A DNA stretch of 64,000 nt from positions 1 to 64,000 of the forward strand of contig PUDQ02000088.1 in assembly GCA_002964805.2 (NCBI GenBank), written 5' to 3'. Every line of letters starts with the position of its first letter. Positions within the stretch are counted from its first letter, which is position 1. The DNA is from Trametes villosa. Lineage: Eukaryota > Basidiomycota > Agaricomycetes > Polyporales > Polyporaceae. Of this stretch, positions 1 to 64,000 are shown piece by piece. Both the position numbers and the translations under genes were made by a program. Below the pieces are notes generated by a model. That model did not search any database, had not been told where the DNA came from, and saw nothing but the letters and a program-made list of their open reading frames with translations.

Positions 1-154
1 CCCTAACCCTAACCCTAACCCTAACCCTAACCCTAACCCTAACCCCTAACCCTAACCCTAACCCTAACCCTAACCCTAACCCTAACCCTAACCCTAACCC
101 TAACCCTAACCCTAACCCTAACCCTAACCCTAACCCTAACCCTAACCCTAACCC
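1..154. repeat. Telomere repeat array (CCCTAA)n
   Basis: About 25 copies of CCCTAA run from the first base, with one 7-base variant (an extra C) near base 45. The C-rich strand reads inward, so base 1 is a true left chromosome end. The array stops abruptly at about 154. Confidence 0.99.
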
Positions 155-570
155 TCCTTAACACTCCTTAGCTTACTCCCTTAACACTTCTTAAAACACT
201 TCACCCCTTAACTCACAACTCCTAACTTGCCTTCACCTCCTTAGCTTACCTCACTTTACCCTAAAACACTCAAAAACTCGCCCATAACACTCTAGCTTAC
301 ACCTCAACTCCACCCCCTTACACTTCACTAGTCCACCTACTCACCCTACACTTTAGCCCTACTTACCTCACACCCTAAGCTTAGTAGTAGTGCCCCTTAC
401 ACACTTCCCTAGCCTAGCTAATAGTCCCTTACACTCACTCCAGTAACCCTTGCCATACACTTCCTTACCAGTTAGTAGTACCACTTACACACAGCTGTAG
501 TCTAGCTACTAGTCACTTACACCAACTCAACTAACTCTTACACTTCACTTGCTTGCCGGTCACACAACAG
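155..570. other. Degenerate telomere-adjacent C/T/A-rich sequence
   Basis: This stretch is almost free of G on the plus strand. It consists of irregular CCTTAA, CCTTAG and CTTAAC-like words that look like decayed telomere units. No gene is visible. The strong strand asymmetry is typical of sequence derived from telomere repeats. Confidence 0.6.
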
Positions 571-698
571 TGACGGTCCACAAGATTCTTGTGGAACGTC
601 ACTTTATTGTGACACATCTTGCCTGGCGGGTAGGAGGAGTCAGTCACATTGGTTGTCACATCTGTGTGACGCTCCACAAGATTCTTGTGGACCGTCAC
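571..698. repeat. Two copies of a GTCCACAAGA hairpin repeat
   Basis: Near-perfect inverted repeats at 571-600 and 667-698 have the core GTCCACAAGA / TCTTGTGGAC inside GTGAC / GTCAC flanks, giving a stem of about 15 bp with almost no loop. The same hairpin recurs at 3191-3223 and 3343-3377. Confidence 0.75.
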
Positions 699-785
699 CC
701 CTTGTGACTGGTAGCACATGACTTGTGACCACTCCCTCAGATAAGGTTGACATTCAGTGGAGGCCACCTAATATCTTTACAACAG

Positions 786-1324
786 CACAAGCTATGAGCA
801 CGATTTTTTTGCACGTGTTAGGTATGCTTCTGATCTATCTGACTAGACTTTAATATCATATGACATCCATGGTTTCTGACCCAGTATAGGCCGGCATCCA
901 TGAGCAGTGGCCCTACTTACACCGGCACCTAGCAATGCTTGCTTAATATCTTCATAGCCAGAGGTGATATGAGCACGATTTTTGTTGCATCTTATAGCCA
1001 TGCTTATAAGCTACCATAAACCACCTGGATGCCCAGTGGCATCCATGGTTTTGCACTCACTACAGCCCGGGCATCCATGGGCAGGGCACTTGGTTACGCC
1101 GGCATCCGACGGATGCCGCTCAATATCTCACTAACCAGAGGTGGTATGAGCACGATTTTTGTTGCATTGCGTAGCCCTGATCCGTAGCTATCCAAAACCC
1201 TCCAGATGCCCAGTGGCATCCATAGTGGTTGCCGAGATACAGGCCTAACAAGTGGTGGGCATCCACTGGGCATCCACCGGGCATCCGCCACTGACGTCAG
1301 TGTCCGGTATTATATAGATAGGAC
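786..1324. repeat. Diverged minisatellite-like units ending in a TATA-like box
   Basis: Three related units (near 795, 967 and 1145) share GAGCACGATTTTT followed by a TAGCC...TGAT-like stretch, and are joined by GCATCCA/GGATGC-rich spacers. They resemble the 178-bp array at 3513-4876. Both blocks end in TTATATAGATAGG (here about 1310-1323). Confidence 0.55.
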
Positions 1325-2734
1325 TTACTCCGTCATCGTTTCGGTGTGCAGGACTTGGAGGCACACCTCGCTGGTGTGCGGGATAAGCTCGTACGCACCC
1401 GCGATGTAGTGGCGGACGCAGGCGATGAGGGCAAAGAGGGGATCACCCTCCTTGGGCGGCTCGATCAGCCCCTGCATGCGCACTGGATCCTTCCCCTCGG
1501 TGTACTGCATCCAGCGCGTGGTGACGTGCCAGGGGCTGATGTGGCGGTGGTCGAGGTCGGCGGCAGGCAGTGGGGGGCGGGTGTCCAGCTCGCGACGCAG
1601 GGTGATGAGGTAGTCGGTGGAGGCGGAGTGGAGTTGGGCAGCACGGGGGGTGACGGAGAACCAGGAGCGGTTGCCAGGCGCTTGGGAAAAGCGCTGCATG
1701 TAGCTCCGTGGCAGGTCAGCAGGAGCGACAGGGAGCTGGTGCTCTTTCTGCGCATGCTCGACCGCTGTTCTGCTGTTCTGGAACATGGAGGGGCAGGCTG
1801 GACAGCCGTACCCCCACACACGTTCTAGCCCCTCAAACTCCACCGGGTTGGCGGAGGTAGGCTCAGGCCAGTCAGTGCCAAGGCCCTCCTGCTCAGCGAT
1901 GGTGCTGAGCAGGGCCTTGTCGACCGACACCTGGCAGCCCTTGTGCTGGCGTGTGAGGTGGATGGGGGCATTGGAGGGGAGCACAACCGCCTGGCAGGCC
2001 ATGCAGACCAGGGACTTGAGCCGGCGGTTGATGAGGAAGCCCCAGGTAGCCAGGGTGCCAGCAGGGACGTCGTAAAGCTATTAAATATTATAAGCAATGA
2101 ATAATATATATACTGAAGCTAGCACTTACCTCTGAGGGCTGGGCAAGCCCAGGGGGAGGAGCCAGGACAGCAGGAGGGTCCACAGACATCCTGGAGGAGT
2201 TAGAGGCCTGGCCAGGGCTATAGACCACTGACATGGGCCTAGGGGAGTGGGGAGGGGTCTGGGGAGTGGAAGGCCTTGAAGGCTATATAATATTTGAGCC
2301 ACCAGCATATTTATATAAATATCAGACTCACAATAGGGGTGCCAGGGGCAGAAGGATCCTCAGGGATCACAGCCAGCCCAGGGGCAGGAGCAGGGGCAGG
2401 GGCAGACTGAGGCAGCTAGATTATTTTATTAAGCCTCCAGAATATAATGGACAGTAAGGTTGAAGAAGAAGCTTACCTGCCAAGTCACATCCCCCATTTT
2501 CCTCAGGTGATCCATGAGGCTGTTGTAGTTGGCTGGCTGCTTGTTGCACAGCTTGCCAGCCTTGATGCATCTGCAGATGATGTGGTTTTTATTATTTCTT
2601 TCAATGGGAATAAGGGGGCCAGTCTTTGAGATAGGATGATGATGAACAGAGAACATATAGTGAGAGCAGAGCCTTTCATGTTTATTTTTTGGGCCATTGT
2701 AGACCTTGGAGCAAAGGGGGCAGGTTTGGACCAT
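1325..2734 (-). CDS. Subtelomeric OrsD-like zinc-finger protein, helicase part absent
   Basis: I read four exons: 2734-2477, 2406-2332, 2282-2130 and 2077-1325. All introns have GT-AG ends and all junctions are phase 0, giving about 412 aa. Exon 1 starts MVQTCPLCSK and carries Cys/His pairs of a C2H2-type finger. Exons 2 and 3 encode a Pro/Ser-rich linker. Exon 4 carries a CxxC then HLTRQH block (MACQAVVLPSNAPIHLTRQH) and then GYGCPACPSMFQ...HAQKEH, the spacing I associate with the fungal OrsD (PF12013) module. In basidiomycetes this module often accompanies RecQ-type telomere-linked helicases. No helicase motifs follow; the frame stops next to a repeat block. The position 1.3 kb from the telomere fits a telomere-linked gene. 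It may be truncated. Function unknown. Confidence 0.6.
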
Positions 2735-2881
2735 TTCTGCAGTAAGTAATGGGCTGGGGTTAGATGGTGGTGGTAAGAGGATAAGAGAGGTAAGATTAGA
2801 GTTCAATAGAAGCTTAGTCTGTATAGTAGCCAAATATAAGCAAACAAGTAGCCACCTGACTAATATCACAGGTTGTGATCA

Positions 2882-3116
2882 TTGAGGGCAGATTGCCCTC
2901 AAGTGTCACAGAAAGTGACACAAGCTGATCACATGATGTCTGATGGCATCATCAGATCAGGTGTGATGTGACAGTTGAGGGCAGATTGCCCTCAATGGTC
3001 ACAAAAAGTGACACAAGCTGATCACATGATGTCTGATGGCATCATTAGATCACTTGAGCCTCAATGACATCATCTGATCAGGTGTGATGTGACCATTGAG
3101 GGCAGATTGCCCTCAA
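2882..3116. repeat. Tandem palindromic repeats (TTGAGGGCA-N3-TGCCCTCAA)
   Basis: The 21-base palindrome with 9-base arms occurs at 2882-2902, 2975-2995 and 3096-3116, with a decayed copy near 3391-3410. The spacers share GTGTCACA...GTGACACAAGCTGATCACATGATGTC and TGATGGCATCA-like palindromes (written here as short words). No coding potential is visible. Confidence 0.75.
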
Positions 3117-3187
3117 GTGTCACAAACATGACAGGTGATGTGACTGACCCTTCCTGCCAGGCAGGGTCAGTCACAGGTTGTCACACA

Positions 3188-3380
3188 GGGGTGACGGTCC
3201 ACAAGAATCTTGTGGACTGTCACTCCCCTGTGACAGGAAGCACATGACCTGTGACTCACATCCACCCTTGCTCTATGTGAGTCACAAGTTGTGACTCACA
3301 TCGACCCTCGCTCGATTCTGGTCACGTCACTGGTAACAGGGGGGTGACGGTCCACAAGATTCTTGTGGACCGTCACCTCT
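3188..3380. repeat. Two further copies of the GTCCACAAGA hairpin repeat
   Basis: Copies lie at 3191-3223 and 3343-3377, each within CAGGGGTGAC...GTCAC(C)CCTG flanks, so the full stem is longer than in the outer pair at 571-698. Between them is a CACAT(C)GACCC...CTCG repeat. Confidence 0.75.
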
Positions 3381-3512
3381 CTGTGACAGGTGAGGACAGA
3401 TTGCCCTCAATGGTCACGTCACCTCTTGCTTAAGGCTTGCTCGTCGTTGCTGTAGGCTAGCAAGATATAAAATCATGAAAGTGAGTGCATTTTGAAGGCT
3501 GATTGATCAGCT

Positions 3513-4876
3513 ATTATATAGACCCTTGACCATGACCAGTTGCCCATATTAGAAGAGGCAGGTAGAGGGCACGCAGGGGGCACGCAAGGGGCACGCAAGG
3601 GGCATGTCTGTACGTGCCCCCGATTGTGAGACGATGGAGGCAGCTATCAGCATAAAATAAACTGCTGTGTGTAGCCCTGATGTCGCCCTGACATACTTTG
3701 AAGACAGCTAAGTGATTGGTCGAGTGGTTGGGCCACAATCCAGGGGGCACGCCAAGGGCACGCAGCTAATACGGGGGCACGCAGGCACGTGCCCCCGATT
3801 GTGACACAACCGCTGCACCTATGAACACGAAACAAGATGCATTCTGTAGCCCTAATATGGAGCTAATATACTTTGAAGACAGCTAAGCGATCGGCTTAGC
3901 AGTTGTCCCATAAAATGCAAGGCACGCACGGGGGCACGCAAAGGGCACGCAGGGGGCACGCAGGCACGTGCCCCCGATTGTGGGACAACCGCTGCACCTA
4001 TTGACACGAAAACACTTGTGTTCTGTAGCCTTCATATGAACCTAATATACTTTGAAGACAGCTAAGCAATCGGCCAAGTGGTTCTGTCACAATCCAGGGG
4101 GCACGCAGGGGACACGCAGGGGGCACGCAGGGGCATGCCGGTACGTGCCCCCAATTGTAAGACAACCAATGCACATATGACCTGCAAATGACTTGTGTTG
4201 GGTGGTCCATATGTCGGCCCAATATACTTTGAAGACAGCTAAGCAATTGGCTCAATACTCGGCTCACAATCCAGGGGGCACGCAGGGGGCACGCAGCCAA
4301 AGTGGGGGCATGCAAGGGGCATGTGCACACGTGCCCCCAATTGTGGGACGATGGAGGCAGTTATCAGCATGAAGTAAGTTGCTGTGTGTAGCCTTGATGT
4401 ATCCCTAACATACTTTGAAGACAGCTAAGCGATAGGCCAGATGGTTGGTCCACAATCCAGGGGCACGCAGCCAAAATGGGGGCACGCAGGGGACATGCGC
4501 ACACGTGCCCCCAATTGTGGGACAATGAAAGCAGATATTGTCGTGAACCAAGTTGCTATATGTAGCCCTTATGTATCCCTAACATACTTTGAAGACAGCT
4601 AAGCAATCGGTCCAGCGGTTGTGCCACAATCCAGGGGGTACGCAAAGGGCACGCAGCAAATACGGGGGCACGCAGGCACGTGCCCCCGATTGTGACACAA
4701 CCGCTGCACCTATTGACATGAAACAAGTTGTGTTCTGTAGCCCTAATATGGAGCTAATATACTCTGAAGACAGCTAGGCAATCGGCCCAGCGGTTGTCCC
4801 ATAAAACGCGGGGCACGCACGGGGGCACGCAAAGGGCACGCGCAGGATGCGCATCCTGCAGGTGTTATATAGATAG
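3513..4876. repeat. Minisatellite, ~178-bp unit, seven copies
   Basis: The box TACTTTGAAGACAGCTAAG recurs near 3693, 3869, 4048, 4225, 4411, 4586 and 4760, giving a period of about 175-186 bp. Each unit also carries GGGGCACGCA runs, the near-palindrome GCACGTGCCCCC(A/G)ATTGTG and TGTAGCC(C)T. Both edges carry TATATAGA-type boxes (about 3516 and 4864). Long open frames in the array arise from the repeats and are not taken as genes. Confidence 0.85.
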
Positions 4877-4905
4877 GTATGCGGTTAGTTTCACGTGATA
4901 AGGTA

Positions 4906-4988
4906 GGCGCTTCTTTAGCACGGTCTATGCAAACCGTGTGAACACAGAGAAGCGCCCTAAGTCCAGGCGTCTCTTTAATTAGACGCGC
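4906..4988 (+). other. Two consecutive stem-loops downstream of a TATA-like box
   Basis: At 4906-4956 an outer stem GGCGCTTCT / AGAAGCGCC encloses an inner stem CACGGT / ACCGTG. At 4966-4988 a second stem pairs GGCGTCT with AGACGC. They lie about 40 bp downstream of TTATATAGATAGG and could be the 5' part of a structured transcript. Confidence 0.5.
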
Positions 4989-5056
4989 CTGCCCGTATGG
5001 GGCATAGTCCAGAAGGGGAACCGTTCACGTACCTCCTTCTTTGGGTACAAGGGATC

Positions 5057-5084
5057 ATGTAAGCGATCAGCTGATCGCTTACAT
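5057..5084. repeat. 28-bp perfect palindrome
   Basis: The half-site ATGTAAGCGATCAG is followed at once by its exact reverse complement with no loop. Part of it (CATGTAAGCG) recurs near 5219. Confidence 0.8.
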
Positions 5085-5287
5085 AAGTAGTGCATCGTCA
5101 TACTGATTACCTCGCCGGGCCGAGGTGTGTGACGACGGGCCGAGCTTTAGTAATCAGACCTATGTCAATGGGAAAGTTCCCGTTGCCATCGGACCGGCAT
5201 CAAAGATGCCGGATACTTCATGTAAGCGTTATCACGCATCACAGAGGCCGTAGTTCCGGCCGTGATGCCGGGTGAACTCTATCGGAT

Positions 5288-5369
5288 GAACTGTACAGGA
5301 CCTGATGAGACCCTATAAAGTCGAAACAGGGCGGGATGGAATGATCTCCATCCCCTGTCGTCCTAGTTC
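5288..5369 (+). ncRNA. Type I hammerhead ribozyme
   Basis: All core elements are present in order. The stem I 5' strand is GAACT (5288-5292), a GTAC bulge, then AGGAC (5297-5301). The core CTGATGA is at 5302-5308. Stem II is GAC (5309-5311) / GTC (5320-5322) with an 8-base loop, and GAAA follows at 5323-5326. Stem III pairs 5326-5329 with 5355-5358 and 5333-5340 with 5347-5354, leaving a GGC bulge and an ATGATC loop. The cleavage triplet GTC ends at C5359. The stem I 3' strand is GTCCT (5360-5364) then AGTTC (5365-5369), matching both stem I segments. The open helix is stem I, so it is type I. The bulge in stem I opposite loop II is the usual place for the tertiary contact of natural hammerheads. 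Predicted self-cleavage is after C5359. Confidence 0.9.
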
Positions 5370-5424
5370 GACTACCACTCGTCGTCGTCGTCGCACACCT
5401 CGCTTCGCTCGGTGTGCTCCTCCT

Positions 5425-5439
5425 CCCTAACCCTAACCC
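5425..5439. repeat. Interstitial telomere scar
   Basis: CCCTAACCCTAACCC occurs in the same orientation as the terminal array, 5.4 kb inward. It sits exactly where the structured, ribozyme-bearing segment ends and low-complexity A-rich sequence begins. It marks a likely former chromosome end. Confidence 0.85.
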
Positions 5440-5880
5440 ACCCAAAAAAAATCAGGAGACATGCTCCTCCTCACTTGCGCACATTTCCCCCCCTCAAGCG
5501 CCCAATTGTGATCGTGGTGGTTTGAAACTTCCAGTGTACCTCCCTATGGTATATATTTACCCTCTCCCAGCTTTGTGGGATTCAGTGGCCAACCAGTGTG
5601 TAGGAACACATCATTTTATGCGTGGTTGCTGCCCAGGACCATAGCTCCAAAACTGGTTCGCCGATTTTGCTCATTTTCTGCACAGGGCCTCCTTTATATA
5701 CTATATACATGCTCCCAAAATTTCAGAGCCAAATTCCAACCCTGCCCTGTAAGACCTCTTACAAAAATGAGTCTAGATCCCGTACTATATAGTGCTATGT
5801 AAACAGGGTGTCGCAATGGTGCAATGGCGACTCTGTAGACTCTGTAGCACTATATTGCAAATGGAGGTTTTCCTGATGTT
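5440..5880. other. Non-coding sequence, no gene seen
   Basis: AT-richer sequence with short imperfect direct repeats (GACTCTGTAGA/CTCTGTAGC near 5830 and CAAAA/CCAAAATT words). No credible reading frame or RNA gene. Confidence 0.5.
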
Positions 5881-7150
5881 GGCTAGATGTTTAGAGTTAA
5901 GTGTATCATCTACGATCGGGTGCTCACCTCACCGTCAGCGGCGCTCTTCCTTCCTCTACTACGAGCGAGCTGCTGTCTTACGGCCGCCTCGAGCCTCGAG
6001 CCTTACGGTGTACAGGGCGGCATGTCCCGTACGAGTCAGCTAACAATATCTCGCTCTCGATCAAGGCCAATCTTCCTGCATTTTCGCGCTTGCAGCGCGG
6101 GGCTCGCGCACAAGGCAGCAGATGCTCATCGACCGCGTACGGTACGCTCGCAGGCGAGCACGTACATCCAAGACGTCCTCTTCCCACCGAGGATGATCCA
6201 GCCTTATGGGGACATACGGGGGCGAAGGGCGCATACCCCGTGGGTGTTCGTCGCGGACGTTTGCGTGAAAAGCCGCGTATGATGTCACGGCATACAACGA
6301 TGCGAGGCGAAGGAGGGGTGAGGGTTTTGAATACGAGTATAGCGACGTACCAGAGAATCCATGGCGGGGACTCAGGCGGTCGCTAATCCTACGAAGAGGA
6401 ATCAGGATGGCAAGGCACTTCGGCAGCGTCGGATGCCACGGTGGTGATATGTGGTGGGAGTATATAACTAGGTGCAAAGAAGTGAACAGAGGACACCGCG
6501 AGTTGGACGCTGAATGTGTGGGCGACCGGAACGTAGGGTAGAAGATAGAAGACGGAAGTGCAGCTTGATTGGAGGTGACGTCGGTTAACCTCGCAGACTG
6601 TCCACGAGAACGAACCCTGTGTCCAACTGGCTTCCGGCGTGGTTTACACGTATCCCGCAGAGGGCCTTCGGCCAGTAGTCGTGTTGCCGAGTGGTCAGAA
6701 CGCCCGCATTGGGCGACACTGTCAGCGCGATGTAGATATGCTCACGTCACGTGACCTGCGTGACGGTAGCGGGAAGACTCCTCAGGCAGCATGGTTCGGT
6801 GTTCAAGACGCCAGAAAGAAAGAAGTTAAGTCTAGGCATCGCGGAGGTAGGCAGTGGCGGAGAGAACACAGCTGAGAGGACGCAGAGAGGAGGGAGGAGA
6901 GACGGCAAGGGAGATGGCGAGTCGTTGGCGCGCGCGAGAGAGAGCCGTAGGAGCCTTTCTGAGGGCGAACAAGCAGACTTCCAGGAAGGTTGTTTGAGGC
7001 GGTAGACAAGCAGCAGACAAAAGAGACGTAGAGCGGGACGGGCGAAGGAGGAGATGGTGGTGAATGAGCGCTGAGCAGGCGACGGCGCAGGCCGAGGGGG
7101 CTATTGACGCTTGTTTGTCTTCTGTGGCACTCGCTGGGGACGCCCCGCCC
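5881..7150 (+). repeat. Left arm of a diverged inverted repeat
   Basis: By eye this aligns with the reverse complement of 16790-17990. Shared landmarks are GTGTCCAACT(G/A)GCTTCCG, GCCAGTAGTCGT(G/A)TT, GTGGTCAGAACGCCCGCATT, CAGTGGCGG and GGGGGCTATTGACGC(T/C)TGTTTG. A frame starting MVYTYPAEGL at 6639 matches one starting MVYTHPMMDP in the other arm (17296, -), sharing RPVVVLPSGQNARIGR and DGSGKTP. It may be a decayed mobile element. No transposase signature was recognised. Confidence 0.65.
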
Positions 7151-8286
7151 TGCCCTGCCCTGCCTCAGCAGCGTGAACGAACGCTCCTGGCGGCCAGTTG
7201 CTGCGACCTGTCAGCTCGTCTTGGTCGTTTGTAGGCTGCCAGCTCGCGGTCGCCGTCTCCTCAATCTGCACGGGCCGTTGCGGTAAGTTCTACAGATCTG
7301 TATCGTGCTCAAGTTCAACGCAACCACCGTACTCACCGTACGTCGTACGTCGCTCGACTGCCACCCCAGGGAACACACCGCTCCTGCCTACAGTGTCGAC
7401 GGGCCGGAATCCAGCTCCTCAGCACTAAGGCTCCACGCCAGAGTCCCCAGCCGGCCCGGCACCGCCAACTTCACTCACTCATCCTCGGCTTGTCACCTTA
7501 GAGATGAAGACGCTCAAAGCGCGAAGTCTCCCGAGAAGGTCGTACCGCAGCACTTGACAAGGAAGTGCACGCGCAGAAAAGGCAAGATGGCGGGGGCCTA
7601 CACCCACAACCCTCGCGTACTTCGACGTAAGTACCCTCGTTGAGGACGGGTCGTCTTCCATGCCGCGCCTCCCCACGACCCTGCACGGCGTCTTCGAGAG
7701 GACAGAGATATAAAGGCGTACCGCTCGGAGCGTTCCCCTCGCCGCTTCCGAGCACAGGCTATCGCTAACACACTTACCGCCTCGCATGCTCTGTAGGCAG
7801 ATTCCCTGGCGTGTCGTACTGCGTAGAACAAATGCGCAGACGCGCCATCGACCCGATGAACCTTCTTCAAAGCGACGAGGGCATCCAGAGTCGCGCACGG
7901 ACCTCTCCCCACCAGTTGGAGCACACCTATGCACGGCGCCCGTCGCCATCGCAAGTGGGGGGCAGCAGCAACTCCCGTGCGCACCGCTTCCATTTCCGGC
8001 GAAGGAGGGAGCGATCCGCGCTCGCGCGACGTCCACGCCGTCCGTCGAAGCTACCGCAGCACACACCTCGCCGCGCCTCATGCCCGCCACGAGCACTCTG
8101 GGACGGGGGCGCGTCGCAGGGGATATAAGACACGCCGCGAACGCGAAGGGCTGGAAATCGCGGCTTGTCTCCTCCCCTCGCTCGTTCTCGCGCACTGCTA
8201 CAACCCCAGGCTGTTTAGACCCTTTCCCAAGCGAGCAACCGTTTTTCGACCAATCTTACGCGCCTCCTACACGAACCGTCCGCATC
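7151..8286. other. Upstream region of the dynamin-like gene
   Basis: GC-rich, with no convincing exon chain. The long antisense frame across 7479-8195 is Arg/Ser/Gly-rich with no recognisable motif and is treated as chance coding. TATA-like words occur at 7704 (GATATAAAGG) and 8118 (GGATATAAGA). Confidence 0.5.
8116..8126 (+). promoter_or_regulatory. Candidate TATA box of the dynamin-like gene
   Basis: GGGATATAAGA lies about 165 bp upstream of the chosen ATG (8287) in GC-rich surroundings. The distance suits a fungal core promoter with a short 5' UTR. Inference only. Confidence 0.35.
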
Positions 8287-11165
8287 ATGGTGCCCTCGTC
8301 GAGCTCCCCAACGTCGCCCCAGCCCGAGGGATCAGGCGAGACCGAGGCGTCGCTGCTGCACGACACAACCTTCACGAAAACCAGCCAGGAGTTGATCCAA
8401 TTTGTCACCCAGCTCCGCGCACTTGGGTAACCGTTCTATCCGAACCTGCCTGTGTGTACCGCCGCTGACATACCTTGCCAGCGCGCAAGTCTATCTCGAC
8501 CTCCCCCGCATCGTCGTCATCGGCAACCAGAGCGCAGGGAAGTCCAGTCTCGTTGAGGCCATTTCCGGCGTACGTCTCCTCTCCTCCCACACCCCGACGC
8601 TCATCCCGCTCACCTCGTCACCTAGATCTCTGTCCCGCGCGACGCCGGCACATGCACACGCTGCCCCATGGAGTGCCGGCTCGCCTACACGCCCGCCACC
8701 TGGTCCTGCCAGATCTCCGTGCGCTGGGAGTACGACGCGCACGGGAAACGCCTCGACGAGGTGCAGGAGGTGCCCTTCGGGCCGCGGCTCACGGACAAGG
8801 CCCTCGTCGAGCCGATGCTCCGCCGCGCACAGGCGGCCGTCCTCAGTGCGACGGGTGCGATGGGCGTCGAGGCGGCGGTCGCGCGCTTCGTGGAGATGGA
8901 GCTGGCGGAGGTGGGGCGAAGCGTGGACCCGAGGGCGGGCGGCGCGAAGGCGCTCGCGTTCTCGCGGAACACGATCTGCGTCGACCTTGCGGGCCCTGAC
9001 TTGGTGGATCTGTCATTCGTCGATTTGCCGGGTGAGTTTTAGTTCTTCTTCTTTATGTGTGCCAGTTGCTGATCGGGACGCGATGCAGGGATCGTGCAGA
9101 ACGCGGAGGCCGAGATTGTCCAGCTCGTTGAGGACCTCGTCACCTCATATGTGGAGGGAAACTGCCTGATCCTCGTCGCCCTCCCCATGAGTGGTAAGTC
9201 CTATCTGCCAACACCCCGGCGATATTGCTCACCTCCTCGCCAGACGACATCGAAAACCAAAAAGCGGCACGCATCGCCCGGCACGCTGACCCTCTCGGTC
9301 TTCGCACCATTGGTACTTCCCTCTCTCCCTCTCATTCGCCACCTTCTCACTGATCATAATCCCCTCCCAGGCGTGCTCACGAAACCCGACACCATCCCCG
9401 CCGGTTCCACCAAGCGGCGCTCGATGTGGCTCGACGTACTCGAGGGGCGCGAGCACGCGCTCCAACACGGCTATTACTGCACGCGCCAGCCGGACGACGA
9501 CCAGCGGCTCGCGGGGATCGCGCCCGCCGCGGCGCGCGCGGCCGAGGCTGCGTTCTTCCGCACGACGGAGCCGTGGAGCGGCGCGACGTGCCCGCAGCGG
9601 TTCGGGACGCAGAACCTGGTGCGGAGTATCAGCGAGCTGTTGACGCGGATTATCAGCGACTCGTGAGTGCTTCTCCTCGTCCTTATGGGTATGCGACTGC
9701 TGACACGGGGACAGGCTCCCTAGGCTCCTGGGCGAAGTCGCCGCCCAACTAGCGAACACAAACAAGTCCCTCGCTGCGCTCCCGCCAGCAGTCACGACCG
9801 AGCCCGCCGCCTTCGTCCTCGATCTCGTGACGCGCTTCGCGAACGACGTCGGCGAGCTCGTCGAGGGGTCGCCGCGGCACACGCGCCTCGTGCAGAGCAA
9901 CAAGGACACGTACCTCAAGTTCAAGTACGCGATCCTCGGCACCGCGCCGCCGTTCGTGCCGTACGAGAACGCGCAGACGGCGCCGGGGATGAAGAAGCGT
10001 GTGAAGTACTTCAAGATCGACGAGGAGGACGGGGATGCGGCGCGCGTCGTCCGCTCGGCGAATTACATGTACCTGGAGGACGTGCGGGAGCACATTCGCG
10101 CGTGCGTGGCCATTCGTTTTGGCGCTGTTTTGGGTGCAGGTCACTGACGCAGAGGTGAGCGCAGATCGATGACGCGGGAGCTTCCGAACAACATCCCGTA
10201 TCCCGCAAAGCGGTCGGTCATCCACGAATTCCAGGAGTCCTGGGAGGCGCACGTCCTGATGTGCTTCGACCGCGTGCAGGGCGACTTCAAGACGCACCTC
10301 GGCGAGCTCGTCAAGGACCGCTTCGAGCGTTTCAGCCACCTTCGCGGCGTCGTAGCGTGCGTCACTCTCCCTCCTCCCACATTCTTGCTAGGGCACGCTG
10401 ACATTAGGAACTGGGCAGTCCGACGTTGATGGAACAGGTCAGCGTGTGCGCTACGGAGACGCTCGCGCACGTCAAGACAGTCTTGAAACTCGAGCGCGCG
10501 CCGCCGTTCACGCAGAACACGCACTACTTCGCGGACAAGCGCGACAAGCAGCTCGCGCAGTACAAGCAGGCGCGCGCGTTCCGCTCCAGCAAGGCCGGCA
10601 GCGCGAGGCCCGCGGGAGATAGCGAGGACGAGAGCGAGGCGGATTCGGGGTCGGCCGGGGGCAGAGACGGGTTCTCGCGCTCGCCGAAGGTCCTGAGCGA
10701 GAAGGAGAGGGAGAACCTGAACAACGCGCTCGCCGAGCTAACGCGGCTGGGGTATCCGGTGCAACAGGACGACCTCGGGAAGCTGCACCCGCCCGACGAG
10801 TTCCAGGAGGAGCTCGAGGTGATGGCGGAGGTTCGCGCATACTTCCAGGTCTCGTACAAGGTGCGTCTCCCTATCCGCGGGCCGTTCTCTGGCTTACACG
10901 GGTACTGACGCAATACGGGATGTGTCTTTAGCGAATCATCGACTACATTCCGCTCTCGATCGACCAGCACTTCCTGTACAACCTGGCGGAGCGCCTGCAA
11001 GGTGTGCTCATCGAGAAGCTCGGGCTCGGGTCGGCGAAGGCGGACGCGCGGTGCGCGCAGTATATCGCGGAGGACCCGCACGTCAGCGCCCAGCGCGCCG
11101 AGCTCCTCGCGAAGAAGAAGAAGCTGGAGGCCGTGCAGCGCGCCCTGTTCAACTTCGGCCTGTAA
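8287..11165 (+). CDS. Dynamin-family large GTPase (Mx/Vps1-like)
   Basis: A multi-exon gene of roughly 700 aa. Exon 1 is 8287-8426 and exon 2 starts at 8482. Further introns follow each of the GTPase motifs. Visible motifs are the P-loop GNQSAGKSS, the G2 region PRDAGTCTRCP, G3 DLPG and G4 TKPD, followed by a helical stalk. A charged Ser/Asp/Glu-rich insert lies near the end of the stalk (around 10,600-10,680). A C-terminal GTPase effector domain (RIIDYIPLSIDQHFL ... EDPHVSAQR ... FNFGL) ends at TAA 11163-11165. No PH or transmembrane segment is evident, which suits Mx-like or soluble fungal dynamins that remodel membranes by GTP-driven assembly. It converges with the SET3-like gene. Decayed relatives lie at 18-19, 23, 30-33, 36 and 38 kb, so this is the only intact copy here. 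Confidence 0.9.
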
Positions 11166-11767
11166 TGTTGTGAACGGTTGCTGGTCCCCGGTGCTTTCTT
11201 GCTGATCGTGTCCTCGTCGAGCCCCCTCCTGCTGTGTGTACGTCGAAATACTGTCGAGTTTGCTGTACATGTACTTGGTCTGTGAACGTTGTAGCCTTTG
11301 AGCATAGAGTACAATGCCGATTTGTGTCTGCGAGCGAATGTCAGTGTGATCCCGGAGACGTTACCAAGCAACGCCTTCGACAACCAGGCGTGTCAGCGCG
11401 ATGTCGGTCTCCTCGAAATGCCTTGGACGTGCAGCGAATGAGCACACCAGATGCACGACAAGTCAGAATTACTATTGATACCTACGGCTCACGAGAACTA
11501 CAATAACAACGCGGCACAGCGCCGCCAGCTAATGATACTATAATCATAATCGATATCGAACGAGAGGGGAGGGGAGGGGAGCAGCAAGCACACCGAGCAC
11601 CAGACACCAAGCGACAAGAAAACGTACGCGGTCAAGAACTACTAAACGCTAGCACGGACAACGAACAACGAGCGGCGGCGGCGCGCAGGCCAGCATTAAT
11701 CGATACAACAAACGAAGCAGGATTCTGCCGTCCCGGATACACTTCACCTCGCGACAAGACAGGCTAC
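11166..11767. other. 3'-3' intergenic region
   Basis: It separates the convergent dynamin-like and SET3-like genes. It holds three consecutive GGGG runs near 11563-11580 and AT-rich patches. No gene seen. Confidence 0.5.
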
Positions 11768-14700
11768 TCACCGCCCCCAGCCCCGCCCGCGTCCGCGCGA
11801 CGGCCCAGGGATCCACGACCGGTCTCCGTCACCCCTCTCCCGGCCCCACTCTCGCGCTGGTCGGTCCCGGTCTCTGTCCCGGTCCCTCTCTCGATCACGC
11901 TCTCTGTCCCGATCCCGGTCACGCTCGCGGTCGCGGTCTCGGTCTGCAGACGGTCCCCGCGGCGCGTAATACGACGCGTTCTGGCCACCACCTGCGCCGG
12001 GGTACACATGCGCGTACCCGCCCGCGGCACGGAACGCGCGCGGGGCACTCGGCAGCGGGCGCGCAGACCCTGCGTTGCGGTACAGTGGGCGCATGGGCGG
12101 CGACGCGCGGCGCGACGGTGGTGAGCCACCGCTCGCATAGAACGAGCGCGGCTGGGTGGGCGGTGTATGAGAGCGCGGCGCAAGCGGTGGAGGCTTTGGC
12201 GGGGGCGGGCTGAAGATCTCGCCGTCTTCTTGCGAAGCTTGCTGCGCGAGCCCTCGAGGGCGTGGAGAGGTCGGTGGGGGAGGAGTGCGGCTGTCGTGGC
12301 GGTAACTTGAGATGGAGTCGCGCCGAGAGTAAGGCTCGGCGTAGCGGTCGTGGCGGGGAGAGGCGGGGGACGCGTCGCGCGGAGAGGGGGTGTAGGAAGA
12401 GGAAGGACGGCGCTCGTGCGCGGAGTGGCCACGTCCGTTGAGGGCGTGGTCGTCGAGCAGCTCGACTTTGGCGTGATAAGAGTCGTCCGGAGGAGTGTAT
12501 CGATCTGAGCGAAGGTCGTCCACAGCGGCAGGCTTAACAGAGGATTCGGATGGAGAGAGGGATGAAGGCGGCGGTGGAGAGCTCACGATGGCCGCGAGCT
12601 TGTCGGTCGTGAGGCGCTCTACGGCAGGCTCAATAGGCTCGGGCGGTGGAGTGGCTACTGCACTCTCGACGAGAGGGGTAGGGGGTATAGAGGACTCAGG
12701 CTGCGCAGGAGTATCCGTGAGCGGGATGACCGGCTCGAGCAGCGCCTCGACTGGAGACGCCACGGGCTGCGCGTCCGCCACAACGGGCGCCTTCCTCACT
12801 TCCGCCTCCTCGTGCTGCTTCGCCTCCGTCTCCACCATCTGCACATCTCCGTCCTGGTCTCCCCTCTCGTCTGGTACTCCACCTAGACCCAGCCCGCCTC
12901 CATGCTCCTGCTCCTGACTGTCTTCCGCCACCCTCGGCTCGTCCTTCGCCTCAGAATCCGCAACGGACGGCAGCGCAGGCACCGCCACCATCGGCGACGG
13001 TGTCGCCTTCTCCTTCTCCTGCTGCTCCTCGCGCTGCTTCTTCTTGCGCATCGCAAAGTCCTTCAGCGAGAGCTTCACTTTCGGAGGCGGAGGCGGCGGC
13101 GAGGGCGTCTTCGCGCGGCCCGGTGTTGGCACGGGCGCGTCCTGGGGAGCAGGGGAGGGAGCGGGCGCGGCTTCGACCTCGACTGGTGGTGGTGGAGGCG
13201 GCGTCTCGTCCGCGGGCGCGGGCGCGGGCGCGGTCGCGGCTAGCGGACTCGCGTCAGGAAGTTCAGGCGCTGGGACGGGAAGAGGCGAGGGAAGAGCGGG
13301 CGTCGAGATCGCAGGCGAAGGCGTTGCGGGCGGTGGCGTTGCAGGCCGCCCCGACGCAGACAGCGGCACGCTTAGAGCGGGACTCGCACTCCGCGCGTCG
13401 GCCATCTGCACGTCCTCCACGATCACTTCGGGGAGCGGCTCGGGCGCGGGTGCGGGCGCGGGCGCAGGGGAGTGCGTAGGAGCAGGCGCGTCCTCCATCT
13501 TCGCATCCTCCTGTACGGCTTCGCGTTTGATCTCCGCGAGCGGCTCGGATGGTGGCGGAGGAGCGGCGGGGGCAGCAGCGGCCGAAACAAGCTCCGCAGG
13601 CACACCTGGCGGTGAGCGCGAGCGTGGCGGGGTCTTCTCCGAACGAGCCTCTACCACAGGGGTTGCTGGCGCTGGTGGCAACGCAGCAGCGACCACAGCA
13701 GGAGATCCCTGCCCACTCGACGACGGCGTCGGCTCTTTAGGCTCCTTCGACGGCGTTGGCTCTTTGGGCTCCTCCGCCTTCGCCTTCGCTTTCGCACCAC
13801 GCGCCGACCCACCCGCAGCGCTCTTCCTCCGCCGCGCCGCGCTCTCCTTCCTTACCACCGAGGGCGGCTCCTCGAGCTCCCTCGCAGGTGTCGACGGCGT
13901 CGCAGGCTCGCTCTCCTCGTCCTCGCCCTTATCCTCGGATTTCGCTTTCTCTTTCTCCTTGTTGCGAGGGGCGGGCTTCGTCTTGGCAACCGCGGGATCC
14001 TTCGGTTTCCGAGTCCGCGCCTTCGGTTTCTTCACCTCCTTGCCCTCCACAGACACCTGGGACGCTGCTGCGAGCTTCCGCTTACGCGCCGGTGTCGGTA
14101 GGGCCGCAGGAGGCTGAGACGGAGACGCCGGCTCGGGAAGTACTGAAGGGAGTGAGTGAGAGTGAGAAGAAGGCGAGACGGGGGGCACGACGGGCGAAAG
14201 CAGCGACAACTTCGAGAACGGCGTGGAGGGCGACGCTTGCGCGTCTGGGGGCGGGTGGGTGCGCTTGGACGCGAACGAAGCAGACGCAGACAGAAGCGGA
14301 GAAATGGGGGGATGTGGTGGATGCAGAGGACGGGGGTGGTTGGTGGGCACTGTGGAGAGCGGGGGCGTTCGCGCGGGCGGCACAGGCGGCGGCGGCATCT
14401 CACGCGAGTCTGCAAGCATAGCAGACGATCGGTTATGACCATGCGCGCGCGCGATATGGGAGCAGGACGCACCGAACGCCATCTCCTCCTCTGCCACTTT
14501 CACATCCTCCGCATCTCCGTCCCCGTCCCCATCCGCGCGCTCCTTCGCCTCGGACAGCCTGCGCCGCTGCTGCTGCAGCCGCGCCGCACTCTCGCGGATC
14601 CACGTCTTGCGCAGCTTTGGCGGGAGGCGCTCTTCCGGCGGGGACGCCGCGCGGTCCACCTCCATCGCGTCCCTCTCCTGCTCCTGGTCCGGATCGGGGG

Positions 14701-16677
14701 AGCCGCGTCGGCGTATCCGCGAACGCGCTACAACGCGGCCAACATCAGTTCTCCACACGCGCGAGAATCCGAACAAAGGAAGAGACACACCTTTCGCCCT
14801 TCCGCCATCCCCATCGCTCTCCTCCGTCCCATCCTCTTCCTCCGCGCGCCCCTTCCCCTTCCGGTCCCTTCCCTTCGCCCGGCGCGCCTTCACGGGCGGA
14901 CTCAGCAGGTCGTCCGGGAACGACACCCTCCGTCCGCCTGCGCTCTGCGGCTCCGCATACACGCGCGACGGCCCCGCCTCCATCTCCCTCTCCATCTCCT
15001 CGCGCGGGACCATCTCGACCCCGCCCATCCCCCCGCTCGCCGGAATGCGCTCGCGCGTCCTGAACCCGCGCTCCACGCCAACCAGCGGGCCCAGATCGAC
15101 TGGCCCCGCGCTCGCGCTCTCCTCCGTACTGTGCTTCCCGCGCGCGGCAGCGTTCTTCTCCTTCGTGAACTGCGAGGGCGGGGATGGCTCGGGCGTGAGC
15201 GGCGTCTGGGCCTCGACGAACGCGGCCATGCGCGCGAGCGCACAGTCGCGCGCCGCCGCCCCGCACGCGCACGTCGTGAACGTCGCCGACAGCGCATGCA
15301 GCATCGAGGTCATTTGCTTGCGGAAGTGCTGCACCTGGTGTGCGCTGCGAGCAAGTGAGCGGGGCGTGAGCGGATAAGGGAGCGGAGAGGGTGGAGAGAA
15401 AAGGCGACGCACGGGAAGGCGAAGGGGCTCTCGAGGAGCGCGGGGAGGTGGTGCACGACGTTGCCGTCGTCCCACTCCCACCCGAGCACGATCTCCTCGT
15501 TTGGCTTCAGGTCGCGCAGCGCGAAGAGCCCGAAAGACAGAGTCTCCTCTTCGTCCGATGTTGACTTCGTAGAGGAGCAGAGAACGGGGCGGAGGACAGC
15601 ATTGGGACGACACCCATTCCGGACGAACCTGCTCTGATCCCCAGTGAAGCGAGCGTCGAGAGCGACGTCCAGAGGGGGGCCTACAAGATGGACATACGGC
15701 TTGGGCATGCCCAGATGGGCGTATGCATTGAGCGGGTCGGCGAGGTAGGCCGCAGTAGGGATGATGGTAGAGGGGTAGGGGGCGATGAACTTGGAAGATG
15801 TAATGGGTTGGGTCGCATGAATCGCATACGACGGCGGACGTACCGATGGGTTACCGGGCCCAAATAGGGAAGGAAAAGAGGCGTTGCTCGGTAGGGGTTG
15901 GAGGGAGATGGGCGGGTGTGAAGGGAGGGCATCGGGGGTGAGTAGGGCCGGAGTCGAGCAGCCCGGAGTGAGGGAGGGAGAGGGACTTATCGCGGTAACT
16001 CCTCTCCAGTCAGAAGCGACGCGGCGGAGACGGTCGCGGGCGTCGTCGGCGGTGACGATGTCCTTTGTGATGGGGACATAGCTCTGCTGCCACGGCTCGT
16101 CAATATCAACGTGCTCATCCTCGGCGTGCGGCTGGTGCTGGTGGGCGTGGGCGGCGGCGGTGATGGATGCGCGCCGCTTGCGCTTTGTGGGATGTGGGTG
16201 AGGGTCAACAGCCGCGCCGCTGGGCTTGCGGGCCCTGCGGTCGACGCCGGGGCTTCCCTTGCGCTTGTTGGCGTTGGCGGTGGCTGCGGCGGCGCGCTGG
16301 CGGGCGCGCTGTATTTTGAGGGCGCGGTCCTTGTCGACGGGGCGGGGGTCACAGCGCCAGCAGAGCCACTCATCGGGGACCTGCTGCTCGTCGATCTGGA
16401 AGCAGGCGGCGTGGCACCAGCGGCCGCAGGAGTCGCAGGCGATGGAGAAGCCGTCGTCGTAGGAGAGCCCGCAGATGCAGGTGATCGTGTCGGTGTTGGC
16501 GGGGCTGCTCTCGTTGGCGGAGGAAGACGGGGGTTGCTTGCGTTTGCTCGGGACGGTGGACGAGGAAGACGATGAGGCGGAGGGGGGAGGGAGTGGATTT
16601 GAGTAGGCGGCGGTGAGCCCGAGCAAGCCTAGGGCAGCTTCGGTGGCATCGCTGGGCATGTCATCAATCGGAGCCAA
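11768..16677 (-). CDS. SET3: SET3-type PHD finger and SET domain chromatin regulator
   Basis: The N-terminal exon runs 16677-15413. An intron at 15412-15345 (GTGCGT...GCAG) joins it in frame to a long second exon. A C4HC3 PHD finger (CICGLSYDDGFSIACDSCGRW ... WLCWRC) lies near residues 65-110. A SET-like domain follows, with RNGCRPNAVLRPV and LKPNEEIVLGWEWDDGN, ending just before the intron. The large C-terminal part is low complexity: acidic, Pro/Ser/Ala-rich, Lys/Arg patches, and finally alternating Arg-Asp/Arg-Glu repeats before GRGRGWGR. Fungal Set3 nucleates an HDAC complex (Set3C) and is thought not to methylate. One in-frame intron may be hidden near 14,720-14,785. The stop TGA lies within a GTGAGT context (a possible donor), so the real C-terminus could differ. 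The call is family-level. Confidence 0.8.
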
Positions 16678-16789
16678 TCTCAGTCGTCGTCTAGGAGGTC
16701 GCGGTCGTCTGGGAGGTCGTCGTCGCCGTCGAGTGAAAGAGAGGAGGAGGGAGTTGAGGGAATGGAGGGAGACGTGAAGATAGGCTGAG

Positions 16790-17990
16790 GCAGAGCGTCC
16801 CCAACCGGTGCCACAGAAGACAAACAGGCGTCAATAGCCCCCTTTGCCTGCGCCGTCGCTTTCTCATCCACCCCCATCGCCTCCTTCGCCTCTCCCGTCC
16901 AACGCTTTCGTGTCCTGCTTACCATTCTCTTCAAACGGCTCTTCTGGCAGTCTGCTCTCGCGTCTTCCGAAAGATCCCTAAGGCTTTTCCCTGAGCCCCA
17001 ACGACTTGCTATCTCGCCTGCCGTCTCTACTGCTTCCTCCCTGCGCCCTCCGAGTCCAAGCTGTAACCTCCCCGCCACTGCCTATATTTGCGATGCCTCG
17101 ACTTAACTGCTCTCTTTCTGGCGCCTTGAACATCGAACCCTGTCGCCCTAGGGGTCTTCCCGCTGCCGTCACTCAAGTCACGTGACACAAGCTTATCTGC
17201 ACCCTCACGCTGCCGGTACCGTCCAATGCGGGCGTTCTGACCACTTGGTAATACGACTACTGGCCGCGGGTCCATCATCGGATGCGTGTAAACCATGACG
17301 GAAGCTAGTTGGACACAGCGCGTCCTCGGAGACAGTCTACGAGGTCAGCCTATGTCGCCTCTGATTGACATGTTTCTCGCCCGACCCCTTCCCCTACGTT
17401 GCCTTCTGGTCGTTTGTACACTCAGCGCTCCATTTACAGCATTCTCTGTTCACATTCTTACACCTAGCAATATAACCCCACGACGTGTTGCCACCGTGGC
17501 GTCCAACTTCGTCTGCGTCTCATGCCATCCTGATCTTCGGTGGATCCGCGAGTCGCTGTCTCCGCCACGGGCTTTCTGGTACGTCGCTCAACCGCATTTG
17601 GACCCTCGCCCCTCCTCCGCCTAGCGTTACAAGTACGTCGTGGCATCGTACAATGTGCGTTTCGCGCAAACGCCCGCGACGAGGGGATATGCGATGCGTT
17701 CGCTGGCTCATCCTCTGCAAGCAGCGGACGTTTCGGATAGAAGTGCCCACCTGCGAACGTACCGCACGCCGTCGATCAGCGCTCAGCCGCTGCTACCTTG
17801 CGCGCGAGCCCCACGCTGCAACCGCGAAAACATGCAGAAAGATTGGCCTCGGTCGAGCGCGGGATATCGTTCGCTGACCCGCGTATACCGGCTGGGGACA
17901 TGCTTGCAGCTTTCCTGCACAACGTAAGGCACGATGCTCGAGGGTGTTCACTGCAATCCCTTCATGGTGAGGAAGGAAGGGGCTCGGTAA
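16790..17990 (-). repeat. Right arm of the inverted repeat
   Basis: The reverse complement of this stretch matches 5881-7150 along its whole length with scattered substitutions and small indels. It begins about 110 bp upstream of the SET3-like start. Further fragments, such as TTTCGCGCAAATGTCCGC near 32475, show that the repeat is dispersed. Confidence 0.65.
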
Positions 17991-18339
17991 GCACCACGGC
18001 ATACAGCCGTGAGCGATAGCCTTGACTCCGGTATGCCGGATTTTCTGGTACATATGCGCCCAATAGGAGGCCTAGACAGCACCGCAGCGCCACTCCCCGA
18101 CGGTGACGGACGTGCGCCCGCCGCGCCGCGCACGCCGGAGTCGCGCCCGTCGTACCCTCCGCGCGACCGCCCAGGCCACTCTCCCGCCCGTCGCCGCGGA
18201 CCCTACCGAAAAGCATGCGGACCGGTCTCAAGCACTCACGCTGCACGTCGCGCAGGTCCTAGGATCGACGGACAACACAACACAACCCGAACGACCTCCG
18301 CCAGCCTAACGAGCCGGGCGAATACGAGGCAGAGCTACA

Positions 18340-19480
18340 GTCTACGGTTGAGGCCCGAGGTCCGCACGCGCGTGCTCTACGTCTCGTCGCAGGTCCGCCG
18401 CGCCCCCGATCTCTCTCATCTCGGACAGCGACGCGTAAGCTGACAGCGACACGGCCGCGTCGCAGCGCGCGCTCGCCCACGAGTCATTATCGACCACCCC
18501 GCCCGCACGCGTCAGCTCGGGCCCGGCGCCGCACTGCGCACGTCGCGGAAGGGATATACGCCACGGAAGGCGTGTCTATCGTGGCCGCGCGCGACGAGGT
18601 CGGAGAACACGCCCGTAAGAAAGACGCGGCGTTCGCGGAAGGGCAGGTTCGCACCTCAGGCTGAAGACGTCTAGAGAACCCGAGTACCTCGACGAGGACA
18701 TCTCCCGGCGAGGGCCCCCCGCCCGCGCGACTCGACGCGTACGCTGCACGCGCGTCGTAAAGGCACATTTCGGCGAGCACAAGAGCGCTGACGGTGGCAA
18801 TCAAACCGGCACTGATGTAGTCAGGCAATGCATGCGCGGGGACCACGCTCGCACGCGACCTCGACGTCGTGGATGCCGCTGAGTGCGCGCCGCCGTACAC
18901 TCAGAATACGCGCTACCTCGTGGACAAGCGCGACCATGCTCAAACGCGGACGAAAGCCGGAAGCCAGCAGCGTTGGAGTGGCCGGGGCGCGAGCGAGAAC
19001 GGGATGGTGGGCCGATGGGTCTCGGGAGGATTCAAAGGCGACTTCGCACGCGCCCGCTCGAAGGTGCTGAACGTGTGAGAGAATGGTACGCTTGGCATTG
19101 TGTTAGCCATGCCGACGTGTCTGGCTTATCAAGTACAACACGCATGGGGACCCGGGAAATCTGCATCCACCCGACAACCTTATGCGGAGCTCAAGGCGGT
19201 TGCGACGCTGTGGGCGTCCTTCGAGTTCGGCGGCGCGGAGGCAGGACGCGCTGATCGAGACGCTCAGGCGGGTCCGGTCAGCCAAGGTGGACGGACCGCG
19301 CGCGCAACGCCTCGGTGATTCGAGCAGACCGCACGCCGTATCTCACCGAGGCCGACGAGACGTGCGATTCACCGCATGGGGTCCGATTCCGGGGACAGAA
19401 GGGGTAGCTCGAGGCGGCGCATCGCGCCCCGTCCAACTTCAGCGTGTGAGCGCGTGATGCCAGACAGTCGCCTGATATCG
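18340..19480 (+). pseudogene. Dynamin relic, C-terminal half (duplication unit 1)
   Basis: Scattered stretches match the intact dynamin gene and the relic at 30-33 kb. The block near 18885-18960 matches the exon encoding QNTHYFADKRDK (here ending in DKRDHAQ). The stretch near 19160-19230 matches the HPPDEFQEELEVMA exon (here HPPDN...AELKAVATLWASF, with frame changes). 18405-18460 matches 32745-32800 in unit 2. About 330 bp between 18480 and 18810 are absent from unit 2. No continuous frame; presumed non-functional. Confidence 0.65.
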
Positions 19481-19554
19481 CCCGCGCGTTGTATCCGCCG
19501 AAGTATACATTTTACTGTCTAGCTATGCCCCCGTACATTCAACGACTGGCCTTC

Positions 19555-21867
19555 AGTGGTTGGGAACTGACCGTCTGGACAGAATCAAACGATGAACGAT
19601 TTTTGTAACGAGCTGAGATGCAAAGTCAGGCTCACCTCGATGCGCCGGAGTCTTCTTGGCTGCGTTCCCCGTTCTGGACATCGCCAGGGAGGAGGATGGG
19701 CGGGAGAGTAAATGGGCCTCGAAAAAACTCGCGGAACTGGGGGAGGATCTGGAGTACCGGGTATACGATGTTATGGTGCCGGGCCTTACACAACCTGAGG
19801 ATTTCCAGATCGCCAAAGGCGACCTTGCACCCGCGGAAGGTCAAGGGACGGTTCTGGAACTCCAGCCTCGCCTAATGTTCATGAGAGGACCTGCAATTAG
19901 CACTGCAATCCTGGCTGAGCGCAGTGTCTGCTCACCATAAATCGTTTCAACTCCCAAGCGACTGTCTCGACCATTCGGATACGCGTAATAGATGTTGCAC
20001 CGTGACCAGAGTCTGCTTCCTTGATGGGACGCGAACTGCACAGCGCCAGGGCCGTCGCAACAGAGGGCGATCTCTGAAAAGAGGCGACAAGTTCGCGTTC
20101 ATCGAATCGGACATACTCCACGAAGTATTCCTCGGTTCCCTCGGTAGAACACTCAAACTAATCCCGCATAGCATCAGCGACGGTCGGAACGACTATTGGG
20201 AGGATGGCTCACGTCGAAACATATGAGCAGCTGCTCAGGATCAAGGGAGACCGGAAGCCCTGACTCCTGGAAGCACGGCCCGAGGGGATCTTCCAAGACC
20301 CGCGCAAGAAGCTGGGGTACGACAGCATCGCGTACGGAAATCTCAACAGGCATCAGCTGGCAGGAGCTCCCGTAGGCCTCCCACGGAACCCTGAACGCTA
20401 GCTCCTGTGGAATTGTCCAATTACTGAACCACAAGACGTCCGGATCTTGAGCGCAAGGTCGTCAGCCCGTCAGCACCCATCTGCACAATGTCCTGCTATA
20501 GCCTGAGATCACTCACCGACGTCATACCCTTCCACGCCTACACTTAACTTGCCAGATTTCCCGACGCGAGCAGACGATTCCGCCGTCCACCATGCATCAT
20601 CGTATTCCGAGGACACAGATTCGGGAACGATGAGGCGGAGATGTTGCACACTGCGATGCTGTAGGAGTGTCTGCCATCGTGCGACGTCTGAGAACAATAA
20701 GCCGAGGAAGAGTGTGCGAGTGACTGTAGCCAGCTTTCTCAGGGAGGCTGTCCAGCAGATGGTCGGTTCGAAGAATAGAAATATCTTGATGGGTAGGCGG
20801 CGGTCGCCATCAGGTAGTCCACCGATAGCATCGCTAACACACTCTACAAAGGGTTTGAGTAGTGAGGCGATCGACTCCCTATACTTTTCCTGTCTGATGT
20901 GCCACACCAATTTTTGCAGGCGTGGAAGTCGACAGTAAGTCCCGAGGAAAGATGCACCTGTCGCGACAGTGTCAGTACAAACGTTCCTCCTTTGAGATCA
21001 AGGATGGCTCTCACAATCCGACTCCCCTCTGTGTGCCTCGTCCCACCACAGCGTAAGTTCCGTGACATTTAAGCCGAAACATCCCGGAGGGAAAACCTGC
21101 ATCACACGGATTGTGAATGTGTAAGGAAGGTGGAAGTTTGAATGGCTGCGACTCGGACTGACTACTGCGCTGCCACCAATTCTGACCGCCCGGACAACTT
21201 GAAGCTTTTCGAGCTGAGGACACAGCGCGCGGGTCCGCTTCTTGACGACGTTGTTGGTAGCCATGGTGTCCTGCGGCCTATCAAACCCGACCTCGATAAC
21301 CCTGAGGGTGCGCAGGCGAGCTTCAAACGCCCACACTACGCGAGCAAGGTCCAGAACGGTGGGAAACCGTATACCGATGATATTGAGTTCGGTGATGGGG
21401 TATTGTGCGGCGTGAGTATGGTACATGTGGGGTAGGGCATACCAGCTGAGGTTGCGGATCGTTAAGGTCCGGATGTTCCGCAGCGCACATACGAGAGTAT
21501 CTGCAGCGAACGGCAGGTAGGGTTCGACCTCGACCCCGAAATGGAAGTATGGCATCCTATCTCGCACGACAAGCTCTTTGGCGAGTTCTCCAAGGAAAGG
21601 GTGGCGGTGGAAAGTCTCGGAGAGACTGTCGACGTCCCTGCGGTCACGGACCCGAACGCAACGATACAGGTTGTAGCGGCTGCGAGGTAGCCAATTCTGG
21701 CATGTCAAGGCGCACGCACAGACGTCGTCAAGGTATACCGGATAGTAGGCCATCTGGCAGAGACGGTAAAACACATCGTCGTAGGGAACTGTGTCGCGAC
21801 GGCTCAGGAAGGCCACCATATCGATGGTGCGTTCGCAGACCTCGAGGGGCAATCGAGACCGTTCCAT
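19555..21867 (-). CDS. F-box-like / LRR protein, duplication unit 1
   Basis: The start MERSRLPLEVCERTIDMVAF is at 21867. The segment LPLEVCERTIDM and the later ALTCQNWLPRSRYNLYR form the typical basidiomycete F-box-like opening. Leucine-rich segments follow (NIRTLTIRNLSW, PITELNIIGI, LRTLRVIEVGF). Later exons with GT-AG ends continue near 21,080-21,000, 20,910-20,515 (LRLIVPESVSSEYDDAWW), 20,434-20,174 and 19,844-19,632 (KVAFGDLEILRLC). The C-terminal limit is approximate. It is a paralogue of 33050-35511 and remains open through each aligned exon, so both may be functional. F-box proteins normally select substrates for SCF ubiquitin ligases. That role is inferred, not shown. Confidence 0.5.
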
Positions 21868-23124
21868 CCTGCTTGTTTAATATGAGCAATGTGCATGTTC
21901 ACCAACACGAATCGGAGTCGGGACTCACATAGGGTGTGTGGTCGCAGGTGAGGGGATCCGCCGAGAAGCACGGCGCTCGTCCTATCCACGCCCCGCCTTA
22001 TGAACTGCTGGGCACGGGGGTGTAGTCTAGACCGGACGCTGATCTTATCGACGAGCCACGCGCAAACCGCCTGACATCGGACTTCGGCCAGTGACCCGTC
22101 ATACAATAGAGGCATGAGAAACACAGCAGTACAACCGCACGGACGCCCAAAAAACATCGCTGTTCCTTGTGGCGAGTGAAAACCCGACGTCCGGCTGCCT
22201 TCGGCTCGAAGATAGCACCGAATCCCGCCAGTGTCCACGGACATCCGGCGGGCCCGTGGCAGTGGTCCTGCCAACTACCGTGTACGCTCCGATCTGCGGG
22301 TGGGTCGACGGACGCAAGGTCAGTGCGAAGAAGGGGCTCACCTGTCACTTATCGTAGAAACTCGATGAAGCCGTCTGCCGGGAATGTCCACTCTGCAGGA
22401 CGGCATGCAACGAACGTCGAGCGCGCAGCAACCCGACAGCTCAACCAAACGACCGCGTGACCCTCGTACACGCGCGCGCGAAGCCATGAGCAGCTGCACC
22501 GCAACAGCCCCGAGAAGCACGAAACCAGGAAAACCAAGGAGAGGAGTCCATGAGTATAGCGAATACAGATACACAGCATCCATGGGTGAGCAGGCGTGCC
22601 GCCCGGATACAGCACTGCCCAGGACGTCCGAGGACCTGGGCTGGCGGGCGGGCTGGCGGGCGAGCGCAGGAAATCTGCAGCAGCAGCGTCGTTCGAAACT
22701 GATGGCGCGCCGCGTGTGTTCGGCGGCTGTCTCCGCTGTCCGTAATGAGGACGAGAACAACCCCGTACAGACGATCTGTCAGCAATCCTAACCGTCAGAA
22801 CTCGTTGCTCGTCCGATGAAGAGGGGCAAAGGTGCTCACCACCGTAAGATACAGCTCCAGTAATATCGCGGTTGCGGTCGATAAGCTCGCCGCTCAGGAA
22901 GAGCACCGAATACTCGACCCCGAAGCGGTGGTGCTGACTGCGCAGCGGCCGAAAAGTGCCTATTCTGCCTCGCGCGCGCGACCGTCAGGCTAGCTGATCT
23001 GCTGGCGCCGTTCGGCGTCGCCGTCACGCAGGGGGACACAGAAGATGCCGTACTTGTCCGGCGACGACCTGCACCAAAATCTCTTCCGCGGGGGTAGCAC
23101 GCGCAGCGACGGTGCTCCGCTTCT
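21868..23124. other. Duplicated non-coding stretch, unit 1
   Basis: It corresponds loosely to 35512-36640 of unit 2 (for example GGGCACGGGGGT...AGTCT near 22010 and 35687). It holds only broken frames and a GGCGGGCGGGCTGGCGGGCG direct repeat near 22650. No gene assigned. Confidence 0.5.
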
Positions 23125-23625
23125 TCAGCACGCTATGGGCCAAGCTGGTGGGAGATTAGAGGTACTGCAAGATGGTAGCAAGAAGGACGTACTGATCATG
23201 CGCGCGCCATGCGCGTCGGCCTCTCTGACGAGCTGAGCCACCTCTTGGTTTCGCAGGTCGCCGGCGAGTTCATGCCGCGCGCGGGCCCCAGGGCTTCGTC
23301 GGTGAAGTGAGTCGCGAACCCGTACTCGTCGAACTCCCAGCGGATGGAGATATTGCACGCTCACGCGTCCTTCGAGATGCGGAGCTTCATCGGCCAGCGC
23401 GTACAGGCCTCGCGTCGCGGGAAACACTGATATGCGGGCAGATGTTAAAACTGCTGCCGTACACTGGGCGCGGACATGCTGGACGTACACGGGCGGTGGC
23501 CTCGACGAAGCTTGACTCGCCCACCCTACTGATGACGGCGATGCGCGGCAGACTGACGTCCGTCCGGGCCCAGGGGAGGATCGCGCATTAGACTGGAGCG
23601 CAACAGGAGTATAGTCAAGGTACAC
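23125..23625 (-). pseudogene. Dynamin relic, GTPase N-terminus (minus strand, unit 1)
   Basis: On the minus strand, LPRIAVI...SSFVEA can be read near 23500-23575. This is a decayed form of the P-loop exon of the intact gene (LPRIVVIGNQSAGKSSLVEA) with the GxxxxGKS core destroyed. The equivalent in unit 2 is at 36640-37040. Confidence 0.55.
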
Positions 23626-25018
23626 TGACTCTATGGTGCGAGAAGGCGAATGAGCCCGTCGAGTTCCTCACTCGATCCGGCGTGGACGGTGTTCCGAGCC
23701 GCCATGGCGGATTTGTCGGCCTCGATGGGGATCCGTTCCCCAGATTCGGAAGCGGCGGAGAGCGCAGCGAGGAGCGCAGCGTGAGCCCCAGAGGTGATAC
23801 ATTCCATCGTGTTTGGTCGGGTGTGGGTCGGTGCTGATGATGTTTACCGGGCTGGCGGGCAGCGCGTCGCACAGACGTGAGCAAGGACTGTCTTGTGAGT
23901 AGTCTGTGGCAGCAAAGATAACGTTAGCACCCATGGGAATGAAGAAGCCTGGTGATATGTACGACCAGCGCCTCCAGACTGAAAACTAGACGAAGCAACG
24001 AGTGGCTGCGCGCGGCAAGAGAGGAGATTGCCCCTTCACCGTTCGCTTCTCTCGCGGGCGGCACGGCACCCAACTTCTCTCCGGTGTGTCGCCCAAACCC
24101 CGGGAGAGACTGGCCGATGAACGGGTGGTACAGCTCAGAGCTGCGAGAGCCGTAGAGTGCGAGTTCCGCAAGAGCAGGCAGTCAAAGAGCTAGGCGATAC
24201 ACGCGGGGAAGGTGGTATCCATGCCCGGGGTTGAGCGCAACCCCCGCCGTGCACAACGAGGGGTTCGCGGCAAGCTCGTGGCGTCTACGTGCGAAGAGCC
24301 ATCGTACCAGCGGCTCGTCGCGGGGTACCTGCACCTCTGCGCGTGGCGCGCGGACTCCTCGCGAAGTTCAAAAAGCAGAACTCCGGGACTCCGTGGGCTG
24401 ATCGCCTTCTGAAGAGTGCGCAATGGTAAGACGCAAGGATGGCACTGCTACTAACCTGTGCACAGCGCTGCTTTCTTGCCGGTCGCATCCTTGCCTCGTC
24501 GGGTTGAGGCGATATCGACGCTGAATAGATGATTCGTAAACGCAATTTGGGGATGTAAACCCTAGGAGCTAGATGCGTGCGCGTCGACACTCACTGTGGA
24601 AAAGGGCGACCGTCGCGGAAGTGTGGACTGCACGGTAACGCGCAGAGCTACTTGCGAAAGGGTAAAACCTCGAGATTGTATCATGCGCAGTGCAACGGGG
24701 GCTACATACAAGGGGTGGTGGGGACGTCGCGCCATCGAGATCGAGGCGTCCTTGCTGGCCGACGTTGCTACACCTGCGGCTTCATGTGCATGTTATATCG
24801 CGTCATATCGGCCTGTAGATCGACCTCAGCCTGCGCTTTTGAGTCGCCGGGGGGCAGAGGACTTGGGAGGCGTGTGGGAACGCTCCTCGCGAGATTTTGG
24901 TGATTGCCCACTGCTGGCTACGTCGAGTCACCATTTGATTCCTGTTGGCGCGAAGGTTAGATAGAACGAGGTCGAAAAACCCGACGAACCTCGCAGCACA
25001 CCGACTGGTTTGCACGAG
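23626..25018. other. Duplicated non-coding stretch, unit 1, up to the copia insertion
   Basis: Matching blocks with unit 2 include 24577-24725 against 37385-37530 (CTCACTG...TGCACGG(T/C)AAC and ATACAAGGGGTG). No intact frame seen. Confidence 0.5.
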
Positions 25019-25023
25019 ATACT

Positions 25024-25242
25024 TGTTGGAGATAACGGCCATTGACTGATAACGGACTTTGTAGTTACTATCGGACTTTGATTCGCTTTACTTAGCTTTA
25101 CTTACTTGGTCTTCTTTACTCGTACTATACTCATTGTTATGTCTCCTACTATAGTCTTTAGTTCACTCTCTAGTATATTAGTTCGCGTCCGTACTCTAAT
25201 ACATTATCTATCTACTCGCCCACTCTCGCGTGAACTCCAACA
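25024..25242 (+). repeat. 5' LTR
   Basis: 219 bp, TG...CA ends inside an 8-base terminal inverted repeat (TGTTGGAG / CTCCAACA). It seems identical to the 3' LTR, implying recent insertion. Confidence 0.97.
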
Positions 25243-25269
25243 GGTTATGAGCCCTGCGTTGCTCTAACC
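25243..25269 (+). other. Primer binding site matching the 5' half of a tRNA-Met
   Basis: Directly after the LTR, GGTTATGAGCCCTGCG is the complement of a tRNA anticodon arm with loop CTCATAA (anticodon CAT). The following TTGCTCTAACC complements a D-arm GGTTAGAGCAA. The primer would thus be an internal tRNA fragment cut in the anticodon stem, as described for Drosophila copia, not the tRNA 3' end. Confidence 0.75.
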
Positions 25270-25340
25270 GGGGACCAGGACTTACTCGCGATCAAATCTC
25301 TGCTTATCTCTTTAAACTCTGCTTATCTTGTCACCTCGCA

Positions 25341-27050
25341 ATGACGTCAGACCTGATCACTCGAGCCAAGGTTTCGCCGTTGGACACGGCGGAGGACTGG
25401 ACGACTTGGGAGACGCAAATGGAGGATCTCCTTTGGGAGGCGAAGTTATGGCCGTACGTATCCGGCAAGAAGAAGCGCCCCGAGCCCAAGGAGAAGGAGA
25501 CGGTGACGACGGCGATGCAGGCGGAGATGGATACCTGGGATGAGAAGGATCGGACGGCGCTTAGCGCGATAAGATTACGGGTCAGTAAACGCGTCATTAA
25601 GCTGATCTGTAACGTTCGCACCAGCCGCGACGCCTGGGAGAAGCTGCGGAAGAACTTCGAGACGAAGGGACTCGGCAAGATCATCGAGATCAGGCGAAAG
25701 CTCGCGGCGGCGCGGTATTCGGACGGGGAGGACTTGGACGAGTGGCTGCAGCAGATGATCGAGTGGAAGGAGGACCTTGCCTGTCTCGGACGGGAGGTGC
25801 CTGATGACGAGTTCTCGATCATGCTGTTGGCAGCGCTCCCCGAGTCTTGGCAGGCCTTTGCCGCCTCGTTCCGAGATGACGAGATCGGCGATGCCGATAA
25901 GGTACAGGGTCGGATTCGGGAGCACGCGAGACGGCTGCAGACGGCGGACACCGCGCTGGTGGCGAAACAGAGGCGTCCGGGGACGGGACCTTTGTGCTAC
26001 AAGTGCGGCAAGCCGGGCCTAAAGCGCGACTGCCCGAATCACGACAGGAAGCCGGCGGGAGGAGGACAGAAGGGCGGAGGCGACAGGAGGGAGCGGAAGG
26101 ACGATCGGAAGGGGAAGGGCGCGAGGGCGATGGTGGCGGAGGAATCGGAGGACGAGTCCGACTACTCGTGCGCCGCGATCGACGCGCAGGCCCCAGGTGA
26201 GATCGCGCTCCCGGCGGTGGCTGATAGCGCGTGGATCGCGGACTCAGGCACGACGTCGCACGTCGCGCGCGAGCGGCGCGCATTCTTCGAGTACGAAAGC
26301 ACGCCCGGACGCACGCTCCAAGGTGCCGGCACGACGCCCATTCTCGGGCGCGGTTCAATTCGAATGCGTTTCGTACATGGCGGGAAGGCTACTACGCTAA
26401 CGCTACGGAACGTCCTGCACGCGCCCGGCGTGCCGTACAACCTGCTGTCAATCGGGCGGGTGGAGGCGGCGGGGCACAAGGTCGAGATAGACGGTGGCAA
26501 GCTTCGACTCCGGAACGAGAAGGGCCGGGTGTACGGGTCGGGGCGCCGGATCGGGAACTTCCTCTATCAGATTGAGGGGGAGATCGAGGCACCGGCACCC
26601 AATCAGGCTTATGCTGCGGCGGTGAGTCGTCCTAAACGCAAGAAGACCCTCAATGAATGGCATCGCATTCTAGGCCACCCAGGCATGAAGTCCGTGGTCG
26701 CGATGTGGAAGAAGGGGCTTGTGGAGGGGATGGACGTCGATGAGTCGGAGCCGCCGGAGGACCAGTGCGAGGTGTGCGTGCAGGGGAAGCAGACGAAGGC
26801 GTCATACGCGAAGGCGTCAGGCACGGTGATCGAGGAAATCGGCGATTTGGTGGTGATGGACACGTGGGGCGATGCGCCCACGCAGGGGCTGCGCGGGGAA
26901 CGGTACTTGAAACTTCTGGGCGTTTACGGACGGGCACGCAAGGCATTCGGAAGTGTATTTCGGGCAGCACAAGTCGGAAGCCCTCGAACACTTCAAGGCA
27001 TACAAGGCAATGCTCAAGAATCAATTCGGACGCGACATCAAGAAAATTAG
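25341..27050 (+). CDS. Copia gag, protease and N-terminal integrase (first frame)
   Basis: This frame of 569 codons begins 98 bp after the 5' LTR. Residues ~15-200 are a UBN2-type copia Gag. A CCHC zinc knuckle starts at residue 219 (CYKCGKPG-LKRDC) but lacks the histidine codon expected after GKPG, so the knuckle is defective. The aspartic protease site is ADSG near residue 300. The Gag-pre-integrase zinc motif (HRILGH...CEVC) is near 437-475. The integrase core starts with its first Asp in MDTWG. Homology to the family breaks at about 26,915-26,950, where the rest of the integrase continues in the +1 frame. The remaining codons to 27050 are out of frame. A working element would need that shift bridged or absent. 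Confidence 0.9.
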   Translation: MTSDLITRAKVSPLDTAEDWTTWETQMEDLLWEAKLWPYVSGKKKRPEPKEKETVTTAMQAEMDTWDEKDRTALSAIRLRVSKRVIKLICNVRTSRDAWEKLRKNFETKGLGKIIEIRRKLAAARYSDGEDLDEWLQQMIEWKEDLACLGREVPDDEFSIMLLAALPESWQAFAASFRDDEIGDADKVQGRIREHARRLQTADTALVAKQRRPGTGPLCYKCGKPGLKRDCPNHDRKPAGGGQKGGGDRRERKDDRKGKGARAMVAEESEDESDYSCAAIDAQAPGEIALPAVADSAWIADSGTTSHVARERRAFFEYESTPGRTLQGAGTTPILGRGSIRMRFVHGGKATTLTLRNVLHAPGVPYNLLSIGRVEAAGHKVEIDGGKLRLRNEKGRVYGSGRRIGNFLYQIEGEIEAPAPNQAYAAAVSRPKRKKTLNEWHRILGHPGMKSVVAMWKKGLVEGMDVDESEPPEDQCEVCVQGKQTKASYAKASGTVIEEIGDLVVMDTWGDAPTQGLRGERYLKLLGVYGRARKAFGSVFRAAQVGSPRTLQGIQGNAQESIRTRHQEN

Positions 27051-29481
27051 GTGCGACAACGGTGGTGAGTTCCTATCTACGGAATTCAAGAATTATCTAC
27101 GCGCTGAAGGAATCGCGCTCGATACCACCGCACCTGATTCGTCCGCCCAAAACGGGATTGCCGAGCGCCTACATCGGACCGTGCTCGACCGCGCGCGCGC
27201 GACACGGATCGCGGCGGGACTGCCCAAGTGCCTATGGCCGCAAGCCGTCGCGCACATTGTGTACCTGAAGAATCGCCTGCCGACACGTGCTTTGAAGGAC
27301 AAGACGCCGGAGGAGGTCTGGACCGGGAGGAAACCGAGCGTGGCGGACCTGCAGGAGTGGGGAACGAAGTGCTGGGTACTGACGTCATCGGGGAAGCGAT
27401 CGAAACTCGATCCCCGATCCCTGCCCATGCGCTTCGTCGGGATCGCTCCGGGCAGCAAGGCGTGGCTCTACTACGACCCGTCGTCGCGTCGCATTGGCAA
27501 GTCACGCAACATAGTATTCGCGGTACCGAAGCGTACTAAGATACAGGACGACGACGACGAGTTCGACTACGTACAGTCGGCGCCGCTCGAGGGGGAGAAT
27601 GGGTCGGGAGACGCCGACCACGCGAGCGAGCGGGCCGAAGTCGATGCCACCAGCCCGGAGCCAGTGCAGGCGCCCGCGCCACCGCCACCGGTTCAGGGGG
27701 AGTCGGCGAGCGCACCGGAGCAGCATGGGGCCGGCCCGACGGCGGGAGGTCGCCAGCTACGTCAGGTGGCTCGAATCGACTACAAGCGCTACGGCGAGAC
27801 GGGGGAGAAGGTGCAACTGGATGAGGCACACATTGCGTGCGTACTCACGCTGGTTGGCACCGAGTCCGCGAACGAACCCCGCAACTTGCGGGAGGCGCAA
27901 GTGCAGCCGGAGTGGCCGGAATGGAAGCGCGCGATGGATGACGAAATTGCGCAGCTCCGGCAACTCAACACTTTCCGGCTGGCCGATCTGCCGCCCGGTC
28001 GATCACCAATCGGGTGCAGGTGGGTTTATCGCTTGAAGCGCGATTCGGAAGGACGCATTGTGCGCTACAAGGCGCGTTTAGTCGCACAAGGGTTCAGCCA
28101 GGTCCCTGGCTTGGACTACTTCGAGACTTTCGCCCCCGTAGTGCGGATGGACTCCCTACGGACGCTATTGGCCATTGCGGCCGAGCGCGGGATGGAGTTG
28201 CGGCAGTTCGATGTGGTTGGCGCTTACCTCAACGCGGATCTCGATGAAGAGATATATATGAGGCAACCACCGGGCTATGACGACGGATCGGGCAGAGTCC
28301 TTCGTTTGCAGAAGGCACTCTACGGGCTCAAACAAGGCGGCCGCAAATGGAACCAGCACCTCAACCGTGTCATGGTCGAGGAGCTGAAGTACACGCGGTT
28401 GGACTCCGAGGCGTGCATGTACGTTAAAGCATGCAAGCGCGGACTGATTATTGTCGGCGTTCATGTCGATGATATGATCTCCACTGCGGACACGCCGGAG
28501 TTGGCAGCCGAGCTCGAGACCGGACTTAGGCGACATTTCAAGATCACCGATCTGGGGACGCCGCGACTGCTCCTCGGACTTGAAGTCGCACGAGACGGTC
28601 ACTCGATCACGCTGCGTCAAACGCAATTCATTCTGAGCGCGCTGAAGCGCTATGGGATGGAGAACTGCGCGCCAGTGAGCACGCCCATGGACCCGAACGT
28701 CCGGCTGCTCAAAGAGCCAGAAGACGCCGACCTATCGGAGATGAAGGAGGTGCCTTATCAGGCTGCGATAGGCACGCTGATGTATGCGGCGCTAGGCACG
28801 CGCCCGGACATCAGCTATGCCGTGCAAGCGCTCTCGCAATTCAGCTCGCGCCCGGGACCCAGCCATTGGACGGCAGTCAAGCGCGTCTTCAAATACCTGA
28901 AGGGGTCGCTCGACTATGGGATTACTTACGGGCGCAAGGGGGAGCCGCGCGCGCGCGCATACTACCACAACTTTCGTCTCGAGGGGTACACGGACGCTGA
29001 TTGGGGTGCAAACCCGGTCGATCGCCGATCGATCTCGGGGTACGCGTTCCTGATCGGTAGTGGCGTCATCGCCTGGAGCTCGAAGAAGCAAGCCGTTGTG
29101 GCTCTGTCCTCAACAGAGGCGGAGTACATGGCGATCTCGTACGCAGCCAGACATGCGATCTGGATGCGGACACTGCTTGCCGAGCTCACCTTCGCACAGG
29201 AGGAAGCCACCCGACTACAAGCTGACAACCAGTCGGCTATCGCGCTGTCTAAGGACAACGTACACCACGCGCGCAGCAAGCACATCGACATCCGACATCA
29301 TTTTATTCGCGAATGCATCGAGTCGGATACGATCGCGCTATCGTACGTTCCTACAGACGATAATGTGGCGGACCTGTTTACGAAGGCACTGGCGCGCGAG
29401 CGTTTCCATATGCTGAGGAGACAACTCGGCATCTTATCAGACGCGGAGTTGAGGGGGAGTGTTGGAGATAACGGCCATTGA
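26953..29481 (+). CDS. Copia integrase C-part, reverse transcriptase and RNase H (second frame)
   Basis: This frame of 842 codons continues the integrase, with the second Asp in CDNGGEF and the Glu in NGIAERLHRT. The copia RT follows from about residue 340 (CRWVYRLKRD, ARLVAQGFSQ, FDVVGAYLNA, ALYGLKQGGRKW). The catalytic box is HVDDM, where most copia elements have YVDDM or YVDDI. RNase H occupies about 678-825 (TDADW, STEAEYMA, DNQSA, HIDIRHHFI). The stop codon lies within the 3' LTR. No internal stop was seen, which agrees with a young element. Confidence 0.92.
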   Translation: MYFGQHKSEALEHFKAYKAMLKNQFGRDIKKIRCDNGGEFLSTEFKNYLRAEGIALDTTAPDSSAQNGIAERLHRTVLDRARATRIAAGLPKCLWPQAVAHIVYLKNRLPTRALKDKTPEEVWTGRKPSVADLQEWGTKCWVLTSSGKRSKLDPRSLPMRFVGIAPGSKAWLYYDPSSRRIGKSRNIVFAVPKRTKIQDDDDEFDYVQSAPLEGENGSGDADHASERAEVDATSPEPVQAPAPPPPVQGESASAPEQHGAGPTAGGRQLRQVARIDYKRYGETGEKVQLDEAHIACVLTLVGTESANEPRNLREAQVQPEWPEWKRAMDDEIAQLRQLNTFRLADLPPGRSPIGCRWVYRLKRDSEGRIVRYKARLVAQGFSQVPGLDYFETFAPVVRMDSLRTLLAIAAERGMELRQFDVVGAYLNADLDEEIYMRQPPGYDDGSGRVLRLQKALYGLKQGGRKWNQHLNRVMVEELKYTRLDSEACMYVKACKRGLIIVGVHVDDMISTADTPELAAELETGLRRHFKITDLGTPRLLLGLEVARDGHSITLRQTQFILSALKRYGMENCAPVSTPMDPNVRLLKEPEDADLSEMKEVPYQAAIGTLMYAALGTRPDISYAVQALSQFSSRPGPSHWTAVKRVFKYLKGSLDYGITYGRKGEPRARAYYHNFRLEGYTDADWGANPVDRRSISGYAFLIGSGVIAWSSKKQAVVALSSTEAEYMAISYAARHAIWMRTLLAELTFAQEEATRLQADNQSAIALSKDNVHHARSKHIDIRHHFIRECIESDTIALSYVPTDDNVADLFTKALARERFHMLRRQLGILSDAELRGSVGDNGH
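29449..29459 (+). other. Polypurine tract
   Basis: TTGAGGGGGAG lies immediately before the 3' LTR, at the position of the plus-strand primer of LTR elements. Confidence 0.75.
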
Positions 29482-29678
29482 CTGATAACGGACTTTGTAG
29501 TTACTATCGGACTTTGATTCGCTTTACTTAGCTTTACTTACTTGGTCTTCTTTACTCGTACTATACTCATTGTTATGTCTCCTACTATAGTCTTTAGTTC
29601 ACTCTCTAGTATATTAGTTCGCGTCCGTACTCTAATACATTATCTATCTACTCGCCCACTCTCGCGTGAACTCCAACA
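29460..29678 (+). repeat. 3' LTR
   Basis: Second 219-bp LTR. It contains the terminal codons of the pol frame. It is followed by the ATACT target duplication. Confidence 0.97.
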
Positions 29679-29683
29679 ATACT

Positions 29684-30260
29684 GGGTATATGAGAACGGC
29701 CGAGAGGTTCGGAAAAGTCAACGAGGATGACGAGCGGCGGCCTGGTGCCGGGGGATTACGCATAGCACCAGTGGTGTCGGCCTGCGCCGTAAGAGACAAG
29801 TATCGGAGCCTTTCGCTGCCGCCGCCAGCTGCAGCAGCATGAGCTGGCCAGTTCGCAACCTAGACCACCAGCGTCCAACCTAACAAGAAGTTCGCGGCCC
29901 TCAAGAATATAAGACGCGAGGTTCAGCTCTATGAGTTCAGCTAGACATATGTTGCAGCAGCACGTCAACTGGTAAGCACGAGCACGAGATACTAGGGATA
30001 CGAGAACGTCAGAGGGGATTGGAAGAGCCAAGGAGCACGGCATGTGCGGCCTGGTGCCGAGGGGTTACGCTACGCGGAGGGGTGGTGTCGGCCGTAGCAG
30101 AGAAGGCTCGGAATCCATTTCCGCCACCAGTTTCAGCAACACTTCGGTTGGCAAAAGCATGCAGGAAGCGAGATTCAGCTTTAATACGAGTTCAGGTAGC
30201 CATGGATGCGGAGAAGGAGGCCTCCGAGGAGGTCGGGACTCGGGAGGACGAGGAAGGATC
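29684..30260 (+). repeat. Two tandem units of a ~280-bp repeat
   Basis: Shared blocks are GATACGAGAACG, GGCCTGGTGCCG(A/G)GGG, GTGGTGTCGGCC and GAGGTTCAGCT/GAGATTCAGCT. Unit a is split by the copia insertion; unit b begins near 29965. A third copy lies at 37560-37870. All lie upstream of Mn-SOD-type relics, so they may be remnants of that promoter region. Confidence 0.7.
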
Positions 30261-30302
30261 GAAGCGGTCCAATGCGGTCGCAGGCGCACGTGGCAACGGT
30301 GA

Positions 30303-30310
30303 TGACGTCA
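30303..30310. promoter_or_regulatory. CRE/ATF palindrome upstream of the SOD relic
   Basis: TGACGTCA lies 79 bp upstream of the relic ATG at 30389. It is retained at 37897-37904 in unit 3, followed in both by TATCCCGACGCGCGAGCTCG. It would suit an ATF/CREB-type stress promoter. Inference. Confidence 0.5.
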
Positions 30311-30388
30311 TCCGCGTATATCCCGACGCGCGAGCTCGTCGTCCTCGACCCATCTTCCCTCCCGACGCCCACGACGACCACATACACG

Positions 30389-30790
30389 ATGTCTATGCTC
30401 GCTACCATCGCCCGCGCTGCACGCCCCGCCTCCCGCGCCGTCCCCCGCGCGTCTCTCTTGCTCGCCGCCGCCCGCGGCCTGCACTAGCTGTCCCAGCTCG
30501 ACCGTGACTACGCCTCTGATGTGCGTTCTCTCCGTCGCACTCTGTTCATAGTGCTTACGCGCCTTCTGCTGCAGGCCCTGATGTCGCACATTCTACGCCA
30601 GGACATGGAGCTCCATAGCAAGAAGCATCAATAGGTGTACCTGGTTGGCCTCCCAGAACGCCGCCGAGCAGTCCTACGCCAAGGCGACCTCGCTCAAGGA
30701 CAAGATTAAGCTCCAGCTCGCGCTCAATTTTAACGGCGGCTGCCATCGACCACTCTCTCCTCTGCGAGAACCTCGCGCCCCCGTCCGTCG
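30389..30790 (+). pseudogene. Mn-superoxide dismutase relic (5' half)
   Basis: A mitochondrial-presequence-like start (MSMLATIARAARPASRAVPR) runs into an in-frame stop. Then come remnants of the Mn-SOD N-terminal helices: HILRQDMELHSKKHQ, followed by a stop. After a frame change, NAAEQSYAKA and IKLQLALNFNGG appear, the family's metal-site helix and the NGGGHxNH region with the His lost. The C-terminal half of SOD is absent; dynamin-derived sequence follows. Confidence 0.75.
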
Positions 30791-33010
30791 CAGGTTGCGA
30801 GCTCAAGAGCCCGCAGAGCCCGCATCGACCTCAAGCTCCCCCGGATCGTCATCGGCAACTGGAGTGCTGGAAAGCCCAGCCTCGTAGTACCTGTCCCAGG
30901 CGTAAGCTCTGCCAGAGCAGCTCGCGCCGGTCATCGCGCGTCTCGACGCGCTCCCGCCCACTATCCCCATCGTGCCCTCCGCCTTCGTACTCGCGCTCGT
31001 CAGGCGCTTGTTCGCCGAGCTCGCCGCGCGCATCCACGGAACGGGAACGAGCGCCCAGGGCCACACGCAGCTCGTGCAGCGCGTGCGGCACATGTGCGTA
31101 GGGTTCCAGGACGCGGTGCGCGCGTCCGTGCCGCCATCGGTGCCGTACTGGGACGCAGCGCCCGTGCCCCACGATGTGCGGGCGTATACGTGGGCGCACG
31201 GGGCAGAGAAGGACAGGCGGAAGTCGGCTGCGCCGGGGGATGGGGGCGAGCGCACCATATACCTCGAGGACGTGCAGAGGCGCATTAGAACGTAAGTAAT
31301 CGTACACTGTCGATTCTGCTGGAGGTGTACTGACTTGGACTCCTAAACAGCTCCGTGACGCGCGAGCTACCCGGGACACGGAACGTCCCATATACGGCGA
31401 AGGTCGCGCTCGTCGAGCAATTTTAGGCGGGCTGACCGGACGCCGTCGCGGTGTGCTTCGAGGAGGTGCAGGAGACGTCCGAGAAGACCGTCGCGGACGT
31501 CGACCACACCAAGCTCGACCGGTACAATAATCTCAAGGCCGTCATCGGGTGCGTGCACCTCCTCTTCCCGCCTCTCGCCACTGACTGGCCTCGGAGCGCA
31601 GCCCGGTAGTGACGGAGTTTGCCAACAGCTGCTCGGAGGAAGCTTAGATACGCACCAACCTCGCCCTCGAGAGCACGCCGTTCACGCAGAACTGCCACTC
31701 CCTGTCGTGGTACCGCAACAAGTGGCTTTCTGAAGGCCCAGGAGCCGCGCGCAGGGAAGGCCGTCGCCGAGCGCGTCATCCCGGCCGCGCCTGCAGGTGC
31801 GTCTGCGCTTTCTGCAGCGCCAGGAGGTCAGTAGTTACATGTTATCCTACTACGCCGCGCTTACGTGCTACGATATAGCTGGCACCTAGAGCGATGCGCC
31901 GCGAACACCGAATCCGAAGTAGGTGCGCGTGAACAAGAAGCGGCGTGCGTCCGGGGCGTGTATACCCAGAGGGCAGAAACGCGGACCGTGAACAGCTATT
32001 CGTCCTAGGCAAACGTCGCCACACCGAGCTCTTCGCAGGCGGCATCGAATGCTCAGAAAGACGGATAGGAGTCGTCTGGCGATGAGCGTGAAAGCTCGGT
32101 CAACGACTCAGATGGGGAGCCAAACACGCTGCAGGCGTCTGCGAAAAAGACGGCGGCGCCTTCGTATACGGTGAGGGACAGTACATCAGCCCCGCCTTTC
32201 TACGGGCAGGCGAAATAAGTCGAACCGCTCTTTCAGGCACTCTCGACGCTTGCCGCACTCGGCTCCTCCGGGCTCACGGTGGACAACCTATGAAAGCTCA
32301 GTCATGCGGACGAGTACAACGAGGAGCTGCTGTCCATGGCCAACCTTCCGGCCACGAAAGATTGTGGAGTCCGACTCCGTCTTCTACCCTATGTTCCGGT
32401 CGTCCACACGCTCAGCGCCCGCCTCGCTCCACCTCTGCCTCGTACAAGCGTATGCTGTGGCATTATACGCCGCGTTTCGCGCAAATGTCCGCAACGATCG
32501 AGGGTGGGGATGTGTACGTCAGTGAACCCGGCTCAGCGCGCGTATGCACACACGCGCGATGCGTCCGCTGAATCGCCCTTGCGCGCCGGACGCTTCAGAT
32601 ATGGATACGTTGTTCAAGATGTACTGTTATGCGCCGTCGAATGCTAGCTGTCATATAGCCGACCTCAGCAGCGCGAGCGCGAAGCCGCGAGGCTGGGCAT
32701 CCGGGGAAAGCCTTACAAGGTGCGCCGTGCTCGATGTTCCCCCGCCTCTCTGGTCTCGGGCAGCGGCGCGTGAGCGCTGACAGTGATACGGCCGCATCGC
32801 AGCGGGTGTTCCACTACATGCTGCTCACGGGGACGTACTGACAGTGGCAAACAGGCTGGCACTAGTGCAAACCATGCTTGGAAACCACAGTGACGCTCGC
32901 CCGCCTCTTCGACATCTCAATGCCGGGTGCGCGCCGCCGTGCACGAGGAATTTGCGCTGCCTCGCAGACAAGCGCGATCGGGAACTTGCGTGGTGGAAGC
33001 AAGCGCGGAC
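30791..33010 (+). pseudogene. Dynamin relic joined to the SOD relic (unit 2)
   Basis: It starts with the second dynamin exon (near 30838: LPRIVIGNWSAGKPSLV after a small deletion, with the P-loop Ser/Lys context damaged). It continues with stalk exons at 30940-31290 (ending YLEDVQRRIRT), 31350-31555 (SVTRELPGTRNVPYTAK), 31680-31730 and 32300-32340 (HADEYNEELLSMA), and ends with NLRCLADKRDRELAWWKQAR near 32950-33005. Stops and frame changes are frequent. Confidence 0.8.
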
Positions 33011-33049
33011 GGAAACCTACAGCCGGCAGTACTCGAATTGCCCGGGGCG

Positions 33050-35511
33050 TGAGCGAGAAAGATAAAGAGAGCAGGGATTGAGTGGTATCGGCGAATTGAA
33101 CACGCGTCTGCTACCGCCCGCCTGTTGCATACATGCGCGATGCTGTCTAGTAGTCCTGCTTTCCGTATATGTATGTGCCGTACGGTCATCTTCAGACCGA
33201 GAGCGGGTCCCTGTAAACAAATGATGAACAATTGTCGTAACAAGCAGAGGCGCAAACGATACGCACATCGATGCGACCGACTCCTGTTCGCTGTTTGCGT
33301 CGTTCTTGTCATCGTGAGGGAGGTGATACGGGTCTGGATAGAGCTCGCGGCACTCGGGGAGGATCTGCAGCGTCGGGAGCACCTTTTCTTCGGCCTTACG
33401 CAAGTCGAGGATTTCGAGATGGTCGAAGGGGATCTTCCGGCCGCGGTATTCCAAGGGTTTGTTCACAAGCTCGAGCTCCTCCTGACGTTCATGAGAGAAT
33501 CACAGTTAGCACTGCCATCCTAGCCACGGGAAGCATCTGCTCACCATGAATCCCTTCAACTCCCAAGCAACCTTCTCGACCAGTGCGACACGCATGAGAG
33601 GCGTTGCTCCAGATCCCGCGTCCTCGACGGACCGCGAACCGCACAGCGCGAGAGCCGCCACGACGGAAAGCGAGCTCTGAGAAGAGGCGGCAAGTTCACG
33701 TTCATCGAATCGGGCGCTCCAATCCCAGGGTTTCTTGAACTCCTCCTCATTGTAGAACTACCGCCGTAGAAATTCTGTCATCAGCGACGATCGAAACAAC
33801 TATTAGAAGTTGAAGGGCTCACGGCGAAACATATAGTTTCGAGTTGCATCTTCGAACGAGTACCAAAGATCTCGAGCTCAGACTCCTCAGGGAAGCACGG
33901 TTCGAGGGGATCCTCTAACACCTGTGCAAGAACCTGGGGCACGACGGCATCGCGCGCAGCGATGCCAACATGCATCGGGCGGATGAAGGGGCGCCTACAC
34001 AGCCAAGTGGCCGCGTGCAGGGACCCTAATCCCTGGTGCTGTGGAATTGTCCATTCACCCAACCATAAGAGAGCCGGGTCTTGGGCGCGAGGTCGTACCT
34101 TCGTCAGGATACACTTTGCCAGAAATTTGTGCTGCAGGCCACTCACCGATGTAGTTTGCCATGACTTGGACGTCTGCACTTAACTTGTCGGAGTCGCCGA
34201 CGCGAGCAGATATTCGCGCTGTCCACCATGCCGCATCATACTCCGAGGAGATAGGCTCGGGAACGACAATACGGAGATGGTGCACGCTGCGATATTGTAG
34301 AAGTTTCTTCCAGATTGCGATGTTGGAAAACAGTGAGGCGAGGAAAGATGTGCGGGAGAGGGTAGCCAGCTCCGGGATGTCTCCGTTGATGTACGCTTTG
34401 AAGCATAGTGATATCTTGATGGGTGGGCGGCCGTCGGCATCGAGTATTCGACCGACAGCGTCGCTAAAGCACTTTACGAGTACGAAGGATGAGAATGCGA
34501 GGTTCATCCCCACGTCATTGCCATGCTTGATGACGCAGTGCCATGTCAAATTTTGCAGGCGTGGAAGCGAAAAGTGGTCCCCAAAGAAAGATTTACCTGT
34601 CGCTCTGCTCCGTCAGTACAAACATTCCTCCTCTGAGAGCAAGGATTCCTCTCACAGTCCGCCGACCAGGAATAAAGAGAGAACCACATTAGCGTGAGCT
34701 CCGTGATGTTCGTGCCGAAACATCCGCGAGGGAAAACCTGGATCAGGTGTTAAGTGAATGTCTAAGGAACGTGGAAGTAGTAACCGCGACTCGGACTTAC
34801 CGCTCCTTTCGTATGATTTGCTTGGATGAATTCAAGCGTTTGAAGCTTAGGACACAGCGCGCGCCTGTTCCGGCTCTCGACGACGTTTTGAGCGGCTATG
34901 TCGTTATGCCACGGGCCCTCATCAAATCTGACGTCGACGAATTTGAGGGTGCGGAGGCGAGATTGAAATGCCCACACTACGCGAACAAGGTCCAGAACGG
35001 AGCGAAAGCGTCCACCGACGATATTGAGCTCGGTGATCGGGTATTGTGCGATGTGTGTATGGTACGTGGGGGGTAGGACATCCCATTCGAGGTCGATGAT
35101 CGTCAAGGTCCGGATATTCCGCAGAGCACGCACGAGAGCATCTGTAGCAAACGGCAGGTAGGATCCGATCTTGTCCAGGTCGGGGAAGTATAGTACGGGA
35201 TTTCCCGCGTCAAGCTCGTTGGCGAGTTCTCCAAGGAAGGGGTGGCGGTGGACAGTCTCGCAGAGACTCTCGATGTCGCTGACGCCACGGACCCGAACAC
35301 GACGATACAGGTGGTAGCGGCTGCGAGGTAGCCAATCCTGGCACGTCAGCGCGCACGCACAGAGGCCGCCGAGGTATAGCGGATAGTCGGGATAAAAGGT
35401 GTGGGCAATATCGAAAAGGCTGCGTATTGGGTGGTGGCGATGGTCACCCAGCAAGACCAACATATCGATGATGCGTTCGCAGACATCGAGGGGCAACCGA
35501 GATCGATCCAT
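33050..35511 (-). CDS. F-box-like / LRR protein, duplication unit 2
   Basis: Exon 1 is 35511-34801 (MDRSRLPLDVCERIIDMLVL ... CALTCQDWLPRSRYHLYR ... LRTLKFVDVRF), ending at a GTAAGT donor. Exon 2 is 34737-34597 (VFPRGCFGTNITELTLMW). Later exons lie at about 34,560-34,160 (LRIVVPEPISSEYDAAWW, donor GTGAGT), 34,130-33,790 and about 33,500-33,250 (KIPFDHLEILDLRKAEEK). All parts read are open. It is a paralogue of 19555-21867, with differences that keep frame, which suggests selection on at least one copy. Its likely role as an SCF adaptor is inferred from the F-box-like opening. Confidence 0.55.
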
Positions 35512-36639
35512 CCTGCTTGTTCCGTATAAGCCATATGCATGTCTACTCAGGCGAATCGGAGTAAGGACCAGGGCCTCAGGCCTAAGGACTCACGTGGGGT
35601 GTACGTCGCGGGCCAGGGGATCCGAGTAGGGCGGCGCTCGTATCCACTCAACCGTGTCAACGCTTTATGAACTACTGGGCACGGGGGTTCAGTCTGGATT
35701 GGATGCTATTCTTATTGGCAAGCCGCGCGCAAAATGCATGATATCGGAGTTCAGTCAATGACCCGCCACACAGTGGACGAGAAGCACAGTAAATAATACA
35801 TCCGCAGGGACGCCCAACGAGCACTGCTATTCCTGGTGGCGAGTGCAGACTCGACGACCAGCTGCCTTTACTCGAAACTGGTAGCTTATCCCACCTGCGT
35901 CCACGACGCACGACGGGCCCATGGTAATAATTGTTAACTTTCGAGGCGCGGAGGCGGCATCGGGCAACGACGCTCGGTCGCGTTTGGCCAGAGACGAGCG
36001 AGGAGAGCGCGGGGAGGGCGAGTAGAGCGGGGGAGTCTCCTTGCAAACGCGTACCGTACACATTCCAGGAGCGCGGTACTTAAAGACGCGTATCTAATCG
36101 TAATCGAATCACTCGGAGATAACCGAGCGTAATCGCTCGATGAGCGCCAAAAGCCAACAATAATCCCTCTCGCTACCGAGCGGATGTGGCATAGGCTGCG
36201 CGAAGAAGAGACTCACCGAGTATTTATCTCAGAATCGGAACGATGGAGCCATCTCAGACCGGAAACGCCCGCTCCGCACGACGGCACACAGCCAACGTCG
36301 AGTCGGTAGCACCCCGTCAAGCCACATAGCTTACACCCGCGCCCGAAGCCATCAGCAGCTGCACCGCCATGGCACTGTAACCGGGAAGGCGGGGCAAGAA
36401 GAGAAATTCACGTATATGCCGAGTACAGATACATAGCCTCCGCGGCGCGCAGTTCGGAGCAGGTGTACAGCCCGGGCACAGCGCTGTCAGGCGACCGAGA
36501 GGAATGCATGCGAGAACGGCCGGGCGAGCGGAGGCAGTCGCAAAGAAGGAGAGGTCCGGGGGTAGAGCACGCCGAGCTCTGCTTCGCCCGCGGGCCCGGA
36601 AGCTCCACCGTGTCCGCGTCCTAGTCGAAGAGATGAAGT
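35512..36639. other. Duplicated non-coding stretch, unit 2
   Basis: Corresponds to 21868-23124. Only broken frames are seen. Confidence 0.5.
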
Positions 36640-37040
36640 AGGTCGCGTTGTCGTTTTCACAACTTAGCACGGCGGCCTGCGCGGTATGCAGCACCAGCTC
36701 CTGCTGGGTCGCGATCGCAAAGCCCACCCTGCGCGTCGCCTCCCGCGCTGGCAGGAGCGCATTCCAACACTCGTCGAGCTCTCGGCGGACGGCGGTGTGC
36801 CGGAATATCCAAAAGATCTTCGAGCTCGAGAGACGGCACCCCGTTCTGCGTGTCCTTACATCGCGAGGAACATTGCGCTGAGGGCAGACATCAGAACTCC
36901 TGTTCGGCCGCGATGGGGCGCATACGTTGGCTTACACGGGCGATGGTTTCGATGAGGCTCGACGTGTCTGTGCTCCGGTTGCCCATGACGGCCACGCGCA
37001 GCGGGCTGACGTCCGAGTTCGTCCGAGCGCTGTGAACGAG
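36640..37040 (-). pseudogene. Dynamin relic, GTPase N-terminal part (minus strand, unit 2)
   Basis: On the minus strand a decayed P-loop exon is readable near 36945-37020 (LRVAVMGNRSTDTSSLIETI), and a later stretch near 36665-36760 (QQELVLHTAQAAVLS) matches VEPMLRRAQAAVLS of the intact gene. Invariant P-loop residues are lost. Confidence 0.6.
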
Positions 37041-37559
37041 TGCGCGTGAATGCGGCGGAGGAGCACATTCCCCCAGGCGCGAGCAGTGTTTGCTAGGTTA
37101 GATTGGTCGGTGTCGATGGCGAGCGGTTTCCCGGCGGGGGTTTAGTCGTAGGGGAGCACGGCGAGGAGCGCAAGGAGAGCCCTCTCTGCGCGCGGTGCGG
37201 GGGCTCCTCGTGAAGAAGCGAGAGCTCAGGACTTCGTGGGAGGCTCAACTCCCGCGGACCGCGACTGGTGAGACGCGATGTTATTTTCTGGCCGGACACG
37301 TCCTTGTCTCGTTGGTTGAAGCGATATAGGCGCTGAACGGATGAATCGTGAACGCAAATGGGGGGTGTAACTCCTTGGAGCTAAATGCATGCCCGTCCAG
37401 ACTCACTGACGCGAGAAAAAACGTTCAAGAAGTGCGGGTTGCACGGCAACATGGGTCTCCTTGGGGAAGGGCAGGGCCTCAGAACTCTGCATCAGCCGCT
37501 GGCTAACTGGGGAATGTATACAAGGGGTGTCCGTACTACCTGTGTTTCCTTTTCCTCTG
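37041..37559. other. Duplicated non-coding stretch, unit 2
   Basis: Pairs with 23626-24725. No gene seen. Confidence 0.45.
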
Positions 37560-37880
37560 GCTGGTAATTACGAGCACGAGACACTGGAGGCGCAAGAACG
37601 TCAGAGATGTTGGAAAGAGCCATAGAGATGGTACGAGAGGCCTGGTGCCGAGGGGACCGCAGAGGGGTGGTGCCGGCCATAGCAGAGAAGGATCAGAGTT
37701 CGTTTCCGCCACTAGTTTCACTAGCAATCCGGTTAGCCTGTCTTCAAATCATCCACCCAGTATATAGCCTGATAGCAAGAGATGGCCAAGCAGGAAGCGA
37801 GATTCAGCTCTACGAGGTCAGGTAGACATGCATGGATGTGGAGAGTGAGTGAGGATCGAACTGGTCAAATGCGGCCGAAG
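37560..37880 (+). repeat. Third copy of the ~280-bp repeat
   Basis: Matches 29965-30260 (ACGAGCACGAGA(T/C)ACT, GGCCTGGTGCCGAGGG, CAGGAAGCGAGATTCAGCT). It carries a short insertion near 37735-37780 relative to the other copies. Confidence 0.7.
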
Positions 37881-37896
37881 CACGTGGTGGGTGGGA

Positions 37897-37904
37897 TGAC
37901 GTCA
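37897..37904. promoter_or_regulatory. CRE/ATF palindrome upstream of the second SOD relic
   Basis: TGACGTCA is conserved in position relative to the relic ATG at 37992. It is the counterpart of 30303-30310. Confidence 0.5.
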
Positions 37905-37991
37905 TCAACGCACGAGTATCCCGACGCGCGAGCTCGTCGTCTTCGACCGTCGTTCAACGTTCCCCCGACATCCACGACGACGACGTCCACG

Positions 37992-39064
37992 ATGTCCATA
38001 CTCGCCACCATCGCCTGCACTGCACACCCAAACCCTTGCGCACGCGCGGCCTCCACCCTCCTCCACCCACCCTCAGTTCGACTACGCCTATGATGTGCGT
38101 TCCCTCCATCTCTCTTCTCATGTTTGGCTAACGCGAGCTCGCGTAGGCTGTTGAGGTACACATTTTGGGTCAGATTATGGCGCTTCACCACAAGAAGCAG
38201 TACCAGGCGTACATGACCGGCCTCTACGCCGCCGAGGAGTTCTACGCGTAAGACGCCCGCGCTCAAGTTCCGCGGTGGTGGCCTTCGACCGCTCACCCGT
38301 TTGACGGAACCTCGCGCTTCTGTCCGCTAGGGGCGGTGAGCTTAGTAGCCCGCAGAGCCCACGTCGCCCCCGAGCTCCCCCGCATCGTCGCAGTCGGCGA
38401 CCAGAGTGCTGGGAAGCCCGGCCTCGCAGAGCCTCTCTCAGTCGTGAGCTCTGCCGGAGCAGCTCGCGGTGGGCATCACGCGCCTCGACGCGATCCCGCC
38501 CGCCATCACGACCGAGCCGTTCGCCTTCGTACACACGCTCGTCACGCGCTTCTTCGCCGAGCTCGGCGCGCGCATCCACGGAACGGATCCGGGCGCCCAG
38601 GGCTACACGCAGCTCGTACAGCGCAGGTACGCGGTGTTCAAGGACGGATGCGCGTTTTTGCGCCTCCTTCGGTCCCGTACAAGGACGCAGCACGCGCGCC
38701 GCACTATGTGCGGGCGAATACGCGAGCGCGCGGGGCGGAGAAGGACGGGCTGAAGCCGGCTGCACCGGAGCATGCGGGCGAGGGTGCCATGTACTCATAC
38801 GACGTGCGGAAGCGCATTCAAACGTGCGTGTTCGCCGACTGTCGATCCCGCTGGAGGTGCACTGACTTCGACTCGTAACCAGCTCCGCGACGCGCGAGCT
38901 ACCCGGGACTCAGAACGTCCCGTATACGGCAAAGGTCGCGCTCGCCAAGCAATTTCTGGCGGGCCGACCGGACGCCGTCGCGGTGTGCTTCTCGGAGGAG
39001 GTGCAGGAGACGTTACGGACGCCGACCACGCCAAGCTCGCCCGGTACGATAACCCCAAGGCCGT
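37992..39064 (+). pseudogene. SOD-dynamin chimeric relic (unit 3), cut by the gap
   Basis: 37992-38330 reads as a decayed Mn-SOD start (MSILATIACTA..., then VHILGQIMALHHKKQYQAYM and NGLYAAEEFYA-like segments). From about 38365 the dynamin P-loop exon follows (LPRIVAVGDQSAGKPGL), then stalk parts (38540-38590, 38790-38825 and 38885-39060 with SATRELPGTQNVPYTAK). The order and the SOD-to-dynamin junction match unit 2. It ends at the N run. Confidence 0.75.
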
Positions 39065-39087
39065 NNNNNNNNNNNNNNNNNNNNNNN
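39065..39087. other. Assembly gap (23 N)
   Basis: Run of N inside the dynamin relic. Sequence to the right is unrelated to the duplicated units, so further repeat copies may be collapsed here. Confidence 0.95.
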
Positions 39088-40164
39088 GGTGGCGGTCTTA
39101 TTCATGAAGCCGACCTTGGTCACTTGCCCGACCAGCGACATAGGCGGCATCTCCGAGGTGAGTAGAGGATACTTCCGTAGCGGCAGTTAAGGAGGACTCG
39201 GAGGGAGCGCGAGGGGTTAACCGGTGAAGCAGGAGTGGTTGCAGCTGGACAAGTTCGTGGTCGACCTGAACTTCTGCCATGGGCTATGGGCGCTTCCGTC
39301 GCACAGTACTTTCGTATGGTTAGGGGCAACGGATTATCTAGAGGCACCGCCGAACCGGCCCCCGGGCACACAGCTTGAACTTGTATAGCTTGCATCGGTC
39401 CCCCATTGCGCACTCAACATGAGTTTTCAGGGTTTTACATCCCCAGATCACCCCGTATAACCGGCCTTAAGGACTCGGGACGCCTGTGTACAGCGAAGCT
39501 CATCGTGGCGCCCACCGATGGTGCTCTCCCGATGCCGCCGTTCTGGCCGTGCAAGATGGAGTGTCTCTACCCGACGTTCTCAGGTATTGTCACCCAGAAA
39601 GCGTAACTCGGAGGAGCTCTGGACCTCCTGGCCAATGTTTTTGCTTTGCGATCACAGGTCGACGGCTATTGGAGGGTCGTTGAAGGCAATATTTCAGTCG
39701 CGGAAGGTCAACGTGTCCTACTTAGTCTGCATTGTCCAGCAGCCACGGGAAACGAGCGGATAGCGAGGTTCAAGCATACCTCGGCTTGCGAGCTCGAGGA
39801 TGTGTTCCCCTAGATCGTGCGGTGCAACGGCTATTCGCACTGGCAGTTCCGCTATCGAGTGCAGAGGTTGTACATGGAAAGCTCCTGTGGGCTGCAAATC
39901 CGCCTGGTGGACGGCCCGTGTCTGTTGTCCGATTCAGCCGGTGCGTCGACGATCATATGTGTGCTAACGCATAGAAAGTAGGCTGCAAGAGCTTCGGAGA
40001 ATATCTTCGACCATAACGTGGTACGACTTCGTCTCACCTTCAAGGCGAGCGACGAAGAACCGAACGCGTCAGCCCTTGACCTTGCCCACTGCGGCCGCCG
40101 ATATGTTCGTCGCCTCCAACTTCAAGCCACGGACGCTTCTCGCCTGCTCGACGCGAAGGAGTGA
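39088..40164 (+). CDS. Possible C-terminal part of an unidentified multi-exon gene
   Basis: Exon-like stretches follow the gap. VAVLFMKPTLVTCPTSDIGG ends at a GTGAGT donor near 39158. EWLQLDKFVVDLNFCHGLWA then starts after a GCAG near 39233. An open stretch at 39990-40160 ends at TGA (SALDLAHCGRRYVRRLQL). I could not join them into one consistent frame and do not recognise a family. It could be a real gene whose 5' part is lost in the gap. Confidence 0.25.
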
Positions 40165-41541
40165 AGGAGTCAGGGCAGGTTGCCTAGACGCCTCCGTCTA
40201 TCTGCCATCCGCGCGTCGCCCTGCCCCGACCGGGCGTCCTAGCTGTTGTGCGTACAAGCTCCTGGTCCGTATCTCCAATCGCAGGGCATCTCCAAGTTGT
40301 CGCCAACCTGGCGATCGTTCTGCGGCAGCTGCGGCGCCTGCGTCACCACCATTAGCATCGTCGTTCTTGCAATTATCAACGTGCTGTTTGTCGGCGATCG
40401 TGGTCGCCCCTGTGGCCCGCAGCCGTTGTAGCGGTCGGCGTGGATTAGAAGATGGCGCATAAAGGCGTAGCACGGACGACCCGTAACGGTCGTCCTGGCC
40501 CACGTGCACGCCTCTCAAATGTTCGTTTCAAATTGAATGGTGTACTTCATGCGTACCTTCTGGCCCCGAACGTAGCATTTCATAATGCGTATGCGGGCAC
40601 CGGCCGTAAAAGCGCGGTTATGAATCCAGGTTTCCTGCCCACCTCATTACGGCTCACGCCCCCGGCGTGATTTAGCAAGGGTGCGCATGAAGGCATAGAA
40701 TATGTCAGGCTGAGGCAGCGCTACGGCGACACGAGGTCTACAGTCGTATGTATCGCAGAAAGAGGAGATATCATCCCAAAGCATTCAAACACTCCACTTC
40801 ACAACCAGTACCGCAGGACAGCCACAAGGAGCATAGGCAGCTAGCACGCTCGCGTAACGTCTATGGTAGTTACGAGCTATGTGAGTAAAGCTGGTGACAG
40901 GGGTACGTGGACTATCCCAGGCTTACCGTACATCATAGCATTAGGTGGATTCGGTTATAGTACCCGCGCCACCGTCCCCCGTTGTGTGTGATGCGGTTTG
41001 TAGGAGAGACTCCGCCTCGGGTATGGGGTCTGTAAGCGACGGAGCAGAGGTGGTTTCCGGCATTAGGGCACCTTCACCGTGTGGGCCGCTTTGCTTCGAG
41101 ATTGATCGTGCGAAGTTTGGCAAGGAGTCGCGGCGACCAACGCACGGGATCGACCCTACTGCAAGAATAGCTATGGGCCACCAGAAAACAGTTATCCGCG
41201 CTCAGTCCACGTACCTCCATGTTCATTGACGATGATCCGTGGCTGAATGCGTATGAGTGCATCGTGGAGATTTTCCGGCCACTGTACGCATGGCGATGGG
41301 TGAGTATCTCCGCATCCTAGTTGCCCGACTACTGATCATCAAACTCACCTCGTCCCCGAGTAACGCGTAGAGAGTTAAGTCTGAACTTATGGCAATTGTG
41401 GCAGTAGAGATCTGCAACATCATATCGAACATTAGTATCAATGTACTCCAGACGTTACTATGTGTGGTAGAAACCGTGAGATGAGGTACCTGAAGGATGT
41501 AGTTGTGTAGAATTGCTACAGGGTCCGCCGTATCGCTCTGT
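40165..41541. other. No gene assigned
   Basis: Short open stretches exist (such as MFIDDDPWLNAYECIVEIFR near 41218, ending at a GTGAGT), but no exon chain or family could be supported. Confidence 0.4.
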
Positions 41542-43178
41542 TCAAGAAGCCCTTAGGCAATGAGGATGAAAATTGAGGAACGCTATACTGACCCCAATTG
41601 TCCTAGAGGTGGAGATGGGCAAGAGCTCCATGCCGGATGAATGGGCGCTTCCATCGTGGGCGCAGCTCGCCATCCTGCCAGTGCTTGCAGTTGCCAGAGA
41701 ATGACGGCTGCTCGCAGCAGGGGATTCTCCGCGGACGCCGGAAGACGTGCTCGGGGTGGTGATAGACTCGACAATGAACGGTACTGGGCACAGAGCTATG
41801 GGTGAGTCCCATACGGCCGGTGGCGAATGCGATTCGAATGTGACGTCAAGATCAAAGTCTGAGACCTGTGGGGCCTGCATGGCCCAGTACTGAACGGGGA
41901 TATGGGACTCGGAGGAACCTCCAGCGTCCTCTAGAGCCGGAGAGTTGCCAATTGCAGGGGCGTGGTGTCGCCGAGTGCTCAGCCCGCATGTAAGGACCGA
42001 CATGATGCGAGAGAGGATGCCCGGGCTGCGAACGCGAGTAGAAGCTTCTCTGTCCGAAGCGGCGTCTACATGATTGAAGCTCCGGGAGTACGCGGTGACA
42101 TCCATCCTGAGCTGGGGCGTGGGTCCGACACGCTGACTAGAATCGCCGGTAGGAATGCGTGCGATCTCGTATGTCGTTCCCCGGTTACTAGGTCGGACTC
42201 GAGCGGGAAGAAAGGTCTGTTTCATCTTGAATCTGACGGTGTTGATGAAAACACACTGGTCGAACTTCGCGTCTTGTTCCAGACCGTGCTGCGCCTCGGA
42301 AGGAGCGCGCGATGGATGAGTGGTAGTGGCTAGAGGAAGCTCCGGGTCGGTGGACATTGCGAACATCTCCGCGGCGTGAGCGACCACGCGGTCGTGCGGT
42401 CCATGTCGATAAAACTTCTTTTCCAGTTGGCCGTCCGCAATGGACATAGATAGACCAAGGGAAGCTGCGCCCTGACCGAGTGTGGCGGTGAGCGAGCCCG
42501 CCTTGTCACGATAGTGCTCTCCACGGAACGCGGCCACCAGCCATCGCGTAGTCTTCTTGGTGCCGACTACAAAGTGGAGTGCTTCCGGCTCAAGCCCTAT
42601 TCCCAGCTCGACGTGGGCGAAGTCCACCCAACTCTTGAAGTTCGAGGCCATGTAATCCTCCACGAGGAGAAGCGATTTGATGTCTTCTGCTTTCACAGAC
42701 GGGTGCGGCATGAGGATTGCCCCTGTGCTGTCCCGACAGGTGAAGGACAAGTGCAGGCCCGCCGACGCGATGGCTGGCCTGGGTAGGTGGACGAAGATTG
42801 AGAACAACAGATGCAGCATCCATGTGGCAATGTATACTATATCACTCACTTGCCGCCTACCACGTCCGTAGAGACTGCGGTCTCGTGAGTTGTGCCATTA
42901 CACACCATTTTCTGGCTGATCTTCTCGTATGGCGGATAGATGACCAGTCGATCCCGAGCCAACGGAATGAAGCCGATTGGTGTCCTCTTGTGCGGTTGAG
43001 CAGTGGTATCGCATTCTAGAGCATTGAAAAGTGGATGGAATTCGCCTTCAGTGATCCACCCGACGTCTCCAAGCAGAACGCCTCGGCCTGGGGGAAAATC
43101 TGGTGCCCAGAGAGGAAGACCGTACCCTAGAGGCAAGAGTTGCTCCGAGTAAATATCCCACGCTTTGTCCGAGCTCAT
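41542..43178 (-). CDS. Agaricomycete orphan-family protein with GTKKTTRW motif
   Basis: Exon 1 is 43178-42850 (MSSDKAWDIYSEQLLPLGYG, then GDVGWITEGEFHPLFNALEC). A GTGAGT...CCCAG intron (42849-42779) joins in frame to exon 2, starting at 42778. Exon 2 carries HLSFTCRDSTGAIL, then LHFVVGTKKTTRWLVAAFRG and QCVFINTVRFKMK, then a Ser/Pro-rich tail to 41542. I recognise the layout (GYPLW opening, GDVG, F/L-x-F-N, xVxGxxKTxxWxxAxF) as a large basidiomycete family without known function. A second member is at 61284-62469. No signal peptide in exon 1 and no enzyme motif. Confidence 0.65.
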
Positions 43179-43902
43179 CGTTTCGGCGGGATGCGGGACG
43201 GATGAAGGCAGCGAGTGTAGCAGGTCGAAAGCTACGGCGTAGGTGGGAGGGTGAGCCCTGGGCGTGCAGGTCGATATACTACCCTGGGCACGTGTGTAGC
43301 TGTTAATACCCGGCGAAACTGTCAACGAGAGTTCATGAAGGCGTGAAGTTGTCTGCAGCTCGAACCTAACCGAGAACTTGAGCACCCACGGTCCGACCAC
43401 CCATGGCAGCAGTACGTATCAGCCTCTTAGTCTTCCTCTCTTCCTTGAGCACTTCGAGAAAGTACGTCGGGCCTCCGTCTGCTCCGACAGCGATGGTAGG
43501 CGATGAATGATGGATGAATCATACGCGGTCACTTCGCGGCCGTAGCTCGTACCAGCAGCATTGCTTTGACCCACTCCGATGTACCGTCCATCATCGATCG
43601 CACCACCCACTGAGAGGATGAAGTCAGAGGCTCAAGTCAAGGCGGGTACCGCCGCGGTACTTCATATGATACCTGTGCCCGCCCCTGTGCCAAGCAGTTG
43701 ACCCCAGCGACCATCGCTACTGGAAGCAGGGGTTAAATCTATCCAAGGTGAGCCAGATCTGAAGACACAAGTGCAGAGGAGACACGTACGCGACATCCAT
43801 ATACTGCTCGACTTTCCGGACTGCATACATACATTTGTACACTCAGGGTCTAAGAATCCACGTGCATGACTCAGAACCATGCCCTCATCTTGTCGTCTTC
43901 AG
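43179..43902. other. Intergenic, no gene seen
   Basis: Lies between the start of the orphan-family gene and the 3' end of the 7-TM gene. No exon chain is supported. Confidence 0.5.
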
Positions 43903-45464
43903 TCAGGCGTCCTCACCCAGCCGCACATCTTTGTCGTCGCCCTCCTCCACCGAGCGCGTTACGCTCAGTCTAATCGCGCGCAGCGCAATCGCATCGCCAT
44001 GGCCAATATGCACCACCGTCCCCGGCCTCGTGCCCGCGCCCCCTCCCCCTCCCCCAGCCACTACCGACGGCGGGCTGAAGCTGAGGCTGCGCAGGTCGGA
44101 GCCCTGGCGGAGGTGCGCAGAGTGGTACACCCAGCCGAGGTTGACGCGCACGGTGATGAGCATGAACGAGATGCCCGTGATCGTCGGGCTGCAGCCGCTC
44201 CCGATCGTCTGCAGCGGCGAGCGCACCGCGTAGAGCACGACGTAGACGGCCGTCCAGGCGCTGTCGGAGGCCGCGGGGCGTCAGTCGAGTCACTCGCACG
44301 GGATAGCCCTGGGACGCGGGCGCGGGAGCGAGCGCGAGCGCGAGCGCAGGAGAGGGAGAGGGTCGTACCTGTATAGCGCTGCGCTCTCGATGAAGATCTC
44401 CATCACTTCCTGTAGAACGGGCAGTCCGAGGGTGAGCGGACGTGTGACGGGCCTAGAGAAGCCAGATGGCGTGTGGCGCTCACAAGTAGGTGGCCTCCGC
44501 GGCCCGCAGTCATAATGCCGTGCTTCTCGCGCGCGCGGTTCGTCGTCCACAAGCGGTACATGATCATGCCTGCGTGATGCCGCGGCGTTCAGCACGGCAT
44601 TCCACTTGCGCGCGCGCACTTGACAGTATCTTACCGGTTCCGTACGTGTTGGTGCTTCGAGTCAGAAAGAGCCATCGTAAGCGGGTGCACGAGGCCGAAT
44701 CGAGAAGAGGAATGGCGTACACGAGCGTCGCGGCGCAGAACCCTATGATCCAGTGCCCGAACGTGGTCGCGAAAATACTCTGGCTTGGGGTAGCGGCAAG
44801 GAGCAAGTACATCAACGCGATCGCGGTCGCTGAGGGCGATCGCAGAAGCGTCAGCAGGGGCAAGCGCGGGAGATGCGTCCAGCCTCACCGAGGAGCCCGG
44901 TAATTGTAAACGCCGGGAAGAGAATCACCCAACGGTTGCGGCCCCATACGAGCCAGGTGCGGTACGTCTGAGCGAGAACATTGTGAGTGAAGGAGATCTC
45001 ACATCCAGAGAAGACTAGGGCGAGGCTTACGATAGTCACATCACCGACGAGCATATCGAGGAAGAGGAAGGCACACCGGATGATTTCCGTCGTTTGCCGG
45101 AGGTCACTGTAGAACTCGGATGACTTTGTAGTGTCGCCCTGGCTCACGACCGCGAGCAGCAGGCGGTGGATCCCCACAACCCAATGCTGTAGTACGAGCC
45201 TAGGTCAGCTCAGGCACTCATCGTGAAGAAACATCATAAAGATTGGCGTACCGCACTGATGGTGACCACAAAGAACAAGTTGGCGAGGATGAGAGGCCGC
45301 CTTCTGAGATCCCATATCAAGTTACGCCATCGCGGGCGTGGGCTCTCAGATGCGTGGCGGCGGACCCAGAGGGAGAGAACGATGAGGGAGAGGACGAGGA
45401 ATATGCCGTACAGCGTGCATTCAATGCAAGCGGTGACGACGTTCGCGGTTAGCACTGACACCAT
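43903..45464 (-). CDS. Seven-transmembrane orphan protein (agaricomycete expanded family)
   Basis: Start MVSVLTANVVTACIECTLYG at 45464. Exons are separated by short GT-AG introns: HWVVGIHRLL after ACAG near 45185; a GTAAGC...CTCAG intron before TYRTWLVWGRNRWVILFP; GHWIIGFCAATLVYAIPLL; EVMEIFIESAALY after CTACAG; and a last exon with LYAVRSPLQTIGSGCSPTIT and ISFMLITVRVNLGWVYHS. The tail to 43903 is Gly-rich and polar. The IEC/TxYG, YRTWLVWG and ESAALY landmarks are those of a large agaricomycete 7-TM family with no known ligand. GPCR-like topology is inferred only. Confidence 0.7.
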
Positions 45465-46756
45465 CCTGGTGGGTGGTGGCACCGGGGCCTGGGGCAGGGC
45501 CGCGCTAGGAGACCGGCTTTTAGGTTGGGCAACCAGCGCGGTCCAGCGGTCAGCGCCTCACCGCCGGTCTAGCGCTGGAGTACATCATCGGCAGAAGCTG
45601 CGTTGGGTGCGCATTTGCCGTTTTGCGTCGGAGCGGCTGCGGGGGTGGCCAATGAGGAGCCTGCGTTAAGGAAGAGGGCGTCAGTGCCAATGCTAGTTCC
45701 GTCATTCGCAGCAGAACCATAATGTGAGAGTTCAGTCTTGTGCAAGGCTGCCCTCAGAGGCGCGTGGTTTCCCCTCTCATGCAGCGCTGCTAATCGCGTC
45801 ATTACAGATGCATATCTGCCAACATAACTGAGCACTCACAATAGGAAGCGGGTCGTTTAACGCAGCGCAACATGTCCAGCGGAGAACCGGTCGTGGGAGG
45901 GGCAGCAGTGCAAAGCAGCGCGTGCGAAGGTTTGACCGCGATAGATATAGCAACCGCGCGGTTGAAAACCGAAGGCGCCTTATAGCATTTGAGATGCCGT
46001 TTTTTTGAGAACAGCGCCCCAACGAACAGGTAGGTATTGATGCCGACGAACAGCGTTCGGATGCAACGTCGAGTGCGATGCGCGCGCGGATCGGCTGTCT
46101 CGAGTAACTGCGCTGCACAGCGATCTAGTAACGGACCACGGTCTATAGAAGCAGCATCGAGCAGCAAAGCTGGTAGTCACAGAAATCAGTGTAAGTGGAG
46201 TACGCAAAACTGGGGAACTCATGGGAGAACCGGTGGTACGCACCCTCGGGATGGAGACTAGTCATTAATTGTACCTGCCCACGCATAGCGGGAAATCGCG
46301 TAGCCGCGAGGGGGTTGATACACGCTGATGCGCACAATTCATCGTTTTGTCCCTAACAGGACGTAGAGATGTCAGTTATAGTTCGCATCTCTCGTACAGG
46401 ATGCACACTGGCGTACCCGGCCAACTCGGAGGTTGGAGGATTGCAAGGTTCCGAGTCACGTCAATGCTCACTACACCTTGGCAGACCGTACTTTGTCCCT
46501 CTGGTGCTCAGAACGCCAGAAGTAATGCAAGACGTTCCTGCTAGCGCGTGATGGAGAACGAGAGAGAGAGAGGTCCGCCGCCCGCCGGCGCGAGCGCTCT
46601 GGCCGTTGTCACACGTGGAAATAAGGTTTGAGCGTGAGTGTAGACGCTTGCTCTATACCTTCAACTTAGCCATGAACGTATGCACCCTCGCTCTACAACG
46701 TACACAATGCAACCGCAATACGTTCCAGTAAGTACAGTCCATGAAATTGGGGGAGA
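45465..46756. other. Intergenic, no gene seen
   Basis: Several short open frames on both strands share no motif and no plausible splice chain. Confidence 0.45.
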
Positions 46757-48964
46757 TCAATGGCCGCCCTCCTTGGACTCCCACTTTTGCCGCCATCTGC
46801 CGCCTTTCCACCACACGAGCAGCGTTAGCAGCCCGGCGAGAACGACGAGGCCGCCCCACAGGGAGTACAAGCCTCCGTCTCCTATCGCATTCTATGCAAA
46901 GGTGAGCGTGAATTGTTCTGTAGAATGCGTGAACGCGGTCACATACCTGCAGCGGGACCGCGACCTCGGACGCGACGAGCGCGCACGACCCGCGGATCGT
47001 GCTGTTTGCCGCCAGCGCCGAGGACGAGCGGCCGGCGTTGGCATCCACGATGTATGCAAGCGTGCAGGAGTAGAACGATCTACGCCGCAGATGTCAGACA
47101 GCTTTGGCGCAGTTACGCAGCACAGAAAAGCACGTACATGGAGAAGAAGCCAACCAGGAACAGCATGACGCATATGGCCGCGACGCTCACATGGCGCTCA
47201 CAGACCCATCCATACGCGATGACGGAGGGCGGTAGCAGGAGCATGGGGACAAGCGTGCTCTTGAGTCGCGCCTGTAGGCAGGCGTCGTGAGCTTTTCCGC
47301 GATCATTTAATGCTGATTCCGCAGCGAAGATATTCACCTCAGCTTGGCTAATGCCTCCATTGCGAGCCTTCAGTTTGCGATAGACGTAGTCGGAGTATCT
47401 CCCGCCCAGCACGCTGCCCGATAGGGAGCCTACACACATATACGTGAGCTTTCCCCCGGCTTAAAGCGTCTTTAGCTTGACAATGACCTATCCCGAAAGC
47501 CAGCAGAGTCAGCCCGATCTTCAGTGCGTCGTATCCGTACCGGCTCGAGAGCGTTCTGGAGCACGTGTACGTGATTGAATAGGTGCACGAGAACACCAGT
47601 GCTGTACGACAACATTGTGAAGAGACAGACACGCCGTGGATGATGCGATATCCGTACCTGAAGCAAGGAACATGGCGACGTTGTTCAGTCGGCGTAGAAT
47701 GTGCACGATGGGCTTCAGCGGATTTACGTCTGACAGGGACAGCTTGACTTCTTTCAGCGGTTCCAACGCAGCTTCCGCATCTTTTTGGACTTGCGTCTCG
47801 CGTTTCTCATCATCGGCGTCGCGCGTCGGAGGCACTTCCACACTCCCCTCTCTCTTCTCCGAGCCCTCGCTCGGTCTCTTTTCGCCACCTTCCGAAACGA
47901 CCGCGGACACGGCCGTCGCCTGCGAGAGACTGGACGCCTCGGAATCCTTCGCCGCCTGCTGCGCGAGGCGACGCTTCAGCGCACCCTGGTACACGAGGCT
48001 GCGCTCGCGGCGGAACGTGTCCCGGAACGGCACAAAGAGCAGGAAACATGAGCCGACGAAGATCGCGAGGAACCAGAACGTCGCGCGCCAGCTGAACGCC
48101 TGCGTGAGCACCCCGCCGAGGATGGGCCCGAGCGCTGGTCCGAGGAGGGGGCCGCTGTGCAGCGGCCTATCAGCGCTCGCAGGTACGCAGTGTGTGGAGC
48201 TGAGCTGTGTACCTGTAGTAGATGCCCATCATCGTCCCGCGTTCTCGAGGTTCATACATATCCGCGAGCGTTGCTGCTCCTAGAGACAGAACCGGGCTCA
48301 AGCTTCGAGTACATCAGCGCTCTTTTCTCGCGATAAGCCAACACAGACAACTAACCCAATGGCTTGCACGCAACGCATACCTATCAGCAAGCCTATTGAC
48401 TTTGCTAACGCAGCCACCACGCATCCGACGAAGCACAACGCAGTCGAGAGCAAATACACCCTCTACAAACCCTCCTCGGTCAGCGCCCACGAATGGAGGT
48501 ACGTCTTCCTCATCGCTCACCTTCCGCCCCCAGAACTCGCTCAGCGTCGTCCACACTAGCGGCACGCATCCCTGGAGGAAGATGAAGAGCGCAAGGCTCA
48601 AGCTGATTGCCCCGCTCGACGCGTGCAGCTGCTCTTCAATCTGCGGGATCGCAGCTACCCCCGTACATGCGTTAGCGGTATCCAGAAAGCCGGCATTCCT
48701 GGGATGGGCTCACGGGTGTATATGTTCGCGCCGAGGCCGTTCAGGACGCTCGCGCCCGTGACAGTCGCGAGGACTAGCGACTGCGGCAAGAAATTCAGGG
48801 AGGGAGCAACGGTGGGGAGGTACCCAACGAACCTTCCTTGTCGTCGACCAAGTCCTAGGATCGTCGACTACCACCGCATGCTCGATATCCAGGATCGTCG
48901 TATCGGATTTCACGTGTGAGTCCGCATTATCGTCCTCACGCGCCTTTTGTTTCTGATTGGGCAT
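46757..48964 (-). CDS. MFS drug:H+ antiporter (DHA1-type)
   Basis: Start [17 protein letters not shown] at 48964; stop near 46757 after KWESKEGGH. Exons in order: a polar N-terminus; [40 protein letters not shown] with SEFWGRK (motif A); [37 protein letters not shown] (motif C), which marks antiporters; a long charged central loop (about 100 residues between TM6 and TM7); then [31 protein letters not shown] and the last membrane helices ([20 protein letters not shown]). Twelve TM segments are expected at the plasma membrane. Similar yeast proteins (Qdr/Aqr/Dtr group) export drugs, polyamines or organic acids; the substrate here is unknown. Confidence 0.82.
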
Positions 48965-50038
48965 AGGGGATACAACGACTCGGGCTGCTACCAGTTCACC
49001 GACTAGTTCAGCGGCAGCGCATACAGCTGCAGAATATGGCGGAGACAAACAAAGAACACCTCACGATTGAACGCACCTGCCCGTTATCGCGCGCCCCTCT
49101 CTCACGCGAGCGCGGGGACGTAAGTCGGATTCTGCTGCAGGACGTCTCAGGCGGGATGCGGCGCCATGGAGTCACCTGCCACTATCGTGCGCGGCGCAGT
49201 ATTTACTATTTTACGTGCGTGTGATGCCCCGCGCTCTTCTCGGGCGACCTCGGCCGATGACGGCAGAACGCGAGCATGGTGTGGAGCCCCAGGGCTCTTC
49301 GTGATGCTATCGTATTGTCGCAAGACCGGCAAAAAGGGGTAGTTCGAAAGATTGGGCCGATCCTGGGGAGAGGCACTGGCTTTGTCCGCGGCGCGAGTGG
49401 CAGCGACACTCATGGCCTGTAAGGAATTCTTCGCGAGGGCGTATGGGATGCGCGATGCCAGACCTATAGCATAAGTACTATGTCAGTGGCACTGAATCCG
49501 TTTGTCTGATCGAGTATCGGTTCGTAGACGGGTTCTAGGCGCCGGGCGCACAGTGTCTATAGTGGTCGTGTGACACATAAATGCGAAGATGCCGTGTTGT
49601 GTGAGAGGAGCAGCGCATCCGAAGAAGCTGCCGCTGCCGACAAGTCAACGACCTGGCCCCTAGGTCCTCTTATGTCGACGATACATCGAGGGTGAACCGG
49701 ACGAGGCATGGATTGATTCGATGTACGACTCAGACGTGGCTCATCTTCCTTATTTCGACACTCATGAATGATAGCAGATCTAGAGTTACCGGCCAAGCCA
49801 CACACTCGTAACGTGGAGATAATGAAGAGTATATCTTACACACCTTAGCACAAGGGGAGTCCCAATCTCACGCCCACTCCCTTCATGATTAACGAATGTT
49901 ATAATGATAATGAGATAATACCTCAATAGCCCTTAATCATGGCGTTGAAACGAGTGTAAAGCCCTACGAGCAAGCTCAGCAACGAAGTGGCCACTCAGCA
50001 TCGGAGATACGCATCCAAGGAGAGGATGTACTCACCAT
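48965..50038. other. Intergenic, no gene seen
   Basis: Upstream of the MFS gene and downstream of the lysophospholipase gene. Only chance frames. Confidence 0.5.
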
Positions 50039-52195
50039 TCAACTCCAGCAATAGCGCTCGAAGCAGCTCACGCACACGCCATCCCTCGGGATCCCCAGCC
50101 TCCTCCTCGCCCGATCCGTGACCGCACACGCCAGACACGCAGGCCACTCCGGGTCCTTCGCACCGGATACGGGGATGCCCTGCGTCGCGACGTCGAACAC
50201 CTGGTTGAGCACCGCCTGCGCCTCGTCCGCCGTGTACGCGAGCTTGCTCGTCGGGTTGTTCGTCAGCGGCGCCTCCCCGAGCGGCGCCGCGCCGTTCGCG
50301 ATGTACACGACGAGCGCCTCGCCCGAGTCGGCCGTGCTGTTGCACCCGAAGAACGTGGGCCGCTTCGTGAGGTTTTGCGCGAGGAACTCGGCCTGCGTGG
50401 ACGGTACGGGCGGGAAGGCGTATGCGGGGCTGAGGAGCTGCACGCGTGTTTGGGTTGCCTGCGAGAGCGTTAGCATACCAAGTACCGGTCAGAGATGATT
50501 ATGAGTGGCCCACGATGAGCGAGCTCCCATCCGCGAAGTTATCTGAGGTGTCGGCGGGCTGCAAAGATGAGGATGAGTACTTTGTAGACAGCGGATACGA
50601 AGTGCGGCGTCACATACTGCGTCAATGGCGATGATCGTGTCCAGGCCACGCGCCTTGACGAGTAGGGGCTGGAACGGCGTCGTCTCGCCATCCTCGCCAC
50701 CGTCCACCAGGGATAGAACGGTGCTGTTGGAATCGATATACGTTCCCTGCGAAAGCCCGAAGAACGGGTTCGGCACATCTGCCGTGTCGAGCCGGAGCCC
50801 CTGCTGAGGCATTGTCTTCTCGATGAGCCCGATGATGGGGCCGATAGCAGAGCTCGCTAGCGCAGCAGCCTGTGGGCCAAGCGTGAGATCGCCTAGTCTC
50901 CCAACAGCCCTTGAGGGTGACGATGACACTCACAGAAGTATTCATAGCGTTGAACAGATTGGACGACGCGCCCTGGACGAACGAGAGTTGGTCGAAGCCG
51001 AGCGCGCACACGCTATTGTTCGGCGAGCCGAGGAACTTAGTAGGCGTGAACGCCCCTAGTGAGGGATCGAACGAGCCAGTCTCGTCTGGCGCATTACCAC
51101 ACCCGGGGCTACATCAGCGAACCGTGACGCAGCTCGCCATAAGCGGGGATTCCGCACTCACAGACGTTGAACTCATAAATAGGGTTCACGAGCGGCACGA
51201 CCTCGTCCGGCTCCGTGATGACGACAGTCGTGTTCGGGCGTTCGACGAGGGACTCCGCGAGAACGATGGGGAACGGCTGCGCGCGGGCGCGGAAGGTGGA
51301 TCTGCAGAAGCGCACACATATCACTGATCAGAAGACGACACGAACGTGTCTCGCCAAAATCACGAGCGACGTACACGTCTGCGACAGAAGAGAGCGTGAG
51401 ACCCGCGCCGTGGGCGAGGGTCGCGTTGAGGAAGTCGTCCGCAGTCGTGCCGTTGACGAAGTGCCGTGCGAGCGAGCGCCCCCACACGTCCGCGACGGAG
51501 ACGGGGAAGCCCGCCGCCCACTTCGAGTGCACCTCTTGGACGAAGAGCTGCAGGAGGGCTGCCGTCACGTTCGCATTCGCACCTGGCTGCAGCAGGTCGA
51601 TCGATGTGATCCATCCTCCGAAGCGATTTTCGTCGGACCCTGCTTGCTGCGCTCCGAAGATTAGATCCGGAAGTGTCGGGAAGTCTGCCTGAGAGAGCGA
51701 TGAAACAAGCCACGAGCCGCCAGAGAGACCGGAGAGGTATTGCGCCGCCTGGAGAAGTCCGCCTAGTCCGGCCTGCACCGAGGACTGGTTCCGGCCGTCG
51801 AGCGCGCTGAGCACGCCGGCCCCGAACAGAGCGGCACGCAGGCCGCCGCCGCTTGTCGCGATTCCGAGGTTGGGGAAGGCCTCCGCTCCCTGCAAACCGC
51901 TGAGGATCGCATCGACGTATGATGGGAGTGTCGCGGATGCACTCTGGTGGACGTTGCGCGAATAGCTAGCCCAGGCCTCCGGGAGGACGAGCGATCGCCT
52001 TTCTGATAAGTAGAGTGCCTCCTCGACGCCAAGAGTTTGGGTATCTGCATTCGACCCGGCATTGCGCACGAGCGCGGTCCCGTCAGGGCATGGTTGCAAT
52101 GTCGGGGCGTACTTCTGGGCAGCGACGGCCTGACCGGAGACACGAGAAAGGAGAGGAAGCAGGCCGGCGAGGCCGCAGACAACAGAGGCCTTCAT
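50039..52195 (-). CDS. Secreted lysophospholipase (phospholipase B family)
   Basis: Start MKASVVCGLAGLLPLLSRVS at 52195 gives a signal peptide. The GxSGG nucleophile elbow is GLSGGSWLVSS, with the oxyanion-type Gly/Arg patch SGGGLRAALFGAG upstream. The acid residue lies in VDGGEDGE. Several N-glycosylation sites (NQSS, NVT, NGT) and Cys-rich spacing suit a secreted enzyme. Exons break at GT-AG sites near 51330, 51170, 50935 and 50635-50500. The C-terminal exon ends CFERYCWS at 50039. This is the PF01735 catalytic domain, which removes acyl chains from phospholipids and lysophospholipids. Fungal members act in nutrient release and membrane turnover. Confidence 0.9.
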
Positions 52196-52248
52196 GGGTT
52201 TGCCGTAGGAGGGGGACGGATAGGAATCAGCGGCGGCGGGGCGGGCCC

Positions 52249-52255
52249 TATATAT
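52249..52255 (-). promoter_or_regulatory. TATA box of the lysophospholipase gene
   Basis: TATATA(G) on the minus strand, about 55 bp upstream of the ATG at 52195, in GC-rich surroundings. Confidence 0.55.
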
Positions 52256-53613
52256 GCCGCGTCGCGTCAATGTAGGCCAGATCTGTGTCCAGCCGAGCTG
52301 ATTCCAGATGAACGTTTCGCGGGCGGACCGGGATCCAGTGATAGGTGGAGACTAAGCTACGCAACGCAATCAGAGTGGCCGCAGCCTCCGACAGAGCGCA
52401 CCTTTCGACATTGACGGCGCCATGCGGGGCGAGACGCAGATACCCACGACTGATCACCGGCAGAGCAGGTCGGGTTCCTGAAAGCGTAAGACTTGACCGA
52501 CGTGGGCATGCTCGTCGCAGCGGATCAGGGCAGCTCGGAGCACATGTCAGTCTTGCAGGCGGATGGGGTTGGTCTGCAAGAATAGCAATCGTGCGGGTTG
52601 ATTTGACGACCCATCAATCCGTCCGCACGTCAGAACGTTGGACGCCGGAAGGAACATACTTACTATGCCAGATTGTTAGAGCCTGCTACTCTATACGTAC
52701 GTACCCTGCTCGTTTAGCTGCTCGTTAATAGTTAGTTGGGAGGTAAACGGAAGCCCTGTTTGGCGTCTGTGTACGTGGGTTGCGCACTCGGCGGGAACGA
52801 ACGCACCTCTTTCGGCGGTCGCAGTTCACACTGCCTGCATCGGCTAGCTACTCCAAATACACTGATTCCCAAGCCTCGTCAATGTCGCCGGATCGGCGCT
52901 TCGAGGAACTCAGGCACGTAACCTGGTTATAGACAGCGAAGAGATCGCAACGCCCTCTTGTCAGAACGTCCATTCAGGTACTGAATAACGTTCGCGGCTG
53001 AAAGCTGTTCAGCACGCTCATGTGGACAGTAACAAGACACATGAATCTGCACGAATTAGTACCAAGTAGGTCATGCAGAATGCTTACCAACGCCCAGACG
53101 TGAAGCCATATCGTCGCCAGTAGAGCACGATGTCGGCATCACGTCCCATCAGAACGTTCTACTACCATACGCCATAGCCCAGTCTCGATTCCTGTGATCA
53201 TGAGTGGCGGCGGCGGTGTCTGGCTCCGGAGTCCTATATGATGTTTGACTCTGAAAGTACCGCCTGTCAGACTAAGCAGTGCTGTGCCGGATACAATGGT
53301 CTAGAAATATGACAGCTCGGTGAGAGATGTTCATCCATTTATGTGTGCCGAGGACGTGCCTGGTCGACGTCCTCGTTGCTGTTTCGCGCGAAGTGAGTGT
53401 GTCCTGGCGAGCCAACGAATTGAACCTGCCCTAGGACGTGTCGAAATAACGCCATCGTATTGTCGTCCTGCGTAGACTGAGGATGGCAGTGTCGTGGTGA
53501 TAGAGTAGGATAGAGTGCACGCAAGAGCTGGACGACACGTTTCGGAGTGCGGTCGTTACCACAGCTCACTGATGCCAAACCCCTAGGAATAGGAGCAGGA
53601 ACTGAGCGCTAAC
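52256..53613. other. Intergenic, no gene seen
   Basis: Between the lysophospholipase promoter and tRNA-Cys. No supported gene. Confidence 0.5.
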
Positions 53614-53684
53614 GGCTCTATAGCTCAGTGGTAGAGCATACGATTGCAGATCGTAGGGTCCCGTGTTCGAACCACGGTGGGGCC
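53614..53684 (+). tRNA. tRNA-Cys(GCA)
   Basis: 71 nt with a full cloverleaf. Acceptor GGCTCTA / TGGGGCC (two G-U pairs), D stem GCTC/GAGC, anticodon stem TACGA/TCGTA with loop TTGCAGA (anticodon GCA), variable GGGTC, T arm CCGTG TTCGAAC CACGG. No intron. A run of T follows at 53697. Confidence 0.97.
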
Positions 53685-53823
53685 TCGCAGTAGATCGTTT
53701 TCTCTTTTTGTTCCCTCCATCATCACCGAGTGCTAAGCTGTGCATAGAGCATCGATTTCTTGCCATCGGTACCTGGTTACAAGTATTGAAGACATCAAAC
53801 GGCCGGCTCTGCCCCGCCAGACG

Positions 53824-55564
53824 TCAGTACGGAATGCTCCCATACGGCGTGACGGGAGAGCCATTTCGGTACAACGTCCTCGCCACCTCCGTACCACCTC
53901 GCCAATCCATCCCCTCCGCCTGCATCAAGGCGCGGCCCGCCTCGGCATCGAGCGGGATGAACCGCGACAGCACACCCGAGCCATCGCGCGCGATGTGCCA
54001 GTACGTATCCTTATCCCATACGCGAAAGCACAGGTACTCCAGGTCCGGTGCGGCTTCCGCAAGGGGCGCGGCCCAGAACGCAAGGAATCTGCCAGTGAAC
54101 TTGGCCAGCACGGGGAGCTCTTCGGCCTCCGGCGTCGGGTTTTCATCCTCGTATTCCATGAACACGCGGTGCAGGCGGAATGCGAAGAATTGGACATTGA
54201 GCCGTGACAGGAGCTTGCAAATCGCGCTCTAGATAAAAATCGCGCCCGTTAATATATGACATAAGTACTTGTGCAGACTGTGCAGTAGACAACCACGACT
54301 GACGTACCTGATAGTGGAGAGGGTCGCCGGAGATGCCGGGCAGACCGAGATCAAGCCCCAAGTGGGTAATGTCTTCGTAGGCATCTCCTTGCCCGAGTAA
54401 TAGCTCAGAAAGATTCGAGGGCGTAACCGCAAGATTAAATTCATCCCAGCGGGGTCTGTCGAGCCCGCAGTGGACAACCAGGCGCTCGGGATTCACGTCG
54501 GTGATGACCGTGTCCATGCGCAGCGCAGATTCCTCCTGCAAATCGGTCAGGATGTCCAGCCTCTCGACGGGGCATAGCAAGCAGAGCATGTACAGCGCGT
54601 CGACGTCGCCGTACACATGGTCCAGGGAATCCCAGCAGAACGGGTCGGCGCGGTTCTCGTCGTGTACATCCTCGACGTCGGGCATTGGGTCGTCCGACCG
54701 CCTCCCTCGGATGCGTTGCGCGCCGGTGATCTCGAGCGTGCGCACGTTTGGAAACGCCTCCACGAGCACGGCACGTTCGCGGATGCGGCAATCCATCATC
54801 GCGAGCTTGGATACGCGGGGGAAGGTCTTGACCTCGGGGCTCAGGTGTACGATCCTCTGGCGCACGTCGAAAAAACAGACGAAGACCTTCTCGAGCGTGG
54901 CGTGGTGTTTGGCGAGGGTATCTAAGGGATCGGGAAGGGTGGCCGCCTGCCCGAGGAAGACGTCCAACGAGGGGTATTCGCCGTTGACGTGAACATCCAC
55001 AAGTGGCGACTGGATGGTCTTTACAATGTCGTAGGTGCGCAGTCCGAACGAGGCTACGTGCAGCGTTCGTACCGTCGTGAGGGAGGCGAAGGCGTCCACG
55101 AGGCGCGCGTCACATTCCAAGAGCTCTTCGCAGAACTCAAGCCTGAGATTGTGCAGGTGGGAGAGCTGGGCGATGACAGGCACCAGCAGGGGGGCGCCAT
55201 CCAGGAGGAGGAGGTCGCTATCGGAGGCGTCCAGATCACTTTCCGAGGCCTCGTCGTGATCGACTCGCGGTCGTCCGATCGCGATTAGGAGCTCGGTCAG
55301 GTATTGAGCGCATCCAGGGAGGTTACGACGCATAAATTCGCAGAAAGAGACAAGTTCTCTGTCTGTGCGAATGTCCACGCCCATTTGCAGCAGGCGCCTT
55401 GTGCCGAGGCCGTAGAGCAGCCGCGACGAGCGCATGAGAGCCGATACATCCGCCTGCTCGTCTAGAATTGTAAAAATCGCAAAATAGATGTCCTCGTTGA
55501 GTGTATGGGTGGCATCAGGCTTCGGGATGCTGCCTTGATAACTGCAGGTAGGAATCTTGACCAT
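53824..55564 (-). CDS. F-box-like protein with LRR-type fold
   Basis: Exon 1 is 55564-54308 (start MVKIPTCSYQGS); a GTACGT...TCTAG intron (54307-54229) joins in phase 0 to exon 2, 54228-53824 (AICKLLSRLNVQFF ... PVTPYGSIPY). An F-box-like opening LNEDIYFAIFTILDEQADVS LMRSSR-type (written with a break) is at residues ~20-50. Leucine-patterned repeats follow (LHNLRLEFCEELL, VRTLHVASFGL, VSKLAMMDCRIR, VRTLEITGAQRI, VERLDILTDLQ). An acidic Asp/Ser stretch lies near residues 105-120. It probably acts as an SCF ubiquitin-ligase adaptor, as inferred for this expanded basidiomycete class. A sibling starts at 63670. Confidence 0.75.
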
Positions 55565-56098
55565 TAGTGGAAATCCGCTGGGACGTCAAACCGGCTTACT
55601 TGATCATCGACATCGTATGTGTTTCGGGATGGGGATTCAGCGTTCGCCGAGTTTTCGACAGAAGAGTTGGTGAAGGAGAGTTGTCGCAGCGGGGATGCGT
55701 GCGTCATGCGGCAAATCGAAAGTTATATCGATGTCAGCGGCCGCGACAAGCGCCTGTAGGACAACAATGGCGACTATCGCAATGTAGACACCGCGTCTCT
55801 GAACTGTACATACCTTCACACGCTGTTTGTGAGGGCGTTGCGACAGCAACTAAGCATTGTCCCCCGGAAGCAATGAGCTATTGGCGCCACCGACGAGCGT
55901 GCACGCTTCGGCAACCCGCTCGACCGCTCATGATCAATCTCACCCCGGAGTTGAAGTCAATGCTCCGTAACCTCGAGAGGAACGAGGTCGCCGCAATGCA
56001 TTCATTAGGCCGTAGTACATGCGATACCTCAATATGTCAGCGCTAGGAAGGAGGGTCGTATCGCAGCCTACTCGTGCAGAGTCTGCAGTCTCGCATCC
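55565..56098. other. Intergenic, no gene seen
   Basis: Short space between the F-box-like gene start and the rhamnogalacturonase 3' end. Confidence 0.5.
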
Positions 56099-58058
56099 TT
56101 ACTTGTTCTTCGCAAGCGGGCTGATCTGCGCCAAGCCCGGGAAGAACGACGTCGGGATAGTCCTGCGTCACATCGTCAATATTAGCACACACCCCACACA
56201 TACACGCGAATAGGCACTCACGGGGCTGGAATCGCCGCGTTCGTCGCAAACCCATCGGTAAGGTCACCAGGCATGGTCGTCGGGGTCGTGTACCCGGCGG
56301 GGCGCGTCGCGGACTGGGTGACCACCGCGTAGCTCGTGTGCGACGAGCCGCTGCGGATGCAGGAGACGCCGGAACCGAACACGCTCTCGCACTTGACGAT
56401 CGCCTTGTCCGTCTGCGACCACATGTTCACGTTCTGCAGGTTGATGTCGAAGCACGGTGCGCCGTCCGCGCAGATGAGCTGGATCGGGGGACGCTTCACG
56501 CCGTCGGCGACATTGCCGTCCCAGTTCTGCGTGGATTCGAGTCAGTACGTGCGATAGCGAGCAGTGAGGGGTGTGTTGGCGTACCTGGAAGGTGATGTTG
56601 GAGAGCTGAACGCCCGCTCCCTGGCCAGGAGACTGCGAGGACCAGAACTGGTTGATGTTGAGGCCGTACGCCACGCCGCGCGAGATGAAGTTCTGGAACA
56701 GCACGTTCCGCACATAACCAGAGCCCTTGTTACTCTTGATCATGAACGCCTGGTTTCCGCCGTTGGTGTAGACGTTGCTGCGGGTACACGGTATTTAATA
56801 CGGGTAGAGCGAAGGGAGGGAGGCTCTGTCTTACCGGTAGACGATGTTCTCGATAGCAGTGCCGTCAGAAAGACTGCCGATCGCGCTGCCTCCGGACTGG
56901 TTGCACCAGACTGTGATGGTTTAGCATCCAAGATCGTGCTGCAAGAGAAGGGACTTACTGCGCTCGATCAGGATGTTGTTCGCGGGAGACTATCCAGCAT
57001 AGATTAGCTGCCGAGCCCTGGCTAACAGTGGTGAAAGCGCACCTTGACGGTGACGCACTCGTCGCGGTTAGTCACCTCGACATCGTGAATCCAGTGGTTC
57101 GTGCCCCAGACGTCGACACCGTCGGAGCCACCCATGTTGGCGCCTACATGCTGTCAGCATCCTGCCAGCAAACACGCGCTTAGCGCAGTACGCACCGCGG
57201 ATGGCCATGTTGTACACCTCTCCGTTAGAGCCCGCCTGGATAACGAGGTGGAACTCGGGCGCTGACATGAAACATGTCAATACTTGTGCCTACACACGGA
57301 GCGTGTGGAAGCCGAACTCACAGTCGACGAGGATGAGGTCATGGACGGACCAGTTGGTCGACGTGACCATGCGGATGAGACGCGGTCTATTGAGCAAAAA
57401 TATCAGCCCCGCGCGGCATCGGTTTCTCCGAACACACGGCTTACCCGGCGTTGCGAGCCTGGTATCCAAGGCCTTGAATGCCGCCGGCGCTGTTGGCGGA
57501 GTAGAACTCGAAGTCGTTCGCGTTTTCAATCGCAATCATGTTACCACCAGTCGTAGCTGTAGTCATTTGAAGACAAAGGGCAGACGGTAAGTCGTTTGCC
57601 GATATGCCCATTACGCATGAAGACGTACCGGCACGGGTGATCAGCCCGTCCAAGCGGAACGCCCACTTAGTGCCGTGATTCAAGGTCACCCAAGTCTTCA
57701 TGTTGTAGTTACCTGTCAGGAAGAGATGCGTATGTCAGCCCCGTAACGACAGTGAAGAGCTAAGCGTTCAAACGGACCCGCGGGGACGTAGAGGGTAGAC
57801 CCCGCGTTCTTCGTGACGCAGTTCTACGAATAATCCTGTGAGCATGATGGCAAATTGCAAAAATCGAGTCCTTACGTTGAACGCGTTGTTGATGGCTGGG
57901 CCGATATCGTCAGAGCCGATGCTACCACCATAGTTGAGGACGTTGCAGATGGTGCCCTGTTTCGCTGAGAGTGGGGTAGTGGGCCCGACCTTCCCAGTCA
58001 ACTGCGCAGTGGCGGCAGAGACGAGGAAGAGCGACGCGAGGAGAGACTTGAAACCCAT
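56099..58058 (-). CDS. GH28 rhamnogalacturonan hydrolase, secreted
   Basis: Start [19 protein letters not shown] at 58058 is a signal peptide. Many short exons spell a parallel beta-helix GH28 enzyme: [48 protein letters not shown]; the active-site exon [35 protein letters not shown]; and [22 protein letters not shown] and SGGSAxGS are the rhamnogalacturonase versions of the polygalacturonase NTD/DD/GHG motifs. An apparent stop at 56218 is intronic: a GTGAGT...GCAG intron (56221-56163) joins PAP to [20 protein letters not shown] and the true TAA at 56099. The enzyme hydrolyses GalA-Rha bonds of the rhamnogalacturonan I backbone of pectin outside the cell. Confidence 0.92.
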
Positions 58059-59152
58059 GATGGACGTGCGGCTCTAGATCACTAGGGGAGTCCTTATAGG
58101 TGCTCGAGAGGCCCCACCTAGAGCAAACGGGGAGGATTAAATACCTCGCGGGGAGTGCCAGCAGAAACGTCGGGACAACCCACCAGGAGTTCTCCGAAGC
58201 GTATCCAACAGTCCGCTCCGCACCCGAACCATCTCCGCCGAATCTAGCAGATGACGAGCCTCCTAAGTAGTCGCCGCGCGCTGCGCACGACTTCGAGCAG
58301 CACGCGTGTGCATGCGCACCGACCCTCGGAGCCGCATGCTGGCCCGGCTCCCGCGTATCCGGATGCCTAGTTGCCAGGCACATGGCGCGACTAGCACACA
58401 TACGGAACTACCGCGCGAGACAGAGAACAGAAGCGAGAGCGCAATGGTTTGCGAACCAGAAGAACGCATGTGAGCTGCGGCACCATGCGGGCTGTTGGAT
58501 GGAAGGAGGGGAGGCTTTGCGCGGCCTATTCACTCTTGAACCGGCCGGCGGCTTGTGACGAGGATCCATACATCCGCCGGGCCGTGCTTCGAACGCGAAA
58601 GCTTAAGCTCGGTACGAGTTGTGGTTTACTGAAACGTCGATCCACATCTGGAAAGCTCGTAGGTGCGAGCCAAGTCGTCTGCCAGAGGTGATGTAGATTC
58701 CCCTGTAGACTCACCTATAAAGCTACCAACCGACGGATGGATAAACCTTCGTCCCTGAGCGGATATAGGCAGCACCGATCCCACAGAAGTGGCGAAACTA
58801 CGAGCGGCGAGCCCGTGCGATGCGCATTGCGCAAGAAGAACGGTGGAATGTGTAGCATGACCATTCGCGTGAGCAGAATTAGCACGAAATGGAAAGGTCG
58901 ACTAGTCTTGCGGCCCGGGGACACCATCGCCTGCTCCGTAGGATCATGCGACAGCAGGAGCTCGTTGATGCTTGCTTCGTGTCAATGCGGTTTGGCCCGG
59001 CGACAGATTTATCGCAGAGGTTTGCGAGGCACTTGAGGTGGTAGTACGAGCGAAAGAGATCGGCGGCGCCGGGGGAGCAGCAGGAGCACACTGAGAGACA
59101 TGGGCGTTTCAGATCCTCGGGATATAATGCCTGCCACTGAGTGTACCGCTAC
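58059..59152. other. Intergenic, no gene seen
   Basis: Upstream of the rhamnogalacturonase gene. No supported gene or RNA. Confidence 0.5.
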
Positions 59153-59246
59153 GGCAGTGTAGCCAAGTGGTTACGGCGTCACGTTTAGGCCTTTTAGAGC
59201 ATTACCGTGATGGGTTTCCCGCGCGAGTTCGAATCTCGTCACTGTC
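59153..59246 (+). tRNA. tRNA-Leu(TAG) with a 15-nt intron
   Basis: Acceptor GGCAGTG / CACTGTC, D stem GCC/GGC, anticodon stem TCACG/CGTGA, long variable arm GGG-TTT-CCC (class II), T arm GCGAG TTCGAAT CTCGT. The anticodon loop is TTTAGG...C with 15 extra bases after position 37 (CCTTTTAGAGCATTA), the canonical intron site. Mature loop TTTAGGC, as in Leu(UAG) tRNAs. T5 terminator at 59251. Confidence 0.93.
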
Positions 59247-59377
59247 AAGTATTTTTGCTTCTACCCCGATTTGTTTGCAGGTTGGCCGCTCTATGTTGTG
59301 CATGATCCAGTACCCGCACTTGTTGTTTGTGGAGAATACGATTTACATGTGGATAGCTCCAGTCCGAGGCAAGAAGA

Positions 59378-60871
59378 TCACACCGCGACCTTCTTCCCTT
59401 TGACGTCCTCAGACTCCTCTCCAGCCTTCTCGGCCTTGGACTTGTCATCTCCATCCTCGTCACCATCCTCGTCCTTGTTCACACGGTCAGGATCCCACTC
59501 AGGGATCAACCGAATGCGAACGGTGCCGTCGTCCGCTCCGGACGCCAGGGAGTCTCCGTCGGGACTGAACATGACGAGCGTTACTTTATCGTCGTGCTCG
59601 TTGAAGGTCGCGAGGGACGTCCCGTCGGCAATGCGCCACAGGCGCACGGTGTCGTCGGAGGACGCCGACGCGACGTACTTGCCGTCGGGCGAGAGCACCG
59701 CGGTGTTGATCATGCTCTCGTGGCCGGAGAACGCGACCTTGCGCTCGCCCGTGAACGAGTCGCAGAGCTTCATCGTCGAGTCGCTCGACGCGGTGAGCAC
59801 GCGCGTGCCGTCCTTGCTAAACGCGACGTTCCACACCGGGCCCTGGTGCTCGTGGATCGCGACGAGCATCTCGCCCGTCTCGACGTTCCACACGCGCGCG
59901 CTCGCGTCGTCCGAGCACGTCACGATCCGCCGGCTCTCCGCGTCGAAGTCCGCGTGCCAGACCATGCCCTTGTGCCCGCGCAGCACCGCGTGCGGCCTGC
60001 CCCCGGCGACGTCCCAGATGCGCCCGCAGTAGTCCGCGCCGCCGGACGCGAGCCAGCGGTTGTCGGGCGAGAAGCGCACGAAGGTGACCATCGCCTCGTG
60101 GCCCTCGAACACGCTCTTCTGCTCGAACGTCTCCGCGTCCCAGAGGCGCACGCTCATGTCGTCTGAACCCGACGCGATCCACTTCCCGTCCTCGGACCAC
60201 GCCATCGCGTGGATCGTCTCCTCGTGCCCGTGCATGGTCGCGAGGCACTCGCCGGTCTCGACGGACCAGACCATGACGTTGCTGTCCGCGCCGGCCGACG
60301 CGAGACGCTGGTCGTCGGGAGAGAAGGCGAGCGCCCACACTACGTCGGTGTGCGCGTCCCACTTGCGGATGATGGTCTGGTTAGAGGCGTCCCAGATGAC
60401 GATGGACGTGTCGTCCGAGCCGGTCGCGACCATCTTGCTGTCATGGGAGTAGGTGAGTGCCGTGACCGCGCCCGTGTGGCCGGCGGCAGCGGGTGCCCAC
60501 TGAAGGGCGGGCTGCTTCTGCTCCCTCCTCAGGCGAGCTTCTTCCTCGGTAAGCCCCTCGAACTCGTCGTCGTCCTCTCCCTCAGGCGTGGGCGAGGGAG
60601 CATTGAAGGGATTGAACCTAGAGACCGAGCCCAGTTCGCTGACTGCTGCTTCCGCGAACGGTTCGGGTTCTATTTGTGGCTCTGGCGCAGGTTCGTCCGG
60701 CACTTCCTGCCGAGGGAGTACCGGTGCCTCCTCTTGAATGGCGGGCTGAACATCTGGCGGAGCTTCCTCTTCAGGCACCTGCTGAGCGGCGCTGTCGGTG
60801 GCCTCCACAGACGGCTCTGGACCCGCTTCTACCGAGAGACTACGTGTCAGCGGTCTGGGCGCATAAAGCAT
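59378..60871 (-). CDS. WD40 beta-propeller protein with acidic Pro/Glu-rich N-terminus
   Basis: The frame starting MLYAPRPLTRSLSVEAGPEP covers 497 aa. Residues 1-125 are Pro/Glu/Ala-rich and disordered. Eight WD repeats follow, each with the GH...WD pattern, for example HTGAVTALTYSHDSKMVATG, SDDMSVRLWDAETFEQK and SSDDTVRLWRIADGTSL. The last repeat is imperfect (VRIRLIPEW). The C-terminus is Asp/Glu/Lys-rich (KDEDGDEDGDDKSKAEK). A splice acceptor (TCAG) just upstream of the ATG and an open stretch with donor CCT-GTAAGC at 60,930 suggest an additional 5' exon. It may serve as a scaffold. The specific partner is unknown. Confidence 0.8.
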   Translation of the reverse strand: MLYAPRPLTRSLSVEAGPEPSVEATDSAAQQVPEEEAPPDVQPAIQEEAPVLPRQEVPDEPAPEPQIEPEPFAEAAVSELGSVSRFNPFNAPSPTPEGEDDDEFEGLTEEEARLRREQKQPALQWAPAAAGHTGAVTALTYSHDSKMVATGSDDTSIVIWDASNQTIIRKWDAHTDVVWALAFSPDDQRLASAGADSNVMVWSVETGECLATMHGHEETIHAMAWSEDGKWIASGSDDMSVRLWDAETFEQKSVFEGHEAMVTFVRFSPDNRWLASGGADYCGRIWDVAGGRPHAVLRGHKGMVWHADFDAESRRIVTCSDDASARVWNVETGEMLVAIHEHQGPVWNVAFSKDGTRVLTASSDSTMKLCDSFTGERKVAFSGHESMINTAVLSPDGKYVASASSDDTVRLWRIADGTSLATFNEHDDKVTLVMFSPDGDSLASGADDGTVRIRLIPEWDPDRVNKDEDGDEDGDDKSKAEKAGEESEDVKGKKVAV

Positions 60872-61283
60872 GAGTCTTCCGCGAATACTGACCGAGTTGA
60901 GGGATACCCTCGCTTACAGGGGCAGGAGCTGCAGACTGTGCCTCGGCCGCTTCAATCTCTAGGAGCACTCTGTGGCTGACATCGATTGTGCCGGCTATGA
61001 GATCGCGGCGTCGAAAAAAGTTAGCGAACGGAGTGATCGCCAGACAAATGCACCAAGTTACCTCCATCCTCATCAACGTCGACTGTGGGCTGAAGCGCTT
61101 CGAGAGCGGCCGGTATATCATATGGAAATTCCTGTCCCTGCAGCGACGCCCTCTGAGTCTTACTACTAGAGCCGAAAAATATCGTGCACGTACATGAAAC
61201 AACGCATATAGGTCCGTATCGCATGCGATGGCGATGGCAGCGTCAGAGTGCTGCGGACTACATTAGAACGAGATGCGATGAGG

Positions 61284-62469
61284 TCAAAGTGATTCCAGCT
61301 CACAGCAAGGATATAGTCCAGGAGGAACTCGACAGGATCGTATGGCTAGGAATGGGATATGAGGTGAGTGATGTTGTGCGAGGTGTGAGAGAGCCGACAG
61401 AAGCAGAAGCGATATACTTACTACGTTTGAGATCGACTGTTCGGAACCGCCCTCGGACGATGGATAACCTGCCTGGACAGGATCGTTGTGGCTCGAGTCG
61501 TTTGGATCTTCGGTGTCAGGCAGCTCGTGTGGCCCGGCTCCAGCTTCAAAGAAGTGACCAACCCAAGGAATCCGCAGCCTGATCTTGTAGTAGTTGATGA
61601 ACACACATTGGTTACGCGGGAGGCGCGCCACTATGTTATCGTCGGCCGTCTCAGCTGGGAATTTGGCCGCGCGCCCCGGGGGACCGAGGCTTGTGGGGCC
61701 ATAGTTGCATTGCTTCCGCACCGCTTCTTCAGTACTGAGCGATAACGATATGTTGACGTCGCCGAGACCGCCGAGCTGAGCGTTCAGGAAGCCTTCCCTG
61801 TTTCGGCTGCTCCCCTCGAACACACTGCAGGCCCAGCGCGTCGTCTTGGTCGTGCCACTCACGAAGAAGATGTCGGGAGCCTTGAGATCAAGCTCTAACT
61901 TGTGGTTGGCAAAGGCGAGCCAGTTATCGAAGTGCTGACGTGCGTAGTTGACTATGCGACGTTTCTGTGCAATTCGAGTTTTATAGGCCGGGACGTCGAG
62001 CAGGAGGAAGGCCCCGGATTTGCTCTTGGTGTTGAACTTGAACCCTGCCCCGGCGGAGCCCAGGTTTTCGAGACTTCCATGCACTACCATTTAGCACTAG
62101 ATCGTGGGGGAGAGGACATCCGGAAACGTACCCTGGCACGCCAGCGGTTGCGCTAGCTTCAGCGTGAACTTTCAGGACTTCTGCGGTGCCGACGGCGGGA
62201 TACTTGATGTACGCGTATGGATCCTGGAGTTCTGGTATCTGCAGTACCTTGAAGTCCTGCGGCACACCAAATTTCTGGTAGGGGTCATCCTCGGGCTTCA
62301 TCGTGTTGAACAAGAGCCAGAATTTGCCGTCCAGGAAGCGACCGACTGTCCCCACTTCGATCTCGTGTTGGTCGTCTTCGGGGTCGCCATCCCAGATGGG
62401 ATAGCCGTGCCCAGTGGTAAACAGCCGGTCACTGTATACCTCTCGGATGTGGTGTGGCGTGGGTGGCAT
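61284..62469 (-). CDS. Second member of the agaricomycete orphan family (GTTKTTRW motif)
   Basis: Exon 1 from 62469 (MPPTPHHIREVYSDRLFTTG, with GHGYPIW, GTVGRFLDGKFWLLFNTM). A GTACGT...CTAG intron lies near 62130-62095. Exon 2 reads GAGFKFNTKSKSGAFLLLDV, then IFFVSGTTKTTRWACSVFEG and QCVFINYYKIRLR. Same order of landmarks as 41542-43178: GYP-W opening, short acidic block, F-x-F-N, then G-(T)-x-KTTRW and QCVFIN. The 3' end may include one more intron (GTGAGT near 61,365). Function unknown. Confidence 0.6.
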
Positions 62470-63669
62470 GATGGAGGCCGATGCCCAGGCAGCGCGGCGA
62501 GATGGGCCAGAGAGAAGGAGGACGAGGAAACGCCACCGCCCAGCCCGTAGTCGCCAGACAGATATATGCAAGGAGTACACAGGTCAGCTGTCCAGATAGA
62601 GCGCAGATGAGGAGCAAGGCCGTGCTGTTCGCACGAAGGATCGTTCCGCATGCTGTGTATCAGCGTGAGGAGATCGATAGACGCGAATTCAAGGTTTCGA
62701 AGAGTAGCGGCATTCCTGGTATATAATAGGCGCTATACTCCTCGGTTTCGGTCAGTTGTAGGCGCGCACCAATACCACATACAACAGGGGTCGTCCGTTG
62801 AGAGCTCGATAAACGCAACACAGTACCTTCTCATATGTGCTTTCCACTGCGAGCTCCGGGTCAAGCTGCAGGTACCGTTTCGAGCGTCAGTGTTTGATAT
62901 GAGGCGCTCATGAGTGCTTCGGAAGCAGTACTGAACTTCTGGCTCACCCTCGTCGACTCCAGAACTCTCCGGAATGCTACATGCAAAACGGTTGGTACCT
63001 ACCTCCCGGGCTCGAAGTGGTAGACGAGTACCCAGTACGCTCAGGCTCCTCGCATGATTTCCTCGGAGCGAGTACTTGCTTAGGGCAGGGCGGAATTTAC
63101 CACCGACTCGTCCACGCCTCGGAGAACGCCGGTTCGAATCCTGCTAATGTCGCTCATATCGACGCCCAACTGGCACCTACTCCAACCTGAGCACGGGCCT
63201 GGGACACTCTACGTCTCAACTTTCTCCCGCAGTAAGCAACGATGGCAGAGGTTTTAATGAATGAGAATAACTCCTCTTGTGTAGTAGACCGGGAGCGAAC
63301 GTTCTGGCTCGTAAGCGCCTTTACGTACGAACTACAGACGCGAGACTGGCACGTCGCACAACTCACAAGTATTCACCTTTCTCTGCTTTCCTACTCGATG
63401 TCAATACCTGCTATCTGAACATCGCTTAAGAGCCCTATCACATTCTAGGAGGTGGGCGATTCATCAATTTTACATCTACAGGCGAGTAAACCTGCTCTAC
63501 AGACTTTGCGGCCAGGGAAGCACCTCGTCGACTCCACCATACACGTATACGGCGACCTCGACGCGTCTTTCGTCAGAAAAGCGCGTATTCAAAAAGGCGA
63601 ACAACACAGGAACTCACTGAAGAGCAAAGCATTGCACCAACGCGCTCGGACACGCGAAAAACCCATCCA
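62470..63669. other. Intergenic with a tRNA-like B box
   Basis: GGTTCGAATCC at 63131 is a perfect internal Pol III B box, and GCTTAGGGC near 63078 resembles an A box, but no cloverleaf can be folded (acceptor and T stems mismatch). Probably a tRNA relic or chance. No protein gene seen. Confidence 0.4.
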
Positions 63670-64000
63670 ATGGCCCTCACCTCCCCTCGTCTCGGCCACG
63701 ACATCCTGCTCGAGCTGCTTCACCATGTACCACGACAAGCTGACGTAGCTGCCTTGATGCGATGCTGCAAAGCTCTACAAGTGTCAGGTATCAAGGTACT
63801 GCTATCCCGCGGAGCGACAGTGAAAAGTGCGAGCCAACTTCACTCGCTGTGCGCGTTCGTTCTCCGCGACCTTCCTGCCCGCGCACATCACCTCCGACGG
63901 CTCTATATCAAGATCCGGATCGAGCCTGACATGGACGACGATTTCGAGGACGGCTCCGACGCGGGCAGCAGCTGCTCCAGCTCCGCCCCGACGAAGGAAA
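63670..64000 (+). CDS. F-box-like protein, 5' part only (cut by window end)
   Basis: Start MALTSPRLGHDILLELLHHV at 63670; the frame stays open to the last base. The opening (DILLELLHHVPRQADVAALM then RCCKALQVSGIKVLLSRG) parallels the F-box-like gene at 53824-55564 (DIYFAIFTILDEQADVSALM then RSSRLLYGLGTRRLLQMG). It also has a matching acidic, Ser-rich patch after about residue 90. Likely a dispersed paralogue in the opposite orientation. Confidence 0.7.
   Translation, partial: MALTSPRLGHDILLELLHHVPRQADVAALMRCCKALQVSGIKVLLSRGATVKSASQLHSLCAFVLRDLPARAHHLRRLYIKIRIEPDMDDDFEDGSDAGSSCSSSAPTKE

What the first reader, a model, noticed from the sequence alone, without database searches (positions are those of the whole stretch)
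5288..5369. Complete type I hammerhead ribozyme at a fungal chromosome end
All invariant core bases (CTGATGA, GAAA, GTC cleavage triplet) are present. Three stems pair without compromise, including both segments of stem I on either side of a 4-base bulge, where natural hammerheads make the loop-loop contact. I know of no described cellular role for such a motif in fungal subtelomeres.
Basis: partly seen in the sequence, partly recalled or inferred. Interest (0 to 1): 0.9.

Follow-up and report, generated by a model that had tools for sequence, protein, structure and literature searches.

The report
Hammerhead in a telomere-attaching fungal retroelement
This stretch, present in ten near-identical copies in a fungus likely close to Trametes, has the conserved bases of a hammerhead ribozyme and is likely part of the 3' end of a Penelope-like retroelement whose RNA would use its telomere-like tail to get copied onto chromosome ends and breaks; whether the ribozyme cuts is untested.

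Summary
At 5288-5369 (+) the type I hammerhead core and three stems are present, with cleavage expected after C5359; chance gives about 3e-4 per 64-kb window. No Rfam hammerhead model reaches its cut-off (best HH9, 19.2 against 52 bits). The setting is not a cellular subtelomere function. The motif lies in a 564-nt segment (4877-5440) with 11 copies found in this genome, 9 of them within 10 kb of a contig end. Ten carry the hammerhead core intact; the divergent eleventh has lost it. In two copies the segment continues upstream into a Penelope-like reverse transcriptase ORF without a detected endonuclease, in a third into the same 3' UTR, each at a different insertion site. All copies end in telomere-like CCCTAACCC-type sequence fused to unrelated DNA. 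It is best read as the 3' end of an endonuclease-deficient Penelope-like element that attaches to chromosome ends or breaks. Rotifer Terminons have this layout in print, so it is a new member of a known kind. Against ribozyme action: no copied RNA was cut at C5359, and the predicted RNA prefers a competing helix. A possible stand-alone 564-nt RNA form is the most novel open point.

The parts
5288..5369 (+). type I hammerhead motif; expected cleavage C5359^G5360
   Evidence: pairs; 26-nt core stretch exact at 10 places in the genome; chance
5302..5308 (+). CTGATGA core
5323..5326 (+). GAAA core
5319..5325 (+). 5' arm of a competing helix (AGTCGAA) that covers the 3' strand of stem II and the GAA of the core
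   Evidence: mean pair probability 0.93 with 5367-5373 in the full segment
5367..5373 (+). 3' arm of the competing helix (TTCGACT)
4877..5440 (+). 564-nt structured 3'-terminal segment of the Penelope-like element
   Evidence: 11 copies; fold z-score -10.4 against 100 shuffles
5425..5439 (+). reverse-complement telomeric tail CCCTAACCCTAACCC at the 3' junction
   Evidence: junctions of 11 copies
5121..5138 (+). 5' arm of a predicted 18-bp helix that encloses the hammerhead domain
   Evidence: inverted repeat I2
5385..5402 (+). 3' arm of that helix
4883..4888 (+). GGTTAG, predicted to pair with CTAACC of the tail (5433-5438)
   Evidence: mean probability 0.92; 9 bp in copy C130
4865..4876 (+). 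TTATATAGATAG end of a subtelomeric satellite block, joined to the 5' end of the segment

Best explanation
The hammerhead motif at 5288-5369 lies in a 564-nt segment that in two of its eleven copies in this genome runs on upstream into a Penelope-like reverse transcriptase ORF, and it is likely the 3'-terminal ribozyme module of an endonuclease-deficient Penelope-like element that attaches to chromosome ends and breaks. Shown: all eleven copies end in telomere-like sequence followed by unrelated DNA (CTCCTCCTC then CCTAACCC in nine); 5' ends are truncated at different points; no GIY-YIG domain is detected in the RT family and its predicted fold is nearest to telomerase. Inferred: the RNA tail pairs with a telomeric G overhang or another G-rich 3' end, and the telomerase-like RT copies the RNA from there, adding a 5'-truncated copy. 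Inferred and weaker: the hammerhead is an accessory, either cutting read-through RNA from an upstream copy or shaping the 3' end, and is not needed for insertion.
Against: No full-length element was found: one RT copy is 5'-truncated, the other cut by a contig end. Two copies lie far from a contig end (C1, C88), and C32 shows no clear telomere-like word in its target. Own RT ORF has no Pfam match at E 0.01; RVT_1 is seen in 6 of 9 relatives, below its cut-off; Foldseek TM-scores to telomerase are only about 0.4 and group II intron RTs follow closely. Divergent copy C130 has lost the CTGATGA and GAAA core although a telomere-like 3' end is kept, and its matching stretch shows no excess structure (z -0.6). 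No copy stops at C5359, so template RNAs were not cut there. The hammerhead fold is 4.3 to 8.7 kcal/mol above the predicted minimum and its stems have near-zero probability in the full segment. None of the determined 5' junctions abuts a canonical telomere array.
Confidence: 0.8

Rival explanations
1. The motif is a relic or chance look-alike inside a structured retroelement 3' UTR; the RNA works through the competing hairpin and the long enclosing helix, and never self-cleaves.
For: Competing helix 5319-5325/5367-5373 strongly preferred; its two blocks (CTATAAAGTCG and AGTTCGAC) are kept in C130 while the core is not; no template was cut; no Rfam cut-off reached.
Against: Chance expectation 3e-4 per window; all core bases present in precisely the element class known to carry hammerheads next to telomeric tails (PMC6431247 passages). 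Energy models leave out tertiary contacts and protein help. C130 is a single copy.
Confidence: 0.35
2. The 564-nt segment is also a stand-alone, non-autonomous RNA with its own 5' end near 4877 that is mobilised by the element's RT.
For: 6 of 10 copies with a determined 5' end start within 3 nt of each other, in two junction types: five on satellite ends, C88 on other DNA. Ends predicted to pair. Fold z-score -10.4.
Against: The five satellite junctions may have spread by recombination between chromosome ends, for which C130 (first 230 nt near-identical, then about 30% different) is an example; with 6 junction types a coincidence of this size has roughly a 4% chance (own arithmetic from the endpoints). 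No RNA data.
Confidence: 0.25
3. A retrozyme: a small circular RNA made by two hammerheads in tandem or flanking repeats.
For: Size near that of retrozymes (circles of 600-1000 nt in plants, PMC6155905 passage; 170-400 nt in animals, PMC11722881 passage) and a type I hammerhead.
Against: One hammerhead per copy, all ten on different contigs; three copies are continuous with an RT element.
Confidence: 0.04

Closest known systems
Terminons / Athena (telomere-attached endonuclease-deficient Penelope-like elements of bdelloid rotifers)
   Same: Penelope-like RT, 3'-terminal hammerhead followed by reverse-complement telomeric repeats, 5' truncation, attachment at chromosome ends (PMC6431247 and PMC12477314 passages)
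   Different: Here 55 nt with a predicted hairpin lie between hammerhead and tail; hammerhead with a long helix III; no sign of giant multi-ORF units in the truncated copies; 5' ends mostly abut satellite blocks, not short telomeric stretches
Endonuclease-deficient fungal Penelope-like elements (Coprina-type; name recalled)
   Same: Fungal host, RT family shared with several basidiomycetes, attachment at chromosome ends or breaks; fungi are said to hold only endonuclease-deficient ones (PMC3846280 passages)
   Different: I found no held paper that describes their hammerheads. I recall that the 2014 abstract of Cervera and De la Pena says fungal and protist elements carry hammerheads stable as monomers, but that paper is not held
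PAc (Penelope/Poseidon of Anolis)
   Same: Hammerhead in the element; insertion used mainly uncut RNA (PMC11167929 passages), as the copies here suggest
   Different: PAc has GIY-YIG endonuclease and pseudo-LTRs, its hammerhead overlaps the start codon, and it cut only with protein added
Retrozymes
   Same: Small size and hammerhead
   Different: Single hammerhead per copy and continuity with an RT-coding element

Membership tests
Type I hammerhead ribozyme | invariant core bases and NUH cleavage triplet (definition recalled) | tested here: met
   exact in 10 of 11 copies
Type I hammerhead ribozyme | three stems around the core, ends in stem I | tested here: met
   stem II has only 3 bp
Type I hammerhead ribozyme | support from a curated covariance model | tested here: inconclusive
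   HH9 19.2 bits, E 0.06, under its cut-off of 52; not listed in whole-genome scans with RF02275 or RF00163
Type I hammerhead ribozyme | fold favoured by energy model | tested here: inconclusive
   4.3 to 8.7 kcal/mol above the minimum; tertiary contacts not modelled
Type I hammerhead ribozyme | Mg-dependent self-cleavage | not testable with these tools
   needs in vitro transcription
Endonuclease-deficient Penelope-like element | Penelope/telomerase-type RT | tested here: met
   relatives and conserved RT blocks; telomerases lead both PDB comparisons for relative P0018; no Pfam RT match at cut-off
Endonuclease-deficient Penelope-like element | no GIY-YIG endonuclease | tested here: met
   none in the own ORF or in 9 relatives, seven of them 681 to 738 aa; the own ORF's N-terminus is missing
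Endonuclease-deficient Penelope-like element | 3' end joined by telomere-like sequence to chromosome ends or breaks | tested here: met
   junctions of 11 of 11 copies; 9 of 11 within 10 kb of a contig end
Terminon | reverse-complement telomeric repeats immediately after the hammerhead | tested here: not met
   55 nt intervene, 5370-5424
Terminon | giant unit with several ORFs | tested here: inconclusive
   the copies are 5'-truncated or cut by a contig end
Retrozyme | two hammerheads bounding the unit | tested here: not met
   one per copy, ten different contigs

The most novel reading that the evidence does not exclude
The 564-nt segment is a discrete template RNA, with its own 5' end and with GGTTAG at that end paired to the CTAACC tail. 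It works with a telomerase-like RT much as telomerase RNA does, switching between a non-cleaving fold that is copied onto chromosome ends and a hammerhead fold that cuts the tail off and ends its use.
Probability: 0.15. Interest if true: 0.75.

Novelty: new member of a known kind. Interest (0 to 1): 0.42.

Why it matters
It gives a fungal case, with eleven sites, of the rotifer Terminon layout: a retroelement that seems to attach to chromosome ends or breaks by a built-in telomere-like tail near a hammerhead. The junctions, one of which keeps a mismatched primer, make the end-priming model directly testable, and the uncut templates bear on the open question of what hammerheads do in Penelope-like elements.

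Tried and rejected
Rejected: an orphan cellular ribozyme (10 copies within a mobile 3' end); a retrozyme (single motif per copy); the 564-nt segment as a passively duplicated neighbour of the RT element (three RT/UTR-linked copies have different 3' flanks).

Led nowhere: related loci in viral contigs and genome contigs with RT alignment A2 (0 confirmed of 22 and 92 pattern stretches), so there is no outside DNA and no covariation test; divergent copy C130 as a covariation source (one sequence, core lost; full-length fold z -4.1); Rfam for a further ribozyme at the segment's 5' end (no credible match up to E 3); a PDB sequence search with the own RT (no match); a longer relative to find the missing RT half (same two copies only).

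Corrected on checking: an earlier reading that C82 joins exactly at a telomere edge; the join lies some 70 nt inside the subtelomere of the like-sequenced C35 end.

Literature: seven searches. No title or abstract start listed, and no passage I read, describes hammerheads of fungal Penelope-like elements; most listed papers were not opened. This says little, because key papers are not held: msab225, msx159 and msu232, and PMC4209133, PMC5850863 and PMC1890498. Their content is recalled or taken from citing papers. Read as passages only: PMC6431247, PMC11167929, PMC6155905, PMC7761336, PMC7229834, PMC11722881, PMC12477314, PMC3846280.

Selections: RT alignments A2 and A4 hold 26 and 36 of the 120 relatives listed (252 found) plus the own ORF; the structure model is of relative P0018, not of the own truncated ORF. 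In one search columns with fewer than 8 letters among the ten copies, insertions in single copies and positions after 5425 were not counted, and C130 was left out. The own-genome search scores only its best candidates, so copy numbers are lower bounds. Telomere arrays were looked for only in the stretches fetched, which do not reach every contig end.

Full report
Observation. The window starts with CCCTAA repeats (1-155), and the motif sits 5.3 kb in. Checked base by base, it has CTGATGA, GAAA and GTC with three stems in type I order and an expected cut after C5359. A descriptor scan finds it once in the window and 0 times in 150 simulated windows; the conditional estimate is 3.3e-4 per window or 0.24 per genome for stems of this size. 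Rfam gives no hammerhead at cut-off, only HH9 at 19.2 bits, E 0.06, and genome-wide scans with RF02275 and RF00163 do not list the place. So the motif is real as a sequence, while model support is weak.

Copies. The genome that holds the window (46.7 Mb, 140 contigs) has 11 copies of the segment that the search found: the window's own, 9 others at 97 to 99% identity, and one chimeric copy on C130 (81%). The 26-nt core stretch is exact at ten places. Among these ten copies 38 sites vary: 28 in 4875-5124 and 10 in 5125-5425. In the hammerhead span two vary, 5293 in the bulge and 5365, where T-A becomes T-G; none is in the core. In C130 the first ~230 nt are nearly the same, but the rest differs by about 30% and the core is lost. 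Nine of eleven copies lie within 10 kb of a contig end, six of these with the 5' side towards the nearer end (positions). Of the eleven stretches read, only those of C86 and C130 begin with a telomere array.

3' junctions. Nine copies read CTCCTCCTC, then CCTAACCC with zero to two further full repeats, then unrelated DNA; C1 has TCTGACCC and C130 CCTCCCTAACCGTAACCCC in that place. In C1 these are the letters of the target itself: the same sequence stands uninterrupted in the window at 875 and on other contigs. C80 joins a satellite at CCCAGGATG. C82 joins subtelomeric DNA at a CACCCTAAA word some 70 nt from a telomere array on the like-sequenced C35 end. C88 carries three CCCTAA units and a partial one at a site whose paralog on C80 has none. 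C32 enters a gene fragment like that at window 1342 with no clear telomere-like word. This mixed picture fits priming from telomeric, telomere-healed or G-rich broken 3' ends, as published for endonuclease-deficient elements (PMC3846280 passages).

5' junctions. Copies are truncated at several points: L014 coordinates 5592, 7279, 7486, 7489, 7512 and 7591; C82 runs into its contig end. Five start at 7486 on a satellite end TTATATAGATAG (variant TTATATATTTAG in C32), and C88 starts at 7489 on other DNA. This may mark a natural 5' end of a shorter RNA, but five of the six may share one junction by recombination between chromosome ends, so I give it modest weight.

RNA structure. The 564-nt segment folds far better than shuffles (z -10.4), with an 18-bp helix around the hammerhead domain and pairing of GGTTAG near the 5' end with CTAACC of the tail (9 bp in C130). 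In this context the hammerhead stems have near-zero probability, and helix 5319-5325/5367-5373, which covers the GAA of the core, dominates. Forcing the hammerhead costs 4.3 kcal/mol in 5284-5373 and 7.5 to 8.7 kcal/mol in longer RNAs. No copy ends at C5359. The RNAs that were copied were thus uncut, as reported for PAc, where unprocessed RNA was the dominant substrate and cutting needed protein (PMC11167929 passages).

Known systems. PMC6431247 (passages) describes Terminons: Penelope-like elements at rotifer telomeres whose 3' ends carry a hammerhead followed by reverse-complement telomeric repeats. The layout here is the same in kind, with a 55-nt spacer. PMC7761336 (passages) calls the role of these hammerheads a mystery. 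I recall, without a call, that fungal Penelope-like hammerheads were reported in 2014. Hence this is a new member of a known kind, with a testable fold switch and a possible stand-alone RNA as the open points.

Noticed in passing
window 1310-1321 and 4865-4876; 34 exact places in G000: TTATATAGATAG (34 hits against 5 for the reversed pattern) is the fixed inner end of several unrelated subtelomeric satellites. It is mostly preceded by one of three perfect palindromes (GCCACTGACGTCAGTG, GCAGGATGCGCATCCTGC, GCCAGATGCGCATCTGGC) and joined to unrelated sequence, including Penelope-like copies at five different points. It may be the end of another chromosome-end-adding or Helitron-like element.
   Followed up: partly
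window 1325-2878 (-): Fragment of a gene with an OrsD domain (PF12013, 1325-2077), cut off at 1321 by the satellite end; related sequence lies near a helicase ORF on C1 (L010), as recalled for subtelomeric helicase families.
   Followed up: partly
window about 560-720 and 2880-3400: Repeated near-perfect palindromes around GACGGTCCACAAGATTCTTGTGGACCGTC in the subtelomere (seen).
   Followed up: no
L016 8467-8586 (contig C35, 69 kb): A 120-nt TTAGGG array inside a contig: chromosome end fusion or assembly join.
   Followed up: no
L018 2020-2600 (C130): Chimeric copy: 5' 230 nt near-identical to the family, 3' part about 30% different with the hammerhead core lost; points to recombination or template switching within the segment.
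   Followed up: partly
L012 1394-5707: Copia-type ORF (RVT_2) on the other strand that runs into the 3' end of the Penelope-like copy on C129, whose telomeric tail abuts it.
   Followed up: no
L014 7340-7478: Degenerate telomere-like repeats (AACCCGAACCCTAACC) inside the element's 3' UTR just upstream of the 564-nt segment; could bind telomere-repeat factors or mark an old element boundary.
   Followed up: no
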